Origin: Chitinophaga caseinilytica
GTDB lineage: Bacteria > Bacteroidota > Bacteroidia > Chitinophagales > Chitinophagaceae
DNA: 64,000 bases
Direction: 5' to 3'
Assembly (NCBI RefSeq): GCF_038396765.1
Contig: NZ_CP150096.1
Coordinates: forward strand, 1,347,001 to 1,411,000
Positions 1 to 64,000 of the stretch are shown in pieces; within the stretch, counting starts at the first letter, position 1, and the number at the start of each line of letters is the position of its first letter. The notes under the pieces are model-generated. The model searched no databases. It was not told the DNA's origin and saw only the letters and a list, made by a program, of their open reading frames with translations. Both the position numbers and the translations under genes were made by a program.

Positions 1-149
1 AACAAACCTGGTTGGCTGAGCAGTTGGGTAAAAGCTACAACGTAGTTAATGGCTATGTGCAAAACAGACAGCAGCCAAGACTCGAAGTACTTTTTGAAAT
101 TGCAAGGATATTAGGAGTTAAACCACAAGATTTAATAAAGGATAAATAA
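1..149 (+). CDS. XRE-family helix-turn-helix regulator, C-terminal part
   Basis: The frame beginning at base 3 is open from the left edge and gives about 48 residues ending at TAA 147-149. The visible part ([20 protein letters not shown], then [19 protein letters not shown]) reads as the recognition helix and last helices of an HTH_3/XRE DNA-binding domain. The stop codon shares its last base with the ATG of hsdM (TAATG), so the two are translationally coupled. Small XRE proteins in this position usually act as controllers of restriction-modification expression; that role is inferred. The N-terminus lies outside the window. Confidence 0.8.
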
Positions 150-1696
150 TGACAAGCACCGCACAAAGGCAAGAGCTGCAAAATAAAATTTGGAAAATCG
201 CCAACGAAGTTCGTGGCTCGGTAGATGGATGGGACTTTAAGCAGTTTGTATTAGGAACGCTGTTCTATCGCTTCATTAGTGAGAACTTCATCAATTATAT
301 TGAAGGTGGCGATGAAAGTATTGACTATAAAAAATTATCGGACGATGTGATCACACCGGAAATAAAAGACGATGCGATTAAAACAAAAGGTTACTTTATC
401 TATCCCAGTCAACTATTTGTAAATGTTGCCAAAACAGCCAATACCAATCCAAATCTAAACACAGAATTAAAGGCCATTTTCGATTCGATTGAGAGTTCTG
501 CAAATGGTTATCCATCTGAACCAGATATAAAAGGTTTGTTTGCTGATTTTGATACCACCAGTACACGCCTCGGTAATACCGTTGAACATAAGAATAGCCG
601 TTTAGCGGCTGTATTGAAAGGTGTGGGAGAATTGAATTTTGGGAGTTTTGAAGAAAATAAAATAGACCTTTTTGGCGACGCCTATGAATTTCTTATTTCC
701 AATTATGCAGCCAACGCAGGAAAATCAGGTGGGGAGTTCTTTACGCCGCAAAATGTTTCCAAGTTAATTGCACAACTGGCGATGCACAAGCAGGACAAAG
801 TAAACAAGATATATGACCCTGCAGCTGGTTCAGGATCTTTGCTGCTGCAAGCCAAAAAACATTTCGACAATCATATCATTGAAGAAGGCTTCTTCGGGCA
901 GGAAGTGAACCATACGACATACAACCTTGCGCGTATGAATATGTTTTTGCACAACATCAATTACGACAAGTTTAACATTGCGCTGGGCGATACCCTGCGC
1001 GATCCTCATTTTGGCGATGAAAAACCCTTCGATGCCATTGTTTCCAATCCTCCCTATTCTATCAACTGGATAGGCAGCGACGATCCCACGCTCATTAACG
1101 ACGACCGTTTTGCGCCAGCGGGCGTATTGGCTCCTAAATCTAAAGCCGACTTTGCCTTTGTGCTGCATGCGCTCAGCTATCTTTCCGGTAAAGGAAGAGC
1201 AGCTATTGTTTGCTTCCCCGGTATCTTTTACCGTGGTGGTGCAGAACAGAAGATCAGGAAGTACCTGGTTGATAATAACTTTGTAGAGACCATTATCTTC
1301 TTAGCGCCCAACTTATTTTATGGTACTTCGATAGCTGTAAATATCCTGGTGCTTTCAAAGCATAAGAAAGAAAATAAGACTCAGTTTATTGATGTCAGTG
1401 GCGAAGACTTCTTCAAGAAAGTAACCAACAACAATATATTGGAAGACAGGCATATTGAAAAGATCATGGGACTGTTTGATAGCAAAGCGGATGTAGCCCA
1501 CGTAGCTGTTTCTGTTGACAACGAAAAAATTGCAGAAAATGATTATAACCTTTCTGTTAGTTCTTATGTGGAAGCGAGAGATACTCGGGAGAAGTTTGAT
1601 ATAGTGGAACTCAATAGTAAGATTTCAGAAGCAGTGGTGAAGATAGATAGTTTGCGTGCTGATATTGATAAAATTATAAAGGAGATTGAAGGATGA
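149..1696 (+). CDS. hsdM: Type I restriction-modification system DNA methyltransferase subunit HsdM
   Basis: 515 residues, a normal HsdM length. It is the N6-adenine methyltransferase subunit of a type I complex (M2S methylase, R2M2S restriction enzyme). The N-terminal ~130 residues are the helical HsdM_N region. The Rossmann-like methylase follows, with the SAM-binding motif DPAAGSG at about residues 223-229 and the catalytic NPPY at about 300-303. The ATG at 149 overlaps the stop of the upstream XRE gene, and the 3' end overlaps hsdS by 4 nt (ATGA), so the genes form one operon. Base composition is AT-rich compared with the DNA right of 7.4 kb. Gene order hsdM-hsdS-prrC-hsdR matches that of the E. 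coli prr locus. Confidence 0.96.
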
Positions 1697-2874
1697 GTTA
1701 TTTAGAGAAATTATTGGTTGGTGTTGAGGTGGAATGGAAGATGTTGGAAGAGGTAGCTGTTATAGGCACTGGTAGTCATGATACCCAAGACGCAGTTAAT
1801 GACGGAAATTATACGTTTTATGCAAGAGGTTTAACTCCATTGAAACTTAGTTCTTACGATTTTGATGAAACTGCAATTATTACAGCTGGTGATGGCGTAG
1901 GCGTAGGCAAAGTTTTTCATTGGGCTGTGGGGAAATATGCTCTTCACCAAAGAGCATACAGGATTGTACCTAATGCTGATGTAGACCCAAGATATATTTA
2001 TCACTATATCGTAGCAAACTTTTATAGTTACATAAAGACAACGTCAGTCCACTCATCTGTTACATCTTTGAGAAGGCCGATGTTTCTAAAATTCGCAGTC
2101 CCCATTCCACCCCTCTCCGTTCAAAAGGAAATCGTTTGTATTCTAGATAGATTTTCAGCGCATGCAACAGAGCTTACAACAGAGCTTACAACAGAGCTTG
2201 CAGCACGTAAAAAGCAGTATAACTACTACCGGGAGCAGTTGTTTAGTTTTGAAGAAGCGGAAGTTGGGAAAGAAGGATTAGGCATAGTTGGAGAATTTCA
2301 AAGGGGAAAACGATTTGTAAAAGACGATATTATGTCAAATGGGGTTCCTTGTATACACTATGGAGAGATGTATACTTATTATGGTACATGGGCAAAGGAA
2401 AGTAAATCATTTCTTAGCAAAGAATTGGTTGAAAACAAGAATCTCAGAGTTGCCGAGAAGGGTGATGTAGTTATCGTAGGTGCCGGAGAAACTATCGAAG
2501 ATATTGGAATGGGAACAGCTTGGCTGGGTAATGAAAGTGTTGTTATACACGATGCTTGCTTTTCATACAGAAGCTTATTAAACCCTAAATATGTTGCATA
2601 TTTTACACGTACTAAACAATTCCACGACCAAATTAAAAAGTATATTTCTTCGGGTAAAATTTCTGCAATTAATGCAAGAGGTTTAGAAAAGGTCTTAATT
2701 CCTATCCCTTCGCCGGAAGAACAAGAGCGTATTGTTAATATCCTAGATAAATTCGACATACTCACTACCTCCATCATCGAAGGTCTCCCGAAAGAGATTG
2801 AGCTAAGGAAAAAACAGTATGAATATTACCGTGATTTATTACTAACATTCCCCAAGAACAACATAGCATCGTAA
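1693..2874 (+). CDS. hsdS: Type I restriction-modification system specificity subunit HsdS
   Basis: 393 residues, the usual HsdS size. It sets the bipartite target sequence for both methylation and cleavage. Two target-recognition domains are visible. The first ends with a conserved helix starting [17 protein letters not shown] (about residues 137-155); the second ends with the matching [17 protein letters not shown] (about 337-355). Between the two domains lie three tandem four-residue units [12 protein letters not shown] (158-169), like the TAEL repeats of type IC HsdS proteins such as EcoR124, where copy number changes the length of the non-specific spacer in the target. The start ATG overlaps the hsdM stop. 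A 1-nt gap separates it from the next gene. Confidence 0.94.
2164..2199 (+). repeat. Three tandem 12-bp repeats in hsdS central spacer
   Basis: Three in-frame 12-bp units (first gcaacagagctt, then acaacagagctt twice) encode ATEL, TTEL and TTEL between the two recognition domains. In type IC systems of the EcoR124 family, a change from two to three such units lengthens the spacer of the recognised site by one base pair. The near-perfect DNA repetition makes slippage likely; actual variation cannot be seen from one sequence. Confidence 0.85.
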
Positions 2875-2875
2875 A

Positions 2876-4087
2876 ATGGGAGAGTCATTAAGAAAAATAG
2901 CTCAAGACCTTCACGATACGGATAAAAAAGTGCAGTTAATCTATGCTTTTAATGGCACTGGAAAAACACGGTTGTCAGGTGAATTCAAAGAATTAATAGC
3001 GCCCAAAAATCCAGAAATTGAAGTAGAGGAGGAGGAAATTAGAATAATGTACTACAATGCATTTACGGAGGATTTGTTTTATTGGGATAACGATCTGGAT
3101 AAGGATACGGATAGGAAGTTGAAAATCCAACCAAATGACTATACCCATTGGGTGCTGGTCGAACAAGGACAAGAGCCTAACATTGCCAGGCATTTTCAAC
3201 GATATACAAACGATAAATTAACACCTCGTTTTAATGCAGAATATGCCATTAAGGATAAGGACAATAACGATATATTAATACCTGCTTATTCAGAAGTGCG
3301 TTTTTCATTTGAACGTGGAAATAATGAGCCGTCTGAATTTGTGAAAATTTCCAAAGGCGAAGAAAGTTGTTTTATCTGGAGTGTTTTTTACAGCTTGCTG
3401 GAACAAACAATAAATGTACTAAATGTGGCAGAGGAAGCGGATCGTGATACGGATCAATTTAATAACTTGCAATATGTATTTATCGATGATCCCGTAAGTT
3501 CATTAGATGATACACATTTAATTGAGTTGGCTGTAAATATTGCAGAATTAGTAAAGTCTAGTCAATCCGGCCTTAAATTTATTATCACAACGCACAATCC
3601 ATTATTTTATAATGTATTGTTCAATGAATTCAATAACGCTGATGCAAGCACCGGTTACAGAGTGAAGCACTGCGCAAAAAAGCGTTTTGAGAAATTGGAA
3701 GACGGTACTTTTTTAATGAATGATCAACCCAGCGATTCGCCTTTCTCATATCATCTGTTTTTATTAGCTGAATTGGAAAAGGCGATGCAGCCGCCAGGCA
3801 ATATTCAAAAGTATCATTTTAATTTTCTTCGAAACATTTTAGAAAAGGCGTCTACATTTTTGGGCTATAATAAGTGGAGAGACCTTTTACCGCAGGAGTC
3901 ACGTGAGGCATATTATAACCGTATTATCAACCTATCTAGTCATTCAAAACATCATGGTGAAGAAGTGTCCATCATTGATGAAAATGATAAGAGAGTGTTG
4001 GGATTTTTGGTAAGTGAGTTAAAAAGAATGTACGGCTTCAAGTCAATTGTTAATAATAGCGAAACAGAACAGGATGTCAACATATAA
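2876..4087 (+). CDS. prrC: PrrC-type anticodon nuclease (ABC-ATPase tRNase guarding the hsd system)
   Basis: 403 residues, close to the 396 of E. coli PrrC, which cuts tRNA-Lys when a phage disables the linked type IC restriction enzyme EcoprrI. The first ~265 residues form an ABC-type ATPase: P-loop AFNGTGKT (24-31), signature-like SKGEES (near 160), Walker B/D-loop [10 protein letters not shown] (203-212) and H-loop ITTHN. The C-terminal ~130 residues contain Arg319-x3-Glu323 and His356, in almost the same places as the Arg320/Glu324/His356 triad reported for PrrC. There is no long coiled coil or zinc hook, so it is not RloC. It sits between hsdS and hsdR exactly as in the prr locus. The 3' end overlaps hsdR by 14 nt. 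The tRNA target is not predictable here. Confidence 0.85.
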
Positions 4088-7000
4088 TACCATAGCAGAA
4101 TTAAATAAATTCATCGTACTTGATGCATTTACGAGGAGTTTGGAATTAAATGAGCCATCTGCTGTGTATCAAACGGAGTCGGCCCTGGAGTATGAATTAA
4201 TCCAGGACCTGATCGATCAAGGTTATGAATATCCGTCAAACCTCAATACATCCGAAGCCCTGTTGGCAAATGTAAGGGTGCAACTGCAATCGCTCAACAA
4301 CATGGCGTTTTCGGATGCTGAGTGGACTCGTTTTGTGGAAGAATATCTGGACAAGCCAAGTGACAACCTTGTCGAAAAAACGAGGAAATTACATGACAAT
4401 TATATTTACGATTTCGTTTTTGACGATGGGCACATCCAAAACATTTATTTAGTTGACAAAAAGAATGTTGTACGGAATAAGGTACAGGTAATCAAGCAAT
4501 TTGAACAAAAGGGAACACACACCAATCGTTACGATGTCACCATACTGGTAAATGGATTGCCTTTGGTGCAGGTAGAACTAAAAAAGCGTGGTGTTGCCAT
4601 TCGCGAGGCCTTTAATCAAGTACATCGCTATACCAAAGAGAGCTTTAATAGTCAGAATTCGCTCTTTAAGTACATACAGATCTTTGTTATCTCAAATGGA
4701 ACAGACACCCGATATTTCGCAAACACGGTTGAGCGGAGTAAGAACAGCTTTGATTTCACCATGAACTGGGCTAAGGCTGATAATTCTTTGATTAAGGACC
4801 TAAAAGATTTTACAGCTACCTTTTTTCAGAAGCGGACGCTGTTAAAAGTATTACTTACTTATTCTGTTTTTGATACAAGTGATACGCTGCTTATCATGAG
4901 GCCCTATCAAATTGCAGCAACTGAACGCATGTTGTGGAAGATCGAAAGTTCGTTTTTATCGAAAAAATGGTCTACAGTAGAGGGAGGCGGTTATATTTGG
5001 CACACCACGGGTTCAGGTAAAACCTTGACCAGCTTTAAAGCGGCAAAACTGGCAACCCAACTCGATTACATTGATAAGGTGTTTTTTGTAGTGGATCGCA
5101 AAGATTTGGACTATCAGACGATGAAAGAGTATCAAAGATTCTCGCCCGATAGTGTAAACGGCTCGGAAAGTACGGCAGGATTAAAGCGAAATATTGAAAA
5201 AGATGATAATAAGATTATAGTAACAACTATTCAGAAGTTAAATAATCTCATGAAAAATGAGAATGACTTGTCCATTTATCAAAAGCAAGTAGTTTTTATT
5301 TTTGATGAAGCGCATCGTTCGCAGTTTGGTGAAGCCCAGAAGAATCTGAATAAGAAGTTCAAAAGGTTTTATCAATTCGGTTTTACAGGTACTCCCATCT
5401 TTCCACAAAATGCATTGGGTGCAGACACTACTGCAAGTGTATTCGGTCGTGAATTACACTCCTACGTGATTACAGATGCCATCAGAGATGAAAAAGTACT
5501 GAAATTTAAGGTGGACTACAATGATGTCCGGCCACAGTTTAAAAGTATAGAAACCGAGCTGGATGAGAAGAAGTTAAGTGCAGCCGAAAACAGGAAAGCG
5601 CTGCTTCATCCTGAACGCATAAAAGAAGTTTCACAATACATTTTACAGAACTTCAGGATAAAAACCCATAGAAATCAAGGGAGTAACAAGGGCTTTAACG
5701 GCATGTTTGCCGTAAGCAGTGTTGATGCCGCTAAATATTACTATGAAGCGTTAAACAAGTTGCAGAAAGATAGCGACAAGCCGCTAAAAATTGCAACCAT
5801 CTTTTCCTTCGCCGCCAATGAAGAGCAGAATGCGATAGGCGAAATAGTTGATGAAACGTTTGAACCTTCTGCAATGGATAGCAGTGCCAAAGAATTTTTG
5901 ACGAAGGCGATCAATGACTACAATGCCATGTTTGCAACGAATTACGGCGTTGACAGTAACGAATTTCAAAATTATTACCGTGATCTTGCTAAACGCGTAA
6001 AGAATAAAGAGGTAGACCTGGTAATTGTAGTCGGGATGTTCCTTACCGGGTTTGATGCTCCTACGCTCAATACGTTGTTTGTTGACAAGAATTTGCGTTA
6101 TCACGGCTTGATACAAGCCTTTTCACGCACCAATCGCATCTACGATGCTACTAAGACTTTTGGCAATATTGTCACGTTCAGGGATCTGGAAAAAGCAACG
6201 ATTGACGCCATTACACTTTTCGGAGATAGTAATACAAAAAATGTAGTGCTTGAAAAAGGCTATAATGAATATCTGGAGGGCTTTGCGGACCTTGTTACAG
6301 GTGAAGCCCGAAGAGGTTATGTTGAAGTCGTAGGAGAGCTAAATGAAAAATTTCCTGACCCTGGTGCAATTGTAACAGAAAGGGAGAAGAAGGAATTCTC
6401 TAAACTTTTTGGAGAATATCTGCGTGTAGAAAATATACTCCAGAACTACGATGAATTTAATAATCTCAAAGCATTTCAGACAATTGACATAAATAATGCG
6501 GAAGCTGTAAAGGAATTTAAAGAAGCTCATTTCGTAACAGATGAGGATATTGCCTCAATGCAAAAAATTGAATTGCTAAAAGAACGAACTGTTCAGGATT
6601 ACAGATCTACATATAATGATATACGTGACTGGATCAGACGTGAAAAATTCGGGAAAGCAGCTGAGGAATCAAAAATTGATTGGGACGATGTAGTGTTCGA
6701 GGTAGATTTGCTAAAATCGCAGGAAATAAACCTTGATTATATTCTTGAATTGATTTTTGAGCACAACAAAAAGACAAAAGACAAAGCTTCATTAATTACA
6801 GAAATTCGAAGAGTTATTCGTGCAAGTATAGGAAACAGGGCAAAGGAGAGTTTGGTAGTTGATTTTATTAATGAAACTGACCTTGATACCCTTAAGGACA
6901 AAGCGAATGTGATTGATTCTTTCTTTGCTTTTGCTCAAGGCAGGCAGAAGGAGGAAGCAAGTGAATTAATTGCAGAAGAAAGCTTGAATGAAGAAGAAGC

Positions 7001-7181
7001 AAAGCGGTATATAAAAACTTCTTTAAAACGCGAGTACGCGAGTGAAAATGGTACGGAGCTCAATGCCCTTTTGCCAAAAATGAGCCCTTTAAATCCGTTG
7101 TACTTGACTAAAAAGCGTACTGTTTTCCAAAAGCTCTCCCAGTTTGTAGAGAAATTTAAAGGTGTTGGGGGGCAACTTTAA
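4074..7181 (+). CDS. hsdR: Type I restriction enzyme endonuclease/translocase subunit HsdR
   Basis: 1,035 residues from ATG 4074 ([10 protein letters not shown]). A TTG at 4047 lies further inside prrC and is less likely. HsdR translocates and cuts unmodified DNA. The N-terminal PD-(D/E)xK nuclease shows Asp154 and Glu168-Leu-Lys170 (VELKK). The superfamily 2 helicase follows: Walker A TTGSGKT (311-317), DEAH (411-414), FTGTP (motif III), and a second RecA lobe with [12 protein letters not shown] and QAFSRTNR (motif VI). The C-terminal helical region that docks to the methylase completes a full-length protein. The 14-nt overlap with prrC shows co-translation. Last gene of the AT-rich operon. 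Confidence 0.96.
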
Positions 7182-7328
7182 GTTATTAAGGAGTATCGGT
7201 AATTAAGAAGGAATATACAGTAGCGTAGCGCTGTAATAATGAAAAGGAGAATAATTGTGAATTGAGTTAGCAGGGCTTAACGATAAGCGCTGCTAACGCC
7301 TCACTGGCAAATGGTTACCAAAAATAAA
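7182..7328. other. Spacer between hsdR and tRNA-Asn terminator, with an inverted repeat
   Basis: No gene is seen here. The main structure is a 12-bp stem with one mismatch (7267-7296): arms TTAGCAG/CTGCTAA and GCTTA/TAAGC around an ACGA loop. No T-run follows, so it is not a simple terminator. This spacer is where base composition changes from the AT-rich defence operon to the GC-richer chromosome. Confidence 0.5.
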
Positions 7329-7362
7329 AAAGGACCGCATTACGCGATCCTTTTCTTTCTTC
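7329..7362 (-). terminator. Rho-independent terminator, probably of tRNA-Asn; possibly bidirectional
   Basis: A 10-bp stem (7329-7338 with 7344-7353, one G-T wobble, 5-nt loop) lies 11 bp past the tRNA 3' end. Read on the minus strand it runs straight into a long T-rich tail (complement of 7321-7331). On the plus strand it is followed by TTTTCTTTCTT, so it may also stop hsdR transcription. Confidence 0.8.
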
Positions 7363-7364
7363 CG

Positions 7365-7438
7365 CTCCCCCTGTTGGACTTGAACCAACGACCCTCTGAT
7401 TAACAGTCAGATGCTCTAACCAACTGAGCTAAGGAGGA
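7365..7438 (-). tRNA. tRNA-Asn (GTT)
   Basis: 74-nt cloverleaf on the minus strand. The 7-bp acceptor (TCCTCCT with AGGGGGA, one T-G pair), D-arm GCTC/GAGC, anticodon arm TCTGA-CTGTTAA-TCAGA with anticodon GTT, and T-arm GTTGG-TTCAAGT-CCAAC are all regular, with discriminator G. CCA is not encoded (the next bases are CGG). The 3' end points at the restriction operon, the geometry expected of a tRNA used as an integration site. Confidence 0.97.
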
Positions 7439-7554
7439 GTGTTTCCCTCGATTGGGATTGCAAAAATAGACAAAATTTCATTTCTGCAAAATCTATTTTC
7501 ATTTTTTTCTCAAATCTTGATTTCTGATATCTTTATAGCTGCCAGAATTATTTT

Positions 7555-9147
7555 ATGAAGTGGATCCTGTTCAGCATTATTATCCTCTGGAGTACCGCAA
7601 CCACGGCACAATCCGGGAAAGACAGCATGTTACGCCAACTGGACGAAACCATCCGCCTCACACGCGATTTCGATAACTCGAAATATGCCCTCCTCCAGTC
7701 GCTGAAACAACAACTCGCCGCCGCAACGTCTCCCGCTTCGCAGTACGACGCCTGCATCCGCCTGTATAATGAATACAAGTCGTTCAACTACGACACCGCT
7801 TTTTCTTACGCCCTCCAACTCAAAAAAATCGCCGGCGCCATGAACGACCCTCACCGGTCTGCATACGCCGATATCAAACTCGGGTTCATCCTCCTCTCGT
7901 CCGGCATGTTCCGCGAAACCGCCGCCGTTTTCGACTCCCTCCAACCCCAGGCCCTTCCAGACACCATGCGCGCCGAATATTACGTGCTCATCCGCAGATA
8001 TTATTATGACCTCGCCGATTATGTGAACGACTGGTACTATTCCCCACGATACCTCCGCCTCGCAGGCCTTTACACCGACTCCGCCGCCGCCAGCTACCCC
8101 GACGATCATTTCGAGCGGCTCTCCTGCCTGGGATACAAATTCTTCAAGGAAAACCGGCTCGACTCCGCCCTCCATTACCTCCGCCGCACCATGGCCCTGC
8201 CCAACCTCTCCTGGCACCAGCAAGCCATGATCAAGGCAAACATCGGCTCCATATATGTATTCCGGAAACAATACGACTCCGCCATCGCCATGCTCGCCCA
8301 ATCCGCCATGGCCGACACCCGCGGCTCCGTCAAGGAAACAACCGCCGCCTTCAACCTCGCCTCCCTGCTGTTCCAGACCGGCGACATCAAGAACGCGTCC
8401 CGGTACATCGAACGGGCGGTGGAAGACGCCACCTTCTACGGCGCCCGCCAGCGAAAAGTCCAGGTAAGCGCCATCCTCCCCATGATCGAAGGGGAACGGT
8501 ACTCCGCCGTGGAAAGCGAGAAAAACCGCCTGGTGGTCTACTCCGCCATCGCCACCTTCCTCGTGCTCGCCCTCATCCTCCTCACTTTCATCATCTTCAA
8601 ACAAATCCGCCGGCTCAAAGCCGCCAAGGAAATCATCACCGACGCCCACCACCGCCAGCAGGAAATCAACGACAAACTCCTCGAATCCAACCGGATCAAA
8701 GAAGAATACATCGGCTATTGCTTCCATATCGCCTCGGCCTACATCGAGAAAATCGAAAAACTGAAAAACCAGGTCGAAACGAAACTCGCAGATCACAAAC
8801 ATGGCGATATCCGCTATATCGTCAATAATATAAATATCAAGCAGGAACGGGAAGAGCTGTTCCATAACTTCGACCGCATCTTCCTCCGCATTTTCCCCAA
8901 CTTCGTGGCCGAATTCAACTCCTTCTTCCGGGAAGAAGACCAGATACGCCTCAAGGAAAACGAGCTCCTCAATACCGACCTCCGCATCTACGCCCTCATC
9001 CGGATCGGCATCTCCGAAAACGAAAAAATCGCCCGCATCCTCGAATACTCCGTCAACACCATTTACGCCTATAAAACCAAAATCCGGAACAAATCCACCC
9101 TCCCCAACGACGAGTTCGAAGACCGGATCATGCAAATCAAGATATAA
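7555..9147 (+). CDS. DUF6377-type membrane TPR regulator next to SusC/SusD
   Basis: 530 residues. It has a signal peptide (about 1-18), then tetratricopeptide-like helices with scattered [18 protein letters not shown] repeats (about 70-300), a transmembrane helix (about 328-349), a coiled coil, and a C-terminal segment with a LuxR-like helix-turn-helix ([20 protein letters not shown]). This is the layout of Bacteroidota DUF6377 proteins, which usually sit upstream of SusC/SusD pairs. TPRs would lie in the periplasm and the HTH in the cytoplasm, so it may sense periplasmic oligosaccharide and act on the SusC gene 225 bp downstream. That role is inferred from context. A TATCTTTA element lies just upstream (7528-7535). 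Confidence 0.75.
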
Positions 9148-9371
9148 AAACGTTTATATTAAGGATATTTATATGTATTGTTAACCGATTGTAAATCATT
9201 GAATTGATTTGCAGTGACGGGCGTTTTGGGCCTTTAATTTCTATACTCGGGCGATAATAGTTTGCCGCCAGTCGTGAACCCGTTTACTTTGAACCGTTCA
9301 ACCAAAATTGGATTTCACGTTTAGTTCCACTCCGCAAAAAACTATCTCAGTAATTCTTTAAACACTACGTT

Positions 9372-12323
9372 ATGATCAAAATGCGACTGCTTAGCGCGCT
9401 GCTGATTTGCCTGACCCTGTTTCTATCCCAGGTAGCCCTCGCCCAGACAAAACCCGTTTCCGGCAAGATTACCGACGAAACAGGAAGCGCCATCCCCGGG
9501 GCCAGCGTTCAGGCGAAAGGCACCACCATCGGGACGGTTTCCGACCCTACCGGCGCCTTCAAGCTCAATGTGCCCACCCAAACCCAAACGCTCGTGGTCT
9601 CCTTCATCGGCTACGCCCCGCAGGAAGTGAACATCGCCAACCAGTCTGAAATCTCCGTGATCCTCAAACTGGAAAGCTCCACCCTCACCGACGTGGTAGT
9701 GGTTGGTTACGGCACCACCCGCAAAAAAGACCTCACCGGCGCCGTTACCTCGCTGAAAGCCAAAGACTTCAATAAAGGGATCGTAGCCTCGCCCGACCAG
9801 CTCATCCAGGGCAAAGTGGCCGGCCTCATGATCGTTAACAACTCCGGCGCCCCCGGCGCCGCTGCCACCGTGAGGATCCGCGGCGTATCGTCTGTCCGCT
9901 CCGGCAACCAGCCGCTCTACGTGATCGACGGCGTTCCGCTCGACGGCCGCGTGGCCCGCCCGGAAATCAACGCCAACGGCATCGGTCAAACCCCCGCCGC
10001 CAACCCGCTCAACTTCGTGAACTCTTTCGATATCGCTTCCATGGACGTGCTGAAAGACGCATCCGCTACCGCCATTTACGGCTCCCGCGGCTCCAACGGC
10101 GTCATCATCATCACCACCAAAAAAGGACAGGAAGGCCCCGCGAAACTGGACTTCAACTACTCCATCGGCGCCAGCTCCGCCATGAAAAAACTGGAAGTGC
10201 TCAATGCCGACCAATTCCGTCAAACCCTGAAAAACTACAATTTCGCAGGGGGAGATGAAGGTGGCTCCGCAGAAGGACTGAATTCCATCCTCCGTACCGG
10301 CCTCACCCATAATTTTAACGTGGCTGTAAGCGGCGGATCGGAAAATGCCCGCTATCGCGCCGCTTTCGGGTTGATGGACCAGGAAGGCATCGTCCTCAAA
10401 TCCGGCCTGAAAAAATATACCGGCAACCTCACCGGCCAGTTCAAATTCCTGGAAAGCCGCCGCCTGGGCCTCGATTTCTCCCTCATGGCCGCGCAAACCG
10501 TGGAAACCATGGCGCCCATTTCCAACAACGCCGGCTTTACCGGGTCGCTCATCGGCCAGGCGCTCCAATGGAACCCCACGCTCAACCTCCGCAAACCCGA
10601 CGGCAGCCTCACCATCCTCGGCAGCAACGGCGCGGTAAACCCGCTCGGCATGTCGGAAGCCTGGGACGATAAGGCCGATATCAGCTACCTGCTGGGCAAT
10701 ATCTCCCCGTATTTCAAGATCACCAACGACCTGGAGTACCGCTTCCTCTTCTCGATCAACCGCCAGGCCGGTATCCGCCGCACGGAAATACAGTCGTGGA
10801 TCAATATCAACGGCGTAAAAGACCTCGGCCAGGCCTACCAGGGCAATGCCGAACTGCTCACCAAACTGTTTACCCACACCCTCAACTTTAACAAGCAGAT
10901 CACCGACGCCTTCCATCTCGGTGCCGTGGTAGGGTATGAATACCAGGATTTCCAATACCGCACCACCGACCTCGGCGCCCTGGGATTCAGTACAGACGCG
11001 CTGCCGTACACGAGCATCCTCCAGGATCCGCACCAGAGCAACACGTTCATGTCGACCATGGTGCAGCCCAAATCGGAACTGCAGTCGATCTTCGGCCGCG
11101 TAACCGCCAACCTGTACGATAAATACCTGTTGACGGCCACCATGCGGGCAGATGGGTCCAACAAATTCGGGAAGAACAACCGTTACGGATATTTCCCCTC
11201 GTTCGCAGCGAAATGGAACCTCAGCCAGGAAGATTTCCTCAAAGGCAACTCGTTCGTCCAGCAACTGGCGATCCGCGCGGGCTGGGGGATCACGGGCAAC
11301 CAGGAATTCCCCGCCGGCGCTGCGCAGGAACAATTCATGCTCACCGGCGGCGGCGGATCGCGACAGATCAACGCGGCCAACCCCGACCTGAAATGGGAAA
11401 AATCGGCACAGCTGAACGCGGGGATCGATTTCTCCATCCTCCAAAACCGCATCTCCGGTAACGTGGACTATTTCCATAAAAAGACCTCCGACCTCCTGTT
11501 CAACTTCATCGCTACCGGCCCCGGCCCCGCCGCCAACGTGTGGCGCAACATGCCGGGCGAAATCCTGAACCGCGGTGTGGAACTGGCTTTACGCGGGGAA
11601 GTGGTACGCGGGAAAGAACTGTCCTGGAACCTGGGCGTGAACGCCGCTTTCATGAAAAACGAACTGCGGAATTATGAAGGGCCCGATGTACTGACCGGCG
11701 CAATCAGCGGACAGGGCGTATCCGGCGCTACCATCCAGCGTTTCGCCAACGGCTATCCCCTCAACGTGTTCTACCTGCGGAAATGGACCGGGCTGAACAA
11801 AGACGGCATCAGCGAATACGAAGGCGGCGCCGATAAGAGTTTCTACAGCGGCGACCCCAACCCTCGCACGCTCCTCGGCATCACCACAGACCTCAGCGTG
11901 AAGAAATGGTACTTCTCCGTGAACTTCAACGGCGCTTTCGGCCATAAACTGTACAACAACACGGCGAACACGGTACTGGCGATCAACAATCTTTCGTCCC
12001 GCAACATCGGGAAAGACCTGCTGAACAACGGGGAAAGCACTTCGAACCCCATCGCCACGTCTACCCGCTACCTCGAAAGCGGCAACTTCCTGAAGCTCAC
12101 CAACGCCACCATCAGCTATTCCTTCGGCGATGTCGGCAAGAATTTCAAGAACCTGAACCTCGCCCTCACCGGTCAGAATCTCTTCGTGATCACCAAATAT
12201 TCCGGGTTCGACCCGGAAGTGAACACAGACAAAAGCGTGAACGGCGTGAATTCGTTCGGTATCGAGTACATCCCGTACCCCACCGCCCGGAATATCATGT
12301 TCAGCGTAGGCGTTTCCTTCTAA
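9372..12323 (+). CDS. SusC/RagA-family TonB-linked outer-membrane transporter
   Basis: 983 residues. Signal peptide about 1-24 (cleaved near VALA-Q), carboxypeptidase-regulatory-like Ig domain about 28-105 (GKITDETGSAIPGASVQAKG), the family's plug start VVVVGYGTTRKKDLTGAVTS, DASATAIYGSRGSNGVIIITT in the plug, then a 22-strand barrel ending in an aromatic residue (SVGVSF). It imports oligosaccharides across the outer membrane with SusD as lid, using TonB energy. There is no STN domain, unlike the second SusC in this window, which fits control by the adjacent DUF6377 protein and not by a sigma/anti-sigma relay. SusD starts 30 bp downstream. Confidence 0.95.
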   Translation: MIKMRLLSALLICLTLFLSQVALAQTKPVSGKITDETGSAIPGASVQAKGTTIGTVSDPTGAFKLNVPTQTQTLVVSFIGYAPQEVNIANQSEISVILKLESSTLTDVVVVGYGTTRKKDLTGAVTSLKAKDFNKGIVASPDQLIQGKVAGLMIVNNSGAPGAAATVRIRGVSSVRSGNQPLYVIDGVPLDGRVARPEINANGIGQTPAANPLNFVNSFDIASMDVLKDASATAIYGSRGSNGVIIITTKKGQEGPAKLDFNYSIGASSAMKKLEVLNADQFRQTLKNYNFAGGDEGGSAEGLNSILRTGLTHNFNVAVSGGSENARYRAAFGLMDQEGIVLKSGLKKYTGNLTGQFKFLESRRLGLDFSLMAAQTVETMAPISNNAGFTGSLIGQALQWNPTLNLRKPDGSLTILGSNGAVNPLGMSEAWDDKADISYLLGNISPYFKITNDLEYRFLFSINRQAGIRRTEIQSWININGVKDLGQAYQGNAELLTKLFTHTLNFNKQITDAFHLGAVVGYEYQDFQYRTTDLGALGFSTDALPYTSILQDPHQSNTFMSTMVQPKSELQSIFGRVTANLYDKYLLTATMRADGSNKFGKNNRYGYFPSFAAKWNLSQEDFLKGNSFVQQLAIRAGWGITGNQEFPAGAAQEQFMLTGGGGSRQINAANPDLKWEKSAQLNAGIDFSILQNRISGNVDYFHKKTSDLLFNFIATGPGPAANVWRNMPGEILNRGVELALRGEVVRGKELSWNLGVNAAFMKNELRNYEGPDVLTGAISGQGVSGATIQRFANGYPLNVFYLRKWTGLNKDGISEYEGGADKSFYSGDPNPRTLLGITTDLSVKKWYFSVNFNGAFGHKLYNNTANTVLAINNLSSRNIGKDLLNNGESTSNPIATSTRYLESGNFLKLTNATISYSFGDVGKNFKNLNLALTGQNLFVITKYSGFDPEVNTDKSVNGVNSFGIEYIPYPTARNIMFSVGVSF

Positions 12324-12353
12324 TTCCGTTTCCCTTTATTAAACCAGATAATC

Positions 12354-13904
12354 ATGCATCTACATAAAAAACTTTCCATCTTCGCCCTGTCTGCCCTCGC
12401 ATTCGGCGCCTGCACGAAGCTCGACGAAAAACTCGGTTCCACGCTGGTGCGCTCCGAAGCCGAAAAAGTGATCAAGGTGAATTCGCTGCTCATCAACGCT
12501 TACAATGATATGCAGCTGCCTTTCCAGGACCAGTCTAACTTCTGGGCCCTGCAGGAAATGCCTTCGGACGAAGCGGTAGCGCCCACCCGTGGCGGCGACT
12601 GGGACGATAACGGCGCATGGCGCTCCCTCAAGCTCCACACCTGGACGCCCGAGCATGGCACCATCCAGAACACGTTCACGAACCTCCTGCTGCTGCAATT
12701 CTCCGCTACCAACGTGCTCAACTTCAATCCGTCCAAACAACAGGCCGCCGAAGCCCGGTTCATCCGCGCGCTGAGCATGTTCGCTACGCTCGACGGCTGG
12801 GGACAGGTGCCCTACCGCGAACCGAACGAGAACCTGCTCATGCCGCCCAAAGTAAAGCCTGCGGCGGAAGCCATCGCATTTATCATCACCGAGCTGACCG
12901 CCATCATCCCCGACCTGCCCGAACGCTCGGGCTCGGTAAAAGCCTGGACGGCCAGCAAAGACGCTGCCCGCGCCCTGCTGATGAAATGCTACCTCAATAA
13001 AGGTGCTTTCCTCAACCGCTCGAACCCGGCGTTCGACGCGGCCGATATGCAACAGGTGATCACCCTGGCCGACCAGGTGATCGGTTCAGGCAGATATTCG
13101 CTCGCCAATAATTATTTCGACAACCTCGCGTACAACAACGACGTGATCGGTACCGAGAATATTTTTACCCAGCAGAACGGGCCAGGTTTGAGCACGATCC
13201 GCGGCGGCAACGCGGCTTTCTGCCACTGGGCGCCTACTTTGCACTATCACCAGATGCCCAGCGGATGGAACGGTTTCGCTACCACGGCCACTTTTTATGA
13301 CCTGTTCGAAGCAACGGACATCCGCCGCGGTGTTGCGTATGATGGTGTGACAGACGTGACCGGCACGCGCGTCGGCTTCCTCATCGGCCAGCAGTTCGAC
13401 AAGAACGGAACGGCGTTGAAAGACCGTAAAGGCAACAATCTCGCCTTTACCCGCGACCTGAAACTTTCCGAATCCGGGAACGACCTCGAGATCAAAGGCA
13501 TCCGCGTCGTGAAATATCCGCCCGATATGGTGACCGACGGCGGCCATAACAGTAACAACGCGAGCAACGACTGGGTGTTTTTCCGCCTGGCAGACGTGAT
13601 GCTCATGAAAGCCGAAGCCCAATTGCGTACCAACAACGCCGCCGGCGGATTGCTGGTGGTGAACCAGCTCCGCGTGAAGCGCGGTGCCACGCCCTTTGCC
13701 ACCCTCACACTCGCCAACCTGCTCGACGAGCGCGGCCGCGAAATGTATTGGGAAGGATGGCGCCGGCAAGACCTGATCCGCTTCGGGAAATTCCTGCAGC
13801 CCTGGGACCTCAAGCCCACAGACGATCCGCGGAATCTCCTGTTTCCCATACCCGTAAACGATCTGGCTGTTAACCCCAACCTGAAACAGAATCCGGGATA
13901 TTAA
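12354..13904 (+). CDS. SusD/RagB-family glycan-binding outer-membrane lipoprotein
   Basis: 516 residues. The N-terminal signal ends in lipobox AFGAC (Cys about 20), so it is a lipoprotein, anchored at the cell surface in this family. TPR-like helices follow (EARFIRALSMFATLDGWGQV), then the C-terminal RagB/SusD region with FFRLADVMLMKAEAQLR, RGREMYWEGWRRQDLIRFGKF and a final LFPIPVNDLAVNPNLKQNPGY typical of the family. It binds glycan above the SusC barrel. It is cotranscribed with SusC. A terminator-like hairpin follows before the GH31 gene. The GH31 neighbour suggests an alpha-glucan substrate. Confidence 0.95.
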   Translation: MHLHKKLSIFALSALAFGACTKLDEKLGSTLVRSEAEKVIKVNSLLINAYNDMQLPFQDQSNFWALQEMPSDEAVAPTRGGDWDDNGAWRSLKLHTWTPEHGTIQNTFTNLLLLQFSATNVLNFNPSKQQAAEARFIRALSMFATLDGWGQVPYREPNENLLMPPKVKPAAEAIAFIITELTAIIPDLPERSGSVKAWTASKDAARALLMKCYLNKGAFLNRSNPAFDAADMQQVITLADQVIGSGRYSLANNYFDNLAYNNDVIGTENIFTQQNGPGLSTIRGGNAAFCHWAPTLHYHQMPSGWNGFATTATFYDLFEATDIRRGVAYDGVTDVTGTRVGFLIGQQFDKNGTALKDRKGNNLAFTRDLKLSESGNDLEIKGIRVVKYPPDMVTDGGHNSNNASNDWVFFRLADVMLMKAEAQLRTNNAAGGLLVVNQLRVKRGATPFATLTLANLLDERGREMYWEGWRRQDLIRFGKFLQPWDLKPTDDPRNLLFPIPVNDLAVNPNLKQNPGY

Positions 13905-13928
13905 TTCGTAAAGACTGAACAGGAAAAT

Positions 13929-13975
13929 ATCCAGGCAGAGGGCGGCATCGCCACTCTCTGCTGGATTCTTTTTGC
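13929..13975 (+). terminator. Hairpin with T-run between susD and GH31
   Basis: A long imperfect stem (ATCCAG at 13929-13934 with CTGGAT at 13961-13966, continued inward by CAGAG/CTCTG and GGC/GCC) is followed by TCTTTTT. It has the form of a Rho-independent terminator inside the locus. It probably lets only part of transcription through to the glucosidase gene, as do many intra-operon hairpins after SusC/SusD. Confidence 0.75.
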
Positions 13976-13992
13976 AAAAAAATCAGCAATAT

Positions 13993-16434
13993 ATGATCGG
14001 TAGAATGTTGAGCCTGTGCCTTCTCATCACCGCCACCACAGCGGCACAGCAGGTAGTGACGCCCGGGAATGTGACCGGCGTGAACATCAACGGCCAAACC
14101 ATCCGCATCACCACCGCACATGCCAAAGCGGAAATTACCGCCTGGTCGCACAACGTGGTGCGCGTGCGGATGGACCGGCAGGAACTGGGGAAGGATTTTT
14201 CCTACGCGGTGGTGGCCACACCGGAAAAATTCGCGCCAGTCATCACCCAGAATGAAAACGAGATCAGGCTGGAAACGGATTCGCTTGTGGCGCGCATCGG
14301 CAAAAAGCCTTTCTCCGTCAGCTTTCTCACGAAGAGCGGCGAAGTGCTGCAGGCCGATGAACCGGGGCTCGGCACCTCCTGGATCGGCGAAGAAGTGACG
14401 GCCTATAAAACCATGCAGGACGGCGAGCGGTTCCTGGGGCTGGGAGAAAAAACCGGCAACCTCGACCGCCGTGGTAGCTCCTACACCAACTGGAACACCG
14501 ATGCGTTCGGGTACACCGTCAACCAGGACCCCATCTACGCCACGATCCCGTTTTATATCGGCGTCCATCACGGCAAAAGCTACGGCCTGTTTTTCGATAA
14601 CAGCTTCCGGACGAATTTCAACTTCGGCGCCAGCAACAACCGTTTCGCGTCGTTTTCCGCGAACAGCGGGGAAATGAATTACTATTTCATCCATCACCCC
14701 GAAGTGGCGGGCATTATTGCGGCTTACACCTGGCTAACCGGCCGCATGCCGATGCCGCCGATGTGGAGCCTCGGGTATCAGCAGAACAGATACAGTTATT
14801 ATCCGGAAGCCGAAGTGATGCGGATCGCACAAACGCTGCGGGAAAAACAGATACCGGCAGACGGCATCACGCTCGACATCCACTACATGGACGCCTACAA
14901 GCTCTTCACCTGGAACAAACAGCGCTTCCCCGACCCCGCAGGCATGAACGCCCGCCTGCGGAAAATGGGATTCCGCACCACGGTGATCGTTGACCCCGGT
15001 ATCAAAACCGAAGCCAATTATCACGCTTACGAAAGCGGGAAAAAGGCGGACATTTTCATCAAATATTCCGATGGACAGTATTACACCGGCCAGGTGTGGC
15101 CCGGCTGGTGCCACTTCCCCGATTTCACAGGGGCCAAAGGCCGCAGCTGGTGGAAAGATCAGGTGAAAGGATATGTGGATGCGGGCGTGGATGGGCTTTG
15201 GAACGATATGAACGAGATCGCCACATGGGGGCAGAACATGCCCGACAATGTGCTGTTCGATTTCGAGGGAAGAACGGCCACCCATCGCGAAGCGCATAAT
15301 GTATACGGATCGGCCATGGTGCGTGCGAGCTATGAAGGCGCACGCGCTGCCATGCAGGGACGCCGGCCTTTCATCCTGACCCGCGCCGGTTACGCCGGCT
15401 TGCAACGCTACACCGCCATCTGGACGGGCGACAATCGCGCGGAGGACGATCACATGCTGCTGGGCGTGCGGCTGATGAACAGTCTGGGCCTGAGCGGCGT
15501 GGCGTTTTCCGGGATGGACATCGGTGGGTTCACGGGGAACGGATCTCCCGCCCTGTACGCCCGCTGGATCCAGCTGGGCGCATTTTTACCGTATTGCCGC
15601 AGTCACACTGGCATCAACACCAAATCCGCCGAGCCCTGGGCATTCGGGGAGGAAGTCCTGGAAATCGCGCGGAACTACATCAACCTGCGCTACCGCCTCC
15701 TGCCGTACCTTTATTCCGGCTTCCACGAAGCCAGCGCCACCGGCATGCCGATCATGCGCACCCTCGCCATCGGCTACACGCACGACCCCCTCGTCTACGA
15801 TCCCCGCTTCCAGAACCAGTTCCTCCTCGGCGATGGTATCCTGGTAGCACCGTTCGACAGCAAGCAAACCTACGCGCCGGTATACCTTCCCGGCGGCGCC
15901 TGGTACAATTTATACAACGACGCGAAGGAAACGCCCGGCGAAAAAATGTTGACACTGGGCATGCACACCCTGCCCGTGTACATCCGCGAAAGCAGCATCA
16001 TTCCGATGCAGTCGCTCGTGCAGTCGACGGCTGAAAAGCCTACGGACACGCTGTTCCTGCATGTTTACAAAGGTGCGCGCAGCCATCGTTTCGAGTATTA
16101 CGAAGACGATGGTGAAACGTTCGCGTATGAAAAAGGTGCGAGCTTCCGGCGGGTGATAAGATATGAGCCGGCTGAAGGGAACTTGGTGCTGGAGCAGCCG
16201 CAAAACGGTGTCCCGTCTCACTTCCGGCAGATACAGCTCGTGTTGCATGGGTTCGGGAACAGCACGGCGAAAGTGAATGGCACGGAGCGGAATTTAGTCG
16301 CGGGAGAATGGGTGGCGGTACAGCCGGTGTCGCGCTTCGATCCGCAGGGTGTTGCCAACCCGGTGGTGAAATGCGCGGTGAAAACGCTGACGCTACCGAA
16401 CAACGATCAGTCCATAACTGTAAACGTGGAATAA
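13993..16434 (+). CDS. Glycoside hydrolase family 31, alpha-glucosidase-type
   Basis: 813 residues from ATG 13993. A TTG seven codons upstream is less likely because the ATG directly starts a signal peptide (MIGRMLSLCLLITATTAAQQ). Layout: N-terminal galactose-mutarotase-like beta domain (about 25-230), (beta/alpha)8 catalytic barrel, then C-terminal beta domains. GH31 catalytic residues are visible: nucleophile Asp405 in WNDMNE (403-408) and acid/base Asp480 in WTGDN (477-481). GH31 enzymes mostly release alpha-linked glucose or xylose from non-reducing ends. With the upstream SusC/SusD pair it makes an alpha-glucan locus; exact linkage specificity is not readable. Probably periplasmic or surface-exposed. 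Confidence 0.93.
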   Translation: MIGRMLSLCLLITATTAAQQVVTPGNVTGVNINGQTIRITTAHAKAEITAWSHNVVRVRMDRQELGKDFSYAVVATPEKFAPVITQNENEIRLETDSLVARIGKKPFSVSFLTKSGEVLQADEPGLGTSWIGEEVTAYKTMQDGERFLGLGEKTGNLDRRGSSYTNWNTDAFGYTVNQDPIYATIPFYIGVHHGKSYGLFFDNSFRTNFNFGASNNRFASFSANSGEMNYYFIHHPEVAGIIAAYTWLTGRMPMPPMWSLGYQQNRYSYYPEAEVMRIAQTLREKQIPADGITLDIHYMDAYKLFTWNKQRFPDPAGMNARLRKMGFRTTVIVDPGIKTEANYHAYESGKKADIFIKYSDGQYYTGQVWPGWCHFPDFTGAKGRSWWKDQVKGYVDAGVDGLWNDMNEIATWGQNMPDNVLFDFEGRTATHREAHNVYGSAMVRASYEGARAAMQGRRPFILTRAGYAGLQRYTAIWTGDNRAEDDHMLLGVRLMNSLGLSGVAFSGMDIGGFTGNGSPALYARWIQLGAFLPYCRSHTGINTKSAEPWAFGEEVLEIARNYINLRYRLLPYLYSGFHEASATGMPIMRTLAIGYTHDPLVYDPRFQNQFLLGDGILVAPFDSKQTYAPVYLPGGAWYNLYNDAKETPGEKMLTLGMHTLPVYIRESSIIPMQSLVQSTAEKPTDTLFLHVYKGARSHRFEYYEDDGETFAYEKGASFRRVIRYEPAEGNLVLEQPQNGVPSHFRQIQLVLHGFGNSTAKVNGTERNLVAGEWVAVQPVSRFDPQGVANPVVKCAVKTLTLPNNDQSITVNVE

Positions 16435-16457
16435 GCGATTCCTCAAGTAAGGAAAGC

Positions 16458-16496
16458 AAACGGCCTGGTATTTTATGCCGGGCCGGTTTGTTTACG
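16458..16496 (+). terminator. Rho-independent terminator after the GH31 gene
   Basis: The stem AAAC-GGCC-TGG pairs with CCGGGCCGGTTT (one bulged base) around a tattttatg loop and is followed by GTTTAC. It begins about 24 bp after the GH31 stop and closes the first uptake locus. Confidence 0.7.
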
Positions 16497-16550
16497 GCCG
16501 TCTGAAAACACAGCGGCCCCGTGTGCGCAGGCGCACCGGGTACCAGCTGA

Positions 16551-16910
16551 GGTACAGGGCTAACAGGGCGCCAGTGCCGGGGGAGCGTTTGGGCTTCCGC
16601 GAACGGCGTTTCGCGCATTGGGTTAACCGGATGAAAGCCGGTGTACACCGGTGCATCCACAGGTACAGGGTTAACACTGCGACCGGGTTAACAGGGCGCT
16701 CGCGCCGGGAAGGGCTGATCTTCCACAGGCAGCTCGCGCATTGGGTTAACCGGATGAAGGCCGGTTTCCGGCAGCCTTTCACAGGTACCGGTCTAACGGG
16801 GGCACTTACGCCAGGGAAGCATTCTGGCTTCCGCGAACGGCGCTTTGCGAATTGGGTTAACCGGATGAAAACCGATTTGCATCGGGTGCTTCACAGGTAC
16901 GGGCTAACAT
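16551..16910. repeat. Three tandem imperfect repeats (about 110-125 bp) next to tRNA-Gln
   Basis: Three diverged copies share, in order, an ACAGGTAC-GG-TAACAGGGCG segment, a CTTCCGCGAACGGCG-like segment, and the best-conserved core TTGGGTTAACCGGATGAA. The cores start at 16618, 16741 and 16852, giving spacings of 123 and 111 bp. On the minus strand the block lies immediately downstream of the tRNA-Gln-like gene. It contains no convincing gene: an open plus frame through it is only arginine-rich shadow coding. Function unknown. Confidence 0.8.
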
Positions 16911-16911
16911 G

Positions 16912-16981
16912 ATCGCCAGGGGGATTTGAACCCTCGCTTTCCGGACCAAAACCGGACGTCCTGCCGCTAGACGACTGGTGA
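16912..16981 (-). tRNA. tRNA-Gln (TTG)-like gene with a shortened T-arm
   Basis: 70-nt minus-strand cloverleaf. D-arm GTCT-AGCGGCA-GGAC and anticodon arm TCCGG-TTTTGGT-CCGGA (anticodon TTG) are regular. The acceptor TCACCAG/CTGGCGA has an A-C mismatch at pair 3-70. The T-arm is one base short: GAGGG-TTCAAAT-CCCC pairs only if the A is bulged. It may be a functional tRNA with an odd T-stem or a decayed copy. No CCA is encoded. It shares most of its anticodon stem and T-arm with the neighbouring tRNA-His-like gene. Confidence 0.7.
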
Positions 16982-17079
16982 ATCTAAAAAATGGGTCAAC
17001 CGGATGAAGGCCGCTTTCGGGCGAAAAAATTCGGGGTTAACCGGATGAATGCCCATTCACAAGGCATAGGGATAAATCG
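16982..17079. repeat. Two further GGTTAACCGGATGAA repeat cores between the tRNA-like genes
   Basis: Two more copies of the core seen at 16619-16870 occur here: gggtcaaccggatgaa near 16993 and ggggttaaccggatgaa near 17034, about 41 bp apart. On the minus strand they lie just downstream of the tRNA-His-like gene, so both tRNA-like genes are followed by these cores. No gene is seen. Confidence 0.7.
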
Positions 17080-17149
17080 GGTGCCAGGGGGATAGAACCC
17101 TCGTTTTCCGGACCACAACCGGACGTTTTGCCACTAAACTACAGGCACC
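17080..17149 (-). tRNA. tRNA-His (GTG)-like gene with a shortened T-arm
   Basis: 70 nt including the extra 5' G (G-1) typical of tRNA-His. D-arm GTTT-AGTGGCA-AAAC and anticodon arm TCCGG-TTGTGGT-CCGGA (anticodon GTG) are regular. The acceptor GGTGCC/GGCACC pairs well, but 6-67 is T-T, and the T-arm (GAGGG, TTCTAT, then CCCC) is about two bases short with an unpaired A. It is the only His-type tRNA in the window; whether the genome has another copy decides if this one must work. Confidence 0.7.
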
Positions 17150-17150
17150 A

Positions 17151-17187
17151 TAAAAAAAGCCCGGCCGCGCATGCTGCACGACCGGGC
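17151..17187 (-). terminator. Strong minus-strand terminator upstream of tRNA-His
   Basis: Read on the minus strand, a GC-rich stem (GCCCGG of 17182-17187 pairing with 17159-17164, extended by CG and GC pairs around the loop) runs into seven T residues (complement of 17152-17158). It ends a minus-strand transcript that begins to its right, not the tRNA-His itself. Confidence 0.85.
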
Positions 17188-17312
17188 CGGAGGGTTTGGC
17201 AACCGCCGTTTCACGGCTGCCAAACTACGTTTGTCGTGCGGACGAAGAATCGTCCCCAATTGGTAGTAACTGTATATGTCTAATCCTTATGTATAGCATT
17301 GGTCGTAAAATT
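17151..17312 (-). ncRNA. Candidate small RNA (minus strand) ending at the 17151 terminator
   Basis: Between two minus-strand terminators lies about 125 nt without an ORF but with strong secondary structure: an 8-bp perfect stem with an inner GCCG/CGGC stem (17194-17225), a small hairpin GGACGATTCTTCGTCC near 17240-17256, and the terminal terminator hairpin. A strong terminator without a gene in front of it implies a transcript. I do not recognise the RNA family. The 5' end and promoter are not clear. Confidence 0.4.
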
Positions 17313-17340
17313 GAAAAAGCCCCGCAATTGCTTGCGGGGC
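17313..17340 (-). terminator. Minus-strand Rho-independent terminator
   Basis: A perfect 9-bp stem GCCCCGCAA/TTGCGGGGC with a 4-nt loop (17319-17340) is followed on the minus strand by TTTTTC. It lies about 30 bp past the 30-codon ORF at 17370-17462 and would end that transcript. Confidence 0.85.
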
Positions 17341-17369
17341 CTTAGTTATATTGGACTCGTATTATCGTG

Positions 17370-17462
17370 TTATCCAAGCATTACCTGCTCCGCAATAGGT
17401 TCCCCCGCCGCCGCGCGGTGCGCTGACGCCTGAAGAACGATATGTTGAAAATTGCGGTACAT
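17370..17462 (-). CDS. Possible 30-residue peptide of unknown function
   Basis: A 30-codon ATG-to-TAA frame on the minus strand (starts MYRNFQHIVLQASAH, ends AEQVMLG) sits between a Bacteroidota-type -7 element (CATCTTTG at 17489-17496, about 27 bp upstream) and a strong terminator (17313-17340). That packaging, not the peptide, is the evidence; I recognise no family, no signal peptide and no clear ribosome site beyond an A-rich leader. It could equally be a small RNA of about 150 nt. Confidence 0.3.
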   Translation of the reverse strand: MYRNFQHIVLQASAHRAAAGEPIAEQVMLG

Positions 17463-17488
17463 GATATGCGTTTTTTAATTTGCTGATG

Positions 17489-17496
17489 CAAAGATG
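17489..17496 (-). promoter_or_regulatory. Probable -7 promoter element for the minus-strand small gene
   Basis: Read on the minus strand this is CATCTTTG followed by CA, one base from the Bacteroidota sigma-ABfr consensus TAnnTTTG. A clear -33 TTG is not seen at the usual distance. Confidence 0.4.
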
Positions 17497-17625
17497 TAAA
17501 GAATTCCGCGATTTTAATAATCCTGCATCGTTTTGTTCTCAAAATTCCCCGTACTGCATGCAACTTCCCGCATCCATGCGCGTCTTTAGGACGAATTCAT
17601 TTGATCATTTTTACCGAATTACCCC

Positions 17626-18798
17626 ATGCAAACCGTAGATACTTCCCTGCTTTTCCGGTACTTCGTAGTCGCTGGATTGATCAATACCGCCGTAGCCGTG
17701 GTGCTCCTGCTCGTTCGCCGGCGGCGCTCCGCGCCTTTCCTGCTGCTGCTGGCACTGATGATGCTGGTGTCTTTCCAGGCGCTCCTCAATGCGTTCGACC
17801 ATCGCGCTTTCTTCCTCGCCTTCCCGCACCTGAGCCGGGTTTCGTGGTTGAACCTCAGTCTTTTCGGTCCGCTGGTGTACCTGCTCACCCGCAAAATGAC
17901 CGGCGACGGGCCGCGGTTTTACCTCCGGGATGCATGGCATGGTATTCCTTTCCTGGTGGCATTGGGTGTGCTCAGTCCCTGGTTTTTTCAATCTGCGGAT
18001 GCGAAGCGGCAACAATTGATGGATTTTGAGGGATTGTCGAAGCTGGATTTTGGGTGGATGAACCAGGTGAATTTATGCATGATCTCCGTGTACCTGTTGG
18101 CGGCGGTTTACCGGATGATAAGCTGGAAGCGCACGTTGCCGGCAGATGCTCCGCCCCAGCAAGCCCTGCGGCTCCGCTGGCTGCAATTGTTCCTGACGAG
18201 CCTGCTGGTAATATTGGGGATCTCCGCGCTGGGGTTCTTCGGCCGGAAGTGGGACCTGCCCGGCATCACGCATTTCTACCATTATAATTACGCCGCCATC
18301 GTGGTGCTGGTGTACTGGCTCACCTGGAAATGCCAGCACATGCCTGAACTGTTTACGGAAGAAGAAAAATCGGAAGCGAAGAAATACCGCAAATCCGGCC
18401 TCGCCGAACCCGTTTTGCTGTTCGAAAACCTTCGCCGGTTTATGCAGGAAAACCGTCCCTACCTCGATCCGGAGTTGACGCATACGGCGCTGGCGGATCT
18501 GCTCGGCGTGAAGCGCCACCATCTTTCACAGGTCATCAATGCACATTCCGGCGGCAGCTATTTCGATTTCGTGAACGGTTACCGGGTGGAGGCGGTGAAG
18601 CGCATGCTGGCCGATCCGCGAAATCACCACCTCAGCATCCTGGGCATCGCCATGGAATGCGGGTTCCAGAACAAGGCCACTTTCAATGCCGCTTTCCGCA
18701 AGATGACGGGGACCACACCTTCCGCGTGGCAAAAAGATTGGATGGAAATGAGGTATGAGCCGATGGGCGCGGTCGACGGAACGCGCCGTGGTAGCTAG
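17626..18798 (+). CDS. AraC-family transcriptional regulator with N-terminal membrane domain
   Basis: 390 residues. The first ~235 form about seven hydrophobic helices (e.g. YFVVAGLINTAVAVVLLLV, FLLLLALMMLVSFQALL, LQLFLTSLLVILGISALGFF), then a linker and a C-terminal AraC domain of two HTHs: LADLLGVKRHHLSQVINAHS (about 289-308) and IAMECGFQNKATFNAAFRK (about 344-362). 7TM-AraC proteins are common in Bacteroidota and presumably sense a membrane or extracellular signal. The S41 peptidase gene begins 19 bp after its stop, so the two are likely co-transcribed. Target genes are unknown. Confidence 0.9.
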   Translation: MQTVDTSLLFRYFVVAGLINTAVAVVLLLVRRRRSAPFLLLLALMMLVSFQALLNAFDHRAFFLAFPHLSRVSWLNLSLFGPLVYLLTRKMTGDGPRFYLRDAWHGIPFLVALGVLSPWFFQSADAKRQQLMDFEGLSKLDFGWMNQVNLCMISVYLLAAVYRMISWKRTLPADAPPQQALRLRWLQLFLTSLLVILGISALGFFGRKWDLPGITHFYHYNYAAIVVLVYWLTWKCQHMPELFTEEEKSEAKKYRKSGLAEPVLLFENLRRFMQENRPYLDPELTHTALADLLGVKRHHLSQVINAHSGGSYFDFVNGYRVEAVKRMLADPRNHHLSILGIAMECGFQNKATFNAAFRKMTGTTPSAWQKDWMEMRYEPMGAVDGTRRGS

Positions 18799-18817
18799 TT
18801 TTGCTCAAAAAAAGAAA

Positions 18818-20224
18818 ATGCGTAGAATTTGGATGCTCGCCGCCGGCCTCATGGCGGCCACCGTTGCCAGGGCGCTTCCCGCAACGCAGGACAGCCTCAA
18901 AAACGTTACCCCCGCGCCCGTGTTCACCCCCGTTCAACTGGCGGAAGATTACCAGGTTTTCAGTAGCGCCCTCCGCGAAGCCCACGCCGGCCTTTATCGC
19001 TACACCTCCCGCACCGAAATGGACGCACTCCTCGGCAAAGGCGCCGCCGGTATTCGAAAAGGCATGACGGAACTGGAGTTTTTCAGGTTTTTATTCCCGA
19101 TCCTGGCCAATATCAAAGACGGACATACGAAACTCCATCGCCAAAACCGGCCCGACGACTGGTACGCATTCCATCAAACGGGGCTATTCCCCCTCCGGTT
19201 ATACATCCGCGATGGCCGCGCGTTCGTGACGGGCGGCGGGATCGAAGCCGGTGCGGAAGTCCTGAAAATCAACGGGCAGCCGCTGTCTTCCATCATCAAG
19301 AAATTATCAGACATCGTGCTGTCCGACGCCGGCGGCCAAAGCGCGAAATTCCGGGAGCTGGAAAAGTTCTTCGCCGGGTATTATGCCACTTTCTTCGGTC
19401 CGCGTAGCGAATTCGAAATACAATACAAGGAAGTGATGGGCAAACGCGTGACCCGCAAACTGGAAGGGATCACCGTTGCGCAACTACCGCCGCTCCCCGT
19501 GCCCGACACGCCCGCGTTCCGGCTCAGCTGGCCCGAGGAGAAGACGGCTTTTCTCCGTATCAGCGGTTTCCATGAAATGCCGGGCATCGTACCGGCCGCG
19601 TTCGCAGAAATCAAATCCAAAGGCGCAGACCGGCTCATCATCGATGTGCGCGATAATGAAGGCGGCGCCGACCGGATGGGCGTGCAATTACTGTCGTACC
19701 TCGCCAAGCAGCCGTTCCATTATTATCAAAAGCTGACGGTGGCCGGCATCGGGCCGTATTCCTTTGCGCAATACGCCACTTTCCCCCCGGGGATGGAGGA
19801 CCTGAAACAGTTCATTCAAAAAGTGGGCGACGAATATCATTTTACCGCCAGCGAAGGCCTGGGCGAAAAGCAGCCTGCGGCGGAAAACGTTTTTAGCGGA
19901 AAGGTGTGCATCCTGCAGAATGGCGGCAGCTTCTCCGTGACCGGGGAATTTGCGGCCGCGGCCCGCGCGATGGGTATAAAAACCGTCGGCGACGAAAGCG
20001 GTGGCGGCCGCACCGGCAATACCAGCGGAGGTTTCGCGATCGTGACGCTGCCGCATTCCAAACTCACGCTGGCCGTGCCACTGATGGGATATTACATGCA
20101 CGGGGCGGAAGCGGGGCCCGGCGGCGTGCCGGCCGATGTAACCGTGCTGCCCACGGTACGAGATGTGCTGGAAGGGCGCGATGTCGTTTTCCAGGAAGCC
20201 CTGAAAATGCTGCATGCCCAATAG
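18818..20224 (+). CDS. S41-family serine peptidase (C-terminal-processing-peptidase fold)
   Basis: 468 residues from ATG 18818, which begins a signal peptide (MRRIWMLAAGLMAATVARA); an upstream ATG at 18755 overlaps the AraC gene and gives no signal. A PDZ-like segment (GAEVLKINGQPLSSIIKKL) precedes the peptidase core. The core has IDVRDNEGGADRMG, the S41 version of DxRxNxGG, and NGGSFSVTGEF with the probable nucleophile at Ser373 and Glu four residues on. This resembles the periplasmic S41 peptidases of Bacteroidota of the interphotoreceptor-retinoid-binding-protein type. Substrate unknown. Probably an operon with the AraC gene. Confidence 0.85.
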   Translation: MRRIWMLAAGLMAATVARALPATQDSLKNVTPAPVFTPVQLAEDYQVFSSALREAHAGLYRYTSRTEMDALLGKGAAGIRKGMTELEFFRFLFPILANIKDGHTKLHRQNRPDDWYAFHQTGLFPLRLYIRDGRAFVTGGGIEAGAEVLKINGQPLSSIIKKLSDIVLSDAGGQSAKFRELEKFFAGYYATFFGPRSEFEIQYKEVMGKRVTRKLEGITVAQLPPLPVPDTPAFRLSWPEEKTAFLRISGFHEMPGIVPAAFAEIKSKGADRLIIDVRDNEGGADRMGVQLLSYLAKQPFHYYQKLTVAGIGPYSFAQYATFPPGMEDLKQFIQKVGDEYHFTASEGLGEKQPAAENVFSGKVCILQNGGSFSVTGEFAAAARAMGIKTVGDESGGGRTGNTSGGFAIVTLPHSKLTLAVPLMGYYMHGAEAGPGGVPADVTVLPTVRDVLEGRDVVFQEALKMLHAQ

Positions 20225-20246
20225 GCGATGCGCGGCAAATGTATGT

Positions 20247-20284
20247 TGGGATGGTGGTTTCCGGATCGCCATCCCATGTTTTTT
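20247..20284 (+). terminator. Terminator after the S41 peptidase gene
   Basis: An 8-bp stem TGGGATGG/CCATCCCA (20247-20254 with 20269-20276) is followed by TGTTTTTT, 23 bp after the stop. It separates this gene from the convergent LytTR gene. Confidence 0.8.
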
Positions 20285-20291
20285 CCGGGCG

Positions 20292-20711
20292 CTACTCGCC
20301 GAGCCAGGCCTTGAAACCGGCTACTTTCTCGCGGCTGATGATGATCTCCGTAGTGGGGTGCTCCGGCCGGATATCCAGCTTCAGCTTGCCGTTCCACCAT
20401 ACATTGATCCGCGAAATAGCCGGGTAGCTGACGATGAGCTGGCGCGTGGCGCGGAAAAACATGTCGGGCGATACGCACTTTTCGATCTCGCCCAACGACA
20501 TCGACAGATAATATTCCTTCCCGTCGTGCGTTTTTATATAACTGATCTTGTCGCGGGAAAAGAAATACGCGATGTCCTGCACCGGTACGGAAATGATGGT
20601 TTGACCACGTTTGATGGCGAAGCGTTCTTTGTAGGCCTGTTTTTTCAACAGTTGTTCGAGCATTTGCGCGATGTCCCGGATGTCGGGGACTGGGGTTTGT
20701 AAAGTAAGCAT
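20292..20711 (-). CDS. LytTR-domain DNA-binding protein
   Basis: 139 residues. A short helical N-terminus (1-30) is followed by a LytTR DNA-binding domain: FAIKRGQTIISVPVQDIAYF, HDGKEYYLSMSLGEIEKCV, FFRATRQLIVSYPAISRI and IISREKVAGFKAWLGE match the family's beta-strand pattern. No receiver domain is attached and no histidine kinase is adjacent, so it is not a standard two-component regulator. A minus-strand TTACTTTG element lies at 20735-20742. Target unknown. Confidence 0.88.
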   Translation of the reverse strand: MLTLQTPVPDIRDIAQMLEQLLKKQAYKERFAIKRGQTIISVPVQDIAYFFSRDKISYIKTHDGKEYYLSMSLGEIEKCVSPDMFFRATRQLIVSYPAISRINVWWNGKLKLDIRPEHPTTEIIISREKVAGFKAWLGE

Positions 20712-20874
20712 GGGAGTCGCATTATTCTTATCAGCAAAGTAAAGCGATCTGAAAACGCCGCGTATCCGGTTAACTACTTATTTTTCGTAATTACTTACAT
20801 ACATTTTCCGATGAAACGACATTAATGGCAACCCGGAGGGGGCATTTTACGTACTCAATCGAAAACCGGTTTTT

Positions 20875-21279
20875 ATGCGAAAAATTTGCTTACTGCTACT
20901 GTGGGTCAGTGTATTACACGGCTGTTCGTCTAACGACAATAATGATAACTCCCCCGGCGCGGTGACTTCCGGCAGCTGGCGGGTGAGCACGTTCTCGGAA
21001 CGGGGCTCGGATGAAACGGGGGATTTTGCCGGCTATACCTTCACTTTTTCCGCCAACGGACAGGCACTGGCCGTAAAAGGCGGCGTGAGCAAGGCCGGGA
21101 GCTGGTCTATGAGCGGCAGTTCCAGGTTCAACGTGGATTTCGGCGCCAAGTCAGACGCCAATAAGCCACTGGGCGAGCTTACGGACGACTGGAAAATCAT
21201 CTCCGTTTCCGGTACGCAAATCAAGCTGACAGACGATAATCCGTCCAGTGCGGAATTTTTGACATTCACAAAGAATTGA
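20875..21279 (+). CDS. Small putative lipoprotein, lipocalin-like
   Basis: 134 residues. A signal peptide ends in lipobox LHGC (Cys 17), then a Ser/Asn/Asp-rich tether and about 100 residues of short beta-strand pattern (SGSWRVSTFSERG, YTFTFSANGQALAV, LTDDWKIISVSGTQIKLTDD). This looks like the small lipocalin-like lipoproteins of Bacteroidota, but no family signature is certain. It stands alone, facing away from the LytTR gene with a 163-bp divergent spacer. Function unknown. Confidence 0.75.
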   Translation: MRKICLLLLWVSVLHGCSSNDNNDNSPGAVTSGSWRVSTFSERGSDETGDFAGYTFTFSANGQALAVKGGVSKAGSWSMSGSSRFNVDFGAKSDANKPLGELTDDWKIISVSGTQIKLTDDNPSSAEFLTFTKN

Positions 21280-21354
21280 TTTTCAATACGTGATTTTTGA
21301 CCATTTTTCAACAATTCAATGATCTTAACAACAATACGGATGATGAATATTTCG

Positions 21355-21362
21355 TATCTTTG
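21355..21362 (+). promoter_or_regulatory. Bacteroidota-type -7 promoter element upstream of the L,D-transpeptidase gene
   Basis: TATCTTTG matches the TAnnTTTG consensus exactly and lies 57 bp upstream of the ATG at 21420. The -33 region is A/T-rich but lacks a perfect TTG. Confidence 0.6.
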
Positions 21363-21419
21363 TCACTATTCGACTTTGAAAAACCATTTTTGACAAAACA
21401 TTTGTGAAAGACATTAATT

Positions 21420-22163
21420 ATGAGGCGGATGAAAAAACGTTTAAGCAAAAAGATATTCATACTTCCATTTGTAGTCCTTACTTCCCTACTGACTTTGAAT
21501 GTTTCTTCCATCGGAAAAAAGAACGCAGGGGTGTTGAAGCCGGTCAAATTACATGCTGCGGCCAGCGCCGCCATGATGTACGATTCATTGGGACTTGAAA
21601 CCGCGGGATTGTCGCGCCAGGCGTTCGAGCGGGCGATGACGGGGTATCACAAACTCGTTTCGGAAGGGAAAATCCAGAAAGACAATATCATTTCCATCAT
21701 CGATTTCAGTTTACCGTCTACCAGCAAGCGATTGTTCGTGATCGACCTGGAGGAGGGGAAAGTGTTGTTCAATACGCTCGTGTCTCACGGCCGGAATTCC
21801 GGTAAAGCCATGGCTACTTCATTTTCCAACCGTCCGGAGAGCTTCAAGAGCAGCCTCGGTTTCTATGTAACGGGCGACACGTACCAGGGCCAGCACGGGT
21901 ATTCGCTGCGCCTGGAAGGGACGGAGCTCGGCATCAACGATAAGGCGATGGAACGTGGGATCGTGATGCACGCGGCCGATTATGTGAACGACAAACTGGG
22001 AAAAGCGCAGGGTTACATCGGCAGAAGCCTCGGTTGCCCCGCGGTGCCGGTGAATGTGCATAAAAAGATCATCGGCAGCATCCGGAACGGTACCTGTCTG
22101 TTCATTTACAGTCCAGACCGCAAATACCTGGCTTCCAGCCGCGTATTGCAGCCTGCGGCGTAA
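21420..22163 (+). CDS. Murein L,D-transpeptidase catalytic-domain family protein (YkuD_2 type)
   Basis: 247 residues. The N-terminal hydrophobic segment (about 12-31) is a signal peptide or anchor. The YkuD-like domain follows: FVIDLEEGKVLFNTLVSHGR, GYSLRLEGTELGINDKAMERG, His184 in MHAADYV and Cys206 in GRSLGCPAVPV, the His/Cys pair used for catalysis in L,D-transpeptidases. Such enzymes make 3-3 peptidoglycan cross-links or attach proteins to the wall. The PF13645-type branch is common in Bacteroidota and its exact reaction is less well known. Start at ATG 21420 or 21429 (MKKR). Single gene with its own promoter. Confidence 0.85.
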   Translation: MRRMKKRLSKKIFILPFVVLTSLLTLNVSSIGKKNAGVLKPVKLHAAASAAMMYDSLGLETAGLSRQAFERAMTGYHKLVSEGKIQKDNIISIIDFSLPSTSKRLFVIDLEEGKVLFNTLVSHGRNSGKAMATSFSNRPESFKSSLGFYVTGDTYQGQHGYSLRLEGTELGINDKAMERGIVMHAADYVNDKLGKAQGYIGRSLGCPAVPVNVHKKIIGSIRNGTCLFIYSPDRKYLASSRVLQPAA

Positions 22164-22213
22164 CGGCGGAAGCCGGCAGGATTGTCTATATTTAGACAAA
22201 TACCGCCGGTGTT

Positions 22214-24067
22214 ATGAAGCAGATTCTCCTTTCACTTTTAATTATTCCACAAGTATTTATAGCGAGCGGATCGCGCAGCGGAGACATCCCGGCGCCATCC
22301 GCTTTTTCTATGCACGCCGTGCCGCCCGTGGTGCGGATCAACCAGGTGGGATATTTGCCCGGCGGGGTGAAAGTGGCCGTGTGGGGCGGGCCTGCGGGGA
22401 TGACGGTTGATGCTTTCCGGTTGATAGACTCCTCCAGCGGGAAAGCCGTTTTTACCGCCACGGCCGGTAAGGCGTTCGGTGCGTACGGCCCCTTCGGCCA
22501 ATCGTACCGCCTGAACTTCTCCGCCTTCCGCACTCCCGGAACGTATTACATCGAAACCCCTTCCGCCAGGTCCCCCAACTTCCGCATCGGGCCCGATGTC
22601 TACAAAGGCGCGGCCGATTTTTGCCTGCGCTACCTCCGCCAGCAACGCTGCGGGTTCAACCCATTTCTCAAAGATTCCTGCCATACCGAAGACGGCTACA
22701 CGCTATACGGCCCCATGCCCGACAGTACGCGGATCAATGCCATCGGCGGCTGGCACGATGCCAGCGATTACCTCCAGTATTCCACTACTTCCGCCAATAC
22801 GGTTTATCATCTGCTGGCCGCCTGGCGCGACTTCCCCAGGGTTTTCGGGGACGACCACGCCGCCACGGGGCTGCCCGGTGCCAACGGCGCGCCCGATGTG
22901 CTCGACGAAGCGCGCTGGGGGCTCGATTGGTTGCTGAAAATGCATCCGCAGCGCGATTGGCTTTTCAACCAGATCGCCGACGACCGCGATCACCGCGGGA
23001 TGCGGCTGCCGAAGCTGGATTCCTTTTACGGGCGTGGTTTCGAGCGGCCGGTGTACTTCTGTTCCGGCGAGCCGCAGGTGCAGGGCGTGAAATACAAAAA
23101 GATGAACCATAGTACCGGCGTGGCGTCTACCGCGGGCAAATTCGCGAGCGCCTTTGCACTGGGGCATTCACTGCTGCAAAGGAAAGACGCGGCGTACGCG
23201 GAGCGCCTCCTGGAAAGGGCGCACAGCGCCTACAAGCTGGGCCTGGAGAAGCCCGGTGTGCAGCAGACGGCTTCGGTGATGTCTCCCTACATCTACGCGG
23301 AAGACAACTGGACGGATGATATGGAACTGGCCGCCGCGGAATTGTATGGCGTTACCCGCGACGCGAAGTATTTCCGGGAAGGAAGGGCGTATGCGGCGCA
23401 GGAGCCCGTGACGCCCTGGCTTGGAAAGGACACGGCGAGCCATTATCAATGGTACCCTTTCATCAACCCCGGCCATTACGAACTGGCCAAACGCAGCTCC
23501 GGCGCGGCCCGGCGCGAACTGACGGGGTATTATGCTGACGGGATCGAAAAGGTTTGGGCGAAGGCGAAAGACAACGCGTTTTACCGCGGCGTGCCTTTCA
23601 TCTGGTGCAGCAACAACCTTACCGCCGCCTTCGCCATCCAGTGTTACTGGTACGGCAATCTCACGGCAGACAAGCGTTTCGCGGAACTGGCGCAGGCGAA
23701 TGTAGACTGGTTGCTGGGTTGTAACCCATGGGGAACGAGTATGGTGTACGGGTTGCCCGCGCATGGGGATACGCCCGTGGATCCGCATTCCGCGTTCACA
23801 CACATCGGGAATTACCCGATAGACGGCGGTTTGGTGGATGGGCCGGTATACGGATCGATCTACGGAAGCCTCATCGGGATACGGCTCGCGGAAGCAGACG
23901 AGTATGCGGCTTTCCAGAGCCCGCTGGTGGTGTATCACGACGACTACGGCGATTACAGTACCAACGAACCTACGATGGATGGTACGGCAGTGCTGATTTA
24001 CTTGTTGGCGCTAAAAGAAAACGAAGGGCTTACCACTGAAAAAGCAACACCCCGACCAGCAAAATAG
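22214..24067 (+). CDS. Glycoside hydrolase family 9 (endo-beta-glucanase type) with CelD_N domain
   Basis: 617 residues. After a signal peptide (about 1-18) comes the N-terminal Ig-like cellulase domain (VVRINQVGYLPGGVKVAVWG, to about 125), then the (alpha/alpha)6 barrel. GH9 landmarks: GGWHDASDY (178-186), whose Asp182 and Asp185 match the catalytic-base region; DVLDEARWGLDWLLKMH; GCNPWGTSMVYG; and the acid Glu585 in YSTNEPTMDGTA. GH9 enzymes hydrolyse beta-1,4-glucans and, in some groups, glucosamine-containing chains, which would fit the NagA locus downstream; that link is speculative. Its 3' end overlaps the convergent ECF sigma gene by 38 bp. Confidence 0.9.
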   Translation: MKQILLSLLIIPQVFIASGSRSGDIPAPSAFSMHAVPPVVRINQVGYLPGGVKVAVWGGPAGMTVDAFRLIDSSSGKAVFTATAGKAFGAYGPFGQSYRLNFSAFRTPGTYYIETPSARSPNFRIGPDVYKGAADFCLRYLRQQRCGFNPFLKDSCHTEDGYTLYGPMPDSTRINAIGGWHDASDYLQYSTTSANTVYHLLAAWRDFPRVFGDDHAATGLPGANGAPDVLDEARWGLDWLLKMHPQRDWLFNQIADDRDHRGMRLPKLDSFYGRGFERPVYFCSGEPQVQGVKYKKMNHSTGVASTAGKFASAFALGHSLLQRKDAAYAERLLERAHSAYKLGLEKPGVQQTASVMSPYIYAEDNWTDDMELAAAELYGVTRDAKYFREGRAYAAQEPVTPWLGKDTASHYQWYPFINPGHYELAKRSSGAARRELTGYYADGIEKVWAKAKDNAFYRGVPFIWCSNNLTAAFAIQCYWYGNLTADKRFAELAQANVDWLLGCNPWGTSMVYGLPAHGDTPVDPHSAFTHIGNYPIDGGLVDGPVYGSIYGSLIGIRLAEADEYAAFQSPLVVYHDDYGDYSTNEPTMDGTAVLIYLLALKENEGLTTEKATPRPAK

Positions 24068-24581
24068 TACGCTGGAGACCGCTCCTCAGCATGCGCAAAG
24101 CCTTGCGCATGTGTTGTTCCACTGTATTGACGGAGATGCCCGAGCGTTCGGCGATCTCCTTGTTACTGAGCTCTTCTCCCCGGCTGAGGAGGAAAACCTG
24201 CCTGCATTTTTCCGGCAGTTGCTGGATGGCGTCCGACAGCTGGAGGGTCAGTTCTTTGTGGGAAAGATAGGATTCCACGTCGTTGGAAGGCGGTGCCGGC
24301 CGCGTTTCCTGGAAGATCTCGTATTTGTGGTGGATGGATTGGCGGTGGATGAAATTCAGGACGCGGTTGCGAAGCGCGGTGAAAATATACGCTTTGAAAG
24401 AAGTGTGGATTTCTAGCCGGTCTTTCCTTTCCAGCAGTTCGAGGAACACTTCCTGCACAAATTCCCGCGCGGTTTCGCGGTCGCCCGTTTTTTCATATGC
24501 TTTTTTCAGCAACATGACGGCATACCTTTCATACAGCGCCTCAAACGCAGACTGGTCGCCGTTCTTCCAGCGGTCCAGCAA
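24030..24581 (-). CDS. ECF-type RNA polymerase sigma factor, Bacteroidota SusC/FecR-linked group
   Basis: 183 residues as drawn. Region sigma-2 (SAFEALYERYAVMLLKKAYE, then REFVQEVFLELLER) and sigma-4 (LPEKCRQVFLLSRGEELSNK, then IAERSGISVNTVEQHMRKAL) are complete. A hydrophobic tail (TILLVGVLLFQW) ends the protein, as in many ECF factors of this phylum. No ATG is present: the frame opens after TAA 24639-24641 and offers only TTG (24581) or ATT/ATA starts, so the N-terminus is uncertain. It is divergent from the FecR/SusC/SusD/NagA genes, the usual place for a sigma factor released by FecR when SusC binds substrate. Confidence 0.9.
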   Translation of the reverse strand: MLDRWKNGDQSAFEALYERYAVMLLKKAYEKTGDRETAREFVQEVFLELLERKDRLEIHTSFKAYIFTALRNRVLNFIHRQSIHHKYEIFQETRPAPPSNDVESYLSHKELTLQLSDAIQQLPEKCRQVFLLSRGEELSNKEIAERSGISVNTVEQHMRKALRMLRSGLQRTILLVGVLLFQW

Positions 24582-24764
24582 TATGGAGTCGGTATGTTGA
24601 AGAGAGTGTGGAATAGATTCTGGCTGTTTTATCGCAAGTTAAATGTAAGTAAAAATAAGCGGCAAATACAAAGTGAAACCCCGGAAAAATATTTTTTTAA
24701 AGCACGTAACGGTTGATGTTTTATTGATTGTCCTATACGGTAACCGACGCATCAAATCACAAAT

Positions 24765-25768
24765 ATGAGCGTGACAGACATCAGGCAATTACTGGAAAAA
24801 TACGAGGCCGGCACTTGTTCGCCGGAGGAGCTGAAGGCATTGGAGGCATGGTACGAAAGTTTTCGTCATCCGGACGCGACAGACGCGGGCTGGGAGGCAG
24901 ACGAAGTGCTGACGCGCGAATTGATGCAGGATTTTCGTGACATGCAGCGGCGCCGGGAGCGGCTTTTAGGCGGCAATGGCTGGCGCAGCTGGTGGAAAGT
25001 GGCGGCAGTGGTGATCCCGCTGGCCGGGATCGGTGCTTTTTGTGGATGAGCCGTCCATCGGCAGGCACATCCGTTCCGGGCCCCATGCTGGCGGAAGCGC
25101 CGGCGAAGCCCGACAGCAAACGTTTCATCCAGCTGCCCGACAGCAGTACCGTGGTATTGCGGGAGGGCAGCACCCTCTTATATCCTGTGGCGTTCAACGG
25201 CAACGAGCGGGAAGTGACGCTTACCGGCGAAGGGTATTTTGACGTCCGCGAACAGCCCGGGAAGCCTTTCCGCATCCGGTCTGGCAAACTGGTGACTACC
25301 GTATTGGGGACCGCATTCACTATCAAGGCCTATCCCGGCCAGGAGCATGTGACGGTGACGGTCAACAGCGGGAAGGTGAAGATCGAAGAACACGACAGCA
25401 ACAAGCTGCTGGGCATTTTGCAGCAAGACCAGCAGATCATATATGAAAACTCGGCCGCCGTGGCGGAAACGCGCCGCGTGAAAGCGGAAGAAAGCGTGAC
25501 CTGGCTGAAGAAGGGGATGGATTTCAATTCCGTGCCTTTCGGCGACATCGCGGAGCAGATTGCCGGGCAATACCAGGTAAAAATCGAGTTCGCCAGCGAA
25601 TCGTTGCGCAACTGCAGGATCAGGGCCACCTTCGAGGGCACGGAAACGCTCGACCAGGTGCTGTTCGTTTTATGCACGGTCGGCAACACCACCTATACCC
25701 ATTCCGAGAAAGGGATCGTCATCAGCGGAGAAGGCTGTATGGAAACAAACAGCAGTATCGTCCGTTAA
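24765..25768 (+). pseudogene. FecR-family anti-sigma factor interrupted by a frameshift
   Basis: Two overlapping frames together make one normal FecR. The 5' part (24765-25049, 94 residues) has the cytoplasmic anti-sigma helices (LEKYEAGTCSPEELKALEAW) and the start of the membrane helix (VAAVVIPLAGIGAF). The 3' part continues in the -1 frame from about 25035 with the rest of the protein: FecR domain (IQLPDSSTVVLREGSTLLYP, VTLTGEGYFDVREQPGKPFR, VTTVLGTAFTIKAYPG) and a DUF4974-like end. The shift falls in gctttttgtgg, a run of five T inside the membrane helix. Restoring one base gives about 334 residues. It may be a sequencing error, a true mutation or slippage. Anti-sigma for the divergent ECF factor. 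Confidence 0.85.
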
Positions 25769-25865
25769 CAGAAAAGACAGAAAGCTAAAAATAGATCGGT
25801 AACCAAAATCACACACATGAATCGGATCATGACGAGGCAGCCGTGCCTGCGCCATTAACGAAAAA

Positions 25866-25894
25866 CCCCTCCGTACTGTGGCAGGTCGGGAGGG
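25866..25894. other. Hairpin in the 5' region of the second susC
   Basis: CCCCTCC and GGAGGGG arms flank a 15-nt loop between fecR and susC, with no T-run. It could be a partial attenuator or an mRNA stability element. The spacer from 25769 to 25958 otherwise shows nothing definite. Confidence 0.4.
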
Positions 25895-25958
25895 GAAGGT
25901 CTAAAACGTAAACAGCCTGTTGGGGCTGATTCTTCATCATTTTAAACTATTGCAAGTT

Positions 25959-28900
25959 ATGCAAAAATCAGCGGTTTTTGCTAATGGTCGGCTATTGCCA
26001 TTACTGTACAAAGCGGTTTATTCCACGCAAATGCGTTTTGTTATGAGATTTAGTCTCTCTCTCCTGCTCTTCATGATCGTGGGGCTCCAGCTGATGGTAG
26101 CTTCCCCGCTCAAAGGCCAGGCGCTGGATGAAAAGAAAATTACGATGGAAGCACCCAACATCACGCTGGAAAAGGCGCTGGTGCAGCTGGAGAAACTCTC
26201 CGGTTTCAGGGTGGCTTTTGCTACCGAGAAAGTGCAGCGGCACCACCGGGTTTTCATGCCCATGGGCACGCGCAGCGTGAGCGCGGCGCTGGAATCCTTA
26301 CTGCAAAACACGGGAATGGTGTACCGCTACGCGGAAAACACCATCCTGATCGTATCGCAGCCCAGGGAAACCCCCGTTCCCCACGCGGCTCCGGCAGCAG
26401 CGGCAGACTCCACTTTCCCCCTGCGTGGAAAAGTCCTGGATGAAACGGGATTGCAGTTGCCCGGGGTTTCTATCCGGGTGAAAGGCACCACCCGCGGCGT
26501 CTATTCCGACGGCAGCGGACAGTTCGTCCTGGAAGTGTCCCGCGGGGAAGTGGTCCTCTTCTCTTCCGTAGGCTCCATCCAGCAGGAACATATCGTATCC
26601 GGCTCCGCGCCCCTGTCTATCGTTATGGTGGCCGACCACCGTAAACTGGAAGACGTGGTGATCGTGGGATATGGCACCCAGCGCAAAGCAAGCCTCACCG
26701 GCGCCGTGAGCACCGTAGACGTGAAGCGCACCCTCGAATCCAGGCCCATCACCGACATCGGCCGCGGCCTCCAGGGCGCCGTTCCGGGCCTCACTATCAC
26801 CACCGCCAGCGGCGACCTCGGCAGAAACGCCAACATCCGCCTCCGTGGTATGACCGGGTCGCTCAACAATAACGGCAACGGCACCCAGCCGCTGATCCTC
26901 GTCGACAACGTGGAAGTGCCCAGCCTCCAAATGGTAAACCCACAGGATATCGCAGATATCACTGTTCTCAAAGACGCGGCGTCTACCGCCATCTACGGTT
27001 CCCGCGCGGCCTGGGGTGTTGTCCTCATCACCACGAAAAGCGGGAAAAAAGGCGCGCCATCGTCCATCAGCTACAGCAACAACTTCTCCTGGTCCAAGCC
27101 CCTCAACCTCCCGGAAGTGGCGAAATCCTCCGAATGGGCAGTTGCCGCGCTGGAATCCAACCGGCGCTCCAGCAATAACCCCGACAAGATCTCGTTCGGC
27201 GTGCTGGGCATGACCTATGACACGCAAAGCATCCGCAAGATCCGCGAATGGGAACAGCAGTATGGCGGACAAGACCTCGGCGACGAAATGAAGCCCGGCC
27301 GGGATTTTGAAGTGCGCGGCGGGGCGTTTTACCCCATCCGTTCGTGGGACGCGGCAGGCAAATGGATGAAGAAAACATCGCTGCAGCAGAAACACGATCT
27401 CGCATTCTCCGGCGGCGGCGACAAGACGGTGTATCACCTTAGTCTGGGGTACCTCAACCAGACCGGTATCCTCAAGGTGAAAAACGACCGTTTCGACCGG
27501 TATAATGCCACTCTTAATATCAACTCGTCGGTAAACGAATGGATGGACGTTAGGGGGAAAATGATGTTCTCCCAATCGAACCTCACCACGCCGTTCCTCT
27601 ATTCCGCCGCCACTTACGGCCCCTGGTATTACCTCTACCGCTGGCCGCTGACCTACCCTTACGGAACGCTGAACGGCCAGCCCATGCGGAGCATCATCAT
27701 GGAAATGGAGCAAAGTCAGATGGACCGCGCCCGGTCCAACTTCAACCGCGTGCAGGTCGGCACCTCGATCCGCCCCATGGAAGGGCTGACCATCGACGTC
27801 GACTATACGTATTCCACCACCAATACCCGTATACACCAGGTGGGCGGCAAGCTCCGCGGCATCAACTTCTGGTCGGGCTCGCTCGATTACTCGGAAGATT
27901 TCCAGGGTGCCAGCTTCGATATGGTGCGTGACCGATCTGCCTATAACACCATGCACAGCGGCCGCGCCTTCGCGACCTATACAAAGAAGCTGAACGACGA
28001 CCATACTTTCAAAGTACTCGTGGGTACGGACATCGATCAATATACCAGCGGCTACAACAGCTCGGAAAGAAGGAAGCTGATCGATCCCAATTTCGGGGAA
28101 ATCAGCCTCGCCCTCGGCGATCAGTTCGTGGGTGGCGACGCCAGCCATTGGGCCACCAACGGTTACTTCGCGAGAGTGAACTACGACTATAAGAACAAAT
28201 ACCTGCTGGAACTGAATGGCCGGTATAACGGCTCGTCCTGGTTCCCGGAACACGACCAGTGGGCATTCTTCCCGTCGGTTTCGGCGGGTTATGTGGTAAC
28301 GGAAGAGAAGTTCATGAAGCAGCTGCAACCCACGCTTTCGTTCCTGAAGCTCCGCGGCTCCTGGGGGCAGGTGGGCAACCAGTACCTGGGCGGCTACCGC
28401 TTCCTGTCGGTAATGAACTCGGCCAACAGCGGATGGATCATCGGCGGCAACAACATGCTTACATTTTCATCGCCCGGCCTCGTTTCCAGCTCGCTGACAT
28501 GGGAAACCGTTACTACACTCGATTTCGGGGCGGATGCGCGGTTCTTCGACAATAAATTCGGGGTTACTTTCGATTGGTATAGCAGGGTAACGTCTGACAT
28601 GATCACCGGAACTGTGGGCGTTCCGTCTACCCTGGGTACTCCCGCGCCAGTGCTTAACTATGGCGAGCTGACTACCAAAGGCTGGGAGCTGGCCCTGGAC
28701 TGGAACCACCGGCTCGACAATGGCCTCGGCATCAACGTGACGGCGGCTGTGACGGACTTCACCGAAAAACTGACCAAATTCGTAAGCGCCACTAAGAATA
28801 TCTACGGCAACTATGAAGGCCGCAATCTCGGCGAGATTTGGGGATATGAAACCGACCGGATCTTCCAGGAAGGCGATTTCTCCAACCAGGGCGGCGTTTG

Positions 28901-29582
28901 GGTGCCGAAAGACGGCATCCCCGACCAGACGGCCCTCACGCGCGGCAGCGGCTGGTTCCGCTACGGCCCCGGCGATATCAAGTATAAAGACATCAACGGC
29001 GACGGGAAGGTGACCTTTGGCAACGAAACGCTCGACGACCATGGCGACCTGAGAATCATCGGGAACTCCACGCCCCGCTACCAGTACAGCTTCCGCGTGG
29101 GCGCAGACTGGAAGGGCATCGACCTGAGCGTGTTCATGCAGGGCGTTGCCAGGCGCGACCTCTGGGCGTCCGGGCCGGTCGTGATCCCCGGGTACAGGGA
29201 AACCGAAGCCTGGTATGCGCACCAGATGGACTACTGGACGCCTTCCAACCCCAACGCTTTCTATCCCCGCCCCACCAACCACGAACAGCTGGAAAGCACC
29301 AAAAACTTCTACCGCCAAACGAAATATCTGCTGAATATGTCTTACCTGCGCCTGAAAAACCTGACGCTCGGGTACACGCTGCCCACGCACCTCGTTAATC
29401 GCGCGAAATTCAAGTCCGCCAGGATCTTCGTTGCCGGGGAAAACCTGCTGACGTTCGATAAGCTGGACATTCCCATCGATCCGGAAATTGACTATCTCCC
29501 CGAACAATCCGACCGGAACTCCTTTGGCCGCGTATACCCGTACCGCGCCGAATATTCCGTAGGCCTGCAAATCACTTTCTAA
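25959..29582 (+). CDS. SusC/RagA-family TonB-linked transporter with N-terminal STN signalling domain
   Basis: 1,207 residues from ATG 25959 (MQKSAVF); a non-ATG extension to 25920 is possible, and ATG 26031 or 26043 would still keep the signal segment (MRFSLSLLLFMIVGLQLMV). Domains: STN (about 55-133, VRDHH-type pattern ITLEKALVQLEKLSGFRVAF), carboxypeptidase-regulatory-like (about 150-230), plug beginning VVIVGYGTQRKASLTGAVS with DAASTAIYGSRAAWGVVLIT, then a barrel ending SVGLQITF. An STN domain contacts FecR in the periplasm, so this transporter both imports glycan and reports it to the sigma system. SusD starts 21 bp downstream. Confidence 0.95.
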   Translation: MQKSAVFANGRLLPLLYKAVYSTQMRFVMRFSLSLLLFMIVGLQLMVASPLKGQALDEKKITMEAPNITLEKALVQLEKLSGFRVAFATEKVQRHHRVFMPMGTRSVSAALESLLQNTGMVYRYAENTILIVSQPRETPVPHAAPAAAADSTFPLRGKVLDETGLQLPGVSIRVKGTTRGVYSDGSGQFVLEVSRGEVVLFSSVGSIQQEHIVSGSAPLSIVMVADHRKLEDVVIVGYGTQRKASLTGAVSTVDVKRTLESRPITDIGRGLQGAVPGLTITTASGDLGRNANIRLRGMTGSLNNNGNGTQPLILVDNVEVPSLQMVNPQDIADITVLKDAASTAIYGSRAAWGVVLITTKSGKKGAPSSISYSNNFSWSKPLNLPEVAKSSEWAVAALESNRRSSNNPDKISFGVLGMTYDTQSIRKIREWEQQYGGQDLGDEMKPGRDFEVRGGAFYPIRSWDAAGKWMKKTSLQQKHDLAFSGGGDKTVYHLSLGYLNQTGILKVKNDRFDRYNATLNINSSVNEWMDVRGKMMFSQSNLTTPFLYSAATYGPWYYLYRWPLTYPYGTLNGQPMRSIIMEMEQSQMDRARSNFNRVQVGTSIRPMEGLTIDVDYTYSTTNTRIHQVGGKLRGINFWSGSLDYSEDFQGASFDMVRDRSAYNTMHSGRAFATYTKKLNDDHTFKVLVGTDIDQYTSGYNSSERRKLIDPNFGEISLALGDQFVGGDASHWATNGYFARVNYDYKNKYLLELNGRYNGSSWFPEHDQWAFFPSVSAGYVVTEEKFMKQLQPTLSFLKLRGSWGQVGNQYLGGYRFLSVMNSANSGWIIGGNNMLTFSSPGLVSSSLTWETVTTLDFGADARFFDNKFGVTFDWYSRVTSDMITGTVGVPSTLGTPAPVLNYGELTTKGWELALDWNHRLDNGLGINVTAAVTDFTEKLTKFVSATKNIYGNYEGRNLGEIWGYETDRIFQEGDFSNQGGVWVPKDGIPDQTALTRGSGWFRYGPGDIKYKDINGDGKVTFGNETLDDHGDLRIIGNSTPRYQYSFRVGADWKGIDLSVFMQGVARRDLWASGPVVIPGYRETEAWYAHQMDYWTPSNPNAFYPRPTNHEQLESTKNFYRQTKYLLNMSYLRLKNLTLGYTLPTHLVNRAKFKSARIFVAGENLLTFDKLDIPIDPEIDYLPEQSDRNSFGRVYPYRAEYSVGLQITF

Positions 29583-29602
29583 TCGATCAAATCTGACAGG
29601 AT

Positions 29603-31342
29603 ATGAAAATCAAAATATTCGCACTCTTGATAGCGGCCTCCATGGCCGGAGGATGCGGCAAAGACTTCCTCCGGAGAATGCCGCTCGATCAGCTTACCGA
29701 TCAAACTTATTGGACAACCGAAGAAAATGTCCGTGCTTTCGCCTACCGTTTTTACCCTGTGTATTTCTCTGGTTTCAATTCCGGTTTTGCATGGTCTAAC
29801 TATACGTACCTGGGGCAGGGCCTGAACGACGATTTTGCGCCGGAAACGCCGAATCCATTCACCAAACAGATTCCCACAACGTCTACCAACTGGGGCTTCA
29901 CCCGCGTCCGCGACGCCAACCTCATGCTGGCCCGCGTGCAAGGCATGGCCAATTTGCAGCCGGCCACCCGCGAGCACTGGATGGGTGTAGCCCGGTTATT
30001 CCGCGCCATGGCGTATTACCAGCTGGTCAACGATTACGGGGATGTGCAGTGGTACGACCGGCCCCTCGATATCATCGAGGAAAAAGAGCTCTTCAAACCC
30101 CGCGACACCCGCACCATCGTCATGGACCACCTGCAGGAAGACCTGGAATTCGCCGCCGCCAAAATCCGTGAATCGGACGGCGCCAAAGGCCTCAACGTCA
30201 CCAAATGGGTTGCGCTCGCGTATATGTCGAGGATCATGCTGTTCGAAGGAACCTGGCAGAAGTACCACGCCAACAACGCCGAGAAATCCAAAAAATACCT
30301 CGAAGCGGCCAAATGGGCGGCCAATGAAGTGATCACCAAAGGGGGATTCGAATTTTCCCACGGCTACCGCGAATCGTTCAACTCCCTGGACCTCGCATCC
30401 AACAAGGAAATGATCATGTACCGCAGTTACGTGACCGGTGTGCTCACCCATTCCATGATGAGCTACGTAAACACCGATGCGCAGGTAGGACCGTCTAAAA
30501 ACCTGGTGGAATCATACTTATGCAAAGACGGGCTTCCCATCGGCTTGTCGCCCCAGTACAAAGGCGATAAAACGATGGCCGACGTGCTGACCGATCGCGA
30601 TCCCCGGCTCGGCCATACCGTTGCCCCGGCACTGCGGCCCACGGGCTCGAAAGGGCGCTTCAACAATTATGCGACGTCTACCTCCGGGTATGCACACCAT
30701 AAATTCCTGAACGAGGCCATCGCCGGGCTGCCCAACGGCACCAGTAACCAGAACGATACCGATGCGCCGGTGGTCAGGCTGGGCGAGGTGATGGTCAATT
30801 ACGCGGAAGCTTGTGCGGAATTGGGTACCCTCACGCAGGCAGACCTCGATAAATCCATCAACAAACTGCGCGCGCGGCCGGTTAACAACGCCAACCCCCT
30901 TCCGCCGCTACAGGTATTAGGCGGGCAACCCGCCGTGAACGGAGTGGCGTACGACGATCCCGCGCGCGACCCGGCAGTGCCGGCCCTGATCTGGGAAATC
31001 CGTCGCGAGCGCCGGGTGGAGCTCAGTATGGAAGGGTTCCGGCTCGATGATCTGCGCCGCTGGAAGAAAATGGGCTATGCAGATACCCGCGCCAATTCGG
31101 ACATCAACCGCGGCGCCTGGATCAAGCGGTCGGAATGGGAGAAAGCCGGCGGCGGATCCTGGCTCGTGAATATTACGCTGACCGGTACAGACGAAGGTTA
31201 CATCGTTCCATCCGTTTCCGCGAACGCAGACAGGATTTTTGACAACGAGCGCGTATATTTGACCCCGATCCCTGCCGATCAGATCAAAATATTCTCCGAT
31301 AAGGGATATGAACTGAAGCAGAATCCTCTTTGGTCAAATTAA
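29603..31342 (+). CDS. SusD/RagB-family glycan-binding lipoprotein (second locus)
   Basis: 579 residues. Lipobox MAGGC (Cys about 18) marks a lipoprotein, anchored at the cell surface in this family. SusD signatures: WTTEENVRAFAYRFYPVYF, LMLARVQGMANL, ARLFRAMAYYQLVNDYGDVQ, VRLGEVMVNYAEACAELG, IRRERRVELSMEGFRLDDLR and the terminal YLTPIPADQIKIF...LKQNPLW. It is the surface glycan-binding lid of the upstream SusC. The sequence is clearly diverged from the first SusD, so the two loci take up different substrates. NagA follows 13 bp later, in the same operon. Confidence 0.95.
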   Translation: MKIKIFALLIAASMAGGCGKDFLRRMPLDQLTDQTYWTTEENVRAFAYRFYPVYFSGFNSGFAWSNYTYLGQGLNDDFAPETPNPFTKQIPTTSTNWGFTRVRDANLMLARVQGMANLQPATREHWMGVARLFRAMAYYQLVNDYGDVQWYDRPLDIIEEKELFKPRDTRTIVMDHLQEDLEFAAAKIRESDGAKGLNVTKWVALAYMSRIMLFEGTWQKYHANNAEKSKKYLEAAKWAANEVITKGGFEFSHGYRESFNSLDLASNKEMIMYRSYVTGVLTHSMMSYVNTDAQVGPSKNLVESYLCKDGLPIGLSPQYKGDKTMADVLTDRDPRLGHTVAPALRPTGSKGRFNNYATSTSGYAHHKFLNEAIAGLPNGTSNQNDTDAPVVRLGEVMVNYAEACAELGTLTQADLDKSINKLRARPVNNANPLPPLQVLGGQPAVNGVAYDDPARDPAVPALIWEIRRERRVELSMEGFRLDDLRRWKKMGYADTRANSDINRGAWIKRSEWEKAGGGSWLVNITLTGTDEGYIVPSVSANADRIFDNERVYLTPIPADQIKIFSDKGYELKQNPLWSN

Positions 31343-31355
31343 AACTCCTTGATTT

Positions 31356-32456
31356 ATGCTGCTGGCACTGACGCAATCGCGGATTTTTACCGGAAAAGAA
31401 ACAAGAACAGGCGAGGCCCTGCTACTGGAAAACGGAAGAATTTTAGGACTGGTCAGTGAAAACAGCATCCCTTCAGATTATTACATCATCCATCATCCCG
31501 GGATGACGATCGTTCCGGGACTGCTGGATTTGCAGATATACGGAGGAGGCGGCGTACTTTTTTCGGACGCTCCCTCCTCCGCTGCTTTGTACGATATGGC
31601 CGCGGGGCTCGTGAAGACCGGGACGTCGGGTTTCCTCATCACCCTGGCCACCAACCGGCTGGAAGTGTTTGAAGCGGCGATGGACGTGGTCAGGGAAAAT
31701 CCACATCCCGCCGTGCTGGGCCTTCATCTCGAGGGGCCGTACATCAATCCCGTAAAGCGCGGCGCCCACATCCCGGATTGTATCCGCAAACCGGAGCGCA
31801 GGGAAGTGGAAGCGCTCCTCAAGCGCGCCGCTGGCACCGTCAAAATGATGACCATCGCCCCGGAATTGATGGATGCAGACATCATTCGGCTCCTGCTCGA
31901 CCATGGCGTGGTATTATCCGCCGGCCATAGCAATGCCACTTTTGAAGAAGGAAAGGCCGGTTTCGACGCCGGTATCCAGACGGCCACGCACCTTTTCAAC
32001 GCCATGAGCCCGTTCCATCACCGCGATGTAGGGCTGCCCGGCGCGGTGTACCAGTCCAACGCGCATGCCAGCATCATCCCCGACGGGATCCATGTGAGTT
32101 ACGAAGCTTTGTCGATCAGTAAGAAAGTCATGGGCGAGCGATTGTTCCTCATTACCGACGCGGTGGAGAAAAGCGAAGGCGCTTATCCGCACATCCGGCA
32201 AAAGGATCGCTTTACGTTACCGGACGGCACGCTTTCCGGCTCGGCGATCACGCTGGCGGAAGGCATCCGGAACTGTGTGCAACATGTGGGCATCCCGTTC
32301 GAAGAAGCGGTGCGGATGGCTACGGCGTACCCTGCGAAACTGATGGGGTATACAGACATCGGCGCCATTCGCGCAGGATTCCGCGCCAACCTCACTTTGC
32401 TCGATGCAGCCGGCAATCCCGGAGGCGTGTACCTCGACGGGCAATTCCATCAATAA
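31356..32456 (+). CDS. nagA: N-acetylglucosamine-6-phosphate deacetylase
   Basis: 366 residues, amidohydrolase fold. It removes acetate from GlcNAc-6-phosphate in the cytoplasm, giving glucosamine-6-phosphate. Motifs: VPGLLDLQIYGGGG (53-66), HLEGPYI with metal ligand Glu126, SAGHSNAT with His191, THLFNAMSPFHHR with His212, and ITDAV with catalytic Asp268. The first strand has Gln60-x-Tyr62 where many amidohydrolases have HxH. E. coli NagA also lacks HxH (Gln-x-Asn) and binds one metal, so this is a mononuclear-type NagA. Its place right behind SusC/SusD suggests that the imported glycan contains GlcNAc. A strong terminator follows. Confidence 0.93.
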   Translation: MLLALTQSRIFTGKETRTGEALLLENGRILGLVSENSIPSDYYIIHHPGMTIVPGLLDLQIYGGGGVLFSDAPSSAALYDMAAGLVKTGTSGFLITLATNRLEVFEAAMDVVRENPHPAVLGLHLEGPYINPVKRGAHIPDCIRKPERREVEALLKRAAGTVKMMTIAPELMDADIIRLLLDHGVVLSAGHSNATFEEGKAGFDAGIQTATHLFNAMSPFHHRDVGLPGAVYQSNAHASIIPDGIHVSYEALSISKKVMGERLFLITDAVEKSEGAYPHIRQKDRFTLPDGTLSGSAITLAEGIRNCVQHVGIPFEEAVRMATAYPAKLMGYTDIGAIRAGFRANLTLLDAAGNPGGVYLDGQFHQ

Positions 32457-32478
32457 TATTTCCGGAGAAGAAACAGGG

Positions 32479-32509
32479 AGGCCGGGCGCATAAAGTGCCC
32501 GGCCTTTTT
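32479..32509 (+). terminator. Terminator after nagA
   Basis: A perfect 9-bp stem AGGCCGGGC/GCCCGGCCT with a 9-nt loop is followed by TTTTA, 22 bp after the nagA stop. It closes the second uptake operon. Confidence 0.9.
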
Positions 32510-32567
32510 ATGAATGAAGCTTTGTAGTGAAAAGCTTTGTGATGTAAATGCCTGCCATGAAATAGCG

Positions 32568-33122
32568 TTAGCTTTTGCGGACGAACTTCGGATACAAAAG
32601 GATGGAGGAATCGTGTTGCCAGTTAAAGCGGTAGCCGGAATCCGTAACACGGATCCGCCCGGCATAATTCACGTTTTTGAAATTGATCCGGAACGGATAG
32701 ATACCATTGGCTTTGGTGTTGAAGGGAATGAAGAACTGACCGTGAACGTACTGGGTCGTTAACGGGGTGTAACCGATGGGTTGCTTCACGCCGAAGGTCA
32801 ATGCGCCGGTGTTGACCAGGTTGAAATAACCCAGTATGACGTTGTAATAATTGTACAATTCCTGCGTCTTGACGGATATCCATAGGAAAGAATCAACCAC
32901 TCCCGGTTCTACGAGCAGCCGGTTGGAGATGAGGGGAATGCTGTCGTGGATCGTGTCGGTGGGAATGGTGTCGATCGTGTCAATAGGAATGGAATCCGCC
33001 AGGCTGGATAAGGAGGATTTCGCCAGTTGCTGGTCGGACAGCACCTTGTTTTCCTTGGTACAGGAATACATACCGTACAACGCGGCGAAAGCAAGGGCAA
33101 GATAGAGCATGGGTTTTTTCAT
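32568..33122 (-). CDS. Hypothetical lipoprotein
   Basis: 184 residues from ATG 33122 (MKKPMLYLALAFAALYG, then a lipobox-like GMYSC). The frame stays open upstream of this ATG, but that extension is antisense to the barrel gene and lacks coding character. Residues 40-65 are an acidic/Thr-rich tether (IDTIDTIPTDTIHDSIPL); the rest has a beta-rich pattern (NLVNTGALTFGVKQP, YPFRINFKNVNYAGRIRV). No family recognised. It lies 58 bp after the end of the sigma/barrel pair on the same strand and could be co-transcribed with it. Confidence 0.75.
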   Translation of the reverse strand: MKKPMLYLALAFAALYGMYSCTKENKVLSDQQLAKSSLSSLADSIPIDTIDTIPTDTIHDSIPLISNRLLVEPGVVDSFLWISVKTQELYNYYNVILGYFNLVNTGALTFGVKQPIGYTPLTTQYVHGQFFIPFNTKANGIYPFRINFKNVNYAGRIRVTDSGYRFNWQHDSSILLYPKFVRKS

Positions 33123-33180
33123 TGCATGAAGTTTTATACTGTTACAGACAGCATACACATCCGCGAAGGTTGGGTGCCGC

Positions 33181-34971
33181 TTATTTTTTTCTGAAATAAT
33201 ATCGGAGATGAAGCGAGATGAGTTGTTTTCCGGGGGATGGGTGGGCCGGTTGCAGCGTGAACCGGGTAGACGAAGCACTTTCCGCGAAACGAAGCTGATA
33301 TTGCGCGCCGATGCGCCAATGGGTCGACAGCCGGTAGTCGGCTCCCGCTTGCCAGGAAATCCCGAAACTCCCTGGTACGCCGCTCCTCCGGAAATCGGGT
33401 GTTTCCTTTTGCGGATCGAAGTTGGAGCCCGAGGGTTCGTAGACATTTTGCGAGGTGCCGCTTTGTCCGGCCCGGAAACTGGCGGAGATGCCGGTAGATA
33501 ATTCCCAATTACGGAGGGTGATGGCGACAGGCAAACCGACAACGGCGTAGGAAGTGTTTCGGAGGATGTAGCGGGTATGGCCGCTGTCTGCCGGGAAGCG
33601 CACCGCGGAATCCTGGCGGGTGGGTTTGTAGTACGGAAGTTGATATTCCTGTTCCTTGCCCGAGAAATATTGCACGCCGGCGTAAGGGCGCAGTACGGTC
33701 CTGTTTCCCAGGCGGACGGAATATTCCACGAAGAGCCCTGCGCCGAAGGCGCTTCCTGTGCTAAAGGATGTTGCCAGGCGAAGGCTCAGGCCGCCGGATG
33801 AGTAGGGGGCCCGGGATGGAGGTGCCTGTCCGGCAGCGAGTTCTTTAGGCACAATCCTTAACCCGGAAGCGATTACCGGCCATTCCGTGCGGATGGGCGA
33901 CAGGTCGAAGCGGGATATGGCGGATGGGGGATTATCGTTTTTGTTTGCGATGTCGGCGGTGGAATTTGGTTGGGGTTTTGGGGAGTTGGGGTTTTGGTGG
34001 GATGTAGCAGGATTTTCTGGGTTTGTGTTTGATGGGAAATCATTGATTTTGCTTTTGTTATGGAGGTGCGCGTCGGGATTTGATTGGGGTTGTGGTGTGT
34101 TGGGGTTTTTGCGGGATATATCAGGATTGTCTGGGTGTGTGTTTGATGGGAAATCATTGGTTTTGCTTGTGCTATGAAGACTCGCGTCGGGATTTGATAG
34201 GGGGTGCGGTGTATTGGGTTTTTTGCGGGATGTATTTTTTGTGGGTGGAGCGATGGACGTATTATTTTGCAGGGATCTGCTCGCAGTGCCAGCCGAATTT
34301 TTGGTTACGTCAGGTTGTTTTTCCAGGATTTCCTTACGGCGTGCGTAAGAAATTCCCCGGGGCCCATGATATTCATTTTCCCCTGAAACGCTTCTGCCGG
34401 AAGCGGGCATTCTTTTATTTTGAAATGCAGGCTCATCGCTGTTCTGTGTATGACGGAAGGGAACGCTACGATCCTCCTTCCCATCCTTCAAATCCCCGCT
34501 ACTTCCATACCCCACGCCACCACGGTCCTCCGTCCCAACACCTATCCCCCCGTGCTTTTCATTTTCCGATGGTGTAATACCATTCAGCCAAATCCCTGCG
34601 CTATCCATCCCACGCTTCCCCAATTCCCATCCCGCGGTATCAGTTACCCCGGCATCCCGCGTTTCTCCCATCAACGCCACGTCTTTTCCATTCCACCACA
34701 TCGCGCTATCAGCAGCCCCGGTATCCCGCGTTTCCTCCCACCGCACCGCGCCCTGCATCCACGCGAAGCATGCCGCAAACCCCAGCAGCACCACCACTTC
34801 CACCCAGAAAGTTCCCCCGCCACCGGAAGCCGGAGGCTCGCGGTGTGCATCGAGCAGGTCGCGCATGAGCGCCCACGAGGCTTCCTTTTCCGAAGCGGAT
34901 GCCACCGGAGGCGCCTGGTTTAGTGCTGCCGTTCTAAGCAATTCTTCAATATCTGGCTGTGGGTGGCGCAT
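33181..34971 (-). CDS. Sigma-linked membrane protein with inner-membrane helix, repetitive linker and outer-membrane beta-barrel
   Basis: 596 residues. The first ~50 are short helices with a conserved-looking ASWALMRDLLD, like small anti-sigma domains. One membrane helix follows (about 54-75, FWVEVVVLLGFAACFAWMQ). Then comes a ~300-residue low-complexity linker rich in Asn, Pro, Ser and Lys, including about 2.4 copies of a 38-residue unit. The last ~210 residues alternate like an outer-membrane barrel (LSLRLATSFSTGSAFGAGLF, WELSTGISASFRAG, LISLHLRYYFRKK) and end with aromatic/basic residues. The start overlaps the 3' end of the ECF sigma gene by 26 bp. Inference: an anti-sigma factor physically joined to an outer-membrane sensor, spanning the envelope. 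Confidence 0.7.
   Translation of the reverse strand: MRHPQPDIEELLRTAALNQAPPVASASEKEASWALMRDLLDAHREPPASGGGGTFWVEVVVLLGFAACFAWMQGAVRWEETRDTGAADSAMWWNGKDVALMGETRDAGVTDTAGWELGKRGMDSAGIWLNGITPSENEKHGGIGVGTEDRGGVGYGSSGDLKDGKEDRSVPFRHTQNSDEPAFQNKRMPASGRSVSGENEYHGPRGISYARRKEILEKQPDVTKNSAGTASRSLQNNTSIAPPTKNTSRKKPNTPHPLSNPDASLHSTSKTNDFPSNTHPDNPDISRKNPNTPQPQSNPDAHLHNKSKINDFPSNTNPENPATSHQNPNSPKPQPNSTADIANKNDNPPSAISRFDLSPIRTEWPVIASGLRIVPKELAAGQAPPSRAPYSSGGLSLRLATSFSTGSAFGAGLFVEYSVRLGNRTVLRPYAGVQYFSGKEQEYQLPYYKPTRQDSAVRFPADSGHTRYILRNTSYAVVGLPVAITLRNWELSTGISASFRAGQSGTSQNVYEPSGSNFDPQKETPDFRRSGVPGSFGISWQAGADYRLSTHWRIGAQYQLRFAESASSTRFTLQPAHPSPGKQLISLHLRYYFRKK
33960..34235 (-). repeat. 114-bp tandem repeat coding for the linker of the barrel protein
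   Basis: About 2.4 copies of a 114-bp (38-codon) unit; for example, the 17-base segment beginning tttgatggg recurs at 34028 and 34142. The units encode NPNTPQPQSNPD and KINDFPSNT-type segments. Copy number changes would alter linker length without breaking the frame. Confidence 0.8.
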
Positions 34972-35560
34972 TGCGTTTGTTCAAAAATTCCTTTAATAGC
35001 CGCTTTCCTTCGGAAACATGCCATTTCGACGTTCCGGTGCTGATCCCCAGCATCGCGGCGATCTCCTTATGGGAATAACCTTCAATGATGAACAGGTTCA
35101 CCGCCATCCGCGTTGCGGGCGGTAAAAAATGCAATAACTGTAATAACTCCCGGTATGCCGCCGGCTCACTCCCGTCGCGCACCTCCACCTCCGGCGGCAA
35201 CGCCGTTTCCGACTGCAGCCGCAACTGGTTGGCCCGGTAATAATCCGCCGCCGCATGATGCACGATCCGCCGCAGCCAGCCCTCAAAACTCCCCGTGCCG
35301 CTGTATTGCGATATCCGCGTAAATGCTCTCAGAAATCCATTGTTGAGAATGGTAACCGCCGCGTCAGGATCAGGGAACGTCCGCTTGATAACCGCCATCA
35401 TGCGGTCGTAATAGTGCTTGTACAGCCGCTCCTGGCATAAACGATCCTGCCGCCGGCAGCCTTCCAGCCAGGCGGTGAGTTCCCCCGGCCCAGGACCTGC
35501 CTGGCCGGCGATATGTGCGTCATGATTTCCCAAGGATGCTATGTAGACATAGACATCCAT
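34946..35560 (-). CDS. ECF-type RNA polymerase sigma factor
   Basis: 204 residues. A ~35-residue N-terminal extension is followed by sigma-2 (ERLYKHYYDRMMAVIKRTFP, ILNNGFLRAFTRISQYSGTG, FEGWLRRIVHHAAADYYR) and sigma-4 (LHFLPPATRMAVNLFIIEGY, SHKEIAAMLGISTGTSKWHV). It directs RNA polymerase to a small regulon, usually held inactive by a partner anti-sigma. The next gene overlaps by 26 bp and codes for a membrane protein with a short cytoplasmic N-terminus, the likely partner. The regulon is not visible; self-regulation is typical. Confidence 0.9.
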   Translation of the reverse strand: MDVYVYIASLGNHDAHIAGQAGPGPGELTAWLEGCRRQDRLCQERLYKHYYDRMMAVIKRTFPDPDAAVTILNNGFLRAFTRISQYSGTGSFEGWLRRIVHHAAADYYRANQLRLQSETALPPEVEVRDGSEPAAYRELLQLLHFLPPATRMAVNLFIIEGYSHKEIAAMLGISTGTSKWHVSEGKRLLKEFLNKRNAPPTARY

Positions 35561-35592
35561 CGAGGGATCGTAGGTTGGGTACGTACGAAAAT

Positions 35593-36381
35593 TTATTTAC
35601 GGGTTACCAGGTAATTATAGTCGTTTAATAGGGTTTCGAGGAATTCCAGCGCGGGCATGTCGCTTTCAATATGTAATACTTCCTTGATTTTGAATGAAAT
35701 ACGTTCCGCCATCACGAAATCCTGGCTCCGGTGGGTACTGTCGATCACCGATTTTATCTTGCTCAGGTCGCGGTCAGACAGCCGGAGAATTTGCGGGAAC
35801 CGGGGCTCATAATTCTCCTGCACGATCTCCCGGAAAATGGTATCCTCCAGGCGGTGCCGCTGGCGGGTGCGCACCAGGATCGTTCCCGCCGCCATATCGC
35901 CCAGCCGCTGGTTCAGGGGCGACCGTAGTACCATCACCACGGGCAACATCCCGATCAGCAACACCATCAGCGCCGTAAACGGCGAAGTTTCGGTCAGAAT
36001 GGCGCCAATGAAGAACATCGTCAGCAACGGCGACTCGATCAGCCGGAACATCCAGCGCAAGGCCACCTGGCTCAAACTGGGCACATTGCCCATAAGGCTC
36101 ACCACCTTCACGTCCATCACCCGCTTCCCCAGGCTCTGGCCCCGCATCAACAGCTCAGACACCAGGTAATACAGTGAAACCGGCAGCAACACCACCACAG
36201 AATAGATCACGCTCCTGTCCGTCGAGCTCAAATCGGCCTTTTCAATGAAATACATCGCCACCAACACGTATGCCACCCGGATGATGAGATCGAGCAGGTA
36301 CGCCACGAGGCGCCGGCCCAGATCAGCGGCTTCAAACTCCAGGTCAATATTGAAAACGGTAGGGATTTTAATATTAGGCAT
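35593..36381 (-). CDS. RDD-family membrane protein
   Basis: 262 residues from ATG 36381 (MPNIKIPTVFNIDLEF). The RDD domain covers about 15-175 with the Arg-Asp pattern: DLGRRLVAYLLDLIIRV, then QSLGKRVMDVKVV and QRLGDMAAGTILVRTRQR. Four to five membrane helices are visible. The C-terminal ~80 residues are soluble (LRLSDRDLSKIKSVIDSTH). It is divergent from the SpoIIM-DUF4129-DUF4350-MoxR-DUF58 operon, with only 57 bp between start codons, so both may share a control region. RDD proteins commonly accompany this gene set; their molecular role is unclear. Confidence 0.88.
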   Translation of the reverse strand: MPNIKIPTVFNIDLEFEAADLGRRLVAYLLDLIIRVAYVLVAMYFIEKADLSSTDRSVIYSVVVLLPVSLYYLVSELLMRGQSLGKRVMDVKVVSLMGNVPSLSQVALRWMFRLIESPLLTMFFIGAILTETSPFTALMVLLIGMLPVVMVLRSPLNQRLGDMAAGTILVRTRQRHRLEDTIFREIVQENYEPRFPQILRLSDRDLSKIKSVIDSTHRSQDFVMAERISFKIKEVLHIESDMPALEFLETLLNDYNYLVTRK

Positions 36382-36438
36382 ATTCAAATTTAAAATTTAT
36401 TATATTTTCACTTCGTTATTTTTTATCTCCGGTACCGC

Positions 36439-37425
36439 ATGAGAGAATCTTCATTCATTAAACGTAACCTGGCCAGGTGGAACAAGATCCGCGAGGAACC
36501 AACCGAGGACCCGGATGTGATGGCCGAAAGGTTCACATCCCTCGTCGACGATCTCGCCTACGCCAAAACATTCTACGCGCACAGTAAAGTAACCGGATAC
36601 ATCAACGGAATGGCCGCCGCCATCTTCCAGCGTATTTACCGGGACCATCAGGGCGACAAGCACCGTTTCCGCAATTTCTTCAAATACCAGTTGCCGCTGC
36701 TGATCCGCAAACATCACCGCGTTTTCCTGTTCACTTTCTGCTATTTCCTCCTGTTCTGCATCCTGGGGGCTTTCTCTGCGGCGCACGACGACACGTTCGT
36801 CCGCGGCGTGCTGGGGGACGATTATGTGAACATGACGGAAGAAAACATCGCCAAAGGCGACCCTTTCAACGTCTACAAAGACGAAAACCCCTGGATGATG
36901 TGGCTGCGGATCGGGTATAACAACATTCGCGTGTCGATGTACTGCTTCGTGAGCGGGATCGCTTTTTCGGCGGGAACGCTGTGGGTGCTGTTCAAGAACG
37001 GCATCATGCTCGGATCGTTCCAATATATGTTCTTCGCCAAAGGCCTGGGCCTGAAATCCGTGCTGGTGATCTGGATCCACGGAACGCTGGAGATCTCTTC
37101 CATCGTCATCGCCGGCAGCGCAGGCGTTATCCTGGGCAACAGCCTCCTGTTTCCCGGAACGTTTTCCCGCAAGGAATCCCTCAAGCGCGGCGCCCTCGAA
37201 GGCGTGAAGATCATCGTGGCCCTCATCCCCATTTTCATCGTGGCCGCTTTCCTCGAAAGCTTCGTGACCCGGCACACCGAAATGCCCATGTTCCTCAGCG
37301 TGTCCATCCTCGCCGTATCCGCCGCGTTCATGATCTGGTATTTCGTCTGGTACCCGATCCGCGTGCAGAAAATGGGCTACCGCCTCGATATAGACAGCAA
37401 ACTGATTAAACCCGCCGCCGCATGA
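36439..37425 (+). CDS. SpoIIM-family (stage II sporulation protein M-like) membrane protein
   Basis: 328 residues. A cytoplasmic N-terminus (MRESSFIKRNLARWNKIREE, helical to about 90) is followed by five membrane helices: VFLFTFCYFLLFCILGAF, MYCFVSGIAFSAGTLWVLF, VIWIHGTLEISSIVIAGSAG, IIVALIPIFIVAAFLE and LAVSAAFMIWYFVWY. The HGTLEISS and NNIRVSMYCFVSG stretches are typical of SpoIIM-like (DUF95) proteins. This organism is not a spore former; the family is widespread beside RDD and MoxR genes. It overlaps the next gene by 4 nt (ATGA). Confidence 0.9.
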   Translation: MRESSFIKRNLARWNKIREEPTEDPDVMAERFTSLVDDLAYAKTFYAHSKVTGYINGMAAAIFQRIYRDHQGDKHRFRNFFKYQLPLLIRKHHRVFLFTFCYFLLFCILGAFSAAHDDTFVRGVLGDDYVNMTEENIAKGDPFNVYKDENPWMMWLRIGYNNIRVSMYCFVSGIAFSAGTLWVLFKNGIMLGSFQYMFFAKGLGLKSVLVIWIHGTLEISSIVIAGSAGVILGNSLLFPGTFSRKESLKRGALEGVKIIVALIPIFIVAAFLESFVTRHTEMPMFLSVSILAVSAAFMIWYFVWYPIRVQKMGYRLDIDSKLIKPAAA

Positions 37426-38306
37426 ACCAGTTGAAAACCGTGCTGTTGATCCTTTTGCTGACGGCCGGCGGGAACGCGCTGGCCCAACGGGCCGATACGC
37501 TCGAATACCGCATGCTCGATTCTACCGATAGCGATAATATCCCTTCCGTGGCAGAAGCGTCGCAGGATGTGGATATCGATACCACCGGGCTGATGGATGA
37601 AGAAGTGTCGGAATCGGATATGAATACCGAGGAAAAGATGCGCCACGGGATGATCGACCATTCGCTGTACGACCGCCAGCCGATAGACGGGTTCGACGAA
37701 GGTTCGCAGATGCGCCTCACGCCCCGGGTGCCCCCGGCCGACGCACTGCAAAAACTCCGCGACGACGAATCCCTGAAATACCCGCCCTACACCCCCCGGA
37801 AAGACTGGCGCCCGCAATGGATGAAAGACCTGGGGCAATGGGCTGCCAGCAACATCCGGCTCCTTCGCAATCTGATGCTGGGCGCCCTGGGGCTGCTGAT
37901 CATCGTCATGATCGTCCTTTTCATGGGCAAAAACGATATTCCCGTTTTCAGGTGGAGATCGCGGCGGAAGGCGGCCGAAAGCGAAGTGGCGGAAGAAATC
38001 GGTCAAACCGACCTGGAAGCCCTGGCTCTCGCCGCCCGCAACGCCGGACAGCTGCGCGAAGCGGTCCGCTTCCGTTACCTGCACGCGCTTCACCTGCTGG
38101 AAAACGCGCGGCTGATCACCCGGACGAAAGACAAAACCAATATGGATTACCTCCGCGAACTGGGCCGTACCAGCTATTACCAGCCCTTCGCCGCCATCAC
38201 GCTGCAATACGAATATGTGTGGTACGGAAAGATGTCGCTCAGCGAAGCGCAGTATTGGCGGGTGAACGAGGCATTCGAAGATTTTAAAAACTCCTTGACC
38301 AAATAA
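37422..38306 (+). CDS. DUF4129-domain membrane protein
   Basis: 294 residues. Signal peptide about 1-21 (LLILLLTAGGNALAQ), an acidic periplasmic region (about 22-145), one membrane helix (about 151-170, LGALGLLIIVMIVLFM), then a cytoplasmic C-terminal DUF4129 domain (AARNAGQLREAVRFRYLHAL, DYLRELGRTSYYQPFAAITL, YVWYGKMSLSEAQYWRVNEA). DUF4129 proteins occur in MoxR/DUF58 operons thought to act in envelope or stress functions; mechanism unknown. It overlaps the SpoIIM gene by 4 nt; 5 bp to the next gene. Confidence 0.88.
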   Translation: MNQLKTVLLILLLTAGGNALAQRADTLEYRMLDSTDSDNIPSVAEASQDVDIDTTGLMDEEVSESDMNTEEKMRHGMIDHSLYDRQPIDGFDEGSQMRLTPRVPPADALQKLRDDESLKYPPYTPRKDWRPQWMKDLGQWAASNIRLLRNLMLGALGLLIIVMIVLFMGKNDIPVFRWRSRRKAAESEVAEEIGQTDLEALALAARNAGQLREAVRFRYLHALHLLENARLITRTKDKTNMDYLRELGRTSYYQPFAAITLQYEYVWYGKMSLSEAQYWRVNEAFEDFKNSLTK

Positions 38307-38311
38307 CCGCA

Positions 38312-39562
38312 GTGAGTAAACGCATTATCATCATTGTTCTTGCCGCCGCCGTGGTTGTGCTGTTCCTGCTGTTGCTGCTGGGCATCCGGCATATGGCTTC
38401 GCCCGTGTTCGATGCCGCGCAGGACCCGCGATACCAGCGCCAGGAGATACATTACGGTAACAAGAACACCCGGCCCTACGGCGGGAAAGTGGCTTTTTCG
38501 CTGCTGGACGGATATTTTAACGGCCGCGCCCCCCGCCGGGTAACACGCCCCTTCTCCTACACCTATCGCAATTCCGATAACCTGAAAGGCAACAACGCCG
38601 TGTACATCGCGGTGGCCACCCAGCTTTTCCTCACGGATAAGGATGTGGAAGATATGTCGGCCTTCGTATCGGCCGGCAACCAGTTGTTCCTGGTAGTAGA
38701 AGGCACCGACTCCCTCCTCCAGAAAACCTTCGGTTTCAGGACGACCGAACCGTTATATGAATCCGAGCCCTCCTCCGCCGTGCAACGCTTCGTCAACCCG
38801 GCCTTTTCGCCAGACACGGTATTCTCCGGGAAAGGGATCCCCATGAACAGCCACCTGGTACTGGCCGAAAGCGATACGTCTATCATTACCATCCTCGGCA
38901 ACAACGCCCGGCATCAGCCCAACTTCTTCCGCGTGCAACACGGCGAAGGCCAGCTTTTCGTGTTGCTCAACCCCATGAGCTGGACCAACTCCTGGCTCCT
39001 GGAAAACAACAACGTGCAGGCGCTCACCTGGCAAATGGCGTATCTGCGGATGCATGCAGACCATGTATATTGGGACGAATTCTATAAATACCAGCTCATG
39101 CCCCGCACGTCAGACAACTTCTCCGACATGCAGGTGATGCTGAAACATCCGCCGCTGAAATGGGCGCTCTGGCTCGCATTGCTCCTGGTGGCCCTGTACA
39201 TTTTCAGCGAAAGCAAGCGCCGCCAGCGCATCATCCCCGACAGGCCCGTGCTCCGCAACAATTCCATCGATTTTGCGGAAACCCTCGGCCGGCTGTACTA
39301 CCTTCATCACAACAACGCAAACCTGGCCCAGAAAATGGTCCAGCACCTGCTCGAATACATCCGCCAGCATTATTTCCTCAACACCGCGCAGATCGACGCC
39401 GGATTCATCACCGGCCTCGCCCGCAAGTCGGGATTCCCGCGGGAATATGTGGAAGGAATGATGCAGATGGTAATGGAAGTGCGGACAGGAGCGCATGTAG
39501 ACGACGAGTATCTGCATAATTTGTATAACAGCATCTATCAATTCTATCAAAATCCGAAATAA
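38312..39562 (+). CDS. DUF4350-domain membrane protein
   Basis: 416 residues from GTG 38312. An N-terminal anchor helix (about 4-24), a periplasmic domain of GATase/ABC-type DUF4350 fold (NNAVYIAVATQLFLTDKDVE, FVSAGNQLFLVVEGTDSLL, ALTWQMAYLRMHADHVYWDE), a second helix (about 281-297, LKWALWLALLLVALYIF) and a short cytoplasmic tail. The same order of domains is found in other MoxR operons. The stop shares a base with the ATG of the MoxR gene (TAATG), so translation is coupled. Confidence 0.85.
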   Translation: MSKRIIIIVLAAAVVVLFLLLLLGIRHMASPVFDAAQDPRYQRQEIHYGNKNTRPYGGKVAFSLLDGYFNGRAPRRVTRPFSYTYRNSDNLKGNNAVYIAVATQLFLTDKDVEDMSAFVSAGNQLFLVVEGTDSLLQKTFGFRTTEPLYESEPSSAVQRFVNPAFSPDTVFSGKGIPMNSHLVLAESDTSIITILGNNARHQPNFFRVQHGEGQLFVLLNPMSWTNSWLLENNNVQALTWQMAYLRMHADHVYWDEFYKYQLMPRTSDNFSDMQVMLKHPPLKWALWLALLLVALYIFSESKRRQRIIPDRPVLRNNSIDFAETLGRLYYLHHNNANLAQKMVQHLLEYIRQHYFLNTAQIDAGFITGLARKSGFPREYVEGMMQMVMEVRTGAHVDDEYLHNLYNSIYQFYQNPK

Positions 39563-40542
39563 TGGACATTAACACCTTTGTGCCGCGTACCGACCTGGCC
39601 GATCTTCACAGTGCCGTGAATGCGATCCGGAACGAGATCGGGAAAGTAATTGTAGGGCAGCACCAGATGGTAGACCTGCTGATCACCGGTTTGCTGGCCA
39701 ACGGGCATGTGCTCGTGGAAGGCGTTCCCGGTGTGGCCAAAACACTGGCGGCCAAACTGCTCGCCGGTACCATCGACGCGAAGTTTTCCCGTATCCAGTT
39801 CACGCCAGACCTTATGCCGGCCGATGTGTTGGGGACTTCCATCTTCAACCCGCAAAGCAAGGAATTCGAATACAAGAAAGGCCCGGTTTTCGGGAATATC
39901 ATCCTGATAGACGAGATCAACCGCGCCCCGGCCAAAACGCAGGCCGCGTTGTTCGAAGTGATGGAGGAACGGCAGATCACCAACGACGGCGTTACCCACA
40001 TCCTCGATTCGCCTTTTATGGTGGTGGCCACGCAAAACCCCATCGAACAGGAAGGTACTTACCGGCTGCCGGAAGCGCAGCTCGACCGTTTCCTTTTTAA
40101 AGTGGATGTGAAATATCCCGCCTTGCAAGACGAAATCGCCATCCTTCAGGCCGCCAACACCCGCGGGGGCGACCATTCCGCCGTGGAACAGGTGGAAACC
40201 GTGGTGACGGCCGCCACCGTGATCCGGCTCCAGCAGCAGGTGCGGGGCATCCTCATGGAAGAGAAACTCCTGCAATACGTAGCCACGCTGGTGAACGAAA
40301 CGCGCAACAACCCGGGCATTTACCTCGGCGCGTCGCCACGCGCGTCCGTAGCCGTGATGAACTGCGCCAAAGCCGTAGCCGTGATGAACGGGCGCGATTT
40401 CGTGACGCCGGACGATGTGGTGTACATCCTTCCCCATGTGCTCCGTCACCGTATCATCCTCACGCCCGAACGCGAAATGGAAGGCATCTCGCCCGACGAA
40501 GTGATCGCAGAAATCCTCAAAGCCGTAGAAGTACCCAGATAA
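39562..40542 (+). CDS. MoxR-family AAA+ ATPase
   Basis: 326 residues. Walker A GVPGVAKT (54-61), Walker B IILIDEINRAPAKTQ (Asp117-Glu118), sensor and finger regions (VVATQNPIEQEGTYRLPEAQ, LDRFLFK) and the AAA lid (GASPRASVAVMNCAKAVAVM). MoxR ATPases act as chaperones that assemble or activate partner complexes, often with the adjacent DUF58 protein. It lies in the middle of a tight operon: 1-nt overlap upstream, 8 bp to the DUF58 gene. Confidence 0.95.
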   Translation: MDINTFVPRTDLADLHSAVNAIRNEIGKVIVGQHQMVDLLITGLLANGHVLVEGVPGVAKTLAAKLLAGTIDAKFSRIQFTPDLMPADVLGTSIFNPQSKEFEYKKGPVFGNIILIDEINRAPAKTQAALFEVMEERQITNDGVTHILDSPFMVVATQNPIEQEGTYRLPEAQLDRFLFKVDVKYPALQDEIAILQAANTRGGDHSAVEQVETVVTAATVIRLQQQVRGILMEEKLLQYVATLVNETRNNPGIYLGASPRASVAVMNCAKAVAVMNGRDFVTPDDVVYILPHVLRHRIILTPEREMEGISPDEVIAEILKAVEVPR

Positions 40543-40550
40543 TCCACAAC

Positions 40551-41891
40551 ATGCCCATCACCCGATTTTATCAATCGCTGTTCTTCCGCAACCGGCTGTA
40601 TCTCTCGCTGGGCGTGCTGGTGCTGGTCTGCATCACGGGCTTTTTCATTCCGGCCGCGTTTACGGCCGCTTTGATCGGCTTTGCCGTGTGGGTAGGACTG
40701 ATCCTGCTCGATCTGCTGATGCTGTACCTGCCGGGAAAGGCCATCGAAGCGGAAAGGACCCTGGCGGAAAGGTTCAGTAACGGCGACGAAAACCCCGTCC
40801 ACTACACGGTCCGCAGCAAATACGGATTCCCCGTGCGCGGCGAGGTGATGGACGAATTGCCGTTCCAGTTCCAGCGGCGCGATTTCACCATTCCCCTGAA
40901 ACTGGAAGCCGGCGGCGAAACCCACGTCCATTTCACCTTACGGCCCGTGGAAAGAGGCGAGTACGCTTTCGGGAAACTGCACGTCTACACCTGGAGCCCC
41001 TTCGGCCTGGTGTGCCGCCGCTTTTCGCTGGACGCCGCCCAGACCGTGAAAGTCTATCCATCCTTCATCCAACTGCGCAATTACGAACTGTTTTCCGTCA
41101 AACATAAACTCAACGAGCTCGGCGTGCACCGCCGCCGTGTGATCGGCCACAGCATGGAGTTCGATCATATCAAGGAATATATCCGCGGAGACGATGTGCG
41201 CACCCTCAACTGGAAAGCCACCGCCCGCAGGGGCAACCTGATGGTCAATAGTTATACGGAAGAACGCTCGCAGCTCGTGTATTGCGTGATAGACAAAGGC
41301 CGCAACATGAAAATGCCTTTCGGCGGCCTCACCCTGCTCGATTACGCCATCAACGCCACGCTCGTTTTCAGCAACGTAGCCATGCAAAAGGGCGACAAAT
41401 CCGGCCTCATCACCTTCACCGGTAAACAGACGGAAGTGCTGCCCGCAAGCAACAAGAAAGTCCAGCTCAACAAAATCCTCGATCAGCTCTACGCCCAATC
41501 CACCGACTGGATGGAGACCGATTTCGAGCGGCTGGGCGTGCATCTGCGGGCTTCGCTGTCGCAACGTTCTTTCCTCATGCTGTTCACCAACTTCGAATCG
41601 CTGTCGGGCATGCAGCGGCAGTTGCCGTACCTGAGGCAGCTCGCCAAATATCATATGCTGCTGGTGGTGTTTTTCGAGAACACGGAACTGAAAGCCCTGA
41701 ACGAAAAGCGGATGGCCGAAACGGAAGATATTTACATGCAGGTGATCGCCCAGAAATTCGCGCATGAGAAAAAGCAGATCGTCCGCGAACTGGCGCAGGC
41801 CGGCATTATGAGCCTCCTCACGCCGCCGGAACACCTCACAGTCAACGTTGTCAATAAATACCTGGAGCTCAAATCCAGGATGGTATTGTAA
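40551..41891 (+). CDS. DUF58-domain protein, partner of MoxR
   Basis: 446 residues. Two N-terminal membrane helices (about 12-65: LYLSLGVLVLVCITGFFIPA, then AALIGFAVWVGLILLDLLML), a beta-sandwich region, then the DUF58 core (EFDHIKEYIRGDDVRTLNWK, ATARRGNLMVNSYTEE) and a vWA-like C-terminus (LVYCVIDKGRNMKMPFGGLT, SGLITFTGKQTEVLPASNKK). DUF58 proteins are the usual partner of MoxR. Last gene of the operon; a bidirectional terminator follows. Confidence 0.92.
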   Translation: MPITRFYQSLFFRNRLYLSLGVLVLVCITGFFIPAAFTAALIGFAVWVGLILLDLLMLYLPGKAIEAERTLAERFSNGDENPVHYTVRSKYGFPVRGEVMDELPFQFQRRDFTIPLKLEAGGETHVHFTLRPVERGEYAFGKLHVYTWSPFGLVCRRFSLDAAQTVKVYPSFIQLRNYELFSVKHKLNELGVHRRRVIGHSMEFDHIKEYIRGDDVRTLNWKATARRGNLMVNSYTEERSQLVYCVIDKGRNMKMPFGGLTLLDYAINATLVFSNVAMQKGDKSGLITFTGKQTEVLPASNKKVQLNKILDQLYAQSTDWMETDFERLGVHLRASLSQRSFLMLFTNFESLSGMQRQLPYLRQLAKYHMLLVVFFENTELKALNEKRMAETEDIYMQVIAQKFAHEKKQIVRELAQAGIMSLLTPPEHLTVNVVNKYLELKSRMVL

Positions 41892-41909
41892 TTCGGATTG
41901 CCCGAAATG

Positions 41910-41947
41910 AAAAAGCGCCGGCCTCCACGAGAGACCGGCGCTTTTTT
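41910..41947. terminator. Bidirectional terminator between convergent genes
   Basis: A perfect 12-bp stem AAAAAGCGCCGG/CCGGCGCTTTTT with a 13-nt loop gives T-runs on both strands. It lies between the ends of the DUF58 gene (plus) and the barrel-receptor gene (minus). Confidence 0.92.
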
Positions 41948-41958
41948 GTGCAAAATAT

Positions 41959-44661
41959 TTATCGGCGGCGTGGCGGCCCGCTGTCTTCTTCTTCCGTTCC
42001 CAGCTCGAATTCTTTCGGTCCTTTTTTACCCAGCTTGTTGAACTTGCGGATATTGTACGTCAGGTTCAGGCTGAGGTACCGCACGTTGCGGCGGTTGTTG
42101 GAATATTGTTCGTAGTCTTTCGTCAGCTCGTAGAAATTCCGGACGCTCGATCCGAAGATGTTTTCCACGGAGAAAGCCAGGTTCAGCTTCCGCTGGAAGA
42201 GGTTCACCTGTCCTTTCAGCCCGCTGCCGAAACGCGCTTCCTGCTTGCCCTGGGCGTAGTAACGGGGGCCGTTGTACCGGAAGTTCGCCGATACGGAAAA
42301 CACGCGGATGCGATAGCTGGTCCAGACGTTGAGGTGGCTCGTCCACCCGGAAACATGCGCGAATTTCTCGCTCACTGCGCCCTGCCCGTCTTCACCGCCG
42401 TCGGTCTTGGTATCGTAGTACCGCAAGCCGCCGTTGATATTCAGTTGCAGCGCGCCCTTGTTGTTATTGGTGGCTTTGAAGAAATGGGAATTCAGGGTGA
42501 TGTACGCGTTGTTGTCGCGGCGCGACGCCAGGTTCACGAAAGTGCTCGTGTTGATGATCGTGGTATCGTTGATATGCTCCACGCGGGTGTAGCGCGAAAT
42601 GATATCGTCTGCGTCCTGCTTTTCCAGGCCCACTTTCAGGGAGTGCGATTTCACCTGGAGGCTGTACTCGGCGCGGTAATCTTTCGTGAACGAAGGGCGC
42701 AGGTTGGGATTGCCCGTGCGGATGTTGAAACTGTCTGTCGTATTCACGAACGGGTTCAGTTGCTCGGGCGACGGGCGGTCCATGTTCCTCGAATAGTTGA
42801 ACGAAAGCTGCTGTTGCTTGTAATCGTAACTGAAATTCACGCCCGGCGCGAAGTTGGTGTACTTGAACGGAACGCTGCTCCGCAACGAATCCAGCAGCGC
42901 CATCTGGTTGAAGAACTGCACGCCCGGGTTGAAGCGCAGGTTGGCGCGATGGTCTTTCCAGGGACTGTAATTAATGCCCGCGGAAGTGCGGATTTCGTAG
43001 GTTTCGTTGTTGAACTCGTTGCCGGCGAAGGTTTCGCGGGATTGGGAGCCGTTGTACACCAGCCTTCCGGTAACGCTGTAACCCAGTTTGGGATTGTTTT
43101 TCCCGGTAGTGGCGTTAACGGCGTAGTTCTGGTTGAAAGACGTGTAATCGGAACTGAGGCGCGGTGCGTCGAGGAGCTCTTTGTCGTTCACGTTCTTCCG
43201 CTTCGCGATGTTCTCGTTATCGTTTGCGCTGATATTGGCCGAAGCGCTGAGGTCGTAGAACTTCCCTTTGCCCAGGGGCTGCCGGAAGTGGATGTTCGTC
43301 CGCATGCTGTAGCTGCCGTTGTGCTGGGTGTTGCGCTGCAGCGAAGTGTCGTCTGTGAGCGGGTACAGGTAGTCGTTGTAGCCCCTGCCGCTGGTGCCGG
43401 CCTTGGTGAAGTTGAACCCGGCTTCCAGGCGTTTGTCTTTCTCTTCATACTCTTTGAAATAATTCCAGTCCGTCACCGCGCGATAGCCGCCACGGCGGTT
43501 TTCGCTGTCCTGGTCTTTGAGCATGGTGGGTTTGTGGTCTTTATTGCTGTTGATGGAATTGTTTTGTCCGTTAGACCCGTCGCCTGTCCAGCCGAGGGTT
43601 ACCGCGCCGCGGAGGAATTCCTTGTCAGTGAATTTGCGTTCGTACCGGGTGTTGAGGTTGTGGTTGAAGTTGTACGAGGTGCGGAAGTTCTTTTGGGAAA
43701 GGAAGGAACTGTCGCCCCCGGGCGTTTTCGGGAAATAGGTACGTTGCAGGTAGCTGGAGTCCGCGTTGTATTGTGCGTTGTTGAAATAGGTGATCTGGAA
43801 GGGCGCCATGTTCATGTTGAAACGCATCTTGGCGTTGAGGTTGCGCCGGCTGTCGACCCCGGCCGTTACTGCGGCGGAATACCCGCGGAACTGTACTTTC
43901 CGGGTGATGATGTTGATGTACCGGATGTTGGTGCGGCCTTCCACGAGCGCCTGTTCGGCATCCACGGCGTCTGGCGGCTGTTTCAGCACTTCGATCCGTT
44001 CGATCATGAAAGAGGGCAGGTTGTTGAGATAACTGTTGGCGTCCATGCCGGTGTGGGCGATGGGTTTGTTATCGACATAAAACCGCACCTGGTCTTTCCC
44101 TTCCATGGTGATATTGTTATTGGCGTCGATGGTGACGCCGGGCACGTATTCGAGCAATTCCATGCCGGTGCCGCCGGGGAGGAAGTTTTCGTCGGGCGTG
44201 AAGATGATGGAATCCTTGTTCATGGTGAACATTTTCTTTTGTCCAACCACTTCCACTTCCTTAAGGGCGCGCGCGCCGGTTTCGAGGATCACGGTGCCGA
44301 GGTCCCACTGCGGGCGCTCGTTGCTGAGCCTGACTTTGGCAAAGTAAGGCGTAAAGCCCATGGTGGCCACTTTCACGAGGTAGCTTCCGTAGGGTACGGG
44401 CTTGAGGACGAACGTCCCCTTTTCATCTGCGGCAACGCCGTTGATGACGGTGGAATCGTCTTCGTTCAACAGGGCTACGGTGGCGAAAGGGATCGGTTCC
44501 TTATTGCCCGTTTGCTGCACTTTACCGCTGATGGCACCGGTTTCCGAATCTTTGTTTGACGGGGGCTGCTGTGCGTAGGCTTCCTGTTGGGTGAACATGC
44601 ATCCGAGCCAGCACAGGCACGCCGCAATGGCGCCCATACCGGTTTTAGGCGTGAATCTCAT
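41959..44661 (-). CDS. TonB-receptor-like outer-membrane beta-barrel protein with carboxypeptidase-like N-domain
   Basis: 900 residues. Signal peptide about 1-30 (ending EAYAQ), carboxypeptidase-regulatory-like Ig domain (about 42-125: GAISGKVQQTGNKEPIPFAT, VKVATMGFTPYFAKV), plug-like domain (LKEVEVVGQKKMFTMNKDSI, LLEYVPGVTIDANNNI, IERIEVLKQPPDAVDAEQAL), then a large barrel with periodic aromatic strands. This is the OMP_b-brl_3 / outer membrane beta-barrel family of Bacteroidota. It is not SusC: there is no SusD partner and the plug motif differs. The last ~15 residues are unusually acidic/basic (ELGTEEEDSGPPRRR). Substrate unknown. Confidence 0.9.
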   Translation of the reverse strand: MRFTPKTGMGAIAACLCWLGCMFTQQEAYAQQPPSNKDSETGAISGKVQQTGNKEPIPFATVALLNEDDSTVINGVAADEKGTFVLKPVPYGSYLVKVATMGFTPYFAKVRLSNERPQWDLGTVILETGARALKEVEVVGQKKMFTMNKDSIIFTPDENFLPGGTGMELLEYVPGVTIDANNNITMEGKDQVRFYVDNKPIAHTGMDANSYLNNLPSFMIERIEVLKQPPDAVDAEQALVEGRTNIRYINIITRKVQFRGYSAAVTAGVDSRRNLNAKMRFNMNMAPFQITYFNNAQYNADSSYLQRTYFPKTPGGDSSFLSQKNFRTSYNFNHNLNTRYERKFTDKEFLRGAVTLGWTGDGSNGQNNSINSNKDHKPTMLKDQDSENRRGGYRAVTDWNYFKEYEEKDKRLEAGFNFTKAGTSGRGYNDYLYPLTDDTSLQRNTQHNGSYSMRTNIHFRQPLGKGKFYDLSASANISANDNENIAKRKNVNDKELLDAPRLSSDYTSFNQNYAVNATTGKNNPKLGYSVTGRLVYNGSQSRETFAGNEFNNETYEIRTSAGINYSPWKDHRANLRFNPGVQFFNQMALLDSLRSSVPFKYTNFAPGVNFSYDYKQQQLSFNYSRNMDRPSPEQLNPFVNTTDSFNIRTGNPNLRPSFTKDYRAEYSLQVKSHSLKVGLEKQDADDIISRYTRVEHINDTTIINTSTFVNLASRRDNNAYITLNSHFFKATNNNKGALQLNINGGLRYYDTKTDGGEDGQGAVSEKFAHVSGWTSHLNVWTSYRIRVFSVSANFRYNGPRYYAQGKQEARFGSGLKGQVNLFQRKLNLAFSVENIFGSSVRNFYELTKDYEQYSNNRRNVRYLSLNLTYNIRKFNKLGKKGPKEFELGTEEEDSGPPRRR

Positions 44662-44881
44662 CTAAGGTATAATTCTATAGGTTGATGCCGAAAAATACGC
44701 ATCCATCGGCCGCCAGACGGGTGTTTTACACCTGTGCATGATTTACGGGATAAATGGTAACGCCATTTTCCGGCAAGGAAAACGTGGTTCGTTCATGATG
44801 ATAGACGTCATTACGGGGCAAAACGTTTAAGCAGCATGCGTGATAATGGAGGAGCGGGGAATGGGGACGATGGGCGGTAGG

Positions 44882-44915
44882 AAAAAAGAAGGACAGCCGC
44901 GGTCCGCAGCTGTCC
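44882..44915 (-). terminator. Terminator after the SDR gene (minus strand)
   Basis: On the minus strand GGACAGC/GCTGTCC (44909-44915 with 44891-44897, GC-rich inner pairs) is followed by TTCTTTTTTC, 23 bp past the SDR stop. The rest of the 276-bp spacer 44662-44937 shows no gene. Confidence 0.8.
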
Positions 44916-44937
44916 TGTACTGTCCTGAAATGTTTGT

Positions 44938-45693
44938 TTACACGGCCAGGTAAGCCCCGTCTACCGGGTAATACGACCCGGTCACGAACGAAGCTTTATC
45001 AGAACTGAGCCAGATCACGAGCTCCGCCACTTCTTCCGCCTTTCCGAGCCGGCCGATGGGATGTTTGGAAATGAGCATGTCTATGGTAGCCTTATCCATT
45101 TGCGACAACAGCGGCGTATCGATGAAACCCGGGCCCACGGCGTTTACACGAACGCCCTGCACGGAATATTCCGCGGCGGCATTTTGCGTAAGCCCCACCA
45201 CGCCATGTTTGGCGGCCACATACCCCGCAGCATGCGCGAAACCCACCTGCGCGAGGATAGACGCCATGTTCACGATGGCGCCGCCGCCGTTTTTCAGCAT
45301 CGCGGGCAGCTGGTATTTCATACAGTAAAATACGCTGGAAAGATTGATGGCGATGACCCTGTCGAACCCTTCCACGCTCATATCCGCCACGGCCGCGGAT
45401 TCTCCGCCGATGCCCGCGTTGTTGCAGGCGTAATCGAGCCGGCCGTAATGTTGCAGCGTTTCGTTCACCAGTTTTTCGCATTGATCGGGCTGGCTCACGT
45501 CGCACGCAACGAATTGTGCGTCTCCACCAGCATTGCGGATTTTTTCCACCACCGCATTTCCATGCTCCCCGTTAATGTCCGATACGATCACTTTTGCGCC
45601 ATGCCGTGCGTACAGGAGTGCCGTGGCCTCCCCGATGCCGGAGCCCGCGCCGGTTACCAATGCCACTTTTCCGGAAAAAAACTGTTCCATCAT
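44938..45693 (-). CDS. Short-chain dehydrogenase/reductase (SDR family oxidoreductase)
   Basis: 251 residues, a classical SDR. Cofactor motif TGAGSGIG (14-21), Asp39 after the second strand (VIVSDI) favouring NAD over NADP, NNAG (91-94), and the catalytic Ser145-Tyr158-Lys162 (VNMAS, YVAAK). The C-terminal FVTGSYYPVDGAYLAV is typical of the family and helps form the substrate pocket. The substrate cannot be told from sequence. Start at ATG 45693 or 45690. Single gene, divergent from the OmpA-family gene. Confidence 0.93.
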   Translation of the reverse strand: MMEQFFSGKVALVTGAGSGIGEATALLYARHGAKVIVSDINGEHGNAVVEKIRNAGGDAQFVACDVSQPDQCEKLVNETLQHYGRLDYACNNAGIGGESAAVADMSVEGFDRVIAINLSSVFYCMKYQLPAMLKNGGGAIVNMASILAQVGFAHAAGYVAAKHGVVGLTQNAAAEYSVQGVRVNAVGPGFIDTPLLSQMDKATIDMLISKHPIGRLGKAEEVAELVIWLSSDKASFVTGSYYPVDGAYLAV

Positions 45694-45899
45694 GTAAAAT
45701 TTAAAAGATGAATAATCGATAGGGTTACCGTGTAAGTGCAGTAGGTTTAACGTAAAATGGCCGGGGAATGTTTGTAGGCCACAAAGGTACAGACCCGCCG
45801 TGTTAGGGAAATCCTAAGATTTTGCACCCATAACATATTTGTGTCATATCTTTCCGGGGGAGATAATAATTATCGTGATTTTCAGTTAAAAGGGTGCCC

Positions 45900-47399
45900 A
45901 TGTACGCGAAAATGCGACCGCCGACACTGTTCCGCCTTATGATTGCCGCCCTGCTGCTGCCTGCAGCAACCAGGGCCCAGAACCTGTTGGCCAACCCCAG
46001 TTTCGAAATCATCAATATCTGTACGGAATACCGCGCCCCCTGCGCCCCGGTAGCCTGGGAAAGCGTTTCGCCCGCCAGTAAGCTCTTATTCAACTATCAT
46101 ACTTACCGTAACAAAGCGGGTCATCAATACATTGTGTTATTGGCCGGCGATACGCGGGAAGAACGGAACTATGCCCAAACGCGCTTGCTGTGCCCGCTCC
46201 GGAAAGGCCAGCGCTATCGCCTGTCCGGCATCGTGGGCGCCACGGGAAAGCTCCAGCCGGAACTGGATTTTTATCTGTCGAAAGATTACGTTTTCCGCGA
46301 ACAGGGCCGCGCGCTCACCGATCTGAAGCCCACCGTTACTTTCCGGAAAGAACAGGTGGTGAAGGAGCTGGAGAAAAATTTCTACAGGATGGAGATGGAA
46401 TTCGAGGCTGCGGACGATTATACGCATCTGCTCATGGGCCGGATGGAACTGCTGCCTTCCCGGCGGCTCGAAGGGCCTGAATCCGTTTTCATCGATTGGC
46501 TGGAACTGGTTCCGGTGGATGGGAGCCCCCTGTGCCCGGAAGCCTCCGCGGTAGAAGATTCCCTGGGCCGGCGGTTCCACCGCCACACGCTCCCCGGCCA
46601 GGCCATCTCATCCATAAACCCCGTGGTCCCCCTCATCAGGCCCGGCTGCGTAGACATCGACATCCCCGGGCCGGAGATCTTCACCGCCACCGGGCGGGAA
46701 CGCTATCCCCGGTCGGCCGCCCGCGTTGATTCCATGATCCTGCGGTACGAGCCCCACGGGGGCCGGCGTGTGTTCATCACCGGGGTGCATTTCGACTTCG
46801 CTACCAAAAAATTCGATAAACAAACATCCGCGCAGCAGGCGGAAACCGTTCGCCAGGTGCTCGTGAAAGATTTCGGGTTCAGTAGCGACGATATCAAGCT
46901 CATCGTCCTCGACTCGGCCATCCCCCGGTTCGATTTCAACTCGCCCACCGGCCGCGCGCGGAACAATTACGTGGCGATCGAGTTTTGTGTGGCCGATCCT
47001 TCCGCCCAACCCCCGCCGCCACCGGTCATCGAAACGGTGAAGATCGCCCCGCCGCCGGATACGCTTGTCATCCCCGACATTCTTTTCAAATTCGACCGCC
47101 ACGAGCTGAACCCCGCGCTCTTCCGCACCCTGGATTCCCTGGTGGCCAAAATCCCCCGGAGCCCGGGCGTCACGCTGCAACTGGTGGGCCATACAGACAA
47201 CGCAGGGGCCGACGATTACAACCTGCTCCTTTCCCAACGGCGGGCAGCATCGCTGGCGGATTACCTGCGCGGGAAAGGCCTGGGCGATTTCATCCTCGCC
47301 GTCAGCGGCGAAGGCGAGCACCGGCCCGCATTCCCCAACGATACGCCGGAAGGGCGGCGGCGCAACCGGCGGGTAGAGATCATCATTTACAGGCAATAA
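45900..47399 (+). CDS. OmpA-family outer-membrane protein with N-terminal carbohydrate-binding-like region
   Basis: 499 residues from ATG 45900 (GTG 45894 is also in frame). Signal peptide about 1-23 (LMIAALLLPAATRAQ). The N-terminal ~180 residues begin NLLANPSFE and have a jelly-roll-like pattern, resembling the carbohydrate-binding-like module that often starts this way. There follow an OmpA-like half-domain (FITGVHFDFATKKFDKQTSA) and a complete C-terminal OmpA peptidoglycan-binding domain (ILFKFDRHELNPALFRTLD, LVGHTDNAGADDYNLLLSQR, RRRNRRVEIIIY). It likely ties the outer membrane to peptidoglycan. The N-terminal role is uncertain. Confidence 0.85.
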   Translation: MYAKMRPPTLFRLMIAALLLPAATRAQNLLANPSFEIINICTEYRAPCAPVAWESVSPASKLLFNYHTYRNKAGHQYIVLLAGDTREERNYAQTRLLCPLRKGQRYRLSGIVGATGKLQPELDFYLSKDYVFREQGRALTDLKPTVTFRKEQVVKELEKNFYRMEMEFEAADDYTHLLMGRMELLPSRRLEGPESVFIDWLELVPVDGSPLCPEASAVEDSLGRRFHRHTLPGQAISSINPVVPLIRPGCVDIDIPGPEIFTATGRERYPRSAARVDSMILRYEPHGGRRVFITGVHFDFATKKFDKQTSAQQAETVRQVLVKDFGFSSDDIKLIVLDSAIPRFDFNSPTGRARNNYVAIEFCVADPSAQPPPPPVIETVKIAPPPDTLVIPDILFKFDRHELNPALFRTLDSLVAKIPRSPGVTLQLVGHTDNAGADDYNLLLSQRRAASLADYLRGKGLGDFILAVSGEGEHRPAFPNDTPEGRRRNRRVEIIIYRQ

Positions 47400-47423
47400 C
47401 CCAGGCAAGCAAGCATAAAAAAG

Positions 47424-47453
47424 AAAGCCGGCAACACAGGTTGACCGGCTTTT
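47424..47453 (+). terminator. Terminator between the OmpA-family and dps genes
   Basis: An 8-bp stem AAAGCCGG/CCGGCTTT (47424-47431 with 47445-47452), with T-rich sequence after it, lies 25 bp past the OmpA-family stop. The two flanking genes converge, and the stem could serve both. Confidence 0.75.
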
Positions 47454-47477
47454 CTGCTCAATATGACGATTGATGCG

Positions 47478-47951
47478 CTACTTGGTGATGTAAGAACGGA
47501 GCATCCATGCCATTTTTTCATGCTGGCGCAACAGGCCGGTCACGAAATCGCTGGTGCCGAGGTCTTTCTGCTTGTCGGCGAACTCGGTGATCATTTCGCG
47601 GAGGCCGCGGATGATGGTCTCGTGATCGTCCAGCAGATTTTTGATCTGTTCGGATTGAACGTTGGTGTATTCCGGTTCCAGGAGGTTGGTCAGTTTCAGG
47701 AAATCTACGAGGCGGCCGGTGCTGTAATGGCCGATCATGCGGATGCGTTCCGCCACTTCGTCGATGATTTCAGCCAGCTCGTTGTACTGGTTTTCGTAGA
47801 AACCGTGCATTTCCATGAAGTTATCGCCGACTACGTTCCAATGGTAATTGCGGGTTTTCGTATAAAGTACCTGCTCGTCTGCCAGTAAAACCTGTAATCT
47901 TTCTGCCACTGCCTTCAGGTGGTTTTCTCCGATGCCGATGTTTGCTTTCAT
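47478..47951 (-). CDS. dps: Dps-family ferritin-like DNA-protection protein
   Basis: 157 residues, normal Dps size. It forms a 12-mer that oxidises and stores iron and protects DNA in stress. The ferroxidase pattern is complete: His37 in NYHWNV, His49 and Glu53 in MHGFYENQ, Asp64 and Glu68 in EIIDEVAER, matching the His-12-His-4-acid-11-Asp-4-Glu spacing of Dps. The N-terminus is short, without a Lys-rich DNA-binding tail. The transglutaminase gene lies 32 bp upstream on the same strand and may be co-transcribed. Confidence 0.95.
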   Translation of the reverse strand: MKANIGIGENHLKAVAERLQVLLADEQVLYTKTRNYHWNVVGDNFMEMHGFYENQYNELAEIIDEVAERIRMIGHYSTGRLVDFLKLTNLLEPEYTNVQSEQIKNLLDDHETIIRGLREMITEFADKQKDLGTSDFVTGLLRQHEKMAWMLRSYITK

Positions 47952-47983
47952 GATTAATAATATTTTTTAATATGAAATAATGG

Positions 47984-48892
47984 TTACAACTCTATGAGGG
48001 CGTACACTTTGTTGTTGAGGTAGCGCCCGCCGGGGTTTCGTGCGGTATAGTCCATATTGATCCAGTACTCGCCGTTCATTTCATGATAATATAACTCTTT
48101 AACGGGCGGATTGTTGAAAAGCAGGATAATTGCCTGTTTCATCGTTTCGAAATCGTCTTTGTTACCACAATACAGCTCCGGATAGGCATGCCCCCGGATG
48201 AGCACGATGCGCATCCGCGCGCCGATAGATTCCATGCAAGACATCATGAGGATGCTGTGGTCATCACAATCGCCACCCATCCCGTTCTGGATCGTTTCCC
48301 TGGCCGTGGCGAAGTATTCGTCGCGCTGGGAATCGTTCACATACTTGAAATTCTCCCGGATATATCTGTAAAGAGAAAGATATCTGACGATACGGCCATA
48401 CTTGGGGAAGTATTCGTCATAATAATCCACGGAATGTTTAACGGAAAAGTTGCGGACGAGGGAGTCGTTGTAATTGACTTTCTCCCGGATGCCGCGAACG
48501 GTCTTATCGACGTAGGTTTCCACTTTCCGGGGGTAGAAGCTGAGGATGTCCAGCTGCTTACTGTCTTTGGTGCCCCAGTTCCCCTGAACCATGCCCTGGT
48601 AATCGTTCACCACATTTTGGAAAGTATATTTCCCCGTAAACTGGTTAACGATCAGGGCACCGGCCACCAGCACGAAGGCGGGGATGATGAGCGGGCGGAA
48701 GATCCACAACAGCAGCCGGGTAAAGAGGAACGCGATCAGTATGGACACGAACAGGTCGATGTGCCACGCGCCCACCTGGATCACCGGCATGAACCGGTTG
48801 AGATAGGGGGCCAGGGGCAGGACGGTCAACAGGCTCAGCAGGTTCAGCAAAAAATGCTGAAATGTCGTGTATTTGCTCTGATCGATGGGCAT
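47984..48892 (-). CDS. Membrane-anchored transglutaminase-like protein
   Basis: 302 residues. Three N-terminal hydrophobic helices (about 13-33, 42-64, 66-84) are followed by a soluble domain with a transglutaminase-type triad: Cys209 in GGDCDDHS, His235 in RGHAYPEL and Asp281 in WINMDYTARNPGG. The fold usually acts as a cysteine protease or amidase in bacteria, not as a cross-linker. The side of the membrane on which the domain lies is not certain. Minus-strand neighbour of dps (32 bp) and of the NACHT gene (47 bp upstream). Confidence 0.85.
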   Translation of the reverse strand: MPIDQSKYTTFQHFLLNLLSLLTVLPLAPYLNRFMPVIQVGAWHIDLFVSILIAFLFTRLLLWIFRPLIIPAFVLVAGALIVNQFTGKYTFQNVVNDYQGMVQGNWGTKDSKQLDILSFYPRKVETYVDKTVRGIREKVNYNDSLVRNFSVKHSVDYYDEYFPKYGRIVRYLSLYRYIRENFKYVNDSQRDEYFATARETIQNGMGGDCDDHSILMMSCMESIGARMRIVLIRGHAYPELYCGNKDDFETMKQAIILLFNNPPVKELYYHEMNGEYWINMDYTARNPGGRYLNNKVYALIEL

Positions 48893-48939
48893 TGCCGATT
48901 ATACACCGCAAAATTATGCCAATTCCACCGGTAAACCGC

Positions 48940-51510
48940 TTAATGTTCCACGAGCCCGGGCAGGGTCTGGATAAAAGTGGTGCTCTGGCGGATGACGATC
49001 ATTTTTTGCTGTGCGTCCTTTTTCTGTTTGTCCATCTGGAGTTGATGGTAAATCCGGTCGAGGATGCTGTAATTCAGCAGTGCGAAGATCTTGAAATCGA
49101 GTTTCTGGGCCGTATCCATGGCGGATTCCGCTGCGCGGATGGCTTTGTTGAACTCCTGGTCGTGCAGGTGGATTTGCGCGGCGATGATTTTCTGCAGCGT
49201 TTCGATATGCTTGCCGTTGTAAAATTCGGCAGGATAATGTTTCAGGACACTGTCTACATGGCAGCTCAGCCTTCTCGCCGAATCCACGTCGCCGGTATGG
49301 ATGTGCGCCTGGGCTTTCCAGCAGAGCATCATGAGGCGGAATGGGTCTGTCCGGTTGAAAAGGATACTGGGGTGCTGTTCGAACAGCCGGCTGGTGAACA
49401 GCAGCAGCTGATGGTAGTCGCCCAGGAGGAGGAAAATGAAACAGAGCGCCCGGTATACCGCTTCTTCGCCGGTGGAAAGGGGTTTCTGTTTGCCGAAGTT
49501 CCAGCACGACGCGTAATGATAGATTTTGTCTTTCATCTCTTCGTCGATCTGCCCGAATTTCAGGTATTCGTAGATGAAAAGGAACGCGGCGTAAGGGGTG
49601 ATCCACATTTCTGCCGCGGGCTCGCCCGCACAAAGCTTGCGGATGTTGGTCAGCTCGATTTCGCATTGCTCCGCATCCAGCTGCATCAGCGCCATCACGA
49701 ACAGGTTGCACCGGATCTTCAGCCTGTCGTCTGCCGATTCGGCCATGCTCAGCAGCGTATTGAGCACCTTCCTTTTCTTGAAATGCATGAAATCGTCGGA
49801 AATGAACTGCCCGAACGGGTTTTTCCGGAAATATCCCGGCGGGAAAATGTTGGACAGTTGCTCCTGGTGCGTGCCTTCCTGCTGGTAATGCAAAACGACG
49901 TACTCCAGCAGGTGCGCTTTTTCGGAAGTGGCCAGCGGCAGGCGGAAGAAATCCCGGATGCCGTCTGCCTGCCCACGGGTGATCGCGTAGCGCAACAGCC
50001 ATTTGAATACGGCAATGCGGAACGGGCTCTGCGGGAAATCGGCCAGGACAACTTCAAGTAAAGGTGCGGAAACGTTCTGGCCGTGCAGGTTCACGTAATG
50101 CATGGCCGTGAAGTACTCCAGCAGGAAGTTATGCGCGAAACGGACTTTCACGTTGAACATGATCTCCTGGCTGAGGTTTTCCTCCACTAATATATTGTCT
50201 GCCAACAGCTCCTTGTACGCCGGGAAGTAATCGGCGTTCTGGTTGAGGAGACCGCTTTTGTCGGTATACAAACCGGCCCTTCCCATATCGAGCAGCTTCA
50301 GCAGTTTTTCGATGAGCTGCATTTTGAAAGTGTTGGCCGGTGAATTGAAGACGCGGTTCTGGATGAACCGGGATATGATTTCGAACAGGCTGAGGTTTTC
50401 GTCGACGAATGAATGGTCGGGCGTGTTGCTCAGCTGGCAGAAAAGCTGGAGATAGTAAGGATGGCGGAGCTTCTGGAGAAAGCTGTCGGAAAAGAGGCGG
50501 ACGGTGGCCGGGTCGAAATCGAAGTTATATAATACGGATTTGAGCTCCGTGTCTGTCAGCGGCGGGATATTGGTGTTGGTTTCTTCGTCCATTTCCGTGC
50601 CGAGGTACCAGTATTTGCGGAAGGCGGGGTACTGGTGCGACTGGTGGAAGACCTCGCCCCAGGTGCTGGAGCGGATAGAGAGGATCACTTTTACCCAGGG
50701 GTGGAGCTCGTTGGAATAAACGAAATCTTCCAGTTTATTATAAAGGAGTTTGAGTTTGTCTGCGCTCATGGCGATCTCGTCGAACCCGTCGATGATGAGG
50801 ACGAGCCGGCCAGACCTTTCATCCGCGTGCTTGGTGAAGTATTCGCGGAAGTTGTCGCCGTGGCCGAGGTTCAGTTGGTTATCGAGCCAGGAGGAAAGGG
50901 AGAATCCTTTGAGGAGGAGGCTGCCTGCGGCGTGGGCGTTGATGAACCAGCAGATGTCTTGCGGGCAGGCGGGTGCTCTGCCGAACCAGTAATGTTCCGC
51001 GGCGTGCACGAGGGATGTGGATTTTCCCCAGCCGGCGGGCGCGATGAGTACGGTGGCGGCGTATTTGGATTCGAGGAATTTCTCGATATGCTGGAGGCAA
51101 TAGCCGCGGGAGATGGTGTTATCGAACGGGAGGCCGCAGCGGTTGCGGAGGGTGAGGATCGTGTAGTGGGAAACGGCGGATGCTTTGCGGCGAACGTCGT
51201 CCCATTTCGATGCATCCTGACCTGCGGGGTGATCGAATTGCTTTTTGTAGAAATGGTTTTGAAAATCTTCCCAATCACGGAAGCGGCAATATTGCGCGAG
51301 CGTGTTGAGGGTGTAGCGGGAAAAACTGTGTTGTGTGACGGCGAAACCGAATACCCTTTTGAGGGTAGTTTCACTAACCAGTTTTCCTGTGTGGTTCATA
51401 ATAGCCTGCGTGAGATGCTTGCATTGATTGGGTTGCAGATTCTCGACGCCGAATTGCCGCAATACTTCCGACTGTAAGGTAATAATGAAGTCGTAGGACA
51501 GATCGATCAT
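48940..51510 (-). CDS. NACHT-type STAND ATPase with N-terminal HTH-like domain
   Basis: 856 residues from ATG 51510; a TTG four codons upstream is less likely. The N-terminal ~90 residues (SETTLKRVFGFA, then SRYTLNTLAQYC and WEDF) are a helical, HTH-like domain found on several Bacteroidota proteins. A NACHT-like P-loop NTPase follows: Walker A APAGWGKS (157-164), Walker B LVLIIDGFDE (236-245) and sensor ILSIRSSTWG. The remaining ~550 residues are alpha-helical repeats of TPR/ARM type. Such proteins act as signal-triggered switches; many bacterial NACHT proteins are anti-phage, others regulatory. No effector enzyme domain is visible. Upstream DNA is AT-rich with repeated ATGAAC motifs. Confidence 0.82.
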   Translation of the reverse strand: MIDLSYDFIITLQSEVLRQFGVENLQPNQCKHLTQAIMNHTGKLVSETTLKRVFGFAVTQHSFSRYTLNTLAQYCRFRDWEDFQNHFYKKQFDHPAGQDASKWDDVRRKASAVSHYTILTLRNRCGLPFDNTISRGYCLQHIEKFLESKYAATVLIAPAGWGKSTSLVHAAEHYWFGRAPACPQDICWFINAHAAGSLLLKGFSLSSWLDNQLNLGHGDNFREYFTKHADERSGRLVLIIDGFDEIAMSADKLKLLYNKLEDFVYSNELHPWVKVILSIRSSTWGEVFHQSHQYPAFRKYWYLGTEMDEETNTNIPPLTDTELKSVLYNFDFDPATVRLFSDSFLQKLRHPYYLQLFCQLSNTPDHSFVDENLSLFEIISRFIQNRVFNSPANTFKMQLIEKLLKLLDMGRAGLYTDKSGLLNQNADYFPAYKELLADNILVEENLSQEIMFNVKVRFAHNFLLEYFTAMHYVNLHGQNVSAPLLEVVLADFPQSPFRIAVFKWLLRYAITRGQADGIRDFFRLPLATSEKAHLLEYVVLHYQQEGTHQEQLSNIFPPGYFRKNPFGQFISDDFMHFKKRKVLNTLLSMAESADDRLKIRCNLFVMALMQLDAEQCEIELTNIRKLCAGEPAAEMWITPYAAFLFIYEYLKFGQIDEEMKDKIYHYASCWNFGKQKPLSTGEEAVYRALCFIFLLLGDYHQLLLFTSRLFEQHPSILFNRTDPFRLMMLCWKAQAHIHTGDVDSARRLSCHVDSVLKHYPAEFYNGKHIETLQKIIAAQIHLHDQEFNKAIRAAESAMDTAQKLDFKIFALLNYSILDRIYHQLQMDKQKKDAQQKMIVIRQSTTFIQTLPGLVEH

Positions 51511-51561
51511 AAGGGCGTACAATTAATGGATTAGGATTATGGTATGCCGGGATCCTGATTG

Positions 51562-51933
51562 AAATGAATAAATACGTAAAGGAATGAACGTTTGGATTTC
51601 GGTTTTTAACAAATGAACAAAATGAACAGATGTATGCATAGAGATAAGTTGTTTATAATTATCTGATAATCATGTCAATATAATATACTAACCCCTGCGG
51701 AAATTTTTTTAATAATCTGTGTTCCTAACTATTTTATTAACAGAGAGCATAAAATGAACAGAAAGGATGAACGGTTGATCTATAAATATTTCGATTTGAC
51801 CTCGAGGTGACAAGTTCCATGAATAACCCGCGATACAAAGTATGAACTGCTTTTGTTCAGAATAATAAAAAATGAACAAAATGAACAGGATTTCTAATAA
51901 TGAACGGAACGGTTGTTATGCATTGGAATGAAT
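51562..51933. repeat. Cluster of ATGAAC direct repeats in an AT-rich spacer
   Basis: The 710-bp spacer 51511-52220 has no convincing gene. ATGAAC occurs at 51584, 51613, 51622, 51754, 51768, 51842, 51872, 51881 and 51900, with near matches ATGAAT at 51563 and 51928 and one inverted TGTTCA at 51854. Two pairs are identical doublets, atgaacaaaatgaaca, with 9-bp spacing (51613/51622 and 51872/51881). The clustering on one strand suggests protein-binding sites for control of the NACHT gene or of the giant gene. The function is inferred. Confidence 0.7.
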
Positions 51934-52220
51934 AAGAATGGCCTATCGATTTCGCATCTCCGCCAGTTAATTTAGCATCGTTAAATCGCTTCGAGAATCC
52001 ATGATATTAAACCGAAGAATGCATCCTATCAAAAACTGTATAGCGCGGCTTTGTAATCCTGAACCTTTTTGATGCAGACAGTCATTCTCCTTTTTCATCA
52101 TTGCCTCTGCAGCCAGAGTCGTTTGACCGGGAAACCCTGCTTCCAACCAAAAACAGTAGTTCCTTCCCGACGTGTTCGAAAGATCAACACAAGCATAATA
52201 TAAACCCAAACCATTGTCGT

Positions 52221-55200
52221 ATGAGTTGTAATGTTACTCCGAATTGCTTATGGCGCTTCTTCCTCGTGCTGTCCGCAGCCCTGGTGCTCGGATGGAACGG
52301 AAACGCGCGCGCTGCATCCCCTGCAGCATATAAACAATATTGGTGGTACCCGGAGAAAGCCCCGTCGCCCCTACCCGAAAACTGGTACGGGAGATCCCCG
52401 ATGTTGCATGACGATGCCAGGCTGTCCTGGCTAAATGTGATGTCTATACGTAGTTTCTTCGCCGCCGGGCCCATCTACTCCCGCGGTACTACGGCGTCCA
52501 ACATCCTCAACCCGCTACTCTGTATCGGTTGCTCGATCTCTGACCCCAACTTCGCGATCGATAACGATCCCAACACCGCCGCATTATATAATATGGAGGT
52601 AGGGCTCATCGCAGAAATGGGCCAGCGGATCGTGTTCCCCGGCACCTATGAAGCGGGCGACAGCCTCGTGGTCGACTTCGCGCTGACCACCACCGGTTTG
52701 GTAGACGCTTCGGTGCTGAACAACGTTCGCGTACGCACGTTCCTCGGCAGCGGCAACACCGCCAAACAGGACGTCCGCCTCGGCTCCGCCCTCAACGTAC
52801 AACTGCTCGGCGTTGGATCCACCGGTAAAAGAAGGGCCGTGATCCCCATCACCAGCCAGTTCGACCAGGTGGCCATCACCTTCGGCGGGCTCATCAGCCT
52901 TTCGTACGACATGCAACTCTTCCAGGCCGCCGCCGTGGTGCCTGTAACGATAGCCCCCGCGGCTGATCCGATCATCAGTCCCGCAGGCCAGGCCGCTACC
53001 ATGACGGCCTCCCACCGCCTCGGCGCCGCTACCTTCCGTTGGTACGACGCGCCCACCGGCGGCACCCTGCTGAATACCGGCGCTACCTACGCACCGGTCC
53101 TCACCCGCGGCGTCCATGATTACTATGTAGAAGCCACCACCACCGCCGATGGCCTCACCAGCATACTTCGTACCGGCGTCACCGTAGACGTCGGCGGCGG
53201 GCCCGGACTGCTCTGGAGCTACGGCGACCAGCAGGAAAGCCCCAAGCTCGGCGGCATCTGCGCGCTTTGCTCGGTCACCAATCCCGGTAACGCGATCGAC
53301 GCAGACCCCGCTACCTTCAGCACCATCTCCTCGCCCGTAGGCGTGGCCAGCACGGTTGGCCAGCTGATCAAATTCCCGGGGATTTACCAGTCGGGAGATA
53401 GTATCATCCTCGACCTGGAGCTGCCCGGCGTTCTTTACACGAAATCCATCCTCACCAATATTTCCCTCCAGCCCTACCTCGGCGCCGCCGCCGCAGGGCC
53501 TTCCATCAGCCTCGGCACAGATCTGATCCATGTTCAGGCACTGGGCGTCGGGCTGGGAGGTACCCCCAAATTCCGCGTGAGCGTTCCTGCATCCGCCTCC
53601 TTCGATGGTGTGCAGGTAAACCTCAACGCAGTACTGGCAGAACTTGCCACCCTCCGCGTATATGAAGCAGTAGCCATGATCCCTGTGGCCGTGAGCCCCG
53701 CGGCCCCCGTCGTTCCCTACGGAACTTCGGCCAGCCTCGCCGCCACGGTCCGCCCCGCCGGCGCCACGTTCAACTGGTACACCACGCCCACCGGCGGCTC
53801 CCCAGTGAGCACCAGCGCCACTTTCAACACCCCGAACCTCACCCGCAGCACCACCTACTATGTGGAAGCGGTTGCCAACGGCATCACCAGCTACACCCGC
53901 ACCGCAGTGCCCGTAAGGGTCGGCGGCACCGACGGCCCACTCTGGACGTACGGGGATACGGAAACGAGCCCCGTCCTCAGCGGCGTTTGCGTGGGTTGCT
54001 CCGTTACCAATCCGCAACTGGCGGTTGACCAGGACACTACGACCGCGTCTACCATCAACATCGCCGCAGGCGTACTTTCCAATGCAGGCCAGCTGATCCG
54101 TTTCCCGGGTAATTACCATGCGGGAGACAGCATCATCCTCGACCTGGGCATCCCCGCCGGGCAGTTGCTTTCGCTGCAACTGCTGAGCGGCATCAGGGTA
54201 GAAACATTCAACGGCAGCACCGCCAATAACGATGCGGCAGCTTTCAATACCAGCCTTGCGAACGCATTCGCGCTCGGTATCGGGGTGGGCCCCACCGGCA
54301 AGTTCCGGGTCAGCCTGCCGGTGAATACCGATTTCGATGCGGTTCAGATTTCGCTGGCCCCGCTCATCGGCGGCCTGGCGAACCTGCAGGTGTATGAAGC
54401 TACGGCTACCATTCCCGTGGCGGTGAACCCGGCCATTCAGACCGTTCCCTACGGAACATCCGCCACCATCACTGCCGCGAACCGCCTGGCTACCGCCACT
54501 TTCAACTGGTACACCACGCCCACCGGCGGTTCTCCGGTGTTTACGGGCGCCACTTTCAACACGCCTAACCTCACGGCAAAAGCGCGTTATTATGTGGAAG
54601 CCGCTACGCCAGACGGCAAGAAGAGCTTTACCCGTACCCTCGCCACGGTGAACCTCGGCGGCGGCGCGGGCCCGCTGTGGTCGTACGGTTTTGAAGAAGA
54701 AAGCCCGAAACTTGGCGGCGTTTGCCTGCTCTGCTCCGTATCCGACCCCGGTAACGCGGTAGACGGCAATCCCACCACTTTCAGCACGCTGTCTTCGCCG
54801 GTAGGCGTTGCCAGCACCGTGGGCCAACTCATCAAATTCCCCGGTATCTACCAGTCGGGAGACAGCATCATTCTCGACCTGGAGCTGCCCGGCGTACTCT
54901 ACACCAAATCGATCCTCACCAATATCACCCTGCAACCTTACCTGGGCGCAGCTACGGCAGGGCCGGCCATGAATCTCGGAACAGACCTCATTCATGTGCA
55001 GGCACTGGGAATCGGGCTGGGCGGAACGCCGAAGTTCCGTGTCAGCATGCCGGTAACTACTTCGTTCGACGCGGTACAGGTAAACCTGAACGCGGTACTC
55101 GCCGAACTGGCTACCCTCCGCATATATGAAGCCGTGGCCATGATACCCGTGTCCGTAACCCCGAACCCGGCCGTGGTGCCGTATGGAACGAGTGCGAGCC

Positions 55201-58200
55201 TCAGTGCAACGGTTCGTCCTGCAGGGGCTACGTTCAACTGGTACACCGCACCTACGGGCGGCTCGCCGGTGGGAACGGGCGCTACGTTCAACTCGCCGAA
55301 CCTGACCCGCAGCACCACTTATTATGTAGAAGCAACTGCAGGCGGCGTTACCAGCTATGTGCGGACGGCCGTTCCTGTGAGGGTTGGCGGCGCCGACGGG
55401 CCGCTCTGGTCTTATGGCGATAATGAAACCAGTCCTGTATTGAGCGGTATCTGCCTCGGCTGCGCCGTCAATAATCCCGGGCTGGCGGTAGACGAAGACA
55501 CGACCACCGCTTCCACGATCACGATCCCGCTGGGCGTGCTTTCCAATGCCGGTCAGTTGATCCGCTTCCCCGGGAATTATCATCCGGGCGACAGCATCAT
55601 CCTCGACCTTGGGATTCCTGCCGGTCAGCTGCTTTCCCTGAACCTGCTGAACAGCATCCGGATAGAAACTTTCAACGGACCCACTTCCAACAACGACGCG
55701 GCGGCGTTTAGCACAGCGCTGGCCAATGCGCAGGTACTGGGCATTCCTGTAGGGCCTACTGGCAAGTTCAGGGTGACATTGCCTGCAGGAGCAGACTTCG
55801 ATGCCGTACAGATTTCGCTGGCCCCGGTAGTAGGCGGCCTCAGCAATCTGCAGGTCTTCGAAGCCACGGCCATGGTGCCGCTGACGGTTGCACCTTCTGT
55901 ACAAACCGTTCCGCTGAATACTTCTGCTACTATTGGCGCTACCATTCGCCTGGGCAACGCCACGGTGAACTGGTACACCACACCCACCGGCGGCTCGCCG
56001 GTAGGAACGGGCGCCAGCTTCAATACACCTAATCTTACCCGCCAGACGTTCTACTGGGCGGAAGCCAGTACACCGGATGGCAAGAAGAGCTTCGTGCGCA
56101 CAATGGCTACGGTGAACGTGGGCGGTGGCCCCGGTCCGCTGTGGACGTACGGCGACCAGCAGGCAGGGCCTGTGATCGGCGGTGTGTGCGTAGGTTGCAG
56201 CATTACCGATCCCGCGAAAGCGGTGGACGAAGACACGACCACGTCTTCCCTCCTCAGCATGCCCCTGGGCGCGCTTGGCAGCATTTCGCAGGTGATCCAC
56301 TTCCCCGGCGTTTACCAGGCTGGCGATAGCATCGCGCTGTTCCTGGAGCTGCCCGATCAGCTGTTTAGTCTTTCTGCGTTAGGTGGCCTCACCGCGCAGA
56401 CCTATCTGAATAATGTTCCGAACGGAGACGTGATTGCGCTGGACAACAGTCTTGTAAGATTGGAGCCCCTGGGCCTCGGTGTAGGCAGCACGGGGAAATT
56501 CCGCGTGACGTTCCCGGTAGGAGCGAACTTCGATGGTGTGAGCATCGGAACAACCGCCGTACTGGCCGGCCTGAACGGGCTGCGCGTATACGAAGCGGTT
56601 GCCTTCATGCCGCTGACCATCACGCCGCCGGCACCGGTAATCGCATCCGGCGCCACCGCAACGATGACCGCCAGCGTTCGCGCACCAGGCGCTACCTATT
56701 CCTGGTTCACGGAACCGAAAGGCGGCACGGCGGTTGGCAATGCCGCGGCATTTACTACTCCGACCCTTACGAGAACGAAACAATATTTCGCGGAAGCCTT
56801 CACGCCGGCAGACGGCAAGCGGAGCTTCTCGCGCACGGCTGCCACGGTGACCGTGAACGGCGGCCCCGGCCCGTTGTGGACGTACGGCGACCTGCAGCAG
56901 AGCCCGCTGATCGGCGGTATTTGCCTGGGTTGCGGCGTTTCGAACCCCAACCGTGCGGTAGACCAGGATACGACCACGGCATCGCAGATCACGATGACGG
57001 TGGGCGCACTCGGTAGTGTAGGTCAATTGATCAAATTCCCGGGTACTTACCAGGCGGGCGACAGCATCGCGTTGTTCCTGGGCGTGCCCAACCAGTTGGT
57101 GAATGCTCAGTTGCTTTCCGGCATCAGGGTGGAAACCTATAGCGGCAACACGCCGAACGGTAATCCCATTACGCTCGATGCGGATGTCGCAGACCTCCAA
57201 TTGCTGGGGCTGGACGTAACCGGCGATGTGGCCAAATTCAAAGTGGTGATTCCGGCTACCACGGGCTTCGATGGCGTTCGGGTAGACCTGAACGGTGTGG
57301 TGGCCGCGCTCGGCAGCCTGAACGTATATGAAGCGGCGGCGTTCGTTCCCGTAACGGTTGCTCCGCCGAAGGCTACGGTTCCATTCGGTAATACCCAAAC
57401 TTTCAATGCTTCGATCCGGTTCCCGGGCGCAACGTTCAGTTGGTACGAAACCCCGACCGGCGGCGTTCCCGTGGCAACAACGGCTACCTTCACCACGCCC
57501 ACGCTGCTGAAGGATAAAACCTATTATGTTCAGGCGGCTACGCCGGATGGCCTCACCAGTTTCATCCGTACCAGCGTTCCCGTCACGGTAACGGTTGGCC
57601 CGGCCAGTCCTGACCTGTCTTGCGGCCGTGGCGCTACTTCCACTGCTACCGGCACCGTAGGCCTTTGCCTGTTGTGCGGTGTAGATGATGCGGCACTGGC
57701 GGTGGATGCGAACCCTGAAACGGCTTCGTCGCTGCACTTGCCGGTAGGCTTGCTGGGCGGTTCCGTTTACCAGCGGATCTCCTTCCCGACCGTTAGCACG
57801 CCCGGCGACTCGTTGCGTGTAGTGGTGGGCTCCACCACGGGCCTGCTCGATCTGAACCTGCTTGCGGGTACAACTGTCCGTCCGCGGATCGGTACCACTG
57901 AAAACGCGGCAGATGTGAAAACCCTGAACAGTGGCCTGCTGAACCTGCAGCTGCTGAACGGTGGCACGCGCAGTGTGATATCTTTCGTTCCCACAGCTGC
58001 ATTCGACAACGTGGAAATCAGGCTTACGGGTGTGGTTTCCGCGCTGAATGAAATCAATGTATTCTACGTTCAACAAATAACCGCCCGTCCGACGATCGCC
58101 GCCGATACGGTGAACGTCTGCACCGGTCAGACCGCAACCCTGAACGCCACTGTGCCCGCGGGCAATACCGTGCGCTGGTACAGCACGGCTACAGGCGGAA

Positions 58201-61200
58201 CGCCGCTGGCAACGGGCGCATCGTTCGTTACCCCGGCCATCAGCGCCAATACGGTATACTACGCCGAAGCGGTATCCGGCACTACCAATTGCCCGAGCGA
58301 AACGAGGGTGCCGGTAGTTGTACAGGTAGGCCTGGCGGAAGTAACGGTGACCGCCAATTCCGTGACCATCCCGCAGGGCAGCACGGCTACCTTCACGGTG
58401 AACAGCCCGAACCCGGCGCTGACTTACAAATGGTACGACGTACCCGTTGGCGGTACGGCAGTATTTACGGGCCCCAGCTTCACAACGCCCGCGCTGCAAT
58501 CAACCACCACTTATTATGTGGAAGCAACGAACGCAACGGGTTGCGCGAGCGCCCAGCGTGTAGCGGTCGTAGCCAACGTGACCATCACGAACCCGGATGT
58601 ACCCTGCGATGTAGCTACTACACAGGTGAGCAGCGTGAACGGCATCTGTATCGGATGCTTCGTAGATAACCAGGGTGCGGCGGTAGACGCCAGTACGACC
58701 TCCGCTTCGTCGCTGCATGTTGTTGCAGGATTGCTTGGTGCTTACGCACAACAGACGCTCATCTTCCCGTCGTCCAGCGACGCGGGCGACAGCGTTCGCA
58801 TCCTCATATCCTTCCCGTCATCGCTGGCGGATGTGGCACTGTTGGGTGGAACGCAGGTGGCTACCTATAACGGTACTACTTTCAACAACGATCGCGTGGC
58901 GATCAACAACAGCCTGGTTAACCTGCGGCTCCTCGCCGGCAATACCCAGGCAATTATCGCCTTCAAGCCCAACGCGGTGTTCGACCGTGTGGAAGTTCGC
59001 CTCAATTCCGGCGTGGCCACACTGATCTCCGCGCTGAACATACATTATGCGCAACGCCTCATCGCGGTGCCGGATGTAACACCTGATACGGTGACAACCT
59101 GCGCCGGCGGTACGGCTACGTTCAACGTGGCGCCGAAACCGAATACCCTGTTCCGCTGGTATACGACACCTGCGGGCGGTACGCCGATCGCAACGGGCAC
59201 TTCGTTTACGACCGGGCCTGTTTCGGTGGATTCGGTGTTCTATGTGGAAGCGGTGAAAACCTCCACCAATTGCGCGAACCCCGTTAGAACGAAAGCATTC
59301 GTGAAGATGGGTGCAGCACCGGCCGCGCCGACCGTGGAAAGCACGACGGTGACTACCTGCGAGGGAACTACGGCAACGCTTCGCGCTACCGCTCCTGCAG
59401 GCGCTACCTTCAACTGGTATACAACGGCCACGGGCGGTACATCGGTATTCACCGGTGCCAACTTCACCACGCCGGTGCTCGACAGCTCGGTGATCTATTA
59501 TGTGGAAGGTGTTTCTGCCGGTGGATGCGCCAGCGCAGCGAGAACGGCCGTTCAGGTGAACGTGACCGAGCGCCCGGCAGTACCCGATGTTACGCCGGCG
59601 AGTGCCGCGGTTTGCGTGGGTGGCAATGCAACCCTCACCGCCACATCTACAACGGCGGGTGTCGACTTCAAATGGTATAGCGACGCGGGCCTTACCAACC
59701 TGGTATTCACCGGGCCGGTATTCAATACCCCTGCGATCACATCCAATACAACCTATTACGTAGTGGCCGCCAGCGGTCAATGTGTGAGCACCACCGCCCG
59801 TACGGTGAACGTACTGGTGGGAGCTCCGCCGGCTGCGCCGATCGTTTCCATCAACCCGGCTTCCGGTATGGTGGAATACGGTCAAACCGCAACGCTGACC
59901 ATCTCCACACCTCAGGCAGGCGCCACTTATAACTGGTACCTGCAACCCACCGGCGGAAGCCCTGTCCATACAGGCAATTCCTTCACCACGCCGCAACTCA
60001 CGAACGCTACCACGTTCTATGCAGAAACGGTGTCTGCCGGCGGATGCGCCAGCAGCACGCGCACGGCGGTGACGGTGAACGTGAACCGCGACTTCAACCC
60101 GGGTTGCGACTTCGCCAACCAGGCTACTTCCAGCATCAACGGCGTTTGCCTGTTGTGCGCTGTGAATAATCCTGACAACGCGGTAGACAACGATACGACC
60201 AACTTCGCCAATATCTCCATCCCTGTAGGTGTGGCCGGCGATGTAACGTATAACCTCAACTTCCCGTCGCTCGCAGCAGCCGGCGATACTGTGAAACTGC
60301 GTTTCGCAACCCCCAGCGGTCTGCTGGACGCTACCGCGCTTGGCCGCATCGAAATCACTTCGTTCAACGGCAACACATCCAACAACGACACCAGGGCGCT
60401 GAACAGTGCGCTGCTGCGTGTAGAACTGTTGGGCGGTGCCAACCAGCAGGTAGTGCTCTTCAGGCCGACCGGTGCGTACAACCGCATCCAGCTGAGGGTT
60501 CGCAGCCTGGTAGGCGCGCTGATGAACGTAAATGTTTATTATGCGAACAGGGTACTGGCTGCGCCGACCATCACGGCCAGCGACAGCACCATCTGCGCGG
60601 GCAGCACAACGGTGCTGACGGCAGTTGCGTCCGACAGTGCAACGGTACGCTGGTATACCCAGGCAACGGGTGGCACGCCGGTGTTCACCGGCAAGGTGTT
60701 CACCACACCGGCGCTCAACGCTACGACCACTTACTATGCTGAAAGCTTCCGCGCATCTACGAATTGCCCGAACCCGGCACGTACGGCGTTTACGGTGAAC
60801 GTACTGCAGATCCCGCCGTCTCCTGCCATCATCGCAGGCGATACCACGATCTGCGCGGGCAACAACGCGATCCTGAAAGCTCGTCCGTCTGACCCGTCGC
60901 TCACCATTCGCTGGTTCGCTGCGGCATCCGGCGGTGCGCCGCTGAGCCTGGACAGTGTGTTCACCACACCTGCCCTTTCGGCCAATACTACTTATTATGT
61001 AGAAGCATACAACGGTACCTGCGGCTCCGCGACCCGCACGTCTGTAACAGTGACGGTAAGCACGGCTCCGCCGGCGCCTGTCCTGGAAGCAGACAGCGTG
61101 GGTATCTGCGCCGGCGCCAACGCAACGCTGCGTGTAACCGCACCGGCAGCTGGCGTCGTGTATCGCTGGTATACGACACTCACGGGCGGTACGCCGGTGT

Positions 61201-64000
61201 TTGAGGGTGCTACCTTCATCACGCCTGCACTGAACGGCACCACGATTTATTATGTGGAAGCCATCCGCTCAACAGGTGGTTGTCCGAACGCGGGCGGCAG
61301 GGTATCTGCTACCGTAACGGTGGGCACCACGCCTGCAGCGCCGACCGTGGAAAATGCAACGGTTGCGACCTGTGCGGGCACTTCGGCCACGCTGAGGGCA
61401 ACTGCGCCTGCAGGGGCTACCTTCAGATGGTATACCCAGCAAAGCGGCGGTACGCCGGTGTTTACGGGAGCCACTTACATCACGGCCGCGCTCGACAGTT
61501 CCGTATCTTACTATGTGGAAGCGGTATCTGCCGGCGGTTGCGCCAGCGCAACGAGAACGGCCGTTCAGGTGAACGTGAGCGAACGCCCGGCTGTGCCAGA
61601 CGTTACTCCGGGCAATGCTTCTGTCTGCGTAGGTTCACCTGCAGTGCTGACCGCTACCAGCACCACACCTGGTGTTGACTTCAAATGGTACAGTGATGCC
61701 GGCCTCACGAACCTCGTGTTCACAGGTGCCGTATTCACGACCCCGGCGCTCGGCGCGAACACTACTTATTATGTGGTAGCCGTGAGCGGCCAGTGCACCA
61801 GCGCAACGCCGCGTACGGTAACCGTAACGGCCGAAGCATTGCCTGCATCGCCGGCGGTGACCATCGTTCCGGCAGGCGGCATGATCAACTACGGTCAAAC
61901 CGCGATCCTGAGCATCACCACCCCGAACCCTGCGCATACCTATCGCTGGTATACACAGGCATCCGGCGGTACGGCGTTCTTTACGGGTACATCCTTCACC
62001 ACACCGCAACTTGCGAATACGACGGTTTACTATGTGGAAGCCGTAACGGCTGGCGGTTGCGCGAGCGCGAACAGAACGGCGGTTACGATCAACGTGAACC
62101 GCGACTTCAACCCGGGCTGCGACTTCGCCAATGCGGCAACGTCCACCATCAACGGGGTTTGCCTGCTCTGCGCGGTGAACAACCCTGATAACGCGGTAGA
62201 CAACGATACGACCAACTTCGCCAATATCTCCATACCGGTAGGTGTGGCTGGCGATGTTACCTATAACCTGAACTTCCCGGGCCTCGCCGCCGCAGGCGAT
62301 ACGGTGAAACTGCGTTTCGCCACCCCGGGCGGCTTGCTCGATGCCACGGCGCTGGGCAGGATCGAGATCACTTCGTTTAACGGTGCAACGTCGAACGGCG
62401 ACACCAAAGCGCTGAACAGCGCGCTGCTGCGTGTTGAAGTACTGGGCGGAGCCAACCAGCAGGTGGTGCTCTTCAGCCCGGGTGCTCCGTACACCAGTGT
62501 GCAAATCCGGGTCCGCAGCCTGGTGGGCGCGCTGATGAATGTGAACGTGTACTATGCGAACAGGGTGCTCGCTTCACCGACCATCGCCACCAACAACGTG
62601 ACGATCTGCGCCGGTACCAGCACTACACTGACCGCTACTGCATCCGACAGTGCGACCGTTCGCTGGTACACCCAGGCAACGGGCGGTACGCCGGTATTCG
62701 TGGGTAAAGTGTTCAACACACCTGTGCTGAATACGACCACTACCTACTATGCGGAAGCCTATCGCGCATCTACGGCTTGCGCCAACCCGATCCGCACACA
62801 GGCCACGGTGAATGTATTGCCTGTTCCGCCGGCTCCGGCCATCATCGCCGGAGACACGACCATCTGCATCGGCAATAACGCCGTGCTGAAGGCCCGTCCG
62901 GCTAACCCGGCCCATACGATCCGCTGGTTCGCTGCAGCATCCGGCGGCACGGCGCTCAGCCTCGACAGTGTGTTCACTACGCCGAACCTCACTGCGAATA
63001 CGACTTATTATGCGGAAGCATACAACGGTACCTGCGGAACTGCTACCCGAGTACCCGTAACCGTAACGGTGGCCACGCTGCCGCCGGCCCCGGTACTGGT
63101 AGCCGACAGCATCTCCATCTGCACCGGCGCAACGGGTACGCTCAGCGTACAGAACCCTGTAGCTGGTGTGGTGTACCGCTGGTACAATGTAATATCCGGC
63201 GGCACGCCGATCTTCACGGGCAACAGCTTCGTGACACCGGCGCTGACCAACACGACCATTTACTATGTGGAAGCAGTCCGCTCCGCAGGCGGTTGCCCGA
63301 ACGCGGGCGGTCGTGTAGCGGCCACTGTGAATGTGAACCAGGCTCCGGCGACACCGGTTGTGACCAACGCTACTACCGCGGTATGTCTTGGTAAGACAGC
63401 CACGGTAAGCGTTCGCAACCCGCAGGCCGGCATCACATACAGGTGGTATGCGGCTCCGTCGGGTGGTGCGCCGATCTTCACCGGCCCCGTATTCAATACC
63501 CCGGCGATCACCGATACGATTTCCTACTTCGTGGATGCCGTTGGCATCGGCGGATGCACCAGTTCTGCAAGGGCCAAAGCGCATGTGACGGTTAACGCAC
63601 TGCCGACGGCCCCGACGGTACAGGCTACCAGCTTGTCTGTTTGTTTGGGTGGAAGGGATACGCTCCGCGTATTGAACCCCACCGCAGGCATTACCTATAA
63701 CTGGTACGATCAACCGGGCGGCACGCTCCTGTCTACAGGCGCCAACTTCCCGATCGGTCCGGTGAATGCAGCCGATTCCTTCTACGTGCAGGCGGTGAAC
63801 GCTTCCGGATGCGGTAGCGCTGCCCTCACAAGGGTTACCATCGCCGTTGCCGCCAACCCGGTTGCGCCGGTAGTGGCAGGCAGCACGTCGATCTGCCCGG
63901 GCGATACGATCCGTCTTTCGATCCAGAACCCGGCTGCGGGTGTGACCTACAGGTGGTTCAACGCCCCCGCGGGCGGTAACCTCCTGGGAACAGGCAGCAC
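52221..64000 (+). CDS. Giant multi-domain Ig_7 surface protein (adhesin-like), continues past the window
   Basis: One plus-strand frame runs from ATG 52221 to the right edge with no stop: 3,926 codons so far. Signal peptide about 1-31 (LVLSAALVLGWNGNARA). About 25 Ig-like modules follow the Ig_7/CHU_C-associated pattern (F-x-WYTTPTGGSPV, then TGATFNTPNLT and TYYVEA). Interspersed are eleven ~150-residue modules opening with G(I/V)CxxC, with first Cys at residues 101, 347, 590, 835, 1078, 1323, 1568, 1816, 2143, 2643 and 3314. The two types alternate about every 245 residues up to ~1816, then Ig modules dominate. Such proteins are usually cell-surface adhesins exported by the type IX system; the sorting domain would lie beyond the window. 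Long open frames on the opposite strand here are antisense shadows. Confidence 0.9.
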   Translation, partial: MSCNVTPNCLWRFFLVLSAALVLGWNGNARAASPAAYKQYWWYPEKAPSPLPENWYGRSPMLHDDARLSWLNVMSIRSFFAAGPIYSRGTTASNILNPLLCIGCSISDPNFAIDNDPNTAALYNMEVGLIAEMGQRIVFPGTYEAGDSLVVDFALTTTGLVDASVLNNVRVRTFLGSGNTAKQDVRLGSALNVQLLGVGSTGKRRAVIPITSQFDQVAITFGGLISLSYDMQLFQAAAVVPVTIAPAADPIISPAGQAATMTASHRLGAATFRWYDAPTGGTLLNTGATYAPVLTRGVHDYYVEATTTADGLTSILRTGVTVDVGGGPGLLWSYGDQQESPKLGGICALCSVTNPGNAIDADPATFSTISSPVGVASTVGQLIKFPGIYQSGDSIILDLELPGVLYTKSILTNISLQPYLGAAAAGPSISLGTDLIHVQALGVGLGGTPKFRVSVPASASFDGVQVNLNAVLAELATLRVYEAVAMIPVAVSPAAPVVPYGTSASLAATVRPAGATFNWYTTPTGGSPVSTSATFNTPNLTRSTTYYVEAVANGITSYTRTAVPVRVGGTDGPLWTYGDTETSPVLSGVCVGCSVTNPQLAVDQDTTTASTINIAAGVLSNAGQLIRFPGNYHAGDSIILDLGIPAGQLLSLQLLSGIRVETFNGSTANNDAAAFNTSLANAFALGIGVGPTGKFRVSLPVNTDFDAVQISLAPLIGGLANLQVYEATATIPVAVNPAIQTVPYGTSATITAANRLATATFNWYTTPTGGSPVFTGATFNTPNLTAKARYYVEAATPDGKKSFTRTLATVNLGGGAGPLWSYGFEEESPKLGGVCLLCSVSDPGNAVDGNPTTFSTLSSPVGVASTVGQLIKFPGIYQSGDSIILDLELPGVLYTKSILTNITLQPYLGAATAGPAMNLGTDLIHVQALGIGLGGTPKFRVSMPVTTSFDAVQVNLNAVLAELATLRIYEAVAMIPVSVTPNPAVVPYGTSASLSATVRPAGATFNWYTAPTGGSPVGTGATFNSPNLTRSTTYYVEATAGGVTSYVRTAVPVRVGGADGPLWSYGDNETSPVLSGICLGCAVNNPGLAVDEDTTTASTITIPLGVLSNAGQLIRFPGNYHPGDSIILDLGIPAGQLLSLNLLNSIRIETFNGPTSNNDAAAFSTALANAQVLGIPVGPTGKFRVTLPAGADFDAVQISLAPVVGGLSNLQVFEATAMVPLTVAPSVQTVPLNTSATIGATIRLGNATVNWYTTPTGGSPVGTGASFNTPNLTRQTFYWAEASTPDGKKSFVRTMATVNVGGGPGPLWTYGDQQAGPVIGGVCVGCSITDPAKAVDEDTTTSSLLSMPLGALGSISQVIHFPGVYQAGDSIALFLELPDQLFSLSALGGLTAQTYLNNVPNGDVIALDNSLVRLEPLGLGVGSTGKFRVTFPVGANFDGVSIGTTAVLAGLNGLRVYEAVAFMPLTITPPAPVIASGATATMTASVRAPGATYSWFTEPKGGTAVGNAAAFTTPTLTRTKQYFAEAFTPADGKRSFSRTAATVTVNGGPGPLWTYGDLQQSPLIGGICLGCGVSNPNRAVDQDTTTASQITMTVGALGSVGQLIKFPGTYQAGDSIALFLGVPNQLVNAQLLSGIRVETYSGNTPNGNPITLDADVADLQLLGLDVTGDVAKFKVVIPATTGFDGVRVDLNGVVAALGSLNVYEAAAFVPVTVAPPKATVPFGNTQTFNASIRFPGATFSWYETPTGGVPVATTATFTTPTLLKDKTYYVQAATPDGLTSFIRTSVPVTVTVGPASPDLSCGRGATSTATGTVGLCLLCGVDDAALAVDANPETASSLHLPVGLLGGSVYQRISFPTVSTPGDSLRVVVGSTTGLLDLNLLAGTTVRPRIGTTENAADVKTLNSGLLNLQLLNGGTRSVISFVPTAAFDNVEIRLTGVVSALNEINVFYVQQITARPTIAADTVNVCTGQTATLNATVPAGNTVRWYSTATGGTPLATGASFVTPAISANTVYYAEAVSGTTNCPSETRVPVVVQVGLAEVTVTANSVTIPQGSTATFTVNSPNPALTYKWYDVPVGGTAVFTGPSFTTPALQSTTTYYVEATNATGCASAQRVAVVANVTITNPDVPCDVATTQVSSVNGICIGCFVDNQGAAVDASTTSASSLHVVAGLLGAYAQQTLIFPSSSDAGDSVRILISFPSSLADVALLGGTQVATYNGTTFNNDRVAINNSLVNLRLLAGNTQAIIAFKPNAVFDRVEVRLNSGVATLISALNIHYAQRLIAVPDVTPDTVTTCAGGTATFNVAPKPNTLFRWYTTPAGGTPIATGTSFTTGPVSVDSVFYVEAVKTSTNCANPVRTKAFVKMGAAPAAPTVESTTVTTCEGTTATLRATAPAGATFNWYTTATGGTSVFTGANFTTPVLDSSVIYYVEGVSAGGCASAARTAVQVNVTERPAVPDVTPASAAVCVGGNATLTATSTTAGVDFKWYSDAGLTNLVFTGPVFNTPAITSNTTYYVVAASGQCVSTTARTVNVLVGAPPAAPIVSINPASGMVEYGQTATLTISTPQAGATYNWYLQPTGGSPVHTGNSFTTPQLTNATTFYAETVSAGGCASSTRTAVTVNVNRDFNPGCDFANQATSSINGVCLLCAVNNPDNAVDNDTTNFANISIPVGVAGDVTYNLNFPSLAAAGDTVKLRFATPSGLLDATALGRIEITSFNGNTSNNDTRALNSALLRVELLGGANQQVVLFRPTGAYNRIQLRVRSLVGALMNVNVYYANRVLAAPTITASDSTICAGSTTVLTAVASDSATVRWYTQATGGTPVFTGKVFTTPALNATTTYYAESFRASTNCPNPARTAFTVNVLQIPPSPAIIAGDTTICAGNNAILKARPSDPSLTIRWFAAASGGAPLSLDSVFTTPALSANTTYYVEAYNGTCGSATRTSVTVTVSTAPPAPVLEADSVGICAGANATLRVTAPAAGVVYRWYTTLTGGTPVFEGATFITPALNGTTIYYVEAIRSTGGCPNAGGRVSATVTVGTTPAAPTVENATVATCAGTSATLRATAPAGATFRWYTQQSGGTPVFTGATYITAALDSSVSYYVEAVSAGGCASATRTAVQVNVSERPAVPDVTPGNASVCVGSPAVLTATSTTPGVDFKWYSDAGLTNLVFTGAVFTTPALGANTTYYVVAVSGQCTSATPRTVTVTAEALPASPAVTIVPAGGMINYGQTAILSITTPNPAHTYRWYTQASGGTAFFTGTSFTTPQLANTTVYYVEAVTAGGCASANRTAVTINVNRDFNPGCDFANAATSTINGVCLLCAVNNPDNAVDNDTTNFANISIPVGVAGDVTYNLNFPGLAAAGDTVKLRFATPGGLLDATALGRIEITSFNGATSNGDTKALNSALLRVEVLGGANQQVVLFSPGAPYTSVQIRVRSLVGALMNVNVYYANRVLASPTIATNNVTICAGTSTTLTATASDSATVRWYTQATGGTPVFVGKVFNTPVLNTTTTYYAEAYRASTACANPIRTQATVNVLPVPPAPAIIAGDTTICIGNNAVLKARPANPAHTIRWFAAASGGTALSLDSVFTTPNLTANTTYYAEAYNGTCGTATRVPVTVTVATLPPAPVLVADSISICTGATGTLSVQNPVAGVVYRWYNVISGGTPIFTGNSFVTPALTNTTIYYVEAVRSAGGCPNAGGRVAATVNVNQAPATPVVTNATTAVCLGKTATVSVRNPQAGITYRWYAAPSGGAPIFTGPVFNTPAITDTISYFVDAVGIGGCTSSARAKAHVTVNALPTAPTVQATSLSVCLGGRDTLRVLNPTAGITYNWYDQPGGTLLSTGANFPIGPVNAADSFYVQAVNASGCGSAALTRVTIAVAANPVAPVVAGSTSICPGDTIRLSIQNPAAGVTYRWFNAPAGGNLLGTGS
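53222..56200 (+). repeat. Higher-order repeats of alternating CxxC and Ig_7 modules, N-terminal half
   Basis: Module pairs recur every 729-735 bp, and alternate pairs match best, giving a 1,464-bp unit. For example, the stretch coding LYTKSILTNI...QPYLGA appears near 53440 and 54900, and the one coding AGQLIRFPGNYH near 54090 and 55550. The copies differ mainly at synonymous sites. Confidence 0.8.
59330..63350 (+). repeat. Two tandem 2,013-bp super-repeats inside the giant gene
   Basis: Three Ig modules, one CxxC module and three Ig modules in a row occur twice in the same order. Matching points are 59,410 and 61,425, then 60,147 and 62,160 (Cys codons, exactly 2,013 bp apart), then 61,160 and 63,175. 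Stretches such as gacttcaacccgggc and the one coding NNPDNAVDNDTTNFANISIP are almost identical in both. This points to a recent in-frame duplication of 671 codons. Confidence 0.85.

Follow-up and report, generated by a model that had tools for sequence, protein, structure and literature searches.

In F. johnsoniae the giant T9SS type B substrate SprB rides on SprF, a PorP/SprF carrier encoded downstream of it (PMC12635249, PMC12618676). According to the available text of the first report, the tail cysteines of SprF (Cys-x-Cys) serve a disulfide bond to C343 of GldK that couples the adhesin to the gliding track and is required for sustained helical movement, the second tail cysteine being interpreted as an intramolecular donor (PMC12635249). 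The adhesins of this organism differ in their behaviour: SprB and Fjoh_4750 move, Fjoh_1123 does so in a small part of the cells and Fjoh_3952 is static; a PorE-like gene is described in the operon of Fjoh_3952 and not in those of the moving adhesins, a rule that rests on few adhesins (PMC12618676). The PorP of P. gingivalis is described in contact with PorE as well as with a type B protein (PMC9143113). PorE of that species is reported to bind peptidoglycan (PMC7192894), and a role as wall anchor is discussed for it (PMC12618676).

The locus described here, from Chitinophaga caseinilytica, is like SprB/SprF in having a giant type B substrate, a PorP/SprF carrier downstream and a tail cysteine. 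It differs by one tail cysteine instead of Cys-x-Cys, by a PorE-like gene and by 11 CBM-like CxxC modules, and the two are likened by features and not by sequence orthology. The static system Fjoh_3952/Fjoh_3951/Fjoh_3950 is described with the same order of adhesin, carrier and PorE-like gene (PMC12618676), whereas the carrier here has a tail cysteine; this comparison rests on the PorE-adjacent carriers of two genomes of another family (G293 and G258, see below) and not on the tail of Fjoh_3951 itself. A further likeness is that with PG1035/PorP/PorE, where a type B protein is found on a PorP-family barrel that binds a protein with the order TPR-propeller-CRD-OmpA (PMC9143113, PMC5053529); the comparison was made by description and by a PDB search of the PorE-like protein, and the available text on that system reports no covalent link between carrier and PorE. 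CHU_C-anchored fibrillar adhesins of Bacteroidota have the same stalk of Ig-like repeats and CHU_C C-terminus (PMC8286594), whereas the likely adhesive module of the present protein has no Pfam model. Since a single tail cysteine together with a PorE-like neighbour is unlike either described configuration, the anchoring set-up predicted here would be new. The open-access literature yielded the SprF-GldK bond (PMC12635249) and no title on a carrier-PorE disulfide.

The giant gene and its protein

The analysed stretch, referred to as the window, comprises 64,000 bases (1347001-1411000) of a genome that consists of one contig of 6,517,700 bases. A plus-strand frame starts with an ATG at 52221 and, from the ORF listing and its translation, is stop-free through base 64000. 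The preliminary description, drawn from the window alone, had claimed here a plus-strand gene of more than 3,926 codons without a stop over 11.78 kb, and rightward extension bears this out: the frame is a single uninterrupted one of 5,265 codons, the first 3,926 within the window, with its stop at window-equivalent position 68018, 4,018 bases past the edge. The same description had proposed this extension as a check, since a stop beyond 64000 without a sorting domain would speak against it. The protein does end in a type B sorting domain, recognised by PF13585 (CHU_C; E 5.2e-18, 65.4 bits for a cut-off of 27) and by TIGR04131 (E 3.9e-12, 46.2 bits for a cut-off of 35), both models covering the protein end. 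By translation and profile matches the gene encodes a real surface protein of 5,265 residues, probably a giant T9SS type B adhesin of a fibrillar kind already known, with a CHU_C end.

Long antisense frames of up to 1,238 codons, against which the preliminary description had warned, are indeed present. The longest of them in the ORF listing (52584-56300, minus strand) is not called as a gene. The codons that give an aligned antisense stop number 16 of the 5,265 of the giant gene (3 TTA, 4 CTA and 9 TCA). When the gene's own synonymous codons were shuffled, 19.4% of 1,000 shuffles gave an antisense stop-free run that equalled or exceeded the 1,264 codons observed; when codons were drawn with the usage of 16 other plus-strand frames of the window, a run of this length appeared in none of 1,000 draws. 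The giant gene thus avoids TTA, CTA and TCA beyond its neighbours, which we take as a stronger codon bias, and with this bias the antisense frames are unsurprising. Antisense genes beneath the giant gene were therefore rejected, codon usage accounting for these frames. The evidence from modules, sorting domain and gene order is all on the plus strand.

The protein begins with a signal-peptide-like N-terminus (residues 1-31, 52221-52313, plus strand), recognised by eye in the translation from a hydrophobic stretch and an ARA/AS-like site near residue 31. From residue 79 to residue 3460 there follow 11 modules, each some 165 residues long and with a CxxC motif near its start, so that the eleven modules noticed earlier are all there and the whole set lies inside the window. 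On the plus strand they occupy positions 52455-52961 (module 1), 53193-53699 (module 2), 53922-54428 (3), 54657-55163 (4), 55386-55892 (5), 56121-56627 (6), 56856-57362 (7), 57600-58106 (8), 58581-59087 (9), 60081-60587 (10) and 62094-62600 (11, the last one). Between and after them are Ig_7 modules (PF19081; 52962-64000, plus strand): 25 cores in the window, in line with the earlier estimate of about 25, and 38 in the whole protein, 37 found by a sequence pattern and one, missed by the pattern, read from the translation. The protein was scanned with Pfam in two pieces, and PF19081 exceeds its gathering score in each (651.8 and 1975.1 bits), giving 12 and 27 stretches with one module split by the scan boundary. 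Past CxxC module 11, the recognised elements are Ig_7, an fn3-like stretch (E 0.006, under the cut-off) and the type B sorting domain.

AlphaFold2 predicts for CxxC module 2 (pLDDT 83.4, pTM 0.82) a beta sandwich that resembles those of CBMs and F-lectins. Foldseek places CBM and F-lectin structures near the top for this model, at TM-scores under 0.6 and with a sequence identity of 5-15% to the listed structures; since many unrelated structures tie with them, no family is named, and the module may also belong to a family outside those listed. In its predicted fold the module is like CBM32, fucose-binding modules, F-type lectins and other galactose-binding-like beta sandwiches, and differs from them by the CxxC pair near its N-terminus, sugar binding being at the level of a prediction. 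A sequence search with the module against the PDB found no chain with an E value of 1 or less; with the limit set at E 10, Pfam returned three matches over the 11 modules, each in one of them and including CshA_NR2 at 0.087, and NCBIfam returned no match in the first 2,500 residues of the giant protein. The module is without a Pfam model and is present in all 120 relatives among the matches listed; it may represent a lectin-like domain outside Pfam that these relatives, at least 120, have in common.

The closest relative of the giant protein is a Chitinophaga rhizosphaerae protein 98% identical to it over the region searched (97.7% in the comparison of blocks below), and 7.3 kb of DNA around the start of the giant gene align with the C. 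rhizosphaerae locus at 94.7%. Self-comparison of the DNA of the giant gene reveals higher-order repeats at offsets that include 488, 671 and 257 residues. The 257-residue block comprises three Ig_7 modules and is present, within residues 3949-4815, in one copy more than in the C. rhizosphaerae protein; two further relatives (86.5% and 87.3%) miss a block of 257 or 258 residues in the same part of the protein, and the one at 87.3% also lacks 485 residues at the start. Because of these missing blocks, the length of the stalk seems to change in units of three modules, a difference that collapsed assembly repeats could mimic.

Carrier tails and PorE-like loops

Directly downstream of the giant gene, 96 bases 3' of it on the plus strand, is its cognate carrier gene (window-equivalent 68115-69125), a PorP/SprF-like gene of 336 residues by family profile match. 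The PorE-like gene follows 3' of the carrier (69150-71162, plus strand, profile match) and encodes 670 residues. That the giant gene encodes a very large surface protein exported by the T9SS is well supported by its type B sorting domain and this adjacent carrier gene. A PDB search for the carrier gave no structure at a meaningful E value. In the PorE-like protein, PD40 and OmpA matches are over the Pfam cut-offs and TPR and carboxypeptidase-regulatory-like matches under them; the resulting order TPR, propeller, carboxypeptidase-regulatory-like, OmpA is that described for PG1058 (PMC5053529). The name PorE-like is used because the NCBIfam PorE model NF052230, aligned to residues 32-641, scores 308.6 bits for a curated cut-off of 600. 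The AlphaFold2 model of the protein (pLDDT 86.4, pTM 0.68) consists of helices, then strands, then an alpha/beta part, and C447 and C448 fall in the last blade, in a loop that connects two of its strands.

The genome contains 8 PorP/SprF-family proteins and 18 type B sorting domains, 17 of them over the cut-off. Five type B domains belong to frames longer than 3,900 codons, the giant gene included; the other four frames, at C1:4434160, 4270036, 3306808 and 2803159, have 5,674, 4,188, 4,824 and 3,930 codons, respectively, and those at 3306808 and 2803159 have a carrier directly downstream, both without tail cysteine. The carrier of the giant-gene locus ends in FICPRL, with a single cysteine at position -4, and the Cys-x-Cys of SprF is absent from its tail. 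Four of the 8 carriers of the genome have a cysteine at -4 and four have no tail cysteine; three of the four Cys-tailed ones are without a PorE-like neighbour in reach.

The carrier has matches at 1e-40 in 144 of 195 sampled genomes of the family. Thirty carrier loci were read, high scorers at about one per genome and including the giant-gene locus. All 30 have a cysteine at -4, within CPRL or CPRF in 29 and within CARL in one. A type B domain is encoded upstream in 29 loci, and a PorE-like gene was found within 1.5 kb downstream in 26, the other four having none in that reach. As a control, the general family model was used on 119 genomes of the class, and the 30 high-scoring matches taken from them all lack a tail cysteine; both samples, of family and class, consist of best scorers and are not random. 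A different division is found in two genomes of another family, G293 and G258, with 23 carrier matches listed. The 11 PorE-adjacent carriers read there are all without tail cysteine, and all seven carriers with two tail cysteines (six Cys-x-Cys, one Cys-x-x-Cys) are without a PorE-like neighbour in reach; of the rest, two have neither, two (L204, L208) are part of long frames that do not end in a carrier tail and one (L209) is under the cut-off and was left unread. By gene order and tail residues, this division agrees with the static and moving classes of the literature, and the giant-gene locus and its relatives are, on the same features, a third kind with a PorE-like neighbour and a single tail cysteine. 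In G272, from a third family, a locus of this kind occurs once, together with two single-Cys carriers without PorE-like neighbour.

Where the carrier has a Cys tail, the PorE-like protein next to it has cysteines in the last-blade loop: C447 and C448 in the present protein, and in other orders two or three that are spaced apart. These were present in 25 of 25 and 14 of 14 readable cases in two sets, one of the 14 ending after the first loop cysteine; five of the 30 loci of the first set had been dropped, four without a PorE-like frame (L053, L056, L058, L068) and one with too short a frame (L065), and L160 was left out of the aligned count. Beside Cys-less carriers, none of 30 PorE-like proteins has a cysteine at aligned positions 446-448, and one has a cysteine within 438-456. 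A pattern search for the loop motif picks an earlier blade in many cases and was not used for counts. In a separate pattern count L065, L144 and L160 looked like exceptions, with a Cys tail and a PorE-like protein without loop cysteine, and were dismissed on reading: L065 ends before the loop, L144 ends inside it after one cysteine and L160 has GETCCNDIY. The adjacent CC was likewise considered as a special feature of the group of the giant gene and rejected, the alignment having two or three spaced loop cysteines in other orders. The search for relatives of the PorE-like protein gave 1,901; in the 120 of them that were listed, C447, C468 and C544 are always present, and C448 is present in 119.

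The two cysteines were followed together in a set of 101 carriers, of which 39 have a single tail cysteine, seven have two and 55 have none. Where the carrier has no tail cysteine, its PorE-like neighbour never has loop cysteines (0 of 30), and none of the carriers with two tail cysteines has a PorE-like neighbour at all (0 of 7). Eight of the 39 single-Cys carriers are without a PorE-like gene (three from this genome; one locus is incomplete); as gene order is read here, the tail cysteine must there have another partner, or none.

The carrier trees bear on how far this pairing reflects descent. With 67 carriers, the tree puts all 33 Cys tails together on one side of a single branch, which has a support of 100/99. 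Tail and loop cysteines are largely inherited together, and so few independent changes lie behind the pairing. Shared ancestry might then be all there is to it, the loop cysteines bonding internally, the tail cysteine having an unrelated job and the adhesin being anchored non-covalently; the loop cysteines could indeed bond to each other, or to C468 or C544. This explanation is set against the tree of the 101 carriers, in which the Cys-less L139, L140 and L142, with PorE-like partners that have no loop cysteine, are placed inside the Cys-tail clade. Tail and loop therefore differ jointly at no fewer than two points in the tree, provided that no replacement of the PorE-like gene took place there; the Cys-less PorE-like genes within the Cys clade might be such replacements. 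A search of 395 genomes with the L139 carrier gave 29 non-query loci, 17 with both cysteines, six with neither and none discordant, the rest being four with incomplete sequences and two without PorE-like gene. Eight of the 29 belonged to earlier sets (L216, L217, L218, L223, L230, L233, L236, L239); the 21 new ones divide into 13 with both, four with neither, three incomplete and one without PorE-like gene. Two genomes, G217 and G295, have one locus of each kind, each matched, which also argues against shared ancestry as the whole explanation, and we consider that explanation improbable.

Possible ways of holding the fibre

Taking the gene, its modules, sorting domain and gene order, and the conservation and co-occurrence of the cysteines, as read from the sequence, we infer export, adhesion, ligand, disulfide and static behaviour in the following model. 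Export of the adhesin would take two steps, Sec first and then the type IX secretion system, which would act on the type B C-terminal domain; the adjacent PorP/SprF-like carrier would keep the protein at the outer membrane. The C-terminal run of Ig_7 modules would be a stalk, and the N-terminal two thirds, in which CxxC modules alternate with Ig_7, a many-valent binding part, probably for polysaccharide. In the periplasm, the tail cysteine of the carrier (-4, FICPRL) would be disulfide-bonded to the loop pair C447/C448 of the PorE-like protein, whose OmpA domain should hold peptidoglycan, and the fibre would thereby be tied statically across the outer membrane to the cell wall. The matched cysteines of carrier and PorE-like protein suggest such a new tie of fibres to the cell wall; a direct disulfide between the two would need the fewest assumptions to account for the matched pair and is not proven. 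The single-Cys carriers that have no PorE-like neighbour, the acceptor cysteine kept by GldK of this genome and the few independent changes behind the pairing count against it. We give the model as a whole, an adhesin statically tied by a carrier-PorE disulfide, an even chance of being right.

The preliminary description had read the protein as a large surface adhesin linked to attachment or gliding. Surface location is supported by sorting domain and carrier, and predicted CBM/lectin-like modules on an Ig_7 stalk would fit attachment. Gliding is less likely because of the PorE-like gene in the locus and the single tail cysteine, which is not Cys-x-Cys. It is still the main rival of the static model: the tail cysteine would bond to the GldK cysteine and the fibre would ride the track as SprB does on SprF, the PorE-like gene being otherwise employed. 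The requirement of the SprF-GldK bond for sustained helical movement speaks for it, as do the Cys tails without PorE neighbours and two features of this genome. The acceptor cysteine of GldK is kept (KGCL aligned to PorK RGCF), and a GldJ-like frame is present, with 350.5 bits and a second piece of 77.4 for a cut-off of 458.2. GldK itself reaches 553.8 bits, above its cut-off, although the match contains a stop and its start is read in a different frame: near the start of the gene (locus L038, C1:812435-813592, minus strand) the lipoprotein signal is encoded in one frame and the rest of the protein in another, so that in this assembly gldK appears interrupted. The interruption is a mistake of the assembly or else a genuine lesion, and in the latter case secretion should be blocked, a caveat for the static model as much as for gliding. 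The gliding explanation also has against it that SprF has Cys-x-Cys and the moving adhesins are described without a PorE gene in the operon, that PorE-adjacent and two-Cys carriers are separate in G293 and G258, and that the matched loop cysteines of the PorE-like proteins are left unexplained. On balance we hold gliding through GldK to be unlikely here. The available text of a Chitinophaga pinensis paper (PMC13070061) has no statement of gliding in this species.

Another role can be imagined for the loop cysteines. The PorE loop pair could act as disulfide donor for the single-Cys carrier, replacing the second tail cysteine of SprF, and the carrier would be passed to GldK or kept by PorE according to conditions. 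The reading of the second SprF cysteine as an intramolecular donor (PMC12635249), the lack of this cysteine here and the two or three loop cysteines of the PorE-like partners would suit such a relay; nothing in the data shows a transfer, and the reports of P. gingivalis PorE as a peptidoglycan-binding protein (PMC7192894), discussed as wall anchor (PMC12618676), argue against it. We regard the relay as having little probability.

Returning to the static tie by a carrier-PorE disulfide, its extension beyond this locus would be a third mode of fixing type B adhesins in many Bacteroidia, in which carriers with a single cysteine (CPRL) are bonded to the Cys-bearing propeller loop of a dedicated PorE-like protein. 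We offer this generalisation tentatively, at slightly less than even probability. If true, it implies a covalent chain from the carrier of the fibre to a peptidoglycan-binding protein, beside the Cys-less carriers with Cys-less PorE-like proteins and the two-Cys carriers on the gliding track. Disulfides, reported in 2025 to couple adhesins to a moving track, would then also lock adhesins to the wall, and the tail residue of the carrier with the loop of its PorE partner would be a simple sequence code that predicts pairs. The question bears on how type B T9SS adhesins are held and on what sets gliding against static behaviour.

The region upstream of the giant gene

A divergent gene of about 856 codons (48940-51510, minus strand) precedes the giant gene and has a NACHT match at E 0.001, under the cut-off. 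Other Chitinophaga also have this DNA, conserved, next to the giant gene, and it is possible that the divergent gene encodes a regulator. Between the two genes, at 51583-51905, are seven of the nine plus-strand AATGAAC words of the window, partly in pairs 9 bases apart. The total of 13 such words in the window, with 9.15 expected, is not above chance, and it is the clustering that stands out. AATGAAC words precede the related genes in 15 of 23 loci and are absent in the other eight, where the gene start may be misplaced. The genome has nine exact copies of the double site, against none for the control; two of them precede the giant gene and one precedes the only other CxxC-module gene found. 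Since other double sites fall inside or between unrelated genes, an AATGAAC regulon is not claimed.

Two further places with the double site may be described. At L097:3352-6512 (C1:5747351-5750511, minus strand), three small neighbouring genes have signal-peptide-like starts as judged by eye; the first encodes two diverged CxxC-type modules and Ig_7, the third CHU_C and DUF11, and an exact AATGAAC double site is located just upstream of the three. Loci L171 and L172 (C1:4200644 and C1:4210275), about 9.6 kb apart, have identical lists of frames, which we take by eye to be RadC-like, and each has an AATGAAC double site.
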